Source: Mesodorylaimus sp. YZB2_4 (lineage: Eukaryota; Nematoda; Enoplea; Dorylaimida; Dorylaimidae). Taken from it: a stretch of 64,000 nt of DNA. The notes under the pieces were generated by a model. That model made no database searches. It saw nothing but the letters and a program-made list of their open reading frames with translations, and was not told the origin of the DNA. Both the position numbers and the translations under genes were made by a program. The DNA is taken from contig JASANH010000232.1 of NCBI GenBank assembly GCA_030248295.1, positions 434,001 through 498,000 on the forward strand, in the 5' to 3' direction. Positions 1 through 64,000 of the stretch are shown piece by piece (position 1 is the stretch's first letter; every line of letters begins with the position of its first letter).

Positions 1-516
1 GAGCACTCGAGTAACAAATTGCGCACAAACGGCAAAATAACAAAATGTATCCGTAGCAAAAGCTGAAAAAGCAGCATGCATCGTACAGTACACAAGCGGG
101 CACGCAGTGCATGCAATGCAGGTTTATGTTGTGGTGTAAAGTGTATGGCCACTGCAAGTTCAATTGTCATAACCTGCGGTGAAGACTGTCCATCGTTCAC
201 TGTTAAAGATGCCATTTTCTGTTTTCGTCTTACAGACGGAAACAAAATACCAGTGTCCTACAAAAAAGGTCCGGCAGCATAAATCGTTGTTAGATATTAT
301 GCAAAAAAATTAATTGCGAACATATGCCATCTACAAAAAGAACCGATGCAAATATGTACATGACCGTGAATCACAGTTTGTGACTACTGTAATTTAGTGA
401 ATAAGAAAAGGAACAGCCGATTGGGCTGGTGAGGCGAACCCACGCATGCGGGAGATTCATACACTAATACACAATGAGCGATTAAAAATATAACTTTGAA
501 AAATTCAAAAGATCTG

Positions 517-3506
517 TCAAAAAAGCTTAAAGCGATCATAGAAATTCATGACGGAACCTCGATCGGCTTGTTCAGGTGAGCAATTTCTGCTAGCGCCGAA
601 CTTTACCTTCTTGCGTGCGCCGTTCAATAAATCCTTGTACATGTCGGACCGAATGAAACGCTGATAAGAATCATTCTTCATAAGGCAATAGATATGCTCC
701 TGAAAAAGTTTACTATGTGTATTTCCGACGAAAACAACCTTGGTGTGCTTCTATTTGTTGAGGAGCTACCGCTGCATTTGAGACCATATTTTACTCAGCT
801 CCTACACTGACTCGAATAACTCACCGCAGCTTCGTCGAAGGACCAACGACCCGGATTCTCCAAATTTTGATTAGTTATGTCCATAACTTTGCTGTCGACA
901 TTGACAGGAAATGCAGCATTCGGCCCAAGAAATTCGCTGAAAGATTGATTTTGAGAAGTATAAGACACAAAGTAGACAAATTTTAGGACTTTCTTACTTA
1001 TAAATTTCAGTAACGTTTATTGGAACGAGGCGACATGACCCGGTCCTTAGTGATTGCACCGCTTCCCAAAATCGTAAATTTTCGCCGGAATATTCTTTGT
1101 CCAAAAATTTCATGAAATTTTCCCGGCCAGCTGTGTCCGTGAGCAATTCGTCGAATGAGAGTGCCCATCGTTTGACTCGACGCGATGATACTTCGCCACT
1201 GAAAGCACCAACATCTGCCTTCTTCATGAATTTGTGAAAAAGTCTATATCAAACCTTATTATTTCCGAATTCCAAAGATCGACAGTGTCTGATATCCACG
1301 GGTTCGACGGATCAGCGGGTGTTAGAAAGGGGTCGAATTCCTGACGTTGCTCCGAGTAGGCGATTATTCTGCATAGATCAGATTGTGTGCATAAACCATC
1401 GACATACCGTACATACACGTAGATGGAGGATAGAGACCGATTGCCCCAGATTTTTATGCTTGCAGCTACAGTGACCCGCATGTGAAACTTATCTTGACCC
1501 GCAGGCTGGCATGTCATTTCCTACCTGCCACTGGCCACGTTCACCTGCCCGTAGGGAAATCAAGGCACTCCAAGGAAACCAAGGTCGAAGGCGGACCTTC
1601 GAGCTTAGAGCTTAGGAATACCAGACCAGCTCAAGTCGCGGCCGCACTACGGACCACATTTATTGTGCCCCTTTTGGGCAATTTTAGCTAATCATCGACG
1701 TCTATGCTTTCCCATCTTTTTTATTCTTTAAAAATGTATTTCTTAGACTTTCATCACCGTAATACAGCAATAATGAGGGGCCCTTGAAGGAACGCTGGTC
1801 AGAGCGTGAGGCAGTCATTTGTGCATTCGGCCCGGCCGAACAGCCCATGACTACTGTACGTTAACTTACAATTCCGCCACTTTTGATGTTTTCAAAGCAT
1901 TTCGCGCCAATCTTGAATTTAAAAATAGTATCTAAAAGGGGCAGAGAAGTGTTGGAGACAGAAAACTTCTGGCTCCTTATTTTCAACTCATCGTCAATGG
2001 CTACGTGAAAAAAAACTGCAATGTTGCAATGTCCTACCTCATGCCGCAAATACTCAGCTGGCGAAGTATACCGCCTCGATCCAGGCCGATTATAGTGAGG
2101 AGACATCGAATGCTTGTTTTGTTGTCGGTTGCTGCGACTTAATTTTCGAAAATCGACTTCCGTCGTATTGACAGAACCAGGCTAAAAAACAAATGTTTCC
2201 CCACCGAATGAGCTCAGGTCAATATATTCATACCACAGGTCGATGGACATCCCAGAATGCTCGTTCTTGACTATCTAATATTTGTCTTTCTTGTCGATCA
2301 CGTTTCTTATCGACTCTAAAATTAATAAAACTGGGTACACTTTAAAAAAAAAACAGTGGGGATTCGTACTTGTACTGAGCTTCAGCCTGCATGAATATGA
2401 ATTCCCATTTTCGGCTAAACATTTTTTGGAGTTTGGCCAAATTTTCAGCTTCAAAGTCTTCTAATTCTAAATGGGCCTTGTTCTGCATTGTCCGTTTGCA
2501 TAAATATACAGCTGAAAAAAGTCATGCTGCATTTTAAAAATCTGTTACTAGCGTAAGCTGATTGTGAGTGTGAGATAGTAATCGATTTCCCCTGGCTGGG
2601 ACACGTCGACACCTCGGGTTGATGTTTCAGCCGCAGGTGTCGTACGGCTTGCCTTGCTTCAGTCGGAGTTTGTCCTCCACACTCCCTCTCACGCCTTGTC
2701 AGCCTTGGTTACATGAGTACTGTAGCCGTAATCTGTAAACTTACCGTAATCTGTATTTTCTGGTTCCCAGCAATGCGATGGCCAAAAATATGGTGTCTGA
2801 AAAGAATCTTTATGCCACTTTATCTGCTCTTTTGGCAGCTAGTCTAAAAGTAGGTACCTGAAATCTGTAAAACGTATTGTCGTGCTTGACCGTAAGTACG
2901 TGATCGTCGATGGGAAAGAGGTAGCCATGCGACGCCAACATGTGCGCCATGTGTAGGCCTTCAGCTGAAATATGCAGCAGTATTATTCACTTTTGATACA
3001 GGAATAGAGGGAGTATTCACAGGGAAATATTTGAGGAGAATTATCTATTACATTTGTATATTTGAGGGAATAGAGGAAATTTGCTAAACATTTAGGCATG
3101 ACTGTTACCAAAGAACTCAGTGAGCAGTTTTCCACCTTCTTTACCCTCTTCCCCATCGAGCACATTGTGGCATGGTGTTCGTGGGGTGGGCTGACGCAGG
3201 ACATAGGCCTTCTAAGATCCCAAGTTTTTGCATATATGACGCAGGACATGGGTTTTCCCTGCTACCGATGGGATCATTTGCGGGATTATAAATCCAATGG
3301 AATCTCAGCAGGGATTTCGGTATTTCAGAAACTTCCAATTTTTTCACCGATAACGTACTCAGATCATCGACAAGTATGTTTTTCTGTATCCATTGAACCA
3401 AATCAAATCCAGTAAATACACTTGGAATCTTGGATAAAAAACTTTTGACTGTTCGCACTGGAACCCCTTCATTGTCGTCCAACATTCGATGGATTATTTC
3501 TTCCAT
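517..3506 (-). CDS. RGS7: R7-family regulator of G-protein signalling (RGS6/7, EGL-10 type)
   Basis: GTPase-activating protein for Go/Gi alpha subunits, expected at membranes with a G-beta-5 partner. Exons on the minus strand, in transcript order: 3506-3359, 2964-2858, 2796-2745, 2511-2370, 2315-2234, 2181-2038, 1931-1870, 1368-1255, 1198-998, 936-825, 699-517. All junctions are GT-AG and the lengths sum to 449 codons, ending in TGA at 519-517. Domain order is DEP (exons 1-2, [13 protein letters not shown] then [13 protein letters not shown]), DHEX helices (exons 3-5, [15 protein letters not shown]), GGL (exons 7-8, ending DPSNPW, the G-beta-5 binding motif) and RGS box (exons 9-11, [33 protein letters not shown]). 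The first exon listed opens at an acceptor immediately before ATG; human RGS7 has about 25 more residues upstream, so a 5' exon is probably missing here. RGS6 and RGS7 cannot be told apart. Confidence 0.93.
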
Positions 3507-4129
3507 CTGCAAAGTATTTTGTTAGTTTATGACCGCAGTACCGACTGGAAAAAACTGCAAAACCATGTGGTTTGAAAGAAATTGTGAGATACAGCTAAAA
3601 ATATCCATGTGGAGTGCAAGGACTTTTTCGCACTCAATTGGGACAAAGAGCAATTCTTCAGAAAAATTTCTAGATTTTCCCTCAGATTTACGAATAGATT
3701 GCCTAGATTTCTGCTCATTTTGCGATCGAAGAGGGCTGGCTTCTGACTACGAAGAATTTGTAACTACGTGCCGTAGGTGAATTTGTAGCGCACTATGGTC
3801 CTGGTGGAACATCCATCTGTCACGACTGTGAGCATTTTCACACAACTCTCTGCCACGGGGGAAATCTTCTTGGTTGATTCTTTAACAGATCTGCCGATAG
3901 CAAAGACTACACCACCGTGGCCGTGGACCCCATATCCTCCATAGGTCGTTATTAGTGACACGGTTGGCTTAAAACAAGCACCGCCTGAATGAGTCAGAAC
4001 TATTAAAAATAGGTCATCTCAAAAAAGTTGTACCAATCTTGGATGGAAAACGACACCTTATTTGGACTGTTAAAGGTTTGTACAGTAAAGTACGATCGCT
4101 TGGATATAGCGCTGTACGATAGTAATCAT

Positions 4130-4300
4130 GTCATGTCATGTCATACTTTATCCATAACCAAGCATTATACAGCGCACTCGAGTGCTAAGGAACACATATT
4201 TGACAATCATTTTACACCCAGGCAGGAGTCAAACCCTCCCCTGTAACTGCGCACCCAGCGTGGGAGGCATACGCCTTAACCCGCTAGGCCACGACTTCAG
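4130..4300 (-). repeat. tRNA-derived SINE copy
   Basis: Read on the minus strand, 4296-4218 has a pol III A-box-like stretch (GTGGCCTAGCGGGTTAAGGC) and a B-box-like stretch (GGGTTTGACTCC), followed by a non-tRNA body. A related copy in the same orientation lies at 62735-62845 and shares the body segment around AAACACATATTTGA. The clover-leaf stems are poor, so this is not called as a tRNA gene. Confidence 0.6.
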
Positions 4301-4383
4301 CAGTGAACTTTGGTTGTATAACTGGCTATAGCTGAAGATCAATGGGAAAATGAACGACAAAACTAAACAATTCCTTCTTTGTA

Positions 4384-4522
4384 CTATGTATTTGCGCATG
4401 ATTTTTTTGCATCATCCGATGTAATTTTTATTGAGGCCTATAACCAACAAGTTCCTATCTCCAGCGCAGTTTTTTTCTCAGCCGCCCAAAAAAGGACACC
4501 GACAGCGAGCTTGAAGCGAGAA
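4384..4522 (+). repeat. Direct repeat copy 1 (partner 5147-5275)
   Basis: About 140 bases closely match 5147-5275, including the shared blocks TTTTTATTGAGGC, ATAACCAACAAGT and AAAAAAGGACACCGACAGCG. No reading frame is conserved between the copies. The repeat family is unknown. Confidence 0.7.
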
Positions 4523-5146
4523 GCAACTACATTCAGATTGATCCCAGGACTCCCTGTTATCCCTTTACCTCATACGGTCATCGCTGAAGATCTGCGTTCT
4601 CTGAGATAAGAAAATGATAGGACCCCTTGTTAATGTCGACGGGCACGAATGCCAGATCACCTCAAATCGTTGCATTATCCCTTCCCCCTTATAAAAAGCT
4701 GTGCTGTATATCTTTGACAAACAATACGTACAATATATGCACCTTGGCCTGTATAAGGCTTTAAGCATACAGAAATAACCAAAAAAGGAAATAAATCGGG
4801 TTAATCGACCTTCCTGTCGCGCCTTACCACCATAGACCCTTGGGCTTCATTCGTAGGGAAAGAAAAATCCGATCCCTACGACGTGGGTATCTTAAATATA
4901 CTGTACATACTGTGTACTGTTGCCTGTCTTTACTAAGCATACAAAACTATTCTTGCCCTTCACAGCATTTAAAACGCTTGTGTGGCAGAAAGAGATAAAA
5001 AGTTCTTGAAAGTTGATGAAGTTCTATTTGGTTGGCAATGGCATTCACGTCTTTCGCCCGGGTAACGAGTATCGTTGCTCGAATGTGCCCCGCGTCATCG
5101 TCATTCCGGCCAATGAGGCTCAATCGGAGCGCATTTCCATCTTGAT

Positions 5147-5275
5147 ATCTATTTGCGCCTGATCCTTTTACGTCATTGGATGTTCTTTTTATTGAGGCTT
5201 ATAACCAACAAGTCCCTTTCTCCAATGCAGTTTTTTTCTCAGCCGCCTAAAAAAGGACACCGACAGCGAGCTTCA
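5147..5275 (+). repeat. Direct repeat copy 2 (partner 4384-4522)
   Basis: Second copy of the repeat at 4384-4522, same orientation and about 760 bases away. The copies differ by scattered substitutions, so the duplication is not very recent. Confidence 0.7.
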
Positions 5276-5279
5276 AGAC

Positions 5280-8125
5280 GGGCAAAGCGAACATAGGGCG
5301 CACGATGGATGAGCGAACGATTGATCGACATGCGGCATGGTGCAACGTTCGCGAGTAGCTAACCCCTTCGAGCTGCTGATTGTGTTACTTGGCCGTGGAC
5401 CGTAGGAGTTCCGACCTAGCGTGGTCGCGGGTGGCACCTGCCATATATTTATATTACGAGTATAAAGACGTAGATACATATCGCCTTTATCCTCTGCCTC
5501 GATCGAAATACAGCTGCGGCAAAGCGGGCTTATTCGCAAAGGATCACAGAAAGCGAAAGAGCAAGGACTCCTCCCGTCTCATTACGAGAATAGACAAGAC
5601 CTTTCGCTGCCACTCTGGGCTTACACCTAGCAGAAGAGAAAAGAAGGTTCAGAACGTAGAAGGAATATGAAAGCGAGTATTGATTGCTCGCTCGGTTAGG
5701 AAAGGCAATGAGTCGAAATGCGCAGGTCTCCGAGGCCGAGCTGACAGCTTTTCACGTCGAAACTGTCATCGGCGCAGCGACGCGAACAAATAATGGATGG
5801 ACATGGAGCGAAGCACTGGCCCCTAAATACCACATTAGCCTTTGCTATTAGAAATGCCGCTCGAAAGTACAGTCGACCTGCTGGAGTGGAGGACGTGTTG
5901 AAGTTGGTGTAAATGTAAACCTGATACCGTAGGTCACTGCACATCAGACATGCCACACTCTCACGTGTAGGCCTTATTTGGCGAGACAGATAGCAAATTA
6001 TTTAACGTTAGGCTTTTCATCAGCATCTCATAATTAAGAATATTAGTTTGTGTCTGATAATCCACTGAAAAACACGGCTAATGAGCGGAGGATGTTGACC
6101 AGATTTATAAGTGGCCCTTTCAAAGCTTCTGGAAAATCTTTGAGGCAGAAAATATGTGTAATGTTCGCGCCAAATGATAAAAATCCTACCAGAAAATGAC
6201 CTTTATAAATGGACTTACCTTGTGATAAACCAAGTGATTCGGGTGTAATGGCCGATCATCGTTTGCGCCACTTCCGAAAGCCGTATTTCGCAAACGTGGA
6301 AACGCCATTCGCTCAATTTTTTCATGAACTTTATGATTATAAAAAATAGTGGCAAAAAATAAGACTACAGGATTGTTTTGCCAAATGAGTACTATCGTCG
6401 ATTTGTGCACTCGCTTTGCGAAATAGTTGCCGCTTCATGGAAACGTGATGACGAATCGCGTAATTACAAAAAAGACGGCTTTTGTCACGAATCCATACAC
6501 ATGAATAGGCCTATCCCAAACAGGGTCTCTACCAGTGGATAAAAATGGTATAGAGTAAAAATCTGAGCTACCAGACGGCAATGTCAGAAGCTGGCAGCGG
6601 CATGAACAAACGCAAAAGTTCGATGACAATTTTCTTTAATACATATACGGATAGCACGAACGCATATGGGAGGGAGAGCGAGAAGGGGAAAGCCCAGTTG
6701 GCGCCCCGCTCTGTCCTCTGGCTCGCTTCATATGCAGAAAAGAACCGAGGCGCCTCGACGCAACGCAAGCTCGCGTCCTCAGACGCTCATCAATGAGCAA
6801 AGAGAGCTTAGCCTCTGCGCGACGACGATGGAAGGAGGAGGGAGCAAGCGCGGGTTTACACGCCTTTTCTAGTGCCAGGGTTATGAGTTCCACGCGAACG
6901 CGTCGCTAACGTCCGTAACACGGCGTGTTAGCTCAATCAATCTACATGAGCACAAGGAGAACACATGCTCGAGGACGAGAGGAGCACTTCCCCACCCAGG
7001 CCTTTCACGACAAGCAGCAGGTGCTTCAAAAGTGCCCTTTGAACCGAGCCAAGAGATGGATGTCGTTCTCGACAAGAAAGCTTTTATTCAAAACTCCATT
7101 GCAAGTAATTGCAGCAACAAGCTGTCATCCCTACTTTCGGGCTGGCATCATAGGCCGCTGTTGTCGATACATTGATGTTTAGGCCCTGAAAGAAAGTTTT
7201 TCATGGTTCTTACTTCGCAAGCGTTCAGAACAAAATAGGGAGAAGAACACGTTTTTTCACGTCGAAGTTTTATTATAGCGACCCCCGCTGACAAATACTG
7301 TAAATATGTACTTTTAGTTTATGTCGCGTATCGACCATGCGCAGTAAGTATTCAGACTGCGCATTGCAGTTCACTTTCGGTGATGGTGAACAACTAATTC
7401 ACGTCGGTCCTAAGCTGCATTGCGATGTCTTTTCTGGTTCTGGCTGGTGCAGAAATGCCCAGTCTTCCTGTTTACGGGGTTTTCTGTTAAGGAAGACAGC
7501 TTTCGTCGGGCCAGTAAATGTGTTGGGGTCAGAACAAGAAATAACAGGCTTAGGGTGAGTGGTTTTGGTATTTTTACGGCACGCAGATCTTTGAATTTAT
7601 GCAACCTCATCGATTTACCCTCCTTTTTTGCCAAATATGTTTGTTTTTTCTCAACTTGTCGCTTACCACATAAAAATATTCACGTGTTTAACACAATATA
7701 AGCCTCTGCTCATCGTCAGCCGAACTTAAGCGCGCAAAAACAAGTTCGGTATTCCTCAGCATGAAGTGCAGATATCGTATGACATCGTACGTGCATTGCA
7801 TGCTGTCTCCGCGTGCAACCTATTGGCCAAAGAGCATCGCACATCGAGGACAGTTTGGTTGGGCTTCCCTTATGCTAATAGCCATAGTCTAGTCTAGTAT
7901 TTCCCGCCAGTTTTGTCATAGGAGGAGACTGCGCAAATGTTCGCGGGCAAGAGAGAGATACTGGGGTATCGTATTTCTTGAGGCAGCGATAATTGCTACC
8001 ACACGACGGGGCCATGCGCACGACATTTGCGAGCGCGCACACATGTCGCAGGCACGCGATAATGTCTGCTAGAGATCATCAATCTAAGGTCTAGCCTGCG
8101 CTTCTGGTTACATGACTCAACCATC
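5280..8125. other. Gene-free stretch
   Basis: The short reading frames here overlap on both strands without splice support or recognisable domains. I see no coding gene and no clear terminal repeats. Confidence 0.5.
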
Positions 8126-9887
8126 CTCTCTATCCGTACAGGCTGATGCTGTTGCTGCCATGACCTATACAATGCACTTGTTGGAGCAGAACAAAACGTA
8201 CCTAGTTTACTTAGCCTGTCTCTGTTGCTGCTTGTGCATACTGTATATGTTGTACTTTTCTCTCGCAGTCAGACTAGGTGTACAGGAGTATCATCAATCC
8301 CTACGAGTTTCATGCAAGACGCCAGAAGAGTATTCGTACGATTTGGAATAGGGTCCAGCGGGGGAGCTTTCGAATAAACAATGTAAACTTAGGGAATGCG
8401 CTCCCTTGGAATAGACCCTTTTGGGCATTGATACTCCTATACACCTTGTCTGACTGCGAGAGGAAAGTACTACATTTACAGGATGCGCATGCAACAACAG
8501 AGAAAGCTATTATTGAAGGCTCGTTTATACTGGTCTCCGAGTTCTCTGTGACTGCGCGCTCAGGACAGACTTCTCTGCCACTCTGTGACCAATAGGGCGT
8601 TTATACTGCCTCCAGAGCCCCGATCCAGAGCGCTCTGTCCTCCGTTTTCAGAAACTGGGACTGTGCCCCTGCGTCTAGAGAGGAGCAGTCCCAGAGAAAA
8701 ACATTCTCTCCGCTTTGCGCAAAGAGGCGAGTCGCGGCGCAAACCAGTCGGAAACGAGGGCTTTATGCTGGACCGAGATCCTATACAATTAGGAATACAC
8801 GAAAACAGAACGATGTGATAACCATATGCACAATTGCTTTGCCATTGTGCTTTTGATTCATAATAGTGGGGTAATTTGAAAATATTGATACGGTCAATCG
8901 ATACAAATAAAAATCATGAAAGAATCGTATAAGAATGACTGATCGATTGATGCCCGATCGCTAAGCTGATGACTGGCTGATCAATTTGCTATTTGATATG
9001 ATCGGGTGATCGATCGTACATGCATGACATGGTCACTATGATCGAATGATCGATATGATCAGCTTATCTAAACAATACGATGAGCCGATCTGAGCTATAT
9101 GAGCGATTGATACATCGATAGATAAATCATATTATGAAGTAAATCAAACAACAGATTACCCGATCATAGTGACCATTTGACTACTCGATCACTCGATCAT
9201 AGTGACCATTCGACCAGTCAATATGATCGACCTGATCAGTATCGACCGATCGATCATATTGACTGGTCTAATGGTCACAATGATCAATCGAATACTTGAA
9301 TTCAACAACATGATCAATAAATCAGACATAGCCAATGATCTGAGCATCATATAGTGCGCTCTTTTAAGGTGGAAAACTAGGTTCAGAAACTGAGAAAATA
9401 CTGGTCAAAATCGAACTAAAACCGAAATTTTGACTCCCTTTTTCGGATTCAGCAATAAAACTGCACCAGTAAATACTCAGTTTAAAATTTCAGAGGCGAT
9501 CGCCGATTTTTAGAATCGATAGAAATAGGTCCGTGCTGTTTTGCACAAACTTTGACTTCGTGCAAAAACGCAGGGACAGAAGCGCGCAGGGACACTGATC
9601 GGGGACTCAATACGGGCGCATATGCCAGGTTGCTTTTATACTCATTTTCCTGATTTTGGTCATTTATACTGGTCCCCGAGTTTTCAGAGTCCAGTGAAGT
9701 CTGGGGCAGAGTATAGTAGTCCTGGAACTCGAAAATCTGGGACTATTCCAAGCTATGCGTCGCTCTGTCACAGAGAGCTCGGTGGCCAGTATAAATGAGC
9801 CCTACTATACATAGGTACGTTTTGTCCTGCTCCAACAAGTGCACTGTATAGTTCGTGGCAGCAGCGTCAGCTTGCACGGGGAGAGAG
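8126..9887. mobile_element. Putative foldback-type element with about 75-79 bp inverted ends
   Basis: The sequence at 8126-8204 recurs inverted at 9812-9887 with about ten differences; the best shared block is AAGTGCA(C/T)TGTATAG read from the right end. Inside, a second inverted pair carries TTTATACTGGTC-like termini near 8520 and 9785, and 8880-9330 is dominated by GATCGA/TGATCG words. No transposase frame is present, so the element is non-autonomous. I could not define a target-site duplication. Confidence 0.55.
9196..9284. repeat. Long hairpin in GATC-rich tract
   Basis: Arms 9196-9230 and 9250-9284 are 35 bases each and pair with two mismatches around a 19-base spacer. The same words (GATCATAGTGACCATT) are also repeated directly just upstream, so the hairpin is part of a palindrome-rich satellite-like tract. 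Confidence 0.8.
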
Positions 9888-10327
9888 TGTAAGGGGTGCA
9901 GTGTTTACCCTTCCATCTAGTTCCAGCAAGTCAGTGCCGGTTACCGGTTATACGATGCCAGACAACATGCCAGGTCGCCCGATCAAAGTACAACCCAAGG
10001 CTCAGAAGACCAGTTCTTGTGATTAACGGGTACCTTTTGGTTTTGCTCAGTTTTTCGGCCTTAAGAGCATTACTTTTTCTTGTGCGGTAGCCTCAACTTA
10101 CGATTAGACCATCGTTTGTGATACTTAACTCCGCAAAGCATGCTGCATAGCGCATCACCATCATAGAAAAATAAAAGCAAGCCGCATATTAAGCTTAATC
10201 ATGACATCGTTCAGTACTACATTTTGCATCAGACAAGAACATAGAAATATTTACTACTCTCGGATATTCTCCTTACAGAAGAGAGACATCTCCAGTTCTT
10301 TTCTATTCATCATGGACTCATCTGAGC

Positions 10328-10590
10328 GGCCGCGGTGGTGCAGCGGTGCGGCATTCGTTTCCCCGTATTGCTTGGGAGCGAGTGGCTGGACTCGTCCCGG
10401 GCTCGATCTCTGGTGACGGAGGTCGGTTTGCGACCTATCCACCCCCTCCCTAACCTGACACAACAGGCTGTGGTTGACTCACCCGGTACCGTCGAGGTGC
10501 TCAGAGTGGAGAGACGGAAGCCAAACGAGGAGACAACCTCGGCTGTTAAACACCGACAGGGATCGAAGCCCATTCAGTCATGGCTTAGCA
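10328..10590 (+). repeat. SINE copy with tRNA-like head
   Basis: Starts with GTGGTGCAGCGGTGCGGC, resembling a pol III A box. The body (GACTCACCCGGTACCGTCGA, GAGAGACGGAAGCCAAA) recurs at 60230-60604 in the same orientation and inverted at 44575-44690. A 212-residue open frame across this copy is fortuitous. Confidence 0.65.
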
Positions 10591-11081
10591 ATAACGTGGC
10601 ACCAAGACCAAGAACAACACATTTCGCAGGTGCAAATGTACCTTGTCGAGGCACGGATACTATTGACCCTGATTTCCACAACCCCCCCTTCCCCCAAGTA
10701 TCAAATGCTTTTCCTACCAGCATGCCTGAGAATTACACTGCAGCTCTGGCACTGGAAAACACATTTTTTAGGCAATCCGCTGTTTTATTTGGTTTAATCC
10801 CCCATCTCGCGCAAATGAGTCTCCCATTCAAATGTACCCATGTGCACGCACATTTAAATTTCGCGCCTGGTAGCAATACTCGCGTGGTAGCAATCGTCAT
10901 GCATGAGCTCAGTTTTCTGCTCCGCCTTGCCCCGCGTTTCTCCAAAGGAAGAATGATTAAATTCGATGACTAGGCAATAAGTCATTACCAGCTTTCCACA
11001 GTAAATCTGTCTTTCGAGATCTGTATTCCAAGAAATATTTGACTCCGAATTGGGGTATTTCAGAATCTTTTTGTCCAAACA

Positions 11082-12759
11082 ATGGCGAGGGAGCCAGTTA
11101 GGCTCAATGTCTACGATATGGTAAGTGGCCAGTCCCTGAGCGTGACTAAGTATTATGATTGAGACTGCCGCAAAGATTAAGGCCTAACTACAGCTAAAAT
11201 ATCGATTTTACCAAAAATTTGTTTTTTAAATTTCCAGTTTTTTTTCTTGGATGATTTCGTGTGACCGAATTTTTATGATTTTACGATTTTTAGTACTGGC
11301 TAAACGAATATTTGACCAACGTTGGATGTGGAATTCATCATTCTGGTATCGAAGTATATGGAGTCGAATACGCTTATGGCGGTCATCCTTATCCTTTCAC
11401 TGGTGTTTTTCACAACACGCCACGAGATACCGAGGATTTAGGTGAAAATTTTAAATTTAAGTAAGTAATTTTTTAAATTTTTCAATAAATTTTGTTCAAT
11501 CAAGGAACTCGTAGATGTTTTAAAATATTCCGGCTCTAATTTTAGAGAAACTGTTCTTCTCGGCTATACGGATTTTACGGAAGACGAAGTTCGTCGAATT
11601 GTGCAAAATTTAGGGCGCGAATTTCAAGGCGACAAGTATCACTTGATACAAAAAAATTGTAATCACTTTTCATCCGCGCTCAGTAAAGTAAGAAATTTGG
11701 GTATAAATTTTTTAGTTATTGATTGAACTTGATCGATAACCTCGAGATTAGCATATTTGGTGCGGGTATAAAAGGAGGGCCCCTGCGAATGTTTTGCCCC
11801 TGCCCTTCCTAATGGATCTGATAAAACGACAATTATCGCCAGCAGGTGCCATGATTACGTTTTTAATAAAAACTGGGGGGGGGACACATTTTTAAATGTA
11901 ACGAAAAATATTCCACTTAAATTTCAAATTTAAAAAATTTAATTTTTTAAAATTTTTCGTGTTATCCTCTTAGCATCCGAGCCTTGCCCGCGTGCTTTAC
12001 ATAGGTGTGCGACTTGATGTTTGTCCACCGATGTCTACTGTAGGTGAAAAGGGTTAGCAAGGAGGAGTTGCTGGTGACATTCTTGAGCAGATATGAAAGA
12101 AAAGAGGCTGGCCTAAATCGAGAGAAGACCTGAACAATGGCTCAAATAAACAATGTGACAATGTTTGTCGGACATATTTCTCGTGAGCAGCACACTTTTG
12201 ATAGGCAATAGCAGACTTGTTAGGCGTCGATGCGACATTTTACTCTCGTGTTAGGTCTATAATTTAAAGCGCAATGGTAAAAAGGTCAGTGAACAAAGGT
12301 AAATTGCGTGGGAAGTAGTTTAGTGAGTTGGTTCATTTTCTTTAGACCTTATGCGGTCAAGACGTTCCCAAGTGGGTGAATCGATTGGCTTACGTCTCGA
12401 GTTGCATTCCGTTCTTGGAGCGATGTTTGCCCAAAGAATGGTTGACGCCCGTGGCTTTGCAACAAACCATTTTGAACGAACGGCATCAAACGAATGGCAA
12501 TTCGGCGAGTCAGACGTCGTCGTCATCGGCCAATAGCTCGCCGCTCAGAGCCTATCGCAGCAACGAAACTACGAGTGGCAGTAATAATTCGATCGGGGCC
12601 AGTGGGGTTATCGACTTGCCTTCGCCAAATGCAGCGTCGGTAGCCAACAGTCCATCGCCGTCCTTGCGTAATTTTTTCGATTTTGGCACTTCATCCAGCA
12701 CAGCAACAGCAAACTGCCAAAATAAATCGAGCGATCATAATCGTGCCTCGAAGAAATGA
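11082..12759 (+). CDS. DESI2: Desumoylating isopeptidase 2 (PPPDE cysteine peptidase)
   Basis: Predicted papain-like deSUMOylase/deubiquitinase of the PPPDE family, usually cytoplasmic. Exons 11082-11120, 11294-11460, 11546-11687 and 12346-12759 join through GT-AG sites to exactly 254 codons (253 aa) with the start context AACAATGGCG. The PPPDE fold spans roughly residues 5-150. The expected catalytic His is H29 in [11 protein letters not shown], and the catalytic Cys is C107 in [10 protein letters not shown]. The segment [20 protein letters not shown] is almost identical to vertebrate DESI2. After about residue 165 the tail is Ser/Asn-rich and not conserved, making the protein longer than human DESI2 (194 aa). 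It lies 669 bases upstream of ZFAND1 on the same strand. Confidence 0.95.
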
Positions 12760-13428
12760 CGAAGGAAGACGAAGATTGGATAGTCTCGGGATTAGCTAAG
12801 TGGGAATTGATAGGTGTGAGTTTGGAGTAGATTAGATTTTTCTTATTCATGTAACAAATTCAAATTCAGTATTTCTAGCTGCCGCGATTGCGATGTCATC
12901 TTATGCTATCTCACGTCTCACGCCACCTCCTGTCACTTTAGTCTGGATGAGTGAGCTATTTTCTTCTTTTCTAATCATTTTGCCTTACAGCTGTGAGTCT
13001 GGGGGCGTGAACGAGGGGAAATGGAAATGAGGAGAGCGTGTGCTGGGTTTAATAGACTTAGGGGTCGGAGTTCTTTCTTTTAGCTTTTATGTAAATGACG
13101 AAGCAGGTGCGAGCTGATAGTTGCTGTGCGTCACTCATGTACTGACCAATTTTGACAACGATGATAACTTATTTGTCACTGTATATTTGTGCACTGTCTT
13201 GTACGTCCAACTGTACGCTAGAGGTACAAACATTAGGGTCCCTCCTGTACTTACATATTTCTATGGCTTAGATGATTGTCAGTGGGCGATCTTTATGAAC
13301 GACGTGTCAGTAAAGTGAATGCATCATTTGTGAATTCGAAATTCGTGTTGTCTGGATTTGCAAGAAGCAAAGTGGAGTTCTTTTAAATTTTGATGGAAAA
13401 TGGTTAATAGTGTAATTTTACAGGAATT

Positions 13429-16087
13429 ATGGCCGAATTTCCGCATTTGGGCAAGCGTTGTAACGTGGAGAATTGTAAGCGATTGGGTAAGTAGTGGGAA
13501 GTGGGTCAAAGATCTGAGGCTAAAATGTATTAGTTTATTCATCGTATTGATGTGATTCTTTTTAGATTTTTTGCCATTCGAATGCTCGTTATGCAAAAAA
13601 ATATTTTGGTAAGATTTGACTGTTTTTTTTGTGAACTGTTTCAGAATGCATACAAAAAGGCCTCGACCCCTGAGAATGCTTAGTTTTTTGGCAAGGTATA
13701 CAAATGTAGCTGACATGTGAAGATGTAGCTGACCTGTGAAGAAGGCGGGGTATTTTGGGGTCTACTGACGCCGAAATTCACGGAGTGTATGGCTTTTGTC
13801 CAGGAGAGGCAGAAACCCGTCAGGTTGATGTCTCACGATCAGCCTCCTATGACTATGAGGCCTCAGATGATGCACCCCCGCGGCTCCTTCTCCAATGTAC
13901 GGCCATTCCGCTGTTGCACAATTTATTACTTGAGGGTCCATTATACGGCTGGAGACTGCATACTCATGCGTCATTGATCTGAGGGGAATTGGCCACCCAC
14001 AGTGGTTTTAATAGGAAAAATGCTCTTTCAAGAAACGAATCCTCACGGGACCTGCTCGAAGTTGTGGAGACAACGTGGCTGTTGTCAGCGAAAGCTTTTC
14101 AAAGAAATTGGGTATCTACAGCACACTTCAGTGCTGGTGCTGTCCGGCAAGACTGCCAATGCAGTAAATATTGTAAGGGTCCATCCATAAAGGTCGACCG
14201 CAAGAACCGCTAGATTTTTTCCCTTTCCCCCTGACCGCATTCAGAACACTTTTCCTGCGCCCCCAAAACCCCCCTCCCCCCCCCCCCTAACCCACAAAAA
14301 AACCAAAAAACAGACGAGGCGGGGACCCCCTCCAAAAAACCCCAAAACCAAGGGGGGAGGAAAACAAAAAAAAAAAAAAAAAAACAAAAAAAAAAACCCC
14401 CCCCGCGAAACCAAAAAAAAAAACCCCAAGCCAACCCACAAACACCCACCAACCCCACAAACAAAAACCCCCCCCCCCCCCCCCAGTGTTTACTATCTTT
14501 CGCTGTCGACCCAAACATACTGTACAAAGATCCTAAAACCGACTGCAACTTCGTTTCTATCGATGCAACTTTTTCAGCTTGGACCATCGTTCTCTGGACA
14601 GACATGCTTGCGCAATGGCGAACCTCAACGTACTTGAAGCTGTTCCGGTCGATGGTAAAAGCACTTATTTAACCTTATTCGAGTGACGATTTAATGGAGG
14701 TTCAGGTTCAAGTTCGAGTCCATCGTGCGAGTACACAGGGTGCAGCCGATCTTTGAATTCTGTCAACGTGGCGTGCACCGATTGTCATCGTAAATTCTGC
14801 TTGCAGTAAGCTTGGCTTTTTGTGGCCTCTTAAATCTATATATTGGGAAACTTACAATTAGAGAGACCCTTAGTGGTTCTGATCGTGAGTCACTAAAGTG
14901 TATGACAGGTGGCTGCCTAGGCTTACTGCTTGTGACCTTCAAGAGCCTACTGGATGCTACAGTATGGTATTACACTGTAGTATGATTGTATGCTGAGCTG
15001 CTATTCTGATGCCATGCCACAATTGGTGTCGCTCATTGTCTCCTCGTGTAATCTCCCCGTCGCTAAAGGGCAGCCCCATCTTGTGGTTCAAATCATCATG
15101 TGACTGAAAGGCAAGTTGCTCATAGTCTAGATCACATGGAACAGTGGGAGATAACCACCCTCCTTCACCCTGGATGGGGAGAGCCGGTGATTTGCAGCTA
15201 GCACAGTTGGTCTATGACGTGGTCTCAATCATGGCAGCTATACCAGTGCCCAAACATTTTTGTCCTTGCGTGAATCGAACCCGCGCCTATTGGATTACAA
15301 TCCCAGAGGCTGGTCTGGCTGTACATACATCTTATTATAGGCACCGACATCCGTTCGATCACGAGTGCACTGCTGCCGCGTCAGGTGGACCGAATACAGA
15401 ATCAGTACCTCAGTTGTCGAAAGCTGCTCAGTTGGTAGAAGAGATTAAGAAGGAGATGAAATGTGCCGCTTCTTTGTGGTTTTAGTAATTAGCTGTTATT
15501 GACGTCTTCTCTAGGTTCCACTCCTGCTGATCCTACGAAATCTCAAAAACCAATTAGTGCCAAGAATGCTGCGACGGCTGCAAAAGTAGCCTTGATGAAA
15601 TTGAAGCAAGTGGCTGTGGGCGATCGCGCAAAAGTTCCAGAAGAGGAAAGATTTTATTTAAGACTTCAGCTGCCTTCCAGCCATAAATGGAAAGACGCGG
15701 ATAATATACCCGTTATGTTTTCAAAGGTGGGTGGTCCGTATTGCGTTTTATCCATTGATCTTGTCGTCTTACACTAGATCTTATAACATTGAGCAATGGC
15801 GCAATTTCTGACATCCTCTATGTTTTAGACTTGGTCGGTTGGCAAGTGCGTAGATGTTTCTTCGGCAGCAGCTGGTTTGATAAACGAGAATAATAAGCAG
15901 GGGAAACGGGTAAGCGTGCTCGGGGTCTATTCTGGTTATTTGTGGACCTTTATAAAGTGATGTGTTCCAGAAGCTGTACTTGGTGCTGTCATCAGGACGA
16001 ACTTGCGAAATGGACGAAAATGTCAGAAAGCTGGAAGAATGTGGCGACTTGATCAATGGTGGAAATGCGTCTTTGATGTACGAGTAG
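13429..16087 (+). CDS. ZFAND1: AN1-type zinc finger protein 1
   Basis: Orthologues recruit p97/VCP and the 26S proteasome to arsenite-induced stress granules. Eight exons: 13429-13486, 13566-13608, 14578-14654, 14706-14805, 15341-15462, 15515-15726, 15829-15909, 15971-16087. All junctions are GT-AG and total exactly 270 codons (269 aa; human 268). The first AN1 finger is assembled from exons 1-3 (RCNVENC, FECSLCKKIFCLDHR, HAC). The second comes from exons 4-5 (CEYTGC, ACTDCHRKFCLQHRH, HEC). Then follow NAATAAKVALMKLK and the ubiquitin-like C-terminal domain (SVGKCVD, LINGGNASL). The donor at 15463 (GTGCCG) is the weakest site; it was chosen because only it restores phase. Introns 2 and 4 contain C-rich and tRNA-like repeats. 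Confidence 0.94.
14177..14520 (+). repeat. C-rich element copy in ZFAND1 intron 2
   Basis: Begins with CCATCCATAAAGGTCGACCG, shared with 16435-16460 and, inverted, with 17549-17575. The interior is an extreme A/C low-complexity tract (14260-14485) with long C and A runs. It may include sequencing or assembly error. Confidence 0.6.
15268..15320 (-). repeat. tRNA-like SINE fragment in ZFAND1 intron 4
   Basis: On the minus strand, GCGGGTTCGATTCACGC matches a pol III B box, preceded by a tRNA-like arm. Without a full clover leaf I treat it as a SINE head or tRNA pseudogene. Confidence 0.45.
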
Positions 16088-16431
16088 GCGAGAAACAGTG
16101 AGCGCGGAGTTGGCTCATCGTATGTGCAAGTGACAGTAATACATACATAGAAAAATGAACCTTTCATGTTGCATGTCCCTCGCGGTGTCAGGTGGCGTAT
16201 TGTCGAAAGCATGCGAAAGCACTGAAAAGACCTTTAGACTTTGCCTGTAAGGACACCGTCTGTGCACTGTGAGACAAATACCCCAACTATGAAATTCACT
16301 GATGGCATAAACTAATGGGACCGTCGCCAGGTGGCAATCGAACTAATTTTGTGAATGGTCGCAAACATGTTCCTTGGTGTCACAGTAAAAATCTTGGCGG
16401 ATTTTGACCGTGATCAGTCACCACACTTCAA

Positions 16432-16572
16432 AGGGGCCATCCATAAAGGTCGACCGCACAAAATCTCGATTGTTTGACCCATCCTCCCCCTTGACCGCAC
16501 GCCGACCACTTCTCGCGAACCCCCCTCAAAAATTGTCGACCACTTCTGCCATACCCCCCCCCCCCTTCCAAA
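16432..16572 (+). repeat. C-rich element copy (CCATCCATAAAGGTCGACCG family)
   Basis: Same terminal word as at 14177, followed by alternating C runs and (T)GACC(G/A) words. The inverted end at 17549-17577 could be the other terminus of the same 1.15 kb element or of a separate copy. Confidence 0.6.
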
Positions 16573-16804
16573 CGCTGTTTTGCGAAATGTTTTATTTTAT
16601 GCTTTAATGAGCTTGACAAGGTGCCCTCTTCTTCGAAGCCACTTTTTTTTTTGATTCATGGAGCGGATTTCTATTTTGTAGAAGCCCACAAAAATTTCCC
16701 CATATTTTTTAAAAAGTTTTGCGGGTTGGGCCGCGTCGACCCAGTTCTCTACGGGACTTTCAATAATATTAGCTGGCCAGCAGTCAAGATATGATGAGTG
16801 AGGC

Positions 16805-17250
16805 TGTGAGGTGACTTGGGATAGGTGGGGATCCCAATCTCCCAATCCCGATCCTGATCCTGACATTGAGGCATCGGGATTCTGCTAATAATTATGATAT
16901 GCATAAGCGTGCACTGATCCATCATATCTGCCATGAAGCAGTAGCGATGAAGAGGCAACAGCAACATCGACTCAAATCGATAATGATGGGAACACTGATT
17001 TTATTTAGCCTAGACTGGACGCGCATCGAAACTGCGAATCTACTCATAAATTTCAGCTTATTTATAATGACTGAAACTCGACCTGCTAAAAAACTTAAAA
17101 AAGCTTACTTGTTAGCTTAAAAAACCTGGATGACTAAAGTGTGCTTCAGTGAGGAAAATAGACTCATATCCTTCGTGTGTGCAAACAATGCACGACCTCA
17201 AACAAAAAATTCCGATCCTGATCGGGCTTGTCCTGATCCTGATCCCTACC
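16805..17250. repeat. Degenerate GATCCC arrays
   Basis: Imperfect tandem GATCC(C/T)-type hexamers occur at 16808-16863 and 17204-17250. The same unit, on either strand, builds the arrays at 56570-56610 and 57110-57200. Confidence 0.6.
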
Positions 17251-17254
17251 TATC

Positions 17255-17345
17255 CCTGGAGGTGACCAGCTCTCACGGCAGACTCCCTGTGTCTTCATTG
17301 GGAGCACCTCCACACGAGGGCATACTGGGTGAGAAGGGGCTTAGG
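17255..17345 (-). repeat. SINE fragment
   Basis: Matches the SINE at 43254-43440 over GGGAGCACCTCCAC and GAGGGCATACTGG. It is truncated on both sides. Confidence 0.55.
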
Positions 17346-17469
17346 CTTAGCTTAGGGACCGTCCCGACTGGTGTTCGAGGACAGTTTACCAATTCTCTAC
17401 TCTTGGGTGGGCGTCTGTTATTTGACAGTAGCAGGGGAGTCGCCCAGAGCCAGTGTCCAAAGCCAGCGA

Positions 17470-17577
17470 CAAGCAACTAAACTGCCGTCCTCCGTCGGAA
17501 TAGAACTTCGGCCTCTCAGTCAGGGTTGCCGACAACCTCCCCCCTAGGCTGCGGTCGACCTTTATGGATGGCCCCAA
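17470..17577 (-). repeat. C-rich element end (inverted)
   Basis: Ends in GCGGTCGACCTTTATGGATG, the reverse complement of the terminus at 14177 and 16435, preceded by a short C run. Confidence 0.55.
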
Positions 17578-18027
17578 ATCTGGAAACACTGGGGATGTCG
17601 GCCATGAACACCAAGATATTTGGCCCTTGTGTCAGTGTTGCCATGGCTGACGATTGTGTCCCCATTTAGCGAGTGTCTCGCATCCGCGAGTGCGAAGCAC
17701 CACGGCTAACCAAAATATTGCTAGCCCGCACAAGGCCACCCAGATGAAGCCTTAGCCCAAGCCTAACAATAAGCCCGCCAAAGCGCATGTACAGTACAGT
17801 AATCCTATGTACGCGCAAAGCTAGTGATCTCGCACATATTTCTTTAGCCGTGTGTAAAAAAGCACTCGCATCGGGACACTCGCGGAAATGGGAATACACT
17901 GTTGTGGTGACCACCTGACCGTTAGCCGCCAAGATTTTCAAAAATGTGTTCTGTGATAACAAAGCGTACATTTTGCGTTCCCTGTAAGAAGAGAATATGC
18001 ATGATTTGTGGTCGAAGATAGACTTGA

Positions 18028-18170
18028 ATCCAGTTTTTTCTAGCACTGTACGCACTAGAAAAAACTGGATCCCAGGACTGCTGGATGTACGTGCTTGCCT
18101 AACCTGTGTCTAATAGCCGCAATCAGACTGATCGCTTTACGAACAATCGAAGTAACGTGCTGAATGCTAC
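18028..18170 (-). mobile_element. LINE reverse-transcriptase fragment, inverted relative to 18401
   Basis: Reverse complement of 18065-18170 matches 18430-18537 with roughly ten differences and encodes the same peptide (HVTSIVRK, IAAIRH). It adjoins a perfect 16-base inverted repeat (ATCCAGTTTTTTCTAG) around 18030-18073. Confidence 0.65.
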
Positions 18171-18400
18171 ATCACATTGGTACTCCAGTAATTCGTATTC
18201 GGCATACTGTACTAACTCACCATTCGCTCTGCGTGGTGCACTTTACCACTTTACCACGTTTCCCCACAGCTGCCCAGCGATTATACTTATCTGGGTTTTT
18301 TAAAAGCAGCTTGCGTTTCCATAAAAAAAATGACCTCTGACACCCTCGCAGAACGTGATTTACATACAAATTAAGGGGTGCAGCTCTCACCTTCTTATTC

Positions 18401-19070
18401 TTGTCCTGTATTTTCCTGCGATGTGAAATTCAGCACGTTACTTCGATTGTTCGGAAAGTGATCAGTATGATTGCTGCTATTAGACACAGTTTAGGCAGGC
18501 ACGTACATGCAGCAGTCCTGGGATCCAGTTACGATGCTTGTGTGCGCACTGTGCTAGAATATGGTGTTTCTTGGTTGGGATCCGACCTTGGAGAAAGATA
18601 TCAGGGAATCGGAACGCGCCTAGTTTTATGCTCTAAGGCTGTTTTTGTACGATTTTACTATTTCTTACGAAGAGGGACTTAGACGTGCTGGGTGGACTTC
18701 ATTACATGACTGGAGGAAGGTCGAAAACTGTGTCAGTTTTATCGCTTTTATCATGGCTTTCATGACTTTTCCAACCGTCGATTTGTACATGGATCAGTTT
18801 CCCTTACCAGCCGTCAGGCTTGTTAGCCGCATCACCCAACTACGCCTAGGCACTTTTATGATGTGTATAAGCAAAGCTTCATTTTCTCCTGTACGCGTAT
18901 GCGGAATCGATTGTCTTTGGAAGCTGCATAGTCGTCATTTTCGCACTTTCGAAATTGTGTTTTTGTATCTCCTTTGTGATTTGTCCCGCGTGTTCATATC
19001 CGAATGTTTCTTAGACCTCGAGTGCGCTTCAGCGTTTGTCTAATGTTAAAACATGATGATGATGATGATC
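18401..19070 (+). mobile_element. LINE (non-LTR retrotransposon) 3' end, broken
   Basis: Two overlapping frames (18401-18682 and 18645-19043) resemble the C-terminal part of a non-LTR reverse transcriptase ORF2: VRTVLEYGVSWLGSDLG, then LRRAGWTSLHDWRKVE. The latter recalls the RRxxxL block and the downstream tail. A frame change near 18660-18740 and further disruptions show it is dead. It ends in a short (ATG)n run at 19053-19069, a typical LINE microsatellite tail. A CR1/Jockey-group clade is likely but unproven. Confidence 0.65.
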
Positions 19071-22000
19071 TTCTAAAACTCATGGCAGGGTGTCCATGGG
19101 GTGTGCCATCGAAAACTGTGCAGGTACAGAGCCGCTAATACAGTACGGGGGAACTATTAGGGGGTAATTATCAACCCAAGTACCCTCAGGAAGGAAGCTT
19201 TAAAAGGGAAACTAAAATTGCATTAGGGCTCTCACGATCAGAGCAACAGCTATTTGCGGGAGGTCAGGGGGATATAGGGATAAATTTCAGGGGAGAATTT
19301 TTTGCTTGTTATGTTATATATATGTTGTCATAGCCACAATATGCACTCACAGCACAGGCACACGTTCACTCACGTATTGTATTGCCCGACAGAAAAGATC
19401 AAGGATATCACCAGATTTACCATTGGTCTTTGCTTTTTTGTGGTCAATCCCGTGGCTATGAATCGATGGATAGACTCCGGTTGGACATTCAGAATCGTAT
19501 CAGATAGCCGATCCCACGCAACCTTCATACCCCTTCCTTGCATTCTTCAGCATGAAAACTTCTGAAAGCACGGCCATTGATCACAGACCGAGGTATGTAA
19601 CGACATCATGAATGAACACTTTTATTTTGTACAGGATGATACAATCCTTTTGTGCACAGATAATCAAATACAGCTCCTCGTCTGTTACTGTAGGGTTGAG
19701 CGTTCAAACAGGCCAGACGCATACTGCATGTTCCTGTATGAACGCCCATTATTTGGCCCTAATGCTGGTATGACCCCAAGACATTGCGGTTTCTTCAGTG
19801 ATACAATAAAAATAAAAATGGTTAGAAAGCGCAAAATTAGGCAAAATGTCAGCCCCTCATTTTCTGCATAAGCCATTACATCTTGCGCCATGTTTTTAAG
19901 GCAGCTTCCGTCGTGCAAAATACGCCTACTAGGCTCGCAGGTGCATGTCTTTATCCTGCGAAAATATAAATCTCCAAAGGATTGAAGCGTTTCTGGATGG
20001 TTTTTAAATTTAGTAGTAGGTATGTAACCTTTATGAATAAATTGTTATTCTGGCCAAAAAATGCGCACAGAGCCGTTATAGGTTTATCAGTAAGGTCCTC
20101 TCAACCGCTTAATCCACGGCGGGACCCTCAGGAACGATTGCCGACTAGTAGATAGCTGTCTCACGGCGTCTGTGAGCTGTCGTTGTCTCATAGAAACTGC
20201 TTCAATGCGCGAAACATTATAGATCTATAGTCATCTGATAAAAGTCAAGTTTTGATCCGATCCTGTGTGAGTGAAGGACCATTTGGTTGAGTCAGGCACA
20301 TACTCAAGTCGTTATTGGCTTCCTACCCACCTTACCTTCGAGGTCGGCTCTTGGCAGCATCGTCACCTGCCAAAGCACACGAAATAACCGATAATCGTCT
20401 GCCGTAATTCGTGCTTTTTTATCCTCTACTTTTATTGACCCTTTTAAAAAAGCATACATTCCACGCCTTTTTCAAGGCCTTCTCCACATTCTGAAATATT
20501 CTATTGTTGCCCTCTGGTGTGTTTGAAAGATCAATTGCGACAACGGACATAGAAAGTCACGCCAAAATAGGTCTAGAATTATCATGAATGCGTGGTCAAC
20601 CATTTTTCAGGTTGTAGAACCATCTGGTCTAAATGACGCACAAAATTTAAGCTCCTTGATCGCTAAACATGCTAAATATTTTGAACCTTCCGTGTATAAA
20701 TACTAGCTGTCTGCTAGTTAAGTTTGCAGTTTCTCCGAAACAGCAGACTCTCTGCTGAAATTGGTGCTTGAAGCTCGACTTCTTTTCAACTTACGGTCGG
20801 ACTAGAGTCCCATCAGATTTGCGATATGCTGATAAGAAGGACAAAATCTTGTATGAGGTCCTTGTGCTTGCATGCACTACAAATACAAATCATAGGCACA
20901 AACAGCATGCTGTGAATGCAGGACCCGCAACTCAGTGCCTCGTCAGTTTTTTTTCGTTCGGTAAAGCAGATCTAGCTGTTGGCGAGCATATGCTATGTAC
21001 AGTATACAATGATGTGCCGCCCTCATAATATTGCGTGCCCGCATTCCAAATACTATAAATACTTTATGTACAATGCGGAGTAGCGTGATAAAGCAGGTGC
21101 ATCTAAAGATAAAGCAGTGGCTAAAAAATGGCATTGGCGGGGTAAAATTACTTGATAGAATTATTCGCTTGTAAGGGCTGAGGACTATTCGCTCTAGAAC
21201 GCTTGTATTCGCTGAACTTGGTGAGGGAAAGTTATTCGCAGGGTAAAAATTTCGTGGTTTTGAATTTTAAAGAAACTTTTCCTCTCAAAAGTGTGTTAAA
21301 ACCTCTCTTAATTCGCGCATTCAAGCCACAGAAAAAGAGCAGCTGCAACGCAGAAGAGCACACTTTTGCTCTTCTACGATGCAATGGCGGTAGGCAAGGT
21401 GAAAAAAGCGATAAAGAAGTATCCACAGTCAGGAAGTGGGGCAATAAAAATTTTGGACATAAATGGGCGTCATGTAGGGTCGTTGGTGAGTGAAAGTATA
21501 CCTATCCCAATCCGTTAGCAAGCCTTGGAGAGCATGAATCTCGAGAACTGACCCTAGAGCACACTCTGGGTCATCACTGCGGCGAGCAGGACCCAGTGCT
21601 TTTGTCTTGTTGCAAGTTGCCTGAAGTACTTCCCTTGCAAGATCAGTGAGTTCTTAGGTGTCTCCAGTTCAGTTGCGTTTCCGAGCAGGGCCAGTATGCT
21701 AACAAACGGTCGTGGGGTCAACAAATTTAAAACTAGCGCGGATGTCCTTTATGCACGCCCCAAAGTCTTGTCAGCACTTGATCTTTTCTGAGAAACAGAA
21801 GAAAGTTGATCGATTAGGGCATTCTGTCTAGGAAAACCGCAAAATATTTGCCGTTCGAACTTATTTGACTCACAGTATTTGAAAACGACCAAGAAAACGA
21901 TTTAGCGCACATGCAGTTATTGCAAGACCGAGTAAAATATAGTTTCAGATGGCACATGGTACCTGGCTGGAAATTGCCGAGTAGACGCACAATCAAAACA

Positions 22001-22221
22001 CGGCCATACCTATACATAGGAACGAGTCAGTATCGACAACCAAAGAACCATAGCAACAGCAGAGGCAGTAGATTTTGTGCACGCGTCCTCTCAAATTTCT
22101 GCCCCCCCGTTCAAAACAGGTTTTCCTCTTTCTCTGTCGTTCATTCCGCCAGGCAGTCAATATTTCACTCTACATTTGGTCTCTCGCCCGACATAAACCA
22201 AAGAATTTATAAAATTTGAAA
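19071..22221. other. Gene-free stretch
   Basis: Only short unsupported open frames; no splice-linked domains, terminal repeats or RNA genes that I can recognise. Confidence 0.5.
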
Positions 22222-23724
22222 ATGAATATTCAAAAAATCAAATTTTTTCTTCTCGCATCATTTACAGCACTTTTCGGAGTATTTCAACTTGGTTATCAAA
22301 CAAGCGTTATCAACATTCCAGAACACGTGTTTCATCAATTTATTAACGAAACTTATTTGAGACGGCATGGACAATCAATACCAGAAGCTGCTGTCGTTGC
22401 AATATGGGCGTGGATTGTGAGCGCTGTGTCGATCGGTGGTCTTATTGGTTCCTTAATAACACCATTCTTAGCTGAGAAATTTGGTCGGAAGGTAACAATA
22501 ATGATTATCAGTAATATCATCGCCATTGGTTCCAGTTTGTTGATGGGTTTCAGTCAAATGACCCAGTCTTATGAAATTTTAGCGCTAGGACGGTTCTTGG
22601 TTGGCATTAGCGCTGGTATATCATCCTCCCTCACACCGGTCTATTTGATTGAATGCTGTCCTGATAAATATCGAGGAATTATGGGCAGTATGCAAAACAT
22701 ATTTATCAATGTTGCTACAATTTTGGCATTTTTGATAGCCATGCCTCAAGTTTGGGGAAATTTCGATTCGCTCCCTTTTTTGCTCGGATTAGGAATGATT
22801 CCAGCATGGATTCAACTATTTTCCAGTTTCTTCATGATGGAAAGCCCCAAATATTTATACATAAATAGAAAAAATCGAATAGAAGCCACGAAATCGATCA
22901 AATTCTGGTCAGTTAATGGGGACCTGACCGAGTATGAAATCAAAGCTATCTTCCATGAATACGATCAAGAAAACAACTCATTAGCTCAAGATATTGGGCT
23001 TTTTCAAGCCATGAAAACACCGTATTTTCGTCATGTATCAATAATTTCCTTGGTTTTGATAGCCTGTCAAGCAGCGACGGGGATCAATGTCATTGTCAGC
23101 TATTCATCGGATATGTTTTCAAAATTAGGCTTCAGTCTACAGAACACTGACATTTGCACAAGCATGATCGGTGTTATTAGCACAATCAGTGCAGTTTTCA
23201 CAGCAGTTATAGTCGAAAAATTCTCAAGGCGATCCGCTTTTTTTTGCAGTTATATTCTATTATTGATTTCTCTATTGATTTTTACAATATTTTCAATAAC
23301 TTTCGAAAATACGACCTGGAGTTGGTCTGCATTTATTGCTATGGGGTCCATGCTCTTCTATTCTGCCGTTTTCAGTATGGGCGCTGGCACATTGACTTGG
23401 ACTATTCCATGTGAAATAGCACCTCAGGCCATTCGATCAACAGTGAATTCCATGGCTGGCGCGAGTGCGTGGACTTTGGCTTTGATCACCACCTTTGCCT
23501 ATCCGCCAACGCGACATATTTTGGGAGCGGCAAGCTATTTATTGTTTATTATTCCATTGGTTATTGGATTGATATATTTGTATAAGGTTATGCCAGAGAC
23601 GAGGGGGAAAAGTATTGCTGAAATCGTGGGGGAGCAAGCAGGCGAATCTGATGGGCATGTTCAAGATTCTGATAGCATAGGTAGTCAAAATGCACTGATC
23701 CTTGATGAAGATAAGTTTGAGTGA
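22222..23724 (+). CDS. Facilitative sugar transporter (SLC2/GLUT family, MFS)
   Basis: 500-residue, single-exon MFS protein with 12 predicted membrane spans, expected in the plasma membrane. Visible SLC2 signatures: QLGYQTSVIN after TM1, GRK at residues 88-90 in the TM2-TM3 loop, GRFLVGISAGISSSLTPVYL, a PESPR-like ESPKYLY, QAATGIN in place of the GLUT QQxxGIN motif, and PETRGKS at the C-terminal end of TM12. The second GRR loop reads FSRRS, and the usual GPGPxPW of TM10 reads GAGTLTW, so it is a divergent member whose substrate cannot be inferred. ATG 22222 is the first in frame; no intron is needed, unlike its neighbours. An acidic tail follows TM12. Confidence 0.92.
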   Translation: MNIQKIKFFLLASFTALFGVFQLGYQTSVINIPEHVFHQFINETYLRRHGQSIPEAAVVAIWAWIVSAVSIGGLIGSLITPFLAEKFGRKVTIMIISNIIAIGSSLLMGFSQMTQSYEILALGRFLVGISAGISSSLTPVYLIECCPDKYRGIMGSMQNIFINVATILAFLIAMPQVWGNFDSLPFLLGLGMIPAWIQLFSSFFMMESPKYLYINRKNRIEATKSIKFWSVNGDLTEYEIKAIFHEYDQENNSLAQDIGLFQAMKTPYFRHVSIISLVLIACQAATGINVIVSYSSDMFSKLGFSLQNTDICTSMIGVISTISAVFTAVIVEKFSRRSAFFCSYILLLISLLIFTIFSITFENTTWSWSAFIAMGSMLFYSAVFSMGAGTLTWTIPCEIAPQAIRSTVNSMAGASAWTLALITTFAYPPTRHILGAASYLLFIIPLVIGLIYLYKVMPETRGKSIAEIVGEQAGESDGHVQDSDSIGSQNALILDEDKFE

Positions 23725-24355
23725 CATTTTGTGATCATAATTATTTATATAGTATGTAGTTTTGTAAAGAGTAAGACCCAATTTTTAATTGTCGATTGTA
23801 TAGAACCAGACAAATCAGAGAGAGAGAAGTTAGATTCCTGTGTGAGCCCTGGTCCTAGTTTGTCAATCCTGCAGCCCCATCCCAGCTTCAATTCCCAGAT
23901 ATTCATGTTATTGTGTGCAGTACGATTGGATTGGCGGATTTTGTATAAGAAAGCGACAAAAGTTATAAGTGCTTTGTATTAGGATGTAGTGATTTCATTC
24001 TCATAAGTTCTTCCTGATATTCTTTTGCTAATACAGATCATCATCACAGTGAAAATAACACGTGAAATCTGTGTCTAGAAGATATCAGGGAAATCAATAC
24101 TTTTGAAGTGCTGCAGCGACATTTGTTTATAAATACCACGCTGATTGTTTTAGGAAGACCCTCACGAACAGTATTTTGACTTCCAAAATTGTCTACAGCT
24201 GAATATAATGGTTTCTCATATCATGCAGTATGTCAAGCTTAAGCGTATCCCCAAGCTTAAGCGTGTTGTGGGTACAACAGAAACCCAGCACTACAACCCT
24301 ATTCTGCAGCAGGACAAGTGTGCTACTCCATGGCCCTGACAAAGTCACTTTGCAA

Positions 24356-25138
24356 TCACACATCTTGACTAACATTCACATAAATCGATCCATACTGCAA
24401 TTTTGTAAAAGCCCCAAATCCAGCAGCAGTCGAGCAAAATCGCCCAAAAAAGGATCCATGAAATTGATCCTCGAAACTGCACGAGACGGGAGACGAGTTG
24501 ATGCCATCTGTGGACAATGCAAATACGACGCGTGTCATTCGGGGTGTCTTATCAGATCCACTTTGAGTCACTGATAAGGACGGTAGTGATACAATTTTTG
24601 AAGCAGTTTGTTCTTGCAAGCCATAAGTGACCAAATCACGACATTCGTTGGGATAGCTGGATTGGTAGCCACGTGATAACAAACTGCGCACTTCAGGTGG
24701 TTCATAAATATCCCAGGAAGTTAAGAAAACATTGCGTAAAGCGTCTTCTTCCAGTAAGCTGCTACGTTCGCCACAATGTTGCTTCAAGAGTGGCTTTCGA
24801 CAGGAGGCCAAACATGAAAGATATCTGCAGACAGAAACCGTTTTTTCTGTGTATTTTCATCGCACAGCACCCTACTGATGGCATTACAGTCGGCATCAGA
24901 CTCATATATACGGCAACACTAAATATGAGAAAGCAGAACCACAGTCTGGAACTCTTCTTTTTTAAAGTTTACCTGCAGTCACCAGCCATATAAGGCATGA
25001 TGTCAATGTTGGCACTTCGTTTCTCGAGTAGAATCATATAGATCGTGGACGCATTCATAAATCTAACGCAATTCCATTTACATTCTGATTCGATCACATG
25101 GTTTGCTTGCTGCAAACAGGAAATTCCGGATGCATAGT
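24356..25138 (-). CDS. Partial gene for a Cys-rich, probably extracellular protein
   Basis: Two exons join cleanly, 25138-24973 (acceptor TTTCAG, donor CAG/GTAAAC) and 24824-24356 (acceptor TCTGCAG, stop at 24356). The phase restores an Arg codon at the junction. The product contains spaced cysteines: ISCLQQ, ESECKWNC, AGDCRYLSCLASC, KQHCGE, ECRDLV. The pattern resembles nematode secreted Cys-rich domains such as chondroitin-proteoglycan-4 type, but I do not recognise the family with certainty. The 5' exon(s) with start and signal peptide were not found; at least one more nucleotide of coding sequence is needed upstream. Confidence 0.5.
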
Positions 25139-25639
25139 CTGAAACAGGTGCATCCTCTTGAAAATCATGTCTGTTGTAGGACGATACTGCATTAGAGTAC
25201 TGTGCCAGTCCATTATCACGTGCCAAATACTGATACTGTATACAGTATGCTCTAATGGCTCGGCCAAAAAGAAATAAAAGGTATCCATGCAAGAGTCAAG
25301 CACTCTATAAATGCTAATGATGTTAAGTTATCGCTTGATGTGAAGGTGCCATATCTGAAACTATACTTTACGCACCCAAGTGGTTTCATTCTAATCAGCA
25401 GCTCATCCAAATCCAGGTCACCCCGTCAGTGCATCAAGCTATGCGCCTGCCCTCTTTGTATGACTAGGTTGTAGCATAGCGGTTGCTACCTGTTTGCCTT
25501 CAGTGTTAGTTTTAGTGTGCGGCTGCACAGTCGAGTTAAAGCGCTTATCGGGTCTGGCCTCTCGTTTCTTCGTCCCCAAGCCCACAGGCATCTTTGAAAG
25601 TAGGAATAGAAAGGTGCCCAAAATCAAAGCTCTGGGCCC

Positions 25640-25800
25640 TTGGGGGGTCATACAAATACGAGTCGTACGCAAATGGGCTTTTTTAAGCTCCCCTCCCCCC
25701 TGTCGTACAGAATCGTTTTTTCATAGACCCCCCTAAAAACAGCCCAAAACTACGTCGTATGGGCAGCACCCCCTCCCCCGTCAAACAGAGTTATGATAAA
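25640..25800. repeat. C-rich element (CGTACG/ACGTCGT family)
   Basis: C runs alternate with TCGTACGC and CTACGTCGTATG. Related copies occur at 29975-30085 and 60965-61130, which also combine ACGACGTCGT with long C or G runs. Confidence 0.5.
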
Positions 25801-25939
25801 ACACTTCCAAAATCACCCTCAGCTTCTAATATCAAATTTGGTAGGTAGACCTTTAGACTGCCTTAGCGCAATTCAAAATGATCGCCAACAAGGGAACAAA
25901 ACTGACTGACTAACAAGGAAACATCACCAACCGTAAAGT

Positions 25940-26370
25940 CGAACTTCGCAAAACCAAAACTTGCAATGTTTTCTTAACTGCAAAAGAAAACTCTGTGGAA
26001 AATATTTGAGGCTTCTGGCCAACTGGTCAGCCGTGGTCGGCGCCCAAAGACCTGTGAACTTTTTGAATTCCTAGATTTCTTGGAGTTTTTTATGGAAAAA
26101 GCACCAAATCCGAGTATTAGAAGCTAAAACTCGAAGCCTGAAACCTAAAAATCCAGTTTGTAAAGAAACCTGCGAGTTTTTCTCAACGCTCGGTGCCTTA
26201 CCACAAAAAAGTTTAAATATCCGGCGGACTTTAGGCGCTGACCACCGCTGACCAAGCGCCAGGCGCCTCTAACATTTTCCACAGAGCTATATTTTGCACC
26301 TCGGAACAAACTGAAATTTTGGTTTCTGAAAGGTCGAATTAACTGTTGGCTATGGTTCCTTGTAAGTAGC
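25940..26370 (+). repeat. Dispersed repeat copy 1 (partner 31745-32200)
   Basis: Shares order and words with 31745-32200: GTCGAACTT, AAAATATTTG, TCTGGCCAA, the GAAGCC/AAACC(T/C) block and TCTCAACGCTCGG. The copies are diverged and neither carries an intact frame. Confidence 0.6.
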
Positions 26371-26949
26371 AAGAATGTACTTAGGACTCTTTATTTTGAT
26401 CTCCCATTCAGAATTGGTATTTGAGATTACCTAGCTGGAATTTCTTGACGTATTCAAAAATTTTAAAGTCAATTCGAGTACACCAAGCAAAAATCCACAT
26501 AGAGCGTTAGCGTCCAGGTCCAGCATTGGTCTGAAACCACACCCCGCCAACCCAAGCCCAGACCTTCGAGGGCCACATTCAGCTCAAACCCAGGCCCGCG
26601 TGATTTTTAAAATTGAACCCAAACCTACCCCAACTTTGTCACCACACACAGTATCTTCAGGTTTAAAAATTCAAAGCCAAATTTCAAAAACCCGAACAGC
26701 AATTTTAATTTTTCCATTAAAATAAATCATTAAAAATATTTTCCATAATTTTGCACCAGGGCCCGGTTCCTGAATCGCGATTAACTTTAACTGGGCAGTT
26801 AAATCTAGCATCACTGGGCAGTCAACTTTAACTTGCGTTCCTGACTCGCAGTTAAAGTTGACTGGAAAATTTAACTGGGCGACTTGACCGCCCAAATCTA
26901 ACCTACCTTGAGAGGTAGATTAACTAGCCGGTTATCCCATCTTTTGCAC

Positions 26950-28925
26950 ACTCGGAAGTAAACGGCACCTCGTATCGTGTGCGCGACACGGCTAACAAAA
27001 TTTTTTATACAGCCACGGCTAACAAGAATACAACTACGCCACATGGAGAATTGTTAGAAAACTTGTCTGAACTTATGTTGCGGCAGGGTACGAAATATTT
27101 CGAGAATGCGTGGGTGGATCTGTGATATTTTTTGCGTGGGTTCCTGTAAGATGTGCGGCAGTGCAAAGCACAAATTTCGTTGCTCTAGCTCAAAAGTACT
27201 TAAAAACTTTCGTGATGTGTTTGGTAGCACAATATACTGTAAGTTGATGAAATACTGTAGGTAGACATACCGTATATTTAGAAAGCTTCTACTGGCTGAT
27301 CTCAAGAATTGGGAGGGTTAGGGTGTTTTGGCTCATACTAGCAAATGTGGTGTGCTACATTATTCATGACAAAAGGTGCATCTAAATCCGCAAATAATTC
27401 GTGACGCCAAATAACAGATTATCGTTGATTCAATATCAACACTTTCAAGATCAGATTATAAGTTGAAAAATTTATCTTTTATCATGGCTATTTGGCCTGG
27501 AGTGGGACGTGCGCGGAAATTAGTTGTAGCACGACGATGCGGATGAGGGCGAGTGAGACGTGGTTGTTTCTTCATCGTTTGATTTGATGGGCCACATTGT
27601 TGTGAATAACGATCGGTTGGCCGCAAAAGATCATTTTTGGCAGATAACACAACATATCGATGCCACGATCGCGCCTTTGATAATACCTCACTCAGACAAT
27701 CACCTCGTAGTGCTGATACCTGCTCAGAAAGCGATGAGAAAATGGCGGCCAACTCAGCTTGATTTGCTGCATCAGATCTCGTTTCTTTTCCAGCCATCAA
27801 ACACTGTAAAGCGCGAGCACCCAGATCGGTTCCCGTTCCGCAGTCGCCTTCTCCAATGGGCCCATGAGGTCCTCGATTCCTGACTGATTCTCCGAAACTG
27901 TTTTCTTCGCCTTGATTGTCATTTGGCAGAACATTGCGAAAATCCTTATCGATTCCCATTTCACTGTCGCTCTCTTCAATGACCCCATCCAGCCCTGTAT
28001 GCTCGACTGATTGGTCAAAGCTGTTCTCTTCGCATTCGTTTTCATTTGGCCGACTCATGTGAACCAAATGCATGTGCTTACACGCGACGTTGGCGAAGGC
28101 GGAGTCGTCGCACGTGCAATTGTACATATCTGGACAGACTTTGCAGTTGCTGTAGTTGTAAAAGTACTCGATAACAGCGGACTTTGTCGACCTTTTTCTC
28201 TGCTTTTTAAATTCGAAAGATCCACTATTCTGCACCTCCGTTTTCCAATTTTCAAACTCTTCCACACTTTTGAATTCAAAATAGTCGATGTCAGCCGCAA
28301 TACCATGAGCTTCGCATAAATGATAACATAAATCTGGCATAGCCTTGACCGTGACGGTGCAGCAACCGCACTGAATAGTAGCAGGAATAAATGATTGGCT
28401 TGTCACGTTTTCATCACTAATATCCGTATCCAATTCTGATCCATTCAAATCACCATTATTTGATGTAGCGGGCGGATTGCAAACTTTACGATGCCGATGT
28501 AATGACGGGTGGTGTGCAAAAACTTTTTGACAGTAGTCACATTGATGCACCTTGCTAAGGCCGTGAACTGATTTTCGATGCAAACCAAGCGAAATTTTGT
28601 TGGGGAGAATCTTATCGCAATAGTCGCATTTCCAAGCCATCGTATTGATACAATAACTCGTTCCCAAACTTACAGCTTACAAGGCACAATCAACATTGTG
28701 CAACAAAACGGGTCTTTGTACCAACTTTCCCGCCTCAATACAATTTGAGCGCCAATGCAGCCAGTGCGTCAGTTGCGGCTGGGGTGACCAGTTTTGCTGA
28801 CCTCGATAGCCCACATGCTATGCTTTCTCCCATGATTTTCGAAGGTAATTTGTTAGCCGTGGCTGCATAAAAAATTTTGTTAGCCGTGTCGCGCACACGA
28901 TACGAGGTGCCGTTTACTTCCGAGT
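26950..28925. mobile_element. Mutator-like element (MULE) with 76-bp TIRs and 9-bp target duplication
   Basis: TIRs at 26950-27025 and 28850-28925 match at 75 of 76 positions and start ACTCGGAAGTAAACGGCACC. They are flanked by a perfect direct repeat CTTTTGCAC at 26941-26949 and 28926-28934. A 9-base duplication is characteristic of MULEs. Each TIR contains CACGGCTAACAA twice. The only sizeable gene inside is the zinc-finger/SWIM frame at 27456-28640. Confidence 0.92.
27456..28640 (-). CDS. MULE-encoded C2H2/SWIM zinc-finger protein lacking a transposase core
   Basis: An intact 394-residue frame from ATG at 28640, within the MULE. The N terminus has a C2H2 finger (C5, C8, H21, H26), a C2HC finger (C34, C37, H50, C54) and a third CxxC...H...H finger (C91, C94, H107, H112). 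A segment like the start of MULE FAR1/FLYWCH-type DNA-binding regions follows (FKSVEEFENWKTE), and then a SWIM finger, CxCx9CxH (C175, C177, C187, H189). In full MULE transposases several hundred residues with the DDE catalytic core separate these two parts; here there are fewer than 40. The C-terminal half is acidic, then basic (RPHPHRR). The upstream in-frame TTG codons are less likely starts. It probably binds DNA but cannot transpose. Confidence 0.8.
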   Translation of the reverse strand: MAWKCDYCDKILPNKISLGLHRKSVHGLSKVHQCDYCQKVFAHHPSLHRHRKVCNPPATSNNGDLNGSELDTDISDENVTSQSFIPATIQCGCCTVTVKAMPDLCYHLCEAHGIAADIDYFEFKSVEEFENWKTEVQNSGSFEFKKQRKRSTKSAVIEYFYNYSNCKVCPDMYNCTCDDSAFANVACKHMHLVHMSRPNENECEENSFDQSVEHTGLDGVIEESDSEMGIDKDFRNVLPNDNQGEENSFGESVRNRGPHGPIGEGDCGTGTDLGARALQCLMAGKETRSDAANQAELAAIFSSLSEQVSALRGDCLSEVLSKARSWHRYVVLSAKNDLLRPTDRYSQQCGPSNQTMKKQPRLTRPHPHRRATTNFRARPTPGQIAMIKDKFFNL

Positions 28926-29172
28926 CTTTTGCACTGCGGCGCAGCTTTTAATGTAAAAACCATCATGACTTTGCTTCCGCACATGCTGATCGTCCCTTAT
29001 TTGGAATTAGGATAACTCGACCCTTACAGAAGCCCTGTCTGTAAAGTGATTGGGGACATTTTAATGGCAGTGTCGAAATAGAGGGTTAGCCAAGTGGTTC
29101 ATGCTGTTTCATTAGCTATATGTCGTAAGCTGAATAAGTTTGTCAAGTTGTCAAAAGAAAAAAAGGCAAATT

Positions 29173-29370
29173 ACAAAAGGATTCTTCGATATTCGGAGTG
29201 TTCTTTGCGTTATTGGCGCCATAGATTGCTGGCATAAAGATTTTGGCATCAGGATACATCATAGTCATGGGCAGGGTGATCAAAGACACATGTACTTTAA
29301 TCGCAAGCAACCACCCAATCAATGTTTGATTGGGGTATCAGCGATCATGAGGGCACTCGAGGCGGTTTGA
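29173..29370 (+). pseudogene. Harbinger-type DDE transposase remnant
   Basis: The frame contains CVIGAIDCWH followed by MYFNRKQPPNQCLIG. This matches in order the first catalytic Asp region (GxIDGTHI) and the Y(F/I)NRKxxxSINVQ block of DDE_Tnp_4/Harbinger transposases. Other catalytic residues are absent and the frame stops at 29370. Confidence 0.65.
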
Positions 29371-29974
29371 TAGCGCTCTAATGTTAATTTCCGTCATCCA
29401 TAATTTTAAGATTAGTATGAGTCACTTTTTTTTGACTTTTTTTCACAGTCAAAATAAGCAGATTTCAAACAGATTGCCTCCTGATACAATTCTCAAAACA
29501 AATTGAAACTGAGGCAGTCTTATAGTACAGAAATATGAGTTGGCTAGGCACTTGACTGCCCAATTAGTGATTTAGCGGGCCAGTTAGTTAACCGCCTGGT
29601 TGACCAGATTTCAGGAACGCCAGTTAAATCTGCCTTAACTGCCCAGTTTGTGAACTGCCCGGTTAAGGCACTCAACCAGCCAGCTAATCTTGACTGCCCG
29701 GTTAAAATTAATCGCAATTCAGGAACCGGGCCCAGGAGGCGTGATTTGATGGAATTTTAAAAAAGTTGGCTTTATCTGGGTTTGGCTTTACGACCCAGCC
29801 CAGGCCTGCGACTTTACTAGTCCACCCAACCAAAACCCATCCCCATGGCCATGACACCCAATACAACCCAAAAACCCAGTGGGTTTGGGACGAATTGCAG
29901 GACCTGGGTTGGCCTTGCTATCAGCAGCTTGCAGTCTGTACAGGTGGCAGTATGACCTTGGAATATCTAGTGCA

Positions 29975-30165
29975 TAAACGACGTCGTATTTGGCCCCACC
30001 CCTTTCTCCTGTCCTACAAGATCGTTTTTTAAGCTACCCTCCTCCCCCCCCCCCCACCAGCGTACGACGTGGCTTTTGTACGGGCCCTTGGGGGAATCGA
30101 ACCTGCGCTTACCATATAATCTTGAGTTGCATACGTAATCAGCCAGCCCATACCCAGTGACGACC
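29975..30165. repeat. C-rich element joined to a tRNA-like SINE piece
   Basis: ACGACGTCGTATTTGG and a long C run (30045-30056) are followed by CGTACGACGTGG. On the minus strand, 30160-30086 then carries the B-box-like GGTTCGATTCCCCC with a tRNA-like arm. Confidence 0.5.
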
Positions 30166-31324
30166 ATTTGCTTGAAGATAGAATTCTCGCAGCGGTCGAA
30201 CTCCTTTCTCGCAGTCCTGTAAACGCTAAAAGATGACGGTTAAAAAAATTCGTTCGCACACTTCGACCAGGCAACTGCATCGTGATAAGCCTACTAGCAA
30301 TGATCTTTGAACATGGATGACGTGAATCTATGTTTCAATAATTCGGAATACAATTTCCTGGAAGAGGACATGGCTTTAGTGAATTCGGCTCGGTGAGGGT
30401 ACGCGGCAATCATCCATGTTCGCCAATGCTCGAACGCACGTTCCACGCAATGCTGGCTAGGCGATTTCCCAATAGTTGCTAAAAATGAAGCACAGTTTTA
30501 TGGGAGCAAAAAATCTCTTATTACGACTCCGTATTTTCTTTTGGTAGGAAAATGCTGAAATAAAACCTCAGTCGAATTCAAATAAAAAAGGCATAAAACA
30601 ATTCTAGAAGGACTGAACTATACAGCTCGGTTTCTTGCTGCTTTAGCAAAATTTTCAACTGTTGGCTCACACTTTAAAAAAGCCGAAATAAAGAAAACAA
30701 CCATTGATTGACCAGGTTTGATTTTCATCGCTCTAATATGCTGGTATTCGAGGCAGGGTACTTAACAAGCGAGGGGGTCGAGTTTTCCGAAATGTATAAC
30801 GCCGACAAAGCTGCGGCGCATCAGGTATTCGTCGAATACCTAATTTGGGTTGTCAGCCAAAACCTATTTGCCGATCGGTCTCCACGCTTGGCTGTACAAA
30901 GGCTCATTCATGCAAACGGCAGTGACACAGTTTTTCAATGCACCGACTGCTTTTGTCGTTCTACATCTACTGTACATCATGCTCGCACTGTTGCTTCAAA
31001 TATCGGATGTGCCATAAAAAATGATGCTTCCCATTTTTCTGTCTTGCTACGACTAGCTTGTTTTGAGCTGGCATTGAGAGTAAAAGTTATTTTATTTAGA
31101 ACGCAATTATGATTCTGCATGATTCGTGATTTTTCAAATGTTCCATGACACTACAAACTTTCCCACCTTACCCTCATAGCGTCTGAGAGACTGCTTTGCC
31201 GCTTATGCTTCATTTTCAAGGTCGTTTACGATCAGACTTGACCAATCCGCAGGTTTAAATTTGCCTTTGAACCCGTCGAGCGAGTTGCTTCCTTTTCGGC
31301 TTTTTCCTTTTCGAATAAGACCTC

Positions 31325-31430
31325 GCACCTCACGACCGGATCGCATCGGATCGGATCAGATGGGAAAAGTTTAGGAACGGATTGGATGCTTCGGATCGGA
31401 TCGGATGAGTTTCGGATCGGATCATGAAAA
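31325..31430. repeat. Degenerate GGATC pentamer array
   Basis: Imperfect tandem (T/C)GGATC(G) units, interrupted by AAGTTTAGGAACGGATT. It is related in design to the GGGTC arrays at 43434-43525 and 44515-44565. Confidence 0.65.
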
Positions 31431-31744
31431 AAAGTACTTGAAATTTTTTCCGCCATTGAATAACGCATGAAGTGTTTTCGAAAGGTCGCTCCCCATGATA
31501 AGCACACAATATTTATCAGGGTGGAATGGCACAAGCAGGGCCCCTCTAAAAGCTTTGACACACTGCTCATCATGGATTTACTTTACAAGCTGATAATGAA
31601 AAGAAGATCCATGCTGTTTATAAATGATTGCAACCACAAATTCAATTTTTCAAATAGAAATTGATATTTCCAGTTTGTTTTCACTGCTTACAGATATTTC
31701 CGTCGTCCAACTCCAAACATTTGCAAAATCTGGAAAGGGAATCT

Positions 31745-32200
31745 TTTAAACCGTTGCGTCGAACTTGACAAAACTAAAAATTGCTATGTGTTTCTAGGTG
31801 TAAAAGAGAGCTCTTTGCAAAATATTTGCGGGGGGGGGGGGGTCTGGCCAAGTCGTCAGCAGTGGTCAGTGCCTAATGTCCAGGAATTTTTAAAATTCTT
31901 CGAAATTTTTCGGGTTTTTGAGAGAAAAAACCGAAACCTGAGCTGTGGAAGCTGAAAATCGAAGCCCAAAACCCGAAAAGCGAGTTTGGAAAGAACCCTG
32001 CGTGTTTATCTCAACGCTCGGGCTCCTTATTATCAAGAATTCAAAAATTCCCAGGGCTTAGGCCATCGCTGATTAGTTGGCGGTTGGGTTGATGGTCTCT
32101 GATATTTTGCAGGAAGCTTTCTTTTACACCTGGCAGCAATCAACAAATCACGATTTTCTGTTTCGTGAAGCTCGATTCGACGGTTGGCGATGCTCCCTTG
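31745..32200 (+). repeat. Dispersed repeat copy 2 (partner 25940-26370)
   Basis: Diverged direct copy of 25940-26370, interrupted by a G run at 31830-31841. No conserved coding frame. Confidence 0.6.
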
Positions 32201-33785
32201 TGTGTGAGTCATCCATGTTTTTTCTTGTCTCAAATAATAATAATGAGAAGATGACTTGTAACTCTAATTACGAGTAAAAAAGGAGGCACCAATGCGAATA
32301 TTGATCTTATTTTATTTATTACACTATAGAGTGAATGGAGAAAAATTGCGCGGTACAGTAGCTATAATAATAATGAGAAGATGACAGTAGTAGTTGCTTG
32401 CTTACAGGTCACTATCTTTCAAGTTGCATTGTCTGAGTATGAGCAAGAATATTTTGCATGCATCCAGTGTATGCCCTCAACTATTTGATCGTGAGCAGGC
32501 AGTAGATTTTGCCCTGACTGACGTATGAGAAAGCTGCGATCAGCAACTGTGTTAGGCGCAACTCTGGGCCTCATGGTTTAAGGACTCTAATATTTGTGTG
32601 ACCCGTTAGCGATTTGTTTACGTATTCATGACTCATAAATTTTTATATTCTGTGCATTTGTTGTCTGATTAAGTAAATCAACTGCCTCTATGCAAAGATC
32701 TACATACAATTGCTATCTTCCGCGCACATTTTGTTGCCATGACCTTGATTCTTCCTCGGAACATTTTATTTTGCTATTTGCACTCTTGGTGCATTCGATT
32801 AACACAAAAAGGTTTGTTACTTGATCTGTCTCACAAATAGTCCGCGCTCCAAACGCATCCGATTTGGATTCAGTGTAATCCTTGACAACTGAAAATGCAA
32901 CCATATCTGGTTGAATACAACACATCAGGTGTAACAATACTGTATGTCTGATGATGAAAAGAGTGGCCAGGCATAGACAAATGTTGACTAGTTATTTGAC
33001 CTTCCAATGACGTAAAGGAAATTCCAGAATAACCTAATTAACATTCATAAATGCGTTCTTGGTGCTCGGCTTACAACCGATAGAAAGGGTTTATAGCTCT
33101 ACTCAGAACGAATTTTTCATATTTTCATGCTGTTACTAGTCAAAATCTTAATTGATGTTTTTCCTTTATGATAAAAAGATAAAGGCTATTTAACTTCAGA
33201 ATGTCAAAAATATTTGCACGATTACAGGACATTATGTTATGTTTAACCAGGCTAAATATTTGCCAATGTTCAAGTTTATGTCAGCGCAATCATAGCGTCA
33301 CTGTGAATGCAATGGGAATCACAAGTTTTTGTCAAAGTAGTTAGCAATCGTGAATTTACTGTCAACCTTGGTTAAGTCCTAATTCCCTGATTTTTTGGGC
33401 AATGTCTTACATGTACAGTATTTCTAGCTCGAATAATTGCAACTTTCTTTAAGTTCAAAGCGGTTGCAATTACCCAACCTATCTGTGAATGGAACTAAAG
33501 TTTTGCATTACAGACAGGGATGACTATTTGTCATGAATGCTATCGCCCCCCCCCCCCCCAAGTACAGTTACGCCTACACAAGTCAACAAGTCAACTCTGG
33601 AATTTATCCATACAAAGACGGTGGTGAGTGGGTGTTATATGGACGCGGTTGGTTACCCTATACTACCCGTAAATAGTGTGCCCACGCAATTATAATGACC
33701 CCTTGTCTACTTATAAAGCGGCTTCCTGCAGCAACGTAACTGTTTACCTCATGCCGAAGTGAACATTGCCTACCACACCTTCCAC

Positions 33786-35024
33786 ATGGCATTGACATTA
33801 GGGGTTATTTATGACCCACCATCGACAACTCATTGCGGTCTTGATAAATTTTGCCCAAAACGTGGTTATCTGATTGACGCCGTGAAAACAGTTTGTGTTT
33901 CGTGGCGTTTAAATTGCACTTTGTCGTGGTACAATGGGACAGAATTTGGTAGCGCTGATGACAAAGGCGTCGGAACAGGGTTGATCGGAGCTATTCAACG
34001 AGGAGAATTCGAGGCATCACTGCCAATTTTGACTCCGACTTATCAACGATTTAAAGCTGTGGATTTTAGCACAGTTTACGAAATCACTGATTTGGTCCTT
34101 GTTACCAGAGCGCCTCCTGCCCCGAATGAGACATTCGACTGGAGCGCCGCTCACGCATTTACTTGGCCTGTTTGGGCATGTCTATTAATTTCCCTGGTAC
34201 TTTTATGTATTTGGACAAGTTTTGTGGCCTGGATATCAGGCTATCAGCAATCAGATAGCTTATATCACAAGGCTATCGATATCTTATTCCGTTTTGTCAT
34301 CGGAGAATTCCGATTCTTAATGGAAAAGTCGCTTTCCATACGTCTTCTGGTCTGCTTCTGGCTTTTTGTGATTGTGGTCCTCGGGAGCGCATACGGCGGC
34401 GTTTTGTTCTCTATAAAAATTCTCTCAAAATACGACTTACCTTTTGTTGATATGGAAACATTTGTACAGTGTTTAGAAAAAAGTAAGTGTCGAATTTTGA
34501 CGCAGTCGATCACAATTAGTCCAATACAGAGACTGACTGGTGGGGAAAGTGAAGCTGGTGCTAGAATAAGGAAAAGTCTAGAATATAATACAATTATGAA
34601 GGCGCCCAGTTCTGATGAAATTCCTGAAATGATTTTGCAAGAGAAATCACAATATTTAGTCTCGACATTATCGAAAGACATTTTACCTTGGATGATCGAT
34701 GGTAATAAAAACTGCAATTATTACACCATAAATTTGCCATATGGCGAAACCAGAGGATTTGCGATTCGACGTAATTCTACTCATAAGAAGCTACTGAACA
34801 GAATAGCATCGATTTACCGCGAGCATGGACTGCAAGAGGCTGTTATGAAGAAGTATGTGGGCAAATTGTTCTGCAAACAAAAGTGGGCGACTGGAAGTAG
34901 GCGAATGCCCGGAAACTCTGATAATCATGCAGTCACAATATTGTCAACAGCTACTATTTTTACTTTTTTCATTTTTGGAATTACTTCTGCCCTTGCAGTT
35001 TTTATATTCGAAAGGATATGCTAG
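33786..35024 (+). CDS. Ionotropic glutamate receptor-like channel without amino-terminal domain
   Basis: 412-residue, intronless frame from ATG 33786 (an in-frame GTG at 33759 or an upstream exon is possible). The order is a ligand-binding S1 lobe (GVIYDPPST to VDFSTVYEITDLVLVTRAP), TM1 (WPVWACLLISLVLLCIW), a weak pore segment, TM (LLVCFWLFVIVVLGSAYGG), an S2 lobe, and a last TM (ILSTATIFTFFIFGITSAL). The SYTANLAAF-like motif of classical iGluRs is replaced by GSAYGGVLFSIK. The short architecture is that of bacterial SBP3-like receptors and the nematode-expanded set. No signal peptide is evident at this start, suggesting a missing 5' exon or an atypical N terminus. Ligand unknown. Confidence 0.85.
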   Translation: MALTLGVIYDPPSTTHCGLDKFCPKRGYLIDAVKTVCVSWRLNCTLSWYNGTEFGSADDKGVGTGLIGAIQRGEFEASLPILTPTYQRFKAVDFSTVYEITDLVLVTRAPPAPNETFDWSAAHAFTWPVWACLLISLVLLCIWTSFVAWISGYQQSDSLYHKAIDILFRFVIGEFRFLMEKSLSIRLLVCFWLFVIVVLGSAYGGVLFSIKILSKYDLPFVDMETFVQCLEKSKCRILTQSITISPIQRLTGGESEAGARIRKSLEYNTIMKAPSSDEIPEMILQEKSQYLVSTLSKDILPWMIDGNKNCNYYTINLPYGETRGFAIRRNSTHKKLLNRIASIYREHGLQEAVMKKYVGKLFCKQKWATGSRRMPGNSDNHAVTILSTATIFTFFIFGITSALAVFIFERIC

Positions 35025-35065
35025 CGGCGCGCCTCGAAAGGACGACTATTGTTTGCACATATTTT

Positions 35066-35071
35066 AATAAA
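35066..35071 (+). terminator. Poly(A) signal of the ionotropic receptor gene
   Basis: AATAAA lies 42 bases after the stop codon at 35024, a normal spacing for a short metazoan 3' UTR. Confidence 0.55.
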
Positions 35072-37055
35072 TTACTTGCCCCGCCCCTGAAACCAGCTGG
35101 TAGCGCTACCTGCGTCGCCCACGCTTCCCGCCCATCTTGAAACCATGGCTAATATACTCACGTATAATCTAATGCTTCATCGAATACTTCAGTAAAAAGT
35201 ATGCTTGAAACTGCGCACATATAGTTGGTAATATTAGGTTTCAAGAATGCGGAAAACATTGGCGACTCCCACGTAAAAAAAGTCTTGAAGGACTACCGGA
35301 AAAATAAATGTTTTAATTATAAGCTTCTCGGCATAGTAAATGTAACTAGAATAGCGAAAAAAAGAGCTATCTTGAAATATTTTACGAAATTTCTCAATCT
35401 GAAAAACGGTCTGAGACGCAGTATGCAGAATGTACTAATAAACTCCAACGCTTTGATCACTGTCACGCCATTACTCGAGTACATACTGTACCGCAGCAGG
35501 AAGGACATTTTAAAAACGACTTGTTAGCTCTCCTCTTTCATAGTTCATTGACTAATGTGGCTACATACAGCACACAAGTAAGAAATGATTTCTGCGCAAT
35601 AATCGTCTGTATTTGTCCGACTGAACCCAGCACAACCGCTCGAGGCCTCAACTTTATTCAAAAGCCATCTCTCTTTCGCCTCTCTGCCTGTTTGGGCTCT
35701 TAGTCTGTACACTAGTGTAAGCCGCTTTAAACTGGTCCGCGCAAGCATATCATACCATTTCTAGGCTAGCATGGCCTATGAATAAGCATGCGCCCGCCTC
35801 CAAGGCGCCTAAACATAGCTATCAATCACTCGAAACAGACCAAGCAAAAACCTATGCCTCATCATGGCGCAAGTCTTAACCAATTTCCTTACACTCATTG
35901 CAGTTCCTCTACGTCTTGCTCTCCATCGTTTCGGGCACGACAATTCCATCCGAATAAAATCACTTTACACGCGTTTTACAAACAGCACTTCAATAAATCG
36001 GTATTTGTCAGAGTCCAGGCCAGACGATTTCCAATTTTTGTTCGCTTCGTGTTTGGCATCGAGCAGTTTCAGTGCGTTCCTCGTCATCGATGACTGTCAT
36101 TCCTCAACTCGACGAACAGACTTTCGCGGGATGGATTTTGAAATAACTTCAACAATTGTTGACAGAAGACTCGAGAAAGACGAGTTAACGGAATTCGACG
36201 AGTCAACAAGATTGCACAAGTTTCGTTCAGTTAATTGCTGGTTTATTCCTTTCCGATTCGCTCTTTTAATAACCAGTTTGTCCTACTGCGTATTGAGTTC
36301 TACGCAAATTGCGCACTCCAAAATGCATGCGTACAAGCTTGCGTATTGCGTATTTTTCCTATAGTAGGTCAGTGCACGAATCCAGTCCCATACAACAATT
36401 ATTAAGAAAGAAATGAAGAAATTAAGACATAAAAGGCCCAGGTTATAGGTTTATTTGTGGGCGCGCCGCGCCGTGCTGAACAAAAAAACCACCCCAACGC
36501 AAAACCCCCCCCCCAAAAAAACAGTTAGATCGTTATCTAGCCCATCCCGAACATTTGGCGGAGATCTTTTTTGACTTCTTTGTTGGCCCCATTTGTAGGT
36601 GCACTTCTGTTTTCCTGTGATTTTGATGTGATGTACTGCAGGATTTTCTAGCCTTTTAATTACAGAGAAGCTTTAGCGGATTGGTTTTCTCGAGAAGGCT
36701 GGACATAAGCAGGCATGTTTTCGTCTCAGGGCGATGGTTTCAAGCAGGTATTATTTATGTTGGTCAACTTTTGTCTCGAGACGGATAGCCGTTATCCTGA
36801 GGTCAAATTAGGGAAAGATTTCAACTTTCTGAGAATGAATGGCTGAGTTATGGGCAGGTGCTTCAAGCCTTACCTCCTTACCTCCGCAATGGAAGACGAC
36901 TGTTTAAGATAACCCGACTGGGCTGAGCGTGTTCGCTCAGGACGATCCTCCGTTTCCTCAAGCAATTTTTTTTCGTCTTGGTCTCATATTCAGCTTCGTG
37001 GTGCTAGATCTAAAATATTTTATTTTGAGATGGTCTCAAATCAATGCGTCTCACT

Positions 37056-37150
37056 GACCGCTGGTTATTGCGTTTGTCTTCACCATCGAATTCATAAAAT
37101 TGCTTTTCTTCATGCAGTGGTTGTGCTTTTGGCTACAGCATCTGTATTAC
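37056..37150 (-). pseudogene. Extra copy of the YRCC module
   Basis: Inverted to the plus strand this segment matches 37754-37850 over about 95 bases. On the minus strand it encodes YRCCSQKHNHCMKKSNFMNS, versus YRCCSQKHNHCIQKNNFMNS in the other copy. No upstream coding part is attached, so it is probably a stranded exon or pseudo-exon from a tandem duplication. Confidence 0.5.
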
Positions 37151-37603
37151 CAGGAAGTTTAGGAGAAAGATTTGTCTACTTTTCTCGACTGTTACAGCAC
37201 ATGCAAATCACTCCGCAACTAAATTTTCCAATGGAAACTTTGCATCGAATCGTTTGTTTTTCAGAAAAATTCTGAACTCTGGCATACACGCCATGCCTGA
37301 CATGCCCAACAGACTTTTGGTAGATTTTTAAGAATAAATTGATGTCGTGTTGTTTTTCTTGTAATGTATCGTCTTGTATGGTGCTTCTTGGGTTTCTGGA
37401 TGTTCCGAATGCACTTAATGTGCTTCTCTCGAGGGCAAATTTTTTATTAGTGCAAGCGTCATAGAAAAGGCCCATGCTTCAGTTCCATCTTGGGTACAAT
37501 TAGGAGTTACTAAAATGTATCCTATGACCAAATAATTATAAGTATCGTATTAAATCATTGTCGATCCTATTTGATCCTTATTATACTTGCCCCATTCTTT
37601 ATT

Positions 37604-38457
37604 TCACTTTCTGCAGCAACGATATCTCGCGTTCATCACCCAAGCAGTTTGATTGTGGATCAGTTCAGCTGCCCATGGTTGCCATTCTATCTTGTTGATG
37701 ATCCAGCCTGGTCCTCCACAAGCAATATCTCTAATCGCGAACAGCTTTTGCACACCGCTGAGTCTTGTGCTTGGCTTCACCTTCGAATTCATAAAGTTGT
37801 TTTTCTGTATGCAGTGGTTGTGCTTTTGGCTACAACATCTGTATTCGGCCTGCAGCATTGTGCTGTAGCTTTGTGGTTGACCAGGTACAGAAAGGTTTCC
37901 CAGTTTTTCCACCATATATTATAAAGAGCCCAGCGTGGACCACCGCAATCGATATCTTTGAATCCAAATGCAGGATAATCCCCGTCGTCGAACATATCTG
38001 ACATGGGCAAGGGATCACTGGACTTTTCGCTGTCCTTATTATCCTTTTGGTTTTGCCAGTCAGTCCTCTCCTCATGAACACATTGAAAATATGCTGCCAA
38101 ATGCTTTGTGGCAGTATTATTCTCATTCGTTTCTTTCGCATGACTTTGCCACAAAATATTGTTAATGTAATAACTTGGATGGCAAATAGTCAGTTGCCTC
38201 ACAGCAAAATGAGCGTTGCCTGACGATTCGACATCAAAGACGTAACTGATGCCATTATTGTGGGTATCCTTCCATTCACAAAATGGAGACAGCTCTTCGC
38301 GTACTTCAGTTTTCAATTCATTCACTGATTCTTTCAAAACTTGAATATCATTCTTTATCTGCTCCAAGTAGCAAAAAACACTGCAGAAGGGATTACCAGG
38401 GCGAAATAGGGAGGATATGAGGAAACACAAAAAGATGAAGCTTAAACGAGCAGACAT
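37604..38457 (-). CDS. Secreted protein with duplicated Cys-rich C-terminal modules
   Basis: ATG 38457 opens a frame to 37789 (222 aa) beginning with a signal peptide (MSARLSFIFLCFLISSLF), followed by a short heptad-like helix (IKNDIQVLKESVNELKTEV). A C-terminal module with DIDCGGPRWALYNIWWKNW follows. About 100 bases further downstream a similar module, DIACGGPGWIINKIEWQPW...ARYRCCRK, ends in TGA at 37606-37604 and is preceded by an acceptor-like GCGATTAG. The first module appears to change frame: YRCCSQKHNHC follows only after a +1 shift. This suggests an indel, an unseen small intron, or alternative last exons. I do not recognise the family. Confidence 0.55.
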
Positions 38458-39057
38458 CCTCACAAAACGACGCCAGTGGAATGCGAAGACTTGCTGCTGC
38501 AAACTTAGGAACTGGAAACTTCGCGAGTGTGATGAGCACGCCTGCGTGACCCAGACCCCAGCAGGAGCTGGAGGGTGCAGCTGTCTCAAAAATGGCCTTA
38601 CATTATTCATTAGTGACAGAAACTGACGTTGAATTAGCGCGGCTGGTATTGTGTGTGAGATATCGTTTCGGTTTCTTTCAAGCCTGAATCAGCAGGCACT
38701 GCACCTGGTTTTAGACCAGCCAGCCAGAGTCACTGTGCACTGCACTCCCTCCTAATGGCATCTATCAAGAGGCGCGGTAGCTGCCTGTTTGGCCCAGCCA
38801 CACAGACACGCAATGTTAAGCGGGCAACTTTGCCCGTCCATAACTCAACAACAAATCAACAAAAATGCACAAAATTTTGGAGCTAAGCTATGTTTGCCAT
38901 GACCAATGATCGCGCAAAATTTTGTTGGAAATGGCTCAGCCGTTCTCGAGATCCAAAATGCACGTTTTGCTGTTCCAGAGATGACGACGGAAAAAGACGA
39001 CGACAAAGTACCTTTTAAAAGACACGTCCACTGCGATTTTTTGTACATTCTCTGAAG

Positions 39058-39370
39058 CATAGATTATTTGTTGCGGAAATTGAGGCCGTTTGCCACCAGA
39101 AAATATTACTGCCAGTAATATTTCCACACCACAGCCAACATACACACAACCCACAGCCACAGCCAACAAATATTACTGCCAGTAATATTTTCTAGTGGTA
39201 ACATTAATTAATTGGTAATATTGATTCGTAACAGTGATATTAATTACAGCACCGCCACAACCGGCAGTTAAGTGCTTACAGTTGAAAACCCCCTGCCTAA
39301 AACAGCCACATTAGCCACTAGCCCAGCCACTCTGGAACTTATGCGCATGAGGCTACAGTGTTATGTTAAA
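39058..39370 (+). repeat. Dispersed repeat copy 1 (partner 61415-61895)
   Basis: Starts ATTATTTGTTG(C/A)GGAAATTG and ends GCCCAGCCACTC...CTTATGCGCA, as at 61415-61895. Two copies of AATATTACTGCCAGTAATAT, itself nearly palindromic, lie at 39103-39122 and 39170-39189. Confidence 0.6.
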
Positions 39371-39539
39371 GGCCCGAGCAGAGAAAACTACTTTACTAGT
39401 CCGTAACAAGCAGAGCAAGTGAGCCGTAGGTGCGCTGCGCTAGTGCTAGAAGCTGGTAACATTCTCGTAGAAGTAACCTTTGCGATAGCCTAATCATAAG
39501 CGGTGCGTAAGCGTGGCGTGAGATTATGACTTGGCAAGT

Positions 39540-39788
39540 ATGCAAACTACCAATGCGTTTACATCACATATCTCCCCATCGAAAAAAAAAACTTCGCTTA
39601 TGCCGGCCTGTATCGGTCCGGTGGCTTTCGGTTTTCACGTTTTGGGTACCGACTTTGACCCTTCTGAAACTCGTGCTGACGGGCGGTCGCGAATCAGAGT
39701 TACCCATATTGCCGATCCGTTTCACCAAGAAGCCAGAAAACTCGTCCTGACCATTCATAGAAGAATAGCCCCGGGAGAATTTTTGTGA
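39540..39788 (+). CDS. Small frame of unknown nature, partly duplicated at 41010
   Basis: An 82-residue frame containing GPVAFGFHVLGTDFDPSETR and IADPFHQEARKL. Its 3' half is repeated at 41010-41100 with the frame preserved and two residue changes at the end. I do not recognise it; it could be a fragment of a mobile element. Confidence 0.3.
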   Translation: MQTTNAFTSHISPSKKKTSLMPACIGPVAFGFHVLGTDFDPSETRADGRSRIRVTHIADPFHQEARKLVLTIHRRIAPGEFL

Positions 39789-39990
39789 GCTTGAAAATCA
39801 TCGATTTGAGCCTGATGGACTTGAGCAGAGTCCGCTTGTTTATTTGCATATGGTGCTGGTTTTTTAGTGTGGCACAATAGGCGGCAGGCGGAACAAAAGT
39901 TCGGACCTGAAAAACTTGAAAAGAGGCTTACTGCCACTATGAAAAATCCAGGATGTGCAATGAGCTTGCAACTCAACCAGCCGACCTACA
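39693..39990 (+). repeat. Direct repeat copy 1 (partner 41010-41305)
   Basis: About 300 bases; the first 160 are nearly identical to the second copy, with similarity then falling off towards the 3' end. Confidence 0.85.
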
Positions 39991-40024
39991 TAATTCCAGC
40001 AGCTGAAAACCGCTCAAATTTAAT

Positions 40025-40388
40025 TCAATGCCAACCAAACTTCGTGAAGTTAAGCACAGAAAGCGTGAGCCCTCGCTGTGGGGCCGGCACTGAGCCACTG
40101 GATTCGCTATCAATAGTCGCAGAAGTTACATCTTCGAAGCAAACTTCATAAAAATGGTTTTTTGCCACTAGAATGTTCATCCCATAGCGCGATGCAGACC
40201 GATACTCAATCGATATTAGCACCTGACTTTGTTCTTAGAGATAATGAAGCAACCAGTCAAGTTTGTGCTTAGTTGAAGTTGGCTTTTTTATGCCCAGCAC
40301 ATATTCTGGTGCATGAATGTACAGTATGACTCTTACCTAGCATGACTAGCGCCACCGAAACGAGGACAACAAACATCAGGTAATTCAT
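40025..40388 (-). CDS. Probable small secreted protein
   Basis: ATG 40388 starts a strong signal peptide (MNYLMFVVLVSVALVML) with a good donor (CTAG/GTAAGA) after 40337. An acceptor after 40234 (CTCTAAG) continues in phase into a frame reading EQSQVLISIEYRSASRYGMN and VAKNHFYEVCFEDV, open to 40025. A TTTATAGG box lies about 50 bases upstream of the ATG. The family is not recognised and the 3' end may be spliced further. Confidence 0.4.
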
Positions 40389-41009
40389 CGTTTTTTCGCT
40401 AAAGATCACTGACGACTTCAAACAGATTCCTATAAACTATGAATGCAGAAACCAGGCCTTTGATCGTGAGCTCCTTTGTGGCACTAAGGGGAACTAACAG
40501 CTGTGGTATTTATGACTTTTATGCATGGAGTGTATTCGAAAGTGCTTCCCATTTCAACAGAAAGTTCTGACACGTATTTAATGATCATAACAGATTACTA
40601 CTAACGATAAGGCGACAAGTTGCACAGAGGGGGTACTTGAGCAATTTTCTAGCCTAAAAGTAAAATCCTGAATGAATATATTCGATTCTTTCCCAGACTG
40701 CTTTCAAGCAGAGACACAGAGAGCGCATGTAGAGGCAGCACATACTGAAGGTGCCGATTGGGACTTATGTACAAGAGTATATACATTGCACTAGAACGTT
40801 TCAACCTTCTAATCCCTCATCCCCTGGCAAAAAATGAGGTAGCATAGTAAGCAGACCTGAAATAGAGCATTGTGCATCGATTCACCAACTACAACAAAGC
40901 GTAAAGTTACATCATTCTCCCGCATTTTTTATTGACCGAAACATTAGATAAAACAGAAAAACTGACAGAGAGTATTCATGATCAAATTTTGAAATATACT
41001 GCCTTAAAA

Positions 41010-41305
41010 TCAGAGTTACCCATATTGCCGATCCGTTTCACCAAGAAGCCAGAAAACTCGTCCTGACCATTCATAGAAGAATAGTCCTGGGAGAATTTTT
41101 GTGAGCTTCAAAATCATCGATTTACGCCTGATGGACTTGAGCAGAGTCCGCTTGTTCATTTGCATATGGTGCGGGTCTAGTAGATGGGTCCCCTCCAGCA
41201 GGCGGCACAAAAGTTTGGCCCTGAAAAACTTAAGTTAGACTCACTCACCTTGATAAATCCGGGATGTGCACTGGCCTTGCAACTCAATCAACTAACTGGT
41301 ATATC
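41010..41305 (+). repeat. Direct repeat copy 2 (partner 39693-39990)
   Basis: Second copy, same orientation, about 1.3 kb downstream of the first. Confidence 0.85.
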
Positions 41306-41813
41306 TGATTAATGTTTATATTGGCAAAAAATTCATGAAATGAAACTAGGAAAGGTAGTACATAGGGTCTGATGCGCCTTCGGGCAGGCCAGTCCAGGCT
41401 GACGAAAGGTGATCGAGAAACATCCTGCCTGGCTCTGGCTGGTCACATGTACTCGCGGTTTTAGGGTTGACTAGTAGACCATAATAACTAGCCTCATTTA
41501 TGTCACCGACCATGCCAGATGCTACTCTGAGCAATGCTGGTGCACCAAGGTATTGTTCCAGAAGCAGCGGATTTTGCATGCTTCTGCTTGATGCTTTTGT
41601 GATCGTGATAAAATCAAGCAGGAGGAGCAAGTCCGGCATCTTATTTTGCATTGCCTATCCAAGCATCAGGGAATGCGCAATAAATAGGGACTGATACGTC
41701 ATTTCCCATTTGTATCAAATATATTCTGGTCGAATGTCCACTCGCTATCTCTGAATGCCAAGGATATGCGAATCTTGCAATACAGCGTCTGGCGCCAGGG
41801 TGATAATCCCTTA

Positions 41814-41882
41814 AGCGATTACCTTAGGGAGGTAATAATCGATCTCTACATAGACAGCGATTACCTCCCTAAGGTAATCGCT
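41814..41882. repeat. Perfect 23-bp hairpin
   Basis: AGCGATTACCTTAGGGAGGT... at 41814-41836 is perfectly complementary to 41860-41882, separated by 23 bases. No coding frame runs through it. It may be a small palindromic element or a hairpin RNA source. Confidence 0.9.
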
Positions 41883-42682
41883 GACAAGAGCGCGCACGGG
41901 TCATCAGGGAAGAATTTTTCTCCTTTTTGCCATTGCGTGGAAAAGAGGGGAAAGTGGTCGGAATATATTATTCCTCAAAAATGCAAAACTTTGGCGCGCC
42001 CAAGAAGATCTTTGGCGAACGCTTAAATAGTTGTTGATCAGGAAGATACTGGTCCCTTGCGTAATTTCGCTGCGCATTTTTTGCGGGAGTTGGATCAATA
42101 GCAATCAATTTCCACAATCTGTTTGGAATTACTTCCAAAATGATGGGCCAAGGACAATTAATCATGCGGAAAGCATCACTCAACAGTCAGCCGCAATTCA
42201 GTTCCAGAGATGCATATGACATTTCGTAATTTTTGGCAGGCCATGCAGCAGGAACATACGTAATCAGGTTCAGCAACGCATCAGGGAGCTGCATAAAAAT
42301 TTGGAACACCCAAGAGCTCGAGATTTTCTGCATGAGGGGCTGCATCTGCAAATCAATGCTGAAAAAGTTATTTTCACAAACGGGGCGGGCCATTTGTGAA
42401 AACGAAATTTTGATGCTGCCGTTTTGTTCATGTCAAACGAGGTGCTTATGACCTTTTATTTGATTCCATACGTCACTGCTTGAATGCTCAGCGTTATCGC
42501 ATGGGCGACAAAATTACTGTACAGTAATATAGGAATGGTTGTAATTTGACAAATTTATCACATATAGCGATAATAAAAAGATTTTTGAAGACCTATAAGT
42601 TTTCTTGAGCGTACTAACAAAAAGGTAAAAGCCCATAAATGACTCGTGCGCGCTCTTGACCCGGAATCGATCTATCGGGTCC

Positions 42683-42712
42683 ATACGTACATACATACAT
42701 ACATACATATAT
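42683..42712 (+). repeat. (ATAC)n microsatellite
   Basis: Tandem ACAT units (TACATACATACATACATACA) with one substitution near the left end. Confidence 0.95.
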
Positions 42713-43253
42713 GACGCAGGCACGTTTCTGCCCATAGAAGAATAACCAGTGAAGATTTTGAAAAGATTTTTGGTACACACCTTCCCCGACTAGTCCCTCA
42801 TATCCATACCAAATTTCATTGGGTTTGGCATTGGGTTACGCAAGTTATATCGAAAATAAAAAACCAGGCTGGGATTTTCGCCCTCGCACGCCTAATATGA
42901 GTGAAGCACAAACGGATAGAGATTTTGGAGACTCCTTCGAAAGAACTTAATCTAGTGTAAAGTTACGATAAGAAACAAAATTTCATCGCCTTACGACGTC
43001 AGACTGTTGAGATATCGTTGTTGGTGTGGCACATGTACTACAGGGGGGGACGCTACCGCGCCCCCATTGATATGAAATATGGAGGATACAGCTATTGTTT
43101 GGGTGCTCTGCAAGGGAACAACCAGCAAGGTCTGTATTGCTAGGCGTCGAGTGGCATGGCTCCAATGCAAGAATCTTTTGTGAAAACCATTCCACAAACT
43201 CTCTTAGCACGCCCAGGCTGCAGGTGAAGCATCCTTCTACTTTTAAGTTTTGT

Positions 43254-43440
43254 GGGCCGAAGCCCGTTTTGCCTAAAGCCGGCGAGCAGTCAAACCGTAT
43301 AAGCAAGGCTGTGCGGGGACTGGCACACACAGCAGCTTCCCTCTGCGTGTCTCCACTAGGAGCACCTCCACGAGAGGGCATACTGGACAGAACACCGACT
43401 TCCTCGGACGATGGCGGGCGGGCTTTGAACCCTGTCGGTA
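43254..43440 (-). repeat. SINE copy, 3' part with hairpin
   Basis: Minus-strand copy of the family seen at 60230-60604. The 3' end at 43265-43254 forms GGGC-TTCG-GCCC. The copy is followed at its other side by the GGGTC array at 43434. Confidence 0.7.
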
Positions 43441-43525
43441 GACCCCGGATCGGGTCAGGAACTTTCGGGTCGGGTCGGGTCGGGTCATCAAAATTTCGGG
43501 TCGGGTCGGGTCACTCTTTTTTTGA
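43434..43525. repeat. GGGTC pentamer array
   Basis: Two blocks of tandem GGGTC, joined by ATCAAAATTTC and preceded by GAACTTTCGGGTC. The same layout follows at 44515-44565. Confidence 0.8.
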
Positions 43526-44514
43526 AAGATCGGGTCAAACGGGTCAAAAATACAGAAATTTTGCAAGTTACTACTATTAGCAGCTACAGAAACCTTTTCG
43601 TAGTTTTTCGACTCCAGGATTTGCAGTATATGATTCATGCATGCATGCACAAAGTCTTTCATTCCACGTTCTCATTCTGCGTAACTTCCAAGAATGTGAG
43701 ACGAATTGTAAGCTGTGAGAATGACAAATTTTTCTGCGTAATTTCTGCAAAGGGAGGTCCACATGTGAGAGTTCTCATAAACATTCTTGTCAAATCTGAT
43801 GAATAAGTGAAACTAGCCATACTCTAACATAAGAAAGAATTGATAACTTTTAGCAGGTCGCAGGGGTATCTATAATCACGTTTGATTCCTGAATATGACA
43901 TAACTTCCTGGGTATATGTGGCTGGAAGAGCAGTATAGTCTGTACCCAAAAACCAAATATGTACCAATAATAGCTTCCTTGACCACCATCCATGTTAGCA
44001 TTGCAAAACTGTTTGCTGAGTTCAAAAGTGATAGGTACCCTCACATCCCTCCATCAGTAGTCGAGGTTCTGACAGGAGCCAGTGTCCAGCACAATATGAC
44101 TTTGTGAGCAATATCTTTCGTGAAGACTAGGTGCAACTCCAGCGTGGGGTTAATAAATATTTAGGTATTTCTTTGTTTAACCAAGGATAAGCTGTCTCAG
44201 ACTCCGAAAGTTATGGCAGCTGTCTCTATTATTCACGCCTATCATTCGGACTGGTTGAATTTTGTCTCCAGTGGACAGACCCGCGTCGCTTTTAGATCTA
44301 CGGTTTTTAAACAATTATTTGACCACTATTGTGGGAAATATGAAGGAACGTTACTGCATTTACTAAGGATAACCAGGGAATAACAAAAGATGAAGATTCG
44401 CGTGCGTTAGATGTCTCCATCTCATATTTTCTCAGAGTCACCTTCACACCAACGCCACCACGTTCTGATGATTTGTGAATGGTTTTTATCGCGCGGAACT
44501 TCAACTACTTGCAA

Positions 44515-44565
44515 CGAATTCGGGTCAGAGACTTTCGGGTCGGGTCGGGGTCGGGTTGAACCCGA
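44515..44565. repeat. GGGTC pentamer array
   Basis: AGACTTTCGGGTCGGGTCGG resembles the flank and unit at 43450. It lies immediately beside another SINE piece, as the 43434 array does. Confidence 0.7.
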
Positions 44566-44574
44566 CATCCGGTG

Positions 44575-44690
44575 TCTACTGTCGGTGTTCGACAGCCGAG
44601 ACTGTCTACTCATTTGGCGTCTCTTCTCTCGGAGCACCTCGGCGGTACCAGATGAGTCACCCACGGCTGATATTGAGGATAAGGTTAGCA
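44575..44690 (-). repeat. SINE fragment abutting a truncated channel exon
   Basis: The reverse complement carries GGTACCGCCGAGGTGCTC and GGCTGTCGAACACCGACAG, as in the SINE at 10478-10560. It joins directly to the DEG/ENaC pseudogene at 44690. Confidence 0.6.
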
Positions 44691-44859
44691 GAGCTGTCTT
44701 GAAAATGTGACTGATCCAAATAATTTTTTCACCGAAAGCTTCTTTCCAACCAGCCACGCTTGCTTTTTCAACCAGGTCATCATAAACCTCCTTCAATAAT
44801 TTTGGTTCTGATTTTTCTTCAATCTTCTCTGAGCTAAAGGCAGTACTTGTGCTGGCCAT
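44690..44859 (-). pseudogene. Truncated duplicate of DEG/ENaC exon 1
   Basis: Starts MASTSTAFSSEKIEEKSEPK and matches residues 1 to about 58 of the gene at 45555-47663, up to ALLTLS in TM1, where homology ends in SINE sequence. Upstream flanking DNA to about 45420 also matches the flank of the intact gene (to about 48240), so the duplication included the promoter. No downstream exons are present. Confidence 0.85.
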
Positions 44860-45554
44860 GGCCTATGATATATATTGTTTGAAGAGATTTTGACAACCTT
44901 TGTTCTCTGTACAATATATTGATTTTGGCGAGGAAATTTGGAGAGCAGGGAGCGCTGGATTGCACATTGAGTCCCAGAAACCGCTAAGCTTGGCTCACCT
45001 GGCCAGATATACAGTAATAGAATAGGTTTTACTATGTCGAAAAACCTTGGTGACTACCTGAACCTGTTCTGTGCGTTCCTAATGGTCTGTTAGCGATAGG
45101 CATCTTGCACTGGACCCAACGGTCCCTTGTCCCCGTACCCAACACAAGGCACAGCTGCACCCGCGGGCCACATTCCCGACTCGTTGCTATGGGTTATTTC
45201 GAAGATGTGAGATATCGAACAAAGCTTGATGGCTTCTCCGAAGTCCGAATAGATAGCGAATGACTTGGACTGGCAAGGGAAAACCAGTGAGTCTATCTCA
45301 CCGTCACTCATGACTCGTTTGAGCATACTTTAGTTCGCCTTCCCTTCTGACAGTTCTTCGTTCCCTTGGCTTTATCCATGTTTCGTATTCGTTTTGGCGG
45401 ATTTGATCGCCCACAATAAGCTATAGCTGCCTCTCCTGTCTGCTCACCTTGGGCGTGAAATCTGGAGTTCCAGTTGAGTATTGCGAGCATTTCCACAAGC
45501 ATTTAGCCGTCATAATGCTTAATTCCATGCACAATCACAACAAATTTCACATTA

Positions 45555-47663
45555 TTATCTTCGCGGGCTCACTCTTATCTTAGACCATCTCAAATAGTAC
45601 AAATAACGTGGCAAATAGAATAGAATATGAAAGAAACTGACAAACGAGATGCCCCAATACAAACCAAATAAATTCCCTAAATCGCACAGAATCAAATACC
45701 ATGAAACTTGTTGCACTTCATCGAACTGGCGATAATCCAGATCAGAATAGTACACTCGTATTTTACTGTACATTGTGTTGGGTCTTCTTCCTTCTTTCTC
45801 CAAATAGTAGAAGCTAGCCGAGCTGCTGTATGTCCATCGAACACAATGCGTTCGACGTTTGGCACGAGCCGCGTCCATATTAACTCTCCAGTTGCGTATC
45901 ATATTTATGTACATCTGATTCTTGCTGGACCCTGGGGTCCCATTATAGTGTTCTATATCTAAAGCGAAAGAATTTGATATAAGTAACGCGGCATAGGGTA
46001 AGCATAAGACGCTATCATTTGGCATATAATCAATGATTGCTACATGGCAATCAGACTGAAACATGAAAAAATTATTCGCTGCCTCATAAAGGATAAAATA
46101 TCCTTGCGGATCATGATAAGTGGCCAGCGAAGACTTCAAATTATTTGGACTTGCGCAGTTGACAGCTAATATTTGTTTGCTGGCCTGTATTTTAACATAA
46201 GTTTCGGCTCCATCGGGCGCCGTTATGGGCGACAAAAATATACTATAAGGGGCAGCGTCCACGAAAACTTTGAATCCGTTGTCAGTGTCATCATCAAGGA
46301 TTGGGAAGTCGTCCAGCGACATGTTAGCTTCAATTGTAAGCCCACCAGAAGGACCTGGAATTGTTTGTTTTATTGTGCGATTTGATGGAATCGCGTTGTT
46401 ACTGTCGAAGTTCAACTAAAATCCAAAAAATTGTAGCTGTATTAAAAATTTTAAGGAAATTCATACTAGTGACTTGGAATAAAATGATTGAAAATGTTGA
46501 GGGATGCCTGATAACAAGATTACAACCAGGGTCGAGCGTAACACAGTACCGACCGTTTCTTACCGTTTTACTGGGGAACGGTACTTCATGGAAATGGGGA
46601 TGATAGGGGTGGTAAGGGCCGTATCAGATCTCAGGTACGTGTAGCCCGAAACCCGATAGAGTTCACAGCCCAGCCGCCATCCTCCGAGGCTGTGGGTGTG
46701 TGGTCCAGGATCCACTCGTGTAGGGTGCCCCGAGTAGCGACCCACAGAAGGATGCAGATGTGCGTGCTGCCATGGGCATACCTTATTAGTCAGGCTTCGT
46801 GGGGGCATGTACCCTGTCGGTGTTGGACAGCCGAGACTGTCACCTCGTCGCTCCCGCCTCTCCAACTCACAGTCAGAGTTCCTCGACTGCCAGGTGAGTT
46901 TGTGGCTGAGCAAGGCCGGAGCCTTGCTTCTAAGGTTTGACTGCTGGCCGGCTATAGGAAAAAACGGGCAAAAGCCCAAAAAATTACAGCAAAAAAACTG
47001 GCTTACCATTATTACAAAGCAAATGCCGTCATCGTCGATTGAGCGAACAGCGTGCGAGCAGCAGTCGAATTCGACTCCACCAAATTCACACTTCTTAAAG
47101 ATATTTCCGCACGGCGAGAAAGCTTCTTTGATAAATGAGGAAAAATTAAGCAATTGTGGATTCTCGCGTATAATCATGCGGAAATAAATATAAAAAACCT
47201 CGTCCAATCGTGGACGATTTATTGGCGACAGATATAAGGTTAGCCAGTGGTATAATTCATCTTCCGTTTTGCCCGTATTTTTCTCATAAGCTCTTATTAT
47301 TTTGGGCGAAATTTGGACATGCTCACGAACATAAGTTTCATTAAAAAACACTTGGGCGCAAACAGTGACATTCGTGAATGGTAACTCTCTTAGATTGGTA
47401 AAATCAGTGATTTCATCTTTGTAACTTCTTTTATGGCTCCAGGTTTGTAAGCTTTTGTAAACATAAAAGAAACAGAAACAGGATAAGGTTAACAGAGCTG
47501 TCTTAAAAATGTGACTGATCCAAATAGTTTTTTCACCGAAAGCTTCTTTCCAACCAGCCACACTCACTTTTTCAACCAAGTCATCATAAACCTCCTTCAG
47601 TAATTGCGAATCAGATTTTTCTTTAATTTTCTCTAAGCTAAAGGCAGTTCTTGTGCTGGCCAT
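45555..47663 (-). CDS. DEG/ENaC-family cation channel subunit
   Basis: Two exons, 47663-47007 and 46415-45555 (GT-AG, phase 0), give 505 aa. The protein has a cytosolic N terminus, TM1 (about residues 49-72, WISHIFKTALLTLSCFCFFY), a large extracellular loop with scattered Cys (SPCGNIFKKC, FDCC, SDCHVA), the conserved GPSGGLTIEAN block, and TM2 carrying GLYWGIS. GIS is the G-x-S selectivity filter. The usual N-terminal His-Gly gating motif appears as Ala-Gly (SVAGW). The loop is short for the family and lacks several canonical Cys, so either a divergent subunit or a missed exon is possible. The 591-base intron contains a SINE 3' end. A partial duplicate lies downstream at 44690. Confidence 0.82.
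46795..46985 (+). repeat. SINE copy in the DEG/ENaC intron
   Basis: Contains CCTGTCGGTGTTGGACAGCC and ends GGTTTGACTGCTGGCCGGCT, then the hairpin GGGC-AAAA-GCCC at 46966-46977 and an A run. Confidence 0.7.
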
Positions 47664-48595
47664 AGCTTAGGATATAATTTTTTGATTTTGTAAAGACAGT
47701 TTTATAACGTTTTATGATAACCGTATTGATTTTTGTAAAGAATCGTGAGAGGAGGGAAAGTCTGGGTCGTTGAGGAGTTACCTCAAGGCTAACGGTAGGT
47801 TTGGTTTAAGCGTACAGATATACCATCACAGGTTTTACCAGGTCATAAAAATCCTTGGTAAGTAAAATTGTTCTCTATGTAGATGTTCGTACCGCTCTAG
47901 AGTCACGCCGAGCTCTGTTCCTAACGGTTTCTTGTCCCAGACCCAGCATTCGGGCACATCTGAACTCTCCAGAGTCACACTCCTAACTTGTTGCTATGGA
48001 ATATTTCGAAGGACATCATAATGGACTTTCGTGAAATTCTACATACGTAGGCTATAAGGAATAGGGGCTGGTAGTTAAGAGAAAATGTAGTCTTGCGAAC
48101 GAATCGTAATATATATTAATGTATCATAAAATGCTCGAAGTCCCCCCCCCCCGCAGATTAGTTTACCTCAAAGAGCTCTTCTGCCTCGGGATTTGCCTGT
48201 CCCCAGTTCTTATCTCCTTGGCTTCATCAAGTGCTCGTGGAGGGTCCGATCAACCATAATACGGCCTCATAAGCTAAGAGATTTTAAAAACTCAACGGCC
48301 TCCAATGTGTGATAACAGACTTTTGTCTTTTGAGAGCCTAGTTACCCTTACTACACATAGTCGCTGTGATGAAAAAGGTTTGCTTATCAAAGGAGCTGAT
48401 CGCGTCGCGAGACGCCGATTTTCTTTGATCTTCGTGTTGGGATTCTCGATTTTTATTTGAAAAGCAACTGACACGCAAAGAGAGTTATCTGGTGGACAAA
48501 CACGAGACTGACAATGAGAGCAAGTGTCAAGTAATAGTGTTTTCAGAACTTACAGTGCCTAACCAGAACTCTGTTCCGTCTTCATTACAAAAACC

Positions 48596-50284
48596 TTACA
48601 TCTGCTCAGGAAGCGTTAACACTAGCGAATGTCCAGAACCGCATGCTAATATTTGAATAGGCCCGCTACTTCCAGGTATTGCCCGCGGTGCGTAAACGAT
48701 GTCGTCAGTAGCTCGGCCCAGTCCACACATTCCATGCTCGTTCCATCCCCACGACCTTAGCACGCCATCCGATGCGTCCAAGCCAAGATTGTGCTCTGAA
48801 CCGCAAGCAATAAGGGGCTTCCCATTTAAAGTAGAAGCTCGAAAATCGTCCATCTCAATTGCTTCTTGAGAATGACCGATCGAAGAAAATTTCGTTGGTG
48901 ATGCTCCAATTTGACCATAAATCGATCGGCCCCAACCAAATACTCGACCATCGCCAGCACACGCGATCAAGTGAGACCAACCAGAATGAATAGAGATTAT
49001 ATCCTGAAAAGGGTCGAGAAAAAAGTCAATACTGACGTAATGTTATCTGACGGACACACGTGATTGAGAGAAGTCAAAATGCGAACAGTGTTTGAGAAGA
49101 ACAAAAAATTTTTAAGAAATTACTGACTTATCATTTTCAATTTTCAGAAGTTTCCGGTTTTACTGAAAAACTAATTTCTTCTGCGCTTACATCTGGCAGC
49201 GACGAAATTCGCATTGGCAAACACGATGATGCAATTTTATCAGGGGAAACCCCCAATTGCCCATGCTTATTGCATCCCCACACGAAAACAGCTCCAGATA
49301 CAGTCAAGGCAGCCGTATGATGTTGGCCAGCGGCGATATCCACAACACGATCAGGAATGTCCACCACCGCCTCTGGTCGCCACTTGTCAACCATCTTCCT
49401 TCCTAGTTGCCCGCGTCGCCCCTCGCCCCAGCAGTACACTTTGCCATCTCGGCCCAGTGCCACGCAATGTCTCAAACCGCAGGCAGTTTTGGTGATTTGT
49501 TGTGAATGGGGAATTAGCAAAGGTTTCGACGATGCGGCTTGTTGATCATTTAGGGCCAATTGACCGTATCCATTGCAACCGAGACCGTACACCTGACCAT
49601 TCCGAGTCGTAATCAATGTATGCTCCCAACCGCAGCTGACGTCGGAAGGTGATGATTGCAGGTCACACAAATGAAGCTCTGTAAATGATACTACTTTTTT
49701 GATAGATGGTTCCACACCAAGCTGACCCTTTGTATTGTTCCCGCAAACTGCTACGCGACCGTTGTCTGAAACAAACACATACTGTAAGTACATTCTGTGA
49801 TCGAGTCACTAGGATTCAACTTTTAGTAATGCGACTTAACATTTGAGACTGAAAAATGAATTTGACCGCATTAAAAAATCAGAACAGAATGTCAGAATCG
49901 TTACGCCTTTTTGTCATTCTTCATAAGAAGCCAATTCAAAGATTTTTGTCGAATTGAAATTCCGCCCCCCTCCCGGCGTCGCTAAGCACTCTGTAGCTCG
50001 TTAATCAGTAGTCATCTTGTCAGGGCAAAAAGTTATAGCGATGCGTTTTCATCTTCTAGTTTTGTTACTTTGAAAATGTCGTTTAAAAACTTCCCAGCTA
50101 TCGTTTATAAGACATTGCCTACTCATTTCATACCTCCAATAATCACAGTATGACCACCTCCGCCCGCCACTGCTAAAATGTGGTCAAACGGGAGCGAGTT
50201 GACTGTCACTGGCGACCATGTATCGTCGCAGTGCCCCAGGCCCAGCTGACCATAACTGTTGGCACCCCAAGTAAATAACGGCAT
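48596..50284 (-). CDS. SERGEF: RCC1-repeat protein, secretion-regulating GEF-like
   Basis: Seven-bladed beta-propeller protein related to DelGEF/SERGEF, which binds the exocyst component Sec5 in mammals. Exons 50284-50134, 49765-49191 and 49003-48596, with GT-AG sites and phases 1 and 0, give exactly 378 codons (377 aa). RCC1 blades are seen as LFTWGANSYGQLGLGH, VAVCGNNTKGQLG, VYGLGCNGYGQLA, VYCWGEGRRGQLG, VFVWGCNKHGQLG, VFGWGRSIYGQIG and LRSWGWNEHGMCG, with CGSEHNLGLD and ACGSGHSLVL closing. The N terminus MPLFTWGAN and GGGGHTVIIGG are typical of SERGEF rather than RCC1 or RPGR. ATG 50284 is preferred over more distal in-frame codons because it starts at the first blade. Confidence 0.92.
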
Positions 50285-50871
50285 TTGTAATAAGCAACCG
50301 ACTTCTAAAATGAAACCTAGATTATCAACGAAGCCGGGCCACCTGACGCGCTTTCGCAACATTATCCCATGAGTTGACGGAGTGGAAATCTGAACTAGGG
50401 CCAATTTTCCGAGAGGCTTGTGTACATAAGAGATGCGCGAGCTCGACTTGACCACAGAACAGGTTAGAACATCCTAAGTAGATGGGAAGGCCAGAACTCA
50501 TAATCATCAGAACTAGTTCCAAGAGAAGATAATCCTCCAGAAGTTTAACCGAAAGGCTTCAGAAAAAATGCAAAGTTCTTCAAGCTTTACTAGCTGGATC
50601 ATAGTAAACTGGAAACAAGACTACCTTCAATCTACCCGCTCCATTACCATCAAATCACAAATCTATCAATGCAAAACATTAAAACAAACATACTGATTCC
50701 ATCTAGCCTCAAGCAAAATCATCCGCAAACGCAGCACCGAATAAAAATATAAAAACTGTTAGCCTGACAGCGTTAAGACTTGCGATAGCTCGATAATATC
50801 GACCAAGTGAACTGGTGTAAGACCAAATGAAAGTGATGCATTTTCGGGACTCCTATAGGACCGGTTCATCA

Positions 50872-53800
50872 TCACAGACCCTTGTTATAATATAAAAATT
50901 GTTCCTTTGTCGACTGTGCAAATTCTGGTTCCAAGTCCTTGACAGCAATCTGAAAGAGGTTCATAGTCTATATGTTCGTATTCACTTGCGCACAAATATT
51001 TTATGTCATGGAATAAATAAGGGTCTAAATAATACAGCACGTACTGTATGTGTACGCCCCCTTTTAATACAAGGGTACACGACATTAATATTTTTGACCC
51101 TTTTGTAGGCTAGGAAAAAGGGAAAAATAACGAGAGTAAACACTTAGGAGAGGATTTCTACTATACTTTATACACGAGTTTCATAATTAGTGCATATGGC
51201 CAAGAGATTAACCTTTGATAAGTACACCAAAATTGCATAAACTTTGAGCAAACATTTAGTGATTTCTTGATATGCTAAGGCTAACAGAACTTTCTTTGGC
51301 TCATGGACATATTACCGCTTGATAACACAGGTATTTATATTATTGCACCCATGCCTGGCTGGTGTGGGAAAGAATGTGATCATTTAAAGATAATGGAACA
51401 AAAACTCTGACTGGAGTGAGGCTAGGCTTAAGACTACATCTTGAAGGTATGACGTTTTCAAGCCAGTAGAGATCGATTATTCTCTCGCACTAGTCACCAG
51501 CAGCCAGGCGGTGAGGTCATATTATTTACGAACGCAGGCAGGCATAAATTGGCACCCAGTAGAAACTGCACAATTGCTTAGAATATGTTTAGGCTGTGAA
51601 AGAACTTTTTACAAGGCTCATGGTCACATTATACATATTTCTGTATATTACTGTAATCATGCTTCGCAAGTTTGGGCTCTGGCGCTGTCACAGCCCCTAT
51701 TGGAGGCATGAGATTCAGAGCAGAAGTAGCATCAGGCAACTTACACGAGCCCTCTGTGGAAAGAGAGCAATAGCCACTGGCAGCGCGAATCCAAACGACA
51801 GAGTGCACGTCAGAGCATTCAGAGGCAAATGAAATTTCGGATTACGTTTCAAGAATCGGGTCCTACGGAGAGAGAAAAGTGCACAATTTGGAATCAACAC
51901 AAACTAGAAACATACTTTTCCAACATAGTCATCACAATTGGAGGAATCAGAAATATTGGCGCTGGCAAAAATGCACGTGTCATAGCAGTTTCAGCTACAG
52001 CCTGAATATTAAAAAAATGCAAGGTTCAAGAAAAAGGAATTTTGAATGAAGAACCATACACTTTTTGCAGCAATTTTCGATGTGCCCACTGGTCGATCAT
52101 TAGAATCGAAGACCTCGATCCCAGTTCCAGTTTCGTGCCAACGCATGAGAACAGCGTTACAAGTACTGGCAAGCGCTAGAAAAGAAAAAATTGTTGTCTG
52201 CCATCAACAACAAGAAGTTTTTACATCCTAAAAAACAACGCAAAGCATTCATCTTTTTTTGGCTCTTATTTTAAAAACACATTAAAACAACTTTAAAACA
52301 TGGGTTGGCAAGTAATGGAGACAAGCAGCTTTTTTTCTGCTGCTACATTTTACTATTGAATACTTGAGTACAGAATTATGTATAGGCTCGACTGGCAATC
52401 GATACTCTGCACGGAGCTGGCAGCTGGGAGCGTCACCCGTCAGGGCGACGTTTCAGCCATGTACTAGGTCGGGGGACTTGGTAGGCTGTTTGGGGGTTTC
52501 GACGTGGTGTAAAAGCTTCACCAAGCACTCCCTCCAGTAATACGGACCCAGTCCTATTACAAATTTTTTGCACATCACGAAGCACGCTTGAGGCGCAGTA
52601 ATTCAAAACTGCTATGGCACTCAGCAGCAGATTATACTGTAAAAATCCAAGCCTAGTGCGACTGCGGCCTAGAAAGATGTTGCATGTTAGCTCATCCGCA
52701 CACCAATGAGAGCAATCGGGTACACTTGACTTACCGACGGCGGGAAACGGTACAAATTTTTGCACTAAAACTTTTGTAGCCGGTTTGAAATGTTCGGCTC
52801 GTTTGATCAAGACGGATAAGCCAACAGCGATCGAGACTGCTGTGGTAACAGCACCCGCATAACCTTGCACGAAACGGGATATCGGAGTCGGCTGAAATCA
52901 AAAATTTATTATCCGACCAATTTCATTCATTCTGTTCACTCAGAGGTCTTTTCCATTTTGGCCATATTTGAGAACCCCCGTCGGATATTTTTTTATCGGA
53001 ACAATTTCAGACAGATTAGACCTGTCTTCCTGTCGGCCATTTCAAACTCTCTGCTATGGCCAAAACTAAAAAACCGGTTACAATCACCACCATTTGGGCA
53101 GGCTTCTTTAGACCCGCTCCTTAATTCGGCGCTACTGCACATTTCTTGCCGAGAGTGCAGAAAATATCGTAATGTTCAAAACATGACAAAAAATGAGCAT
53201 CTTGGTTGTGAGTCACTCCCAACATTTTCTGCCCACTCTATCTTTTGGTCTTGGCGAACAAAGATGTGCATGTAAGAGTCGAAGTATCAATCCAGTTATT
53301 AGACTGATGAACTCCAGATTGGATCCTTCGTGCTCACGCATTCGAGACAGTGCGAAGTGTGACACCTACGTGTTGTACATAGCCATAACAGACGTGGCTG
53401 CTATTACCATGAAGTGGTTTAATCAAATTTCAAACTGATTTCCATTACTTTCTGAACGACTGGCCAAATGACTCACTTTTGTTGCATTGCGATTTGCGTA
53501 ATTTACGCAAGCATTGTGCGACTGATTCAGCCATTGCCAAAACACTGTTTGCAAAAGAGATGGATTAGGCAGCAATAAACCAGTGACCTAAAACGAGGGT
53601 ACAAGTTTTCACTCCTAAAAAACCTTTTCATTATGCAAAATTTTAAGCTAGCTGTGGGATACTCCGCAGGCACCAAATTGAGAAACCTTGAATGTTGCAT
53701 CAAAAGATCGTCATCGCATTTTAAATGATCATGTTGCAAATGCCAAATGCAGCAATAATAATGAATGTGCGCAACTAGAACACACAAAATGCTTACGATC

Positions 53801-54371
53801 GGTGAACCAAAAGGAACGAACCCAGACATTCGAAAGGGCATGAATATTTTCTCGCCAGTATCCGGATGAATAGTGGCTTGCTTGATCTTTTGAGCCTCCC
53901 ATAAATCTCGATCAGTAATGCTCCCAGGTAATAATTTCCCGTTTTTGTAATCTTCAAGCAATTGTATGCATTCTTTTAAACGTTTCTAAAATATTCCTGC
54001 ACTAAATATACGGTAGATAAAAAAGGTTTTCGCTGCAGAACTTGCATTATGAGTACCTCTTGCATTGTAGAGCGAATGACAGATTTCTTGAGTATACTCT
54101 TTCATATACTAAAACAGAGCGCAAAACTCAAAAAATTCTCTGGGGAGTGGACTTTTCAACACAAAGTCTTCGAGATAGTGTTCTGCGTAGCCCTTCTGCG
54201 ATATGGGGGGAGGGCGACTGATCGGAAATCCCGTTTTTGTAAAGTATTTTCTTACTTGTGCTAATATACATGGATAAGCTATAATCAAGCAGACTTGCTT
54301 ACATCACTTGCAAACAATGTTCGGGGATCGATCACATCATTGAAATGAAGCCATCTTCCCAAAAATGTGTC
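50872..54371 (-). CDS. SFXN5: Sideroflexin-5, mitochondrial carrier (5' end missing)
   Basis: Multipass inner-mitochondrial-membrane transporter; SFXN5 is implicated in citrate or amino-acid transport. Exons: 54371-54303, 53985-53797, 53587-53477, 52891-52735, 52175-52060, 52001-51916, 51862-51745, 50949-50872, all GT-AG. They sum to 308 codons including TGA. Diagnostic segments are [71 protein letters not shown] and the C-terminal YYNKGL. The last two thirds match SFXN5 better than SFXN1-4. The first coding exon (about 15-20 residues including the PRWDQ-like motif) lies above 54371 and was not located. It is 588 bases from SERGEF, same strand. Confidence 0.95.
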
Positions 54372-55020
54372 CTAAAACTCTTAAATTCGTCATATGACAA
54401 CACCCTGTGCTTCTATCTTTCATACTTGGGGAAACCGGGGCTGGCCGTACTTGAATGGCGGATATCGAGGAAAACCGAATATGGCCCCTCCGTGATGGCT
54501 CTCTGAAGGCATTTAAAAGAGGGACTAGGGTCCTAAATCTGTTAGTGAATCCCCGATACCGCACAACGCCAAATCGTGACTAGCTCCCAAATGCATCTGG
54601 CTTGGCTCCCCCATTTTTGTGTCCCATTTCGCGCTAAAAGCAGACAATAATCAGTTCAGCCCCGTGTTTTCAAACCCTGAGAAACGTGGGAACTTGCTTG
54701 CACTGTGTCGATATCAGCCAGAGAAAATGACATTCTGTCACTGCTCTCCCGAAATCATGTTTTCTAAAATCTCTGTATGATAAGTGTGGCAGTTTGGATA
54801 TTTGTAGCAAGATTTATTTGGCACTGTTTCGCCCTCTCTTCCTGCCCTCTCTACACTTGTCTGACACATTGGCCTCTTTGCACCCAATCTAGTTTCTACG
54901 TTCTTTTTAGTCTCATTCCTGTCTTGGATATGCGTGGGCTGCAGCGCATAAAGACTTATTAGGGACGCCTATTGTTTTGTAGGCGAAAATTGAAAGATTT
55001 CTTTTTGCATTCTCTCAAAA

Positions 55021-58000
55021 ATGCGTTTCCAACATCGGCTATATTTTCCAATTCTGTTAAGCTTGATTTTTATTACAATTTTTCTGTATTTCTTTGCTCC
55101 CAAGTCGATTATGAAGCGCAATCTTACAGATTACGGGTCAGTCGAAACAGGCTTATTTTCCACTAGCAACGACAGGGAAAAATCGATTGTAACATTTTCA
55201 TCAAATACAGAACCCACATCTCCTAAAATTGAGAAATGGGCATACGCATTTTACGCGCCCAACGAAGCTTTCTTGTGCTATTCGTTGGTGAATGCCGAAA
55301 GATTATTCGATACTCTCAAAATAAAACATGATATTGATGTGATTTTGATTGTGAATAGCAAAAGTGGTGTGAAAAAAGTTTGTACAGCCGAATGTTTTCC
55401 AAACGATAGGTTAAAAATTATTTACACGCCAGAGATAGGCGATGGATATGATAAAGGCTTTGGACGTTTTGAAGTATTTGGTATGACAGATTATACGAGA
55501 ATAATTATGGTGGATGCAGATGGTTTAATTATGGTGAATTTGGACCACTTATTTAGAATTAATTTGGAGGTAAGGGACCCGCATTCTGCGACGATTCTGG
55601 AGTGACCAATTTAAAAAATTAACATTAGGTACACTATACCCTCATTTCGATGTAGGTGTAGATGAGTGTAGGTGCAGTCGAGTCCACTTATAGTCACACC
55701 GGTTTATGTCACAGTTCGATTATTATCACAGGTTTTCAAAGTCCCGAATTTCTTCCCTATAATGTGTGCATACTGAGTTCGCTTATTATCACGCTGAATT
55801 TGGCTTAGTCCGCTTTTTGTCACATAAATTTCCTGGCCAAGCGGAATAAGTATGACAAAAGAGTCACATTTCCACTCTTGTCAGTCTGAAACAAATGCAA
55901 AATCGTCAAAAACTAGGATTTCTCGCGAGAAAACGCTTGCATGAGCGCCTGGCACCTTTATACTTCAGCTTTGATCTGACTGATCCTCATATTTTTGATT
56001 TCTTAAAGTACGAAAACCTTCTGAAAAAGCGTTTCGGCTTTAAAAGCGCTAGGAATATATGAAAATGATACGAAATGGCGATGAAACACACAAAAAAGTA
56101 AAGTTTTGGCCATTTTAGAGTGTACTTCGGTTCTAGTCACAGTCCGGATATTGTCACATTTTCTTCCCGTCCAGAGCTGGTGATACTAAGCGGACTCCAC
56201 TGTACTATACTGTATATGTACGTATACAGTATGGTGCAGTTTTGGGCCTGATCATCACTTCGCAGCCCGTTCAGAGCCACAACTTCTGCTTAAAGCATCG
56301 CACATTTCAAAAAATTCGGTCTTTCTACCCCATGTCTACTCTATTCTCCATACCTCCTTGTTGAACTGATCAAAAAACTTTATGCGCACGCTCAACATCA
56401 GGATGGGTCTCGAAAATATACACGCTCAAGTTTTCTGAAAATTGTTTCTCTGCGGCTGAGAGGGTAACATTGCGTTTCATAAATGCGCGAATGTCTTCTT
56501 TGAAGCAGCAGGGACAATCAGCATTCTTTGCGTTCGCTTTCAGTCTAAGCCTTTTCAATCTAGCGTTCGTTCGGGATCATTATTTTCGGGATCGGTATCG
56601 GGATCGGGATTTTGTAAAGAGAGCGCTTTTCATTGGCTATAGATGACCTACAACCCACCCTGAGTAGCCAGCAAAAAAAAGCCACAGATTCCCTTTCCTT
56701 GGATAATTTTTAGTGCAGTATTTATCATTGCATTAAAAATCAGGCAAGCGAAGAATCACTTACAAATTAGCAAACAAATCCCCTCCTTCCCCTCTATCAA
56801 TGCAATCATCCGCCAAGGTCTCTATATTTCCCCTTCTGAAATATTTTGATGGCCATGACCATCTGAGTCAGTGTCAAGCAGAATGTCGCCAGCTTCTGCA
56901 GCAAGCCCACTATCTAATGATGGCAAATTCGGGCTGTCACTATATCCAACTATGCGCAAATCGTACATCAGAAAAAGCAGGACTTGTGCATTTTATGGGA
57001 GTAGTTTCATCCGGCATGCCATTATCACCCCTACAGCTCGTTTCCCATACACCAGCCCCATTCCCTGTTGCAATAAAAACATTCTATCTCCACAATATTC
57101 AGTCCCAATCCCGACCACTTTTGATCGGGATCGGGATCGGGTTCGGGAGGGGCAATCCCGACCGGGATCGGGATCGGGATCGGGACCGGGATCCCGAACG
57201 AACGCTATTTCAATCTCAAGAATGCTACAAAGCCTGAAGTCTACTTTTAAACTCTCGGAAGCGTAAAGCACCGCTTCCGCTGTTCCCTGACGTACTGTAC
57301 GCACAGGGCCTGCGGTGAGAACCGAAAATGCTGGAACTGTCATGCCATCCGCGCGTTCAAGACAGTTTCGAATACAGAAAAAAGTCATTCTTGCACATGC
57401 AGAAGTGCTATAAAAAGATGTAGAGACTCGACTGGAAATGGATATTCACAGAGCTGGAAACTGAAAGCGTAACCCGTCAGGGCGATGTTTCAGTCATGGA
57501 CTAGATCGGAAGACTGGGCTGGATGTTCTGGGCTTCTGACTCTTCATTGGTCAGTCCCTCCTCCAGTAATACCAGTCGTTTTTGCAGGACAATAAGGACT
57601 TCACTGCATTTCAGGATAAGACGATAGCAAGTACCATCTCGAAATCCAACGGTACAATAGTCCTCACGACGATGATCATGGTAATCCAACCATCTGCTTC
57701 ACTACTCGAACGGGTGTCGAAATTCCAGAGCCCTACCGAAGTAGCAGACGTGGTATCCGAGGCAGAAAATAATAATTCACCAACCTTGTTATACTCCAAC
57801 GACGCTGATCTAATATTAAATCAAATGTTAAAAGAGCAGCTCATATCAGTCAAACACTTGCCATTGAATTACACAGTTTTGGAAAGCGCCTATTACAATT
57901 CGACTGAGAGAGAAAAACTATCTAAAGCATATTTTGTGTCGTTTGATACGCGGCCATTGGATGCACCGGATGGAGGGGTAGCTATCGACGACAACACTGT

Positions 58001-58112
58001 AAGGGAAGTGCTCAAAGCATCAATGGCCGATGGGAACTCCGCTTCGTCATACCCATTGACCATGTTTTGGCAAGTTTATTACAAAAGGTGCGATGGACTA
58101 ATGACCGAATAA
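55021..58112 (+). CDS. Type II membrane glycosyltransferase, GT8 family (glycogenin-like)
   Basis: Exon 1 is 55021-55569 and exon 2 is 57615-58112 (GAG/GTAAGG donor, ATTTCAG acceptor, phase 0), giving 348 aa. Residues 8-25 form a signal anchor (PILLSLIFITIFLYFF), placing the enzyme in the Golgi/ER lumen. The catalytic domain starts at AYAFYAPNEAF. The DxD metal/nucleotide-sugar motif is D165-A-D167 in MVDADGLIMVNLDHLF, and DADLILNQML is the GT8 block around the DQ/DL helix. The join LFRINLE to DKTIAS gives about the spacing seen in glycogenin between DxD and the following beta strand. Sugar and acceptor are not inferable. The 2 kb intron carries repeats. Confidence 0.82.
56555..57215. repeat. 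Inverted pair of GGGATC arrays in the GT8 intron
   Basis: 56555-56612 reads AGCGTTCGTTCGGGATC then (CGGGAT)n; 57110-57215 is the reverse-oriented counterpart, with (GGGATC)n ending GATCCCGAACGAACGCT. The arrays are about 500 bases apart. Confidence 0.75.
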
Positions 58113-58181
58113 TCTCAGGTTTAAGTACAGTTCTGTTGCAACGTTGTAGCACCGTCTTTTATTGAACATTTGTTCTTCTTC

Positions 58182-58187
58182 AATAAA
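58182..58187 (+). terminator. Poly(A) signal of the GT8 gene
   Basis: AATAAA 70 bases beyond the stop codon at 58112, in a T-rich context. Confidence 0.5.
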
Positions 58188-59360
58188 TATATTACGGCAA
58201 TTACCCGAATGCCCTGAATGAAAGATCTCCTGCTAGAGCCTAATTTCGGTTAGATGAGCACACGTCCCCCACTTTTGGGTCATCTATCAGCGTTAGACCA
58301 GCTAACCAGACGCACAACGCTAATTTTTGTGCAGGGGGAGAAGACGAAGAGGAGGAACAACATGTGCCTAGATCAACAACCAGAGGTCGTACAGTTGTAA
58401 ATGTTAGTTTTTCGGAAAGCTGAAACTTTCCGACTCTGCCTTTTGACAGTCATTTTTTGAAGCTTTAATTTCTGGAAAGTTATTCCAAAAAAAAAAACTC
58501 TGTTAGGTACTGGACGAATTTCGATAAAAATTAACACTGTTGCAGATCTGACCTATGCAAAGCAACTTTTTCGGTTCAGACATTCTTGAGTTATCGACTA
58601 TCGAAAGTAGCTGATGCTGGTGTTTCTGTTTTTTTATTTTCGGTGCGGAGCTTAGAAACATCAACTAGTTAAACGGGTTGAGGCGCAGCGCCATTGATAG
58701 GCTAGGCTCTCAGGCGCTCTCACGAAGATGGGTTTGGTGGACACCAATTCATTTTCCGATAATAAATTGAGAATATGTAAAGGAATATAAATGATATGGA
58801 AAGAGTTTCGATGGACAGCACATGTTTCATTTGATGTGAAGTAATATTGTTGAGGAAAATTAAAGCTAATAATAACCTGATAGAACTTGCGGATCCTGAG
58901 TTCTGTTTCAGCTTTTGATGGAATGCTCGGGGGATAAAGAAGTCAAGACCACCCCGAGAACGAGCTAGTTCTCCTTAGGCTGGCTTCACTTTTGATAGGT
59001 TGTCACTTTGAGTTCCATTTGTTACCTTTGTCTACTTGCCTTCTCGTAATGTCAGTAATGTCAGTATATTTTTGCCATAGGGCATGTTTTGTGGACAAGG
59101 AATATGAGCGGTCTTACGATTAGACTTTTTGCCTACTCAAAGATGGTATCGGGTATGATAGAGGCATGATCTGTAGGCGGTCTTTACAAGTAATTTCATG
59201 GGCGCGGGCTCACGTTCCATTTCATGTTTCTGTTTTTCAGAGGTTTGAAATAAGGCGTATGATAGTCATCTAATTCCCTCAGTTTATCTTTGTAGGGACA
59301 TGCAGTATTTTGGGCCAAACTACAGTAGCTTTTAGCAAAAAACGAAAAACGGTCTTAATA
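58188..59360. other. Gene-free stretch
   Basis: Short unsupported frames only. I see no domain, terminal repeat or RNA gene. Confidence 0.5.
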
Positions 59361-60133
59361 TTTCCAAAAAAGTCTGTTATGACAGACTCAAAACTTTTAG
59401 ACCAGCCAATACACACAGTGGAACCAGGGCTTAGGATGGCTGGTCTACTCGGCCACTGCTAAGCGAAACTAAGGTTTGGAAAAAAGTCTGGGCAGAAGCT
59501 GCTTTTTCTGCATGAATATCAACTGGACGACTGATCCTGGCAACGAGCAAAGGACTATGCAATCCTGTGCTCGTGGTTCACATAGTGGGCTAGGAGTGTC
59601 TAACTCTCGGGCTATGCGCGGTAGCGCTTGCTCTTATTGTTAGTAGGAGTGTTCGACTCGTGGCGAAGGTGAATCTTTTTGTGTCATGTGCACCTTCCTT
59701 CATCCTCGAGCGGTTCATTACTGATATGATAAACCATGAGCATGAACGTAAAGTAGGAAGAGGGGGAAGGGGAGATTATCCAGTGTCTCTTGAGGCTTAG
59801 GCATGTAACGATAAGCCATATCACTTTACTCGCAGCGCTACAGCTTTGGCGTATTCAGGCTGCTCACGTGAAACAGCACATCTGCCTTTGGGGAGCCTCT
59901 CTGAAGAGCAGCAGTGCACAGAACACAAGCTTTGTAGATTTGACGCTGACATCTCAATGCATACATGCAGTATACATGTGGGAACGATAACACGCTGTGG
60001 GCAGTGCCTAACATGTTGGGACACTTCCCTTTTTCTTGTGGCCGAGTAGACCAGCCATCCTGAGCCCTCGTTCGACTGTGCGCATTGGCTGGTCTAAAAG
60101 TTTTGAGTCTGAGATAACAGACTTTTTTGGAAA
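59361..60133. mobile_element. Mariner-type MITE with about 97-bp TIRs and TA target
   Basis: TIRs at 59361-59457 and 60037-60133 start TTTCCAAAAAAGTCTGTTAT and differ at about seven positions; the element is flanked by TA on both sides (59359-59360, 60134-60135). The interior has no transposase frame. The termini resemble those of the element at 62019-62632. Confidence 0.8.
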
Positions 60134-60229
60134 TAATTCATGATAGTTTTGGTTATAATTTTGTGGATTGGCCAGACTCACTTTGTTATAGGAAGCGGTC
60201 GCGTTTGTGCGGCGCGGCTTCAGCATTTG

Positions 60230-60604
60230 TCTTTCCATATTAGTCAATAGCGTGGTTGGACTCACCCTGGGTTCGATCATTTGCGATTGGTCTGTTTGCG
60301 GACCATAAACCCTCGCTGACCTTGCACTCCAGGCTTTGGGGGACTCAGCCAGTAACATAGAGGTGCTCACAGAGGAGAGACGGAAGCCAAAGGAGGAGAG
60401 AGTCTCAGCTGCTGAAGACGGGCACGGTTCAAGACCCGCCCGCCATCGTCCAAGAAAGTCGGTGTCAAATCGGGAATGTCCTCGTGTGGAGGCGCTCCTA
60501 GTGGGGACGCGCAGAGGTAAGCTGGTGTGTGAGCTGGTCCCCGTGCAGCCTCGCTTAGAAGGTTTGACTGCCGGCCAGCTGGAGGCAAAAACGGACTTCA
60601 GTCC
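60230..60604 (+). repeat. Longest SINE copy, 3' hairpin intact
   Basis: A pol III-like head with CTGGGTTCGATC near 60268 is followed by a body shared with 10478-10560 and the inverse of 43270-43440. It ends GGTTTGACTGCCGGCCAGCT, then GGAC-TTCA-GTCC at 60593-60604 and a run of A and T. Confidence 0.75.
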
Positions 60605-60964
60605 AAAAAATTTTTTAAAGCAAAAAGATTAAAGTTTGATAAAGAAAAATGTACTCTATCATATGGAGTTATTCGTTTTGCTTTTATAACGTTACTGCTT
60701 ATCCGATTTTTAACAAGTGCATTTCAAAAATTTACAAACAATCTTTGGGAACTAAAGGCGTAGAGTCAAGCTGTGAAACCATCAGCACATTTTACCTCTA
60801 CCAAATTGTTACTAAAATCAAATCACTAAATGCCTCTGCTGTAAACATTCCGAAAAACATTGTTGGAATGTATACCAATATGAGGATGGGAACATGTGGA
60901 CTCGCACGAAATATGGACATGAGCAGCGGCAGGGTGAAGTGCGCCGATACTCATGAAAGTTTTT

Positions 60965-61130
60965 GAAGTATGTCTTTACGCCCCCCTTTGCAATTTGGGG
61001 GGGGGGGGGGTATTGGCTTGTATGACGTCGAAAAGGGGGGGGGGGGGTCAGGCGCAAAACGACAAAATACGATAGCGGGGGGGGGGGGGGTCAAAAATTG
61101 CTGATTCGCATACGACGTCGTTTTCGCTCC
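60965..61130. repeat. C/G-rich element
   Basis: Three G runs are separated by ATGACGTCG, ACGATAGC and CATACGACGTCGTTTTC. Same vocabulary as 25640-25800 and 29975-30085. Confidence 0.55.
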
Positions 61131-61414
61131 CATAGCGTGAATTTATTCTTTTGATGGTGTGATTTTAAGATTCGAGCTAATTAATTTTTTGTGCTCGAAA
61201 AACTGGATTTTAACCAATACCAGCCGTGTGGCGCGGAAGTGCAGTTTTTGTTAGCCGCAGTTACCTTTCTTACTGGCTAAGACGAGTGTTCTGTTTAGTT
61301 TAGTTTAGTTGAACTTTTTGCTTTACTTTGGGGAATTAGTTGGCTCGCTTTTTGTAGTATAGATTTCTAAGTCCGAAATTTTTGAAAAATCCACCTGCGA
61401 TCACATTCTCTGCG

Positions 61415-61895
61415 GCAAAGAATATTTGTTGAGGAAATTGAGACCGTTTGCCTTGAGAAAATAGCTCGAATGTTGGTTTTTTGCTGGGCAATTCAAATTA
61501 ATACTGTTGGGGTTAATACATACCGCCTTTCTGAGAAAAAAATGCTGTGTAGTCGCAAAATCATGCATTTGGAGTTGGGTCGGATAAGTTCAAAAGTGCT
61601 GTACTGGGAAAGGCAATGCTGGAAACAGTTCAAGGGCTGATCGTGGGTGATTATTTGCGGACCTTAGGGCCGCGTGAACTTCCAACAATTTGGTGGCTTG
61701 CCGGGCTAAGCTGTGGTTGAGCATGGGTATTTGATGGATGCACTCCTTGCTTGGCGCTTTAAAAGGGGGCTACATCGTCGGCATAAGCATGGCAGTGAGA
61801 AAGCTTTTTACAACGTGAAAACCTCCTACCTGTCAATGGGCACGTTGTCTGTTTAGCCCAGCCACTCCGGCGCTTATGCGCAGTAGGCTACAGCG
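61415..61895 (+). repeat. Dispersed repeat copy 2 (partner 39058-39370)
   Basis: Shares both ends with the first copy but has a different, longer interior. Confidence 0.55.
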
Positions 61896-62018
61896 ACAGA
61901 GCATCACAAGGCAACCCTTTTTGTACGAATTTCGCGCTAGCTCAGGAGGGAATAGACGACAAATTTTTTCTATCTATTCTGAATTGCACCCAAATGTGGG
62001 TGCGAGAAAGTACAATTA

Positions 62019-62632
62019 TTTCTAAAAAAATCTGTTATCAGACAACGGAAAGGTTAGCGCAGCCACCCTACTCTAACCAAAGGCGAGACGAGGTTGGCTG
62101 TGCTCCATCGGCGGCGTTTGAAGAAAAATTTTGATCAAACAGAATTGCTACACTGTCACTGATAAAAAGTGTAACAGGGGGTCCCCTACCTCAGCCATTT
62201 CATTCAGGCAATAGAGACATGGAAGCACAAGGGGCGATGGTCGTTAGTTCTATTGCAGAAGGTTGTACGCCTAAGCTATTAGTATGCTGGCTCCACAGAC
62301 GTTGAATTTCCTGTTCTAGTGTCACTGGGTAGGTGCTGTCACGACAGACGCAAACTTAATGCACCAAGTCCTCACTGTTTCCCAAGTGTGTTCGAGGTAA
62401 CATAAGGGGATCGTACTCCAAAACCACCAACTTGCGAACTTACTCCAAAATACGAATAAGTATATTCATGAGGGAACTGGCCTTTAGTGAAAAATAGAAA
62501 GAATAAAATCCCACAGGGACTCGACCCAATGACTTCACGATGCACCGAGTACATCACAGAGGCATGCATTATGGGTGAGTGTGGAAGTACGATTAAGAGC
62601 CTCAGTTGTCTGATAACAAGTTTTTTTAGAAA
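62019..62632. mobile_element. Mariner-type MITE with about 29-bp TIRs and TA target
   Basis: TIRs start TTTCTAAAAAAATCTGTTAT on the left and match the inverted right end with two differences over 29 bases. Flanks are TA at 62017-62018 and 62633-62634. A tRNA-like B box (GGGTCGAGTCCC, minus strand, near 62515-62530) lies inside; there is no transposase frame. Confidence 0.8.
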
Positions 62633-62734
62633 TACTGAGGTAACGTGACGAGGCTAGCAGAACAAGACCCTCTTAAGAAATTGACTTTTAAAGTAACTGG
62701 TCCGAGCCCCCCCCCCCCCCCCTTAGTTGTTATG

Positions 62735-62845
62735 TCATACTCTATCTATATCCATCACTCGGGGGCTAAGAAACACATATTTGATGAATCATTTTCAGCA
62801 TGCGTCGCAGACGGCTAGCCGCTACGCCACGACCTGGATCTCAGA
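62735..62845 (-). repeat. tRNA-derived SINE copy
   Basis: Shares GGCTAAG-AACACATATTTGA and the GCTA-CGCCACGACCT A-box region with 4130-4300, same orientation. A long C run precedes it at 62707-62722. Confidence 0.55.
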
Positions 62846-63598
62846 ATACGCTGGGCACAATCTCATCGTCAGTCAAATTGCAGCAAATCATGCGAGAAAA
62901 GATTAACGACTGATCAACAGCATGACAGGTTAAAAATAGAAAGACTACAGTGGTGCCTAATCCTCTCTGGCATGGCAGACAGAGCAAATCGATCACTCAA
63001 TATCAGAAGCTAACATGGGCTCAGTCCTATACCCAGGGGTCTTGTCTTTTTATTCCATCACTAACGGGGTCATGACAGGTCTTTCGTTACGGCTCGAATC
63101 ACATTTTTGCAGAGGGATTCTCCTTTCCAATTAATCTTGTTTCTATGATGACAAAAGACACTGCTTACTAAAAAGCTCAAACTCCAATCGTTTTTATCAG
63201 CCCATTGAGCTGCCATTCTATCTTCTTCAGCTTCAACATAACGCACCCAGCTCATCACTGGCCAATGCTTTTAACGGAATAAAACTTTCCGTGCCTCCCA
63301 TTTTTTAGGCTGTTTATTGGTCCACAGGGAATATTTGTGAGCTGTCGCTCCAGAGATAACAGATTACCCTTGTTCTTGGCGCTTGTTCTACTAGAGAACA
63401 GTGGACTTTGGACACCAGCAACAGAAACCTAAAAAAATCAGGTTCAGTCAAATCGGCCTAGTAGTGACGGTAAACGACTGTTTCAGAGAGACCTACCCAA
63501 ACCACGAGGATTATCTGACTCTATCTTCAACGGGTTTCCCTCTCTGGTTCCTGTGATCACGACCTCAGAAGATTGTTCCATGAGCTGACAAAATCAAA

Positions 63599-63878
63599 AT
63601 GCCGCTCTCGATTATCTGGATCGCCACCTTGGCAGGTAAATTATTCGAAGCCATGCATGGATTAGGCTATGGGCCCAATAAGTCTTTTTTAAAGCTATTA
63701 TGCCAGTGGTCGACAGTCAGTGCCCAACTGGCTGGACGCAAAGTCACAATCGATGCTACTTCATGATATCTACCATTGAAACTGATCAAACGACAGCCAT
63801 AGCCAAATGTGCAAGCTTGGGCGCCCGCTTGGCTACGTTTAAGAGCATGGAAGAACTCTCGAATTACAGGTCAATGAT
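63599..63878 (+). CDS. C-type lectin domain protein, 5' part
   Basis: Exon 1 (63599-63635, MPLSIIWIATLA) encodes a signal peptide with donor G/GTAAAT. Exon 2 (63707-63878) restores the frame and opens a C-type lectin-like domain: QCPTGWTQSHNRCYFM, then A-(x)-KCASLGARLATFKSMEEL, matching the first two CTLD disulphide cysteines and the alpha-1/alpha-2 region. The donor AT/GTAAGC shows the gene continues past the window, so the carbohydrate-binding EPN/QPD and WND motifs are not visible. Secreted location inferred. Confidence 0.85.
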
Positions 63879-63904
63879 GTAAGCCTGGCCAAGTTAGGCA
63901 GCTG

Positions 63905-63995
63905 AAATGGGAGGGGCTAATCGCAGAAACAGGAACAAGAACGGTCCTGCGCGCAGGAACGGGGTCTAAAAGCAGGAACAGGAACGAGAGTAGCA
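63905..63995. repeat. Degenerate GGAAC array
   Basis: Tandem CAGGAAC/GAACGG words in the first lectin intron seen; same pentamer or hexamer style as the GGGTC and GGATC arrays. Confidence 0.6.
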
Positions 63996-64000
63996 GGCAG

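Follow-up and report, generated by a model that had tools for sequence, protein, structure and literature searches.

The window analysed here is a 64,000-nucleotide stretch of the genome of the nematode Mesodorylaimus sp. YZB2_4 (contig JASANH010000232.1, positions 434,001 to 498,000), and the genome searches were made in the genome from which it comes (145 Mb in 1067 contigs). Between positions 26757 and 29735 it holds a nest that almost certainly has three layers, with a Mutator-type element (MULE) lying within a Harbinger-type element that in turn lies within an older dispersed repeat, the repeat having been laid down first and the MULE last. The initial annotation had placed the nest correctly, although the span it gave includes the two CAG duplications, and the outer element proper occupies 26760-29732. 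As both transposons are of known kinds, the nest is an ordinary one, correctly read, that adds new members to those kinds. Its features are as follows, in window coordinates (TIR, terminal inverted repeat):

26380..26756, no strand: left flank, belonging to an old dispersed repeat; the joined flanks match across the junction
26757..26759, plus: CAG, left copy of the outer target duplication, read in the sequence and in the alignment of outer copies
26760..29732, plus: outer element, internally deleted, non-autonomous, putatively of NuwaI type; 988 bp without the insert; 25 distinct places
26760..26809, plus: outer left TIR; first 16 bases exact, 85% complementarity across 54 nt, 4 of them flanking bases
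26902..26949, plus: short transposase N-terminal remnant; tblastn, 16 aa, 87.5% to an L089 frame, E 2.3e-5
26941..26949, plus: CTTTTGCAC, left copy of the inner target duplication, read in the sequence
26950..28925, minus: inner element, non-autonomous MULE, 1976 bp; nine full-length copies
26950..27025, plus: inner left TIR, 76 bp; inverted-repeat analysis, 99% complementary (75/76)
27456..28640, minus: 394-aa open frame from an ATG, with a C2H2 N-terminus and a SWIM-like C-terminus, core absent; from frames, Pfam and genome matches
28850..28925, minus: inner right TIR, 76 bp; inverted-repeat analysis
28908..29012, plus: transposase N-terminal remnant, the aligned part running a few codons into the MULE end; 35 aa at 51% by tblastn, E 1.6e-7
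28926..28934, plus: CTTTTGCAC, right copy of the inner target duplication, read in the sequence
29176..29310, plus: DDE-domain remnant surrounding the first catalytic Asp (CVIGAID); 45 aa at 47% by tblastn, E 2.8e-6
29393..29464, minus: remnant of the N-terminus of a Myb/SANT frame; tblastn, 24 aa, 67%, E 3.8e-6
29683..29732, minus: outer right TIR; inverted-repeat analysis
29733..29735, plus: CAG, right copy of the outer target duplication, read in the sequence and in the alignment of outer copies
29736..30020, no strand: right flank, the same dispersed repeat continued; joined-flank matches

The inner element has the TIRs expected of a MULE, 76 bp long and matching at 75 of 76 positions as first described, and the 9-bp target duplication, reported as perfect, is indeed exact and falls in the 8-11 bp range of MULEs. 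Genome searches recovered nine full-length copies, the window copy included, which share the same ends except that one lacks the first 2 bases. Clean 9-bp duplications, different in sequence each time, flank eight of the nine; in the remaining copy (L012) the duplication is unclean, with GTAGCTTGC and TAC on one side versus GTAGCTAGC on the other. The L011 element is altered in its first bases, next to the duplication, and a shorter copy on contig C600 has a clean 9-bp duplication of its own (CTTCGTTTA). The eight other full-length copies differ from that in the window by 1, 5, 7, 8, 9, 13, 14 and 18 changes in 1974-1976 bases (0.05-0.91%). The low TIR identity counts of L011 (25/76) and L016 (60/76) are indel artefacts and were not used. 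Given this low divergence, the clean and differing duplications, and flanks free of the outer element, the inner family is a MULE family that bears the marks of recent movement. A recent move had been proposed from the near-identity of the TIRs; the move stands, but a better basis for it is the single difference in 1976 bases between the window copy and its nearest relative, L010.

The inner element's 394-aa frame has C2H2 zinc fingers that match Pfam under the curated cut-off and, near its middle, a CxC...CxH motif, recognised by eye and given no call by Pfam, which we take to be a SWIM-like finger. Pfam did not find PF10551 in the window copy. Searched against the genome, the frame splits into two parts that match separately at other loci, and at five of these (on contigs C12, C107, C916, C577 and C171) the N-terminal match comes first, then PF10551 and last the C-terminal match, all on a single strand. 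The frame thus represents both ends of a MULE transposase from which the catalytic core has been cut out, and with its core deleted the element was presumably moved by a transposase from elsewhere. It is from the frame ends, the TIRs and the duplication that we would place the element among the MULEs. A direct repeat of 118 bases, its two parts 70% alike, lies within the frame (window 27813-27930 and 27936-28053).

Diverged core-less relatives are found on C302 (L018/L031), with 90-94% DNA identity in three pieces, and on C20 (L025-L027), with 72-80% identity and the core lost at about the same place as in C302. When a query derived from C302 is aligned to C12, its two parts meet at about residue 97 and are 926 bases apart there, with PF10551 between them; on C20 they are about 95 bases apart. 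A further stretch, 457 bases long in C302, is missing from the window family at 28158/28159. Judging from their position, the C20 and C302 deletions are probably one event, and the core-less lineage seems older than the recent burst. The lineage thus seems to have been core-less since before relatives now about 20% diverged split, yet it kept moving.

The genome searches revealed no inner-family copy that combines matching TIRs with a catalytic core. In 28 genome TIR matches, no TIR pair encloses PF10551 among the matches listed, a survey that could miss a diverged or unassembled partner; on C3, C28 and C916 a PF10551 match lies 1-2 kb outside the TIR pair. Apart from C302 and C20, the closest other place with both ends of the frame is C13:77-79.5 kb, where PF10551 is absent among the matches listed. 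This place was considered as an autonomous partner and rejected, as no inner-family TIR is present in L091, the 751 bases next to its N-terminal end.

As far as they are described in PMC6446971, Spectre elements have 8-bp duplications and TIRs of 74-76 bp, Phantom elements have duplications of 8-10 bp, and invertebrate MULE groups include C2H2- or SWIM-type zinc fingers. The inner element resembles Spectre and Phantom, as characterised there, in its 9-bp duplication, its TIRs of tens of bases and the presence of PF10551 in its relatives, and is unlike them in lacking the catalytic core and in carrying C2H2 fingers at one end and a SWIM-like finger at the other (PMC6446971).

In each of the nine full-length copies 382 codons or more of the frame are open, and the diverged C20 and C302 relatives share the loss of the core, as would suit a core-less protein maintained by selection in the role of a DNA-binding repressor or helper, a role for which the Drosophila P element offers a conceptual parallel in its KP repressor. 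However, among the 24 codons that vary between the nine copies, 20 changes are non-synonymous or stop and 4 are synonymous, which gives no sign of purifying selection. Moreover, the frame stops 12 codons early in L016, continues to 426 aa in L013 and L015, and is broken in C20 and C302, and we consider retention by selection quite improbable.

The outer element begins with GGCCCGGTTCCTGAAT at 26760 and closes with ATTCAGGAACCGGGCC, which ends at 29732; the matching termini and CAG duplication reported at first are both present, the ends agreeing over 16 bases. To compare copies, we aligned the loci of the best 30 genome matches together with a long copy, L089, and the window, with minus-strand loci turned. 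Both ends are present in 28 rows, which represent 25 distinct places because one locus stands on both C795 and C565, while C74 (371 kb) and C24 each contribute a single place to two rows; rows in which an end is missing (L039, which is the window locus cut short, L040, L059 and L066) were left out. Over about 1 kb, 24 aligned rows differ from the window copy by 4.0-11.8%. The region of the MULE site is absent from L064, L067 and L068, and the remaining 21 rows, from 20 distinct places, run through the site uninterrupted and without the MULE. CTTTTGCAC is exact in 18 of these 20 places and differs by one base in L054 and two in L056. The order of insertion is directly evident from these outer places intact through the MULE site, and such empty sites, which the initial annotation proposed to look for, together with the genome copies of the inner element, bear out its reading of a MULE that entered a Harbinger-type element.

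Two peculiarities of individual outer places were noted in this alignment. The locus shared by C795 and C565 has flanks about 99% identical on the two contigs, which perhaps represent two haplotypes; an in-place inversion of the element between them was rejected, as the orientation is the same once minus-strand loci are turned. On C74, L062 (370.8-372.5 kb) consists of head-to-head pieces of the outer family that form an inverted unit of 1641 bp with CAG on both sides.

The assembly is fragmented into its 1067 contigs, and C795 and C565 show that one locus can appear in it twice, so the nest, and likewise the flanks described below that mix CAG and CTG, could be argued to be assembly artefacts at repeats. 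For the nest this is highly improbable: the window's outer copy is at least 4% different from each of the 24 other aligned rows, and the MULE is flanked by both outer halves with an exact 9-bp duplication. These two observations bear on the nest only, and the mixed flanks, unlike the nest, may yet be such an artefact. That the inner and outer parts, contiguous and with the ends of both intact, are one composite element moving together is next to inconceivable, since copies of each occur without the other: no outer-family match occurs within 1.5 kb on either side of the other eight full-length inner copies, and the MULE is absent from all 20 other distinct outer places in which its site is preserved.

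The nest of separately acquired elements extends outwards to a third layer. A 665-base query made by joining the left and right flanks of the outer element spanned the junction in 37 of the 45 matches listed, at 69-85% identity, and a shorter query of 203 bases agreed with this. The flanks are uninterrupted at many other places, so the surroundings of the outer element are a dispersed repeat older than the element itself. Three copies of this repeat (L092-L094) run straight through the junction; around the insertion point two of them read GCACAGGGAGG and one GCAAAGGGAGG, versus GCAC-CAG-GAGG in the window, and at the point itself they have ACAGGG (two) or AAAGGG (one), not CCAGG. Since none of the three has CAG exactly at the insertion point, they are consistent with the outer duplication but do not prove it at the site itself.

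The history of the locus almost certainly comprises three steps. The dispersed repeat, other copies of which are now 69-85% like that in the window, served as host. A non-autonomous, putatively NuwaI-type element of about 1 kb entered a CWG site in it and duplicated CAG, presumably with transposase supplied in trans, and the core-deleted MULE later entered the outer element and duplicated CTTTTGCAC, presumably with MULE transposase likewise supplied in trans. Mobilisation in trans of both elements, and the identity of their helpers, we infer, movement itself being unobserved. The nest is a clean textbook case in which three families are ordered in time at one locus. Of more use are two side results, both modest leads: the swapped flanks of the outer family and the old core-less MULE lineage.

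The coding capacity missing from the window's outer copy is present in the long member of the family:

L089, on C352: long outer copy, 2828 bp, CAG on each side, ends the same save at one base
L089:1028-1687: DDE_Tnp_4 frame, 220 aa, whole profile, E 1.7e-36
L089:2142-2960, minus (strand opposite the DDE frame): Myb_DNA-bind_5 (Myb/SANT) frame, 273 aa, E 7.8e-9

A second long copy is found on C211, with only one end within the stretch examined. With the MULE removed, the 988 bp of the window copy align to L089 in three blocks of 90, 70 and 83% identity. Its three short transposase remnants have 47-88% amino acid identity to L089 frames and a further piece matches the L089 Myb/SANT frame at 67%, in agreement with the Harbinger transposase remnant noticed earlier. 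Given the L089 frames and these surviving pieces, the window's outer element is a deletion derivative with scraps of transposase; it is an internally deleted copy and encodes no complete transposase.

NuwaI, a group of the PHIS superfamily (PIF/Harbinger, ISL2EU, Spy and others), is described in PMC4482050 as comprising families, mainly from animals, in which the duplication is 5'-CWG-3' and the elements have both a DDE and a Myb/SANT frame. The outer family has in common with NuwaI, so described, the 3-bp CWG duplication and a long member with DDE_Tnp_4 and a separate Myb/SANT frame, and the window copy is unlike it in being internally deleted and without a complete frame (PMC4482050). On these features the outer family would be assigned to NuwaI. 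The initial annotation had remarked that CAG departs from the TWA preference of PIF/Harbinger. This is true of PIF/Harbinger in the narrow sense, whose TWA duplication is replaced by CWG in the outer family, but within the superfamily there is no departure, since the duplication described for NuwaI is CWG and a CAG is therefore not odd.

Every one of the 25 distinct outer places that keep both ends has CWG on one side or both, a single extra base intervening in L045 and L065. Together with the nine full-length inner copies that share their boundaries, these flanks argue that the boundaries of the nest are not due to chance. The 3-bp duplication expected of other outer copies is present as matching CWG flanks at 17 of the 25 places (L045 and L065 included), but the flanks mismatch at the other eight. 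Five have CAG on one side versus CTG on the other (L042, L043, L046, L058 and L064), and three have some other single flank change (L056, L057 and L060). Were the changes random single mutations, a swap of A and T at the middle base would make up 1/9 of them; the swaps are 5 of 8 changes (p = 0.0007), or 4 of 7 without L042 (p = 0.004), in a test devised after the data were seen. This suggests that swapped flanks exceed the expectation from random mutation, and ectopic recombination or mis-assembly can be other sources of them. Whole-genome searches for the exact patterns of the two flank types found 21 and 18 ends, and the places with both ends of one flank type (C27:465 kb, C74:415 kb, C268 and C51) are all within the five already counted.

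A tentative explanation, which we regard as unlikely, is that on one side the target triplet is not made by gap filling but brought in from the donor site, the element carrying its donor CWG overhang along. Such an overhang would pair with any CWG target save at the middle base, and an A/T mismatch there, settled either way, would leave CAG/CTG flanks in a sizeable share of copies. If true, this would explain the swaps, which number five of 25 places against three otherwise changed. With a fifth of the places examined swapped, the outer family is a ready test set on how 3-bp duplications are made. According to PMC4561436, mPing is a rice Tourist-type MITE with a TTA/TAA duplication, for which constructed non-matching duplications were tested in yeast. 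As presented there, mPing is like the outer element in being non-autonomous, of the PIF/Harbinger kind and with a 3-bp duplication whose middle base is free; the outer element is unlike it in being a larger deletion derivative, and its mixed flanks are natural whereas those of mPing were constructed (PMC4561436). In the literature library searched, this was the one source listed on non-matching target duplications of Harbinger elements.

In one swapped place, L042 (C51:292.4-293.4 kb), the first 47 bases of the right flank are identical to window 29736-29782, after which the two sequences part. A CTG that agrees with the left CTG of L042 stands close to where this 47-base identity ends. This suggests repair that copied from another copy, or a template switch, rejoined at a short match.

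Elsewhere in the window, a tRNA-like sequence near 30090 was considered and rejected, as ARAGORN (bacterial code) finds no tRNA in the window. Two minus-strand frames, at 44422-44862 and 46560-47666, have near-identical starts (AMAST.TAFS.EKI.EKS...) and are perhaps duplicated genes.
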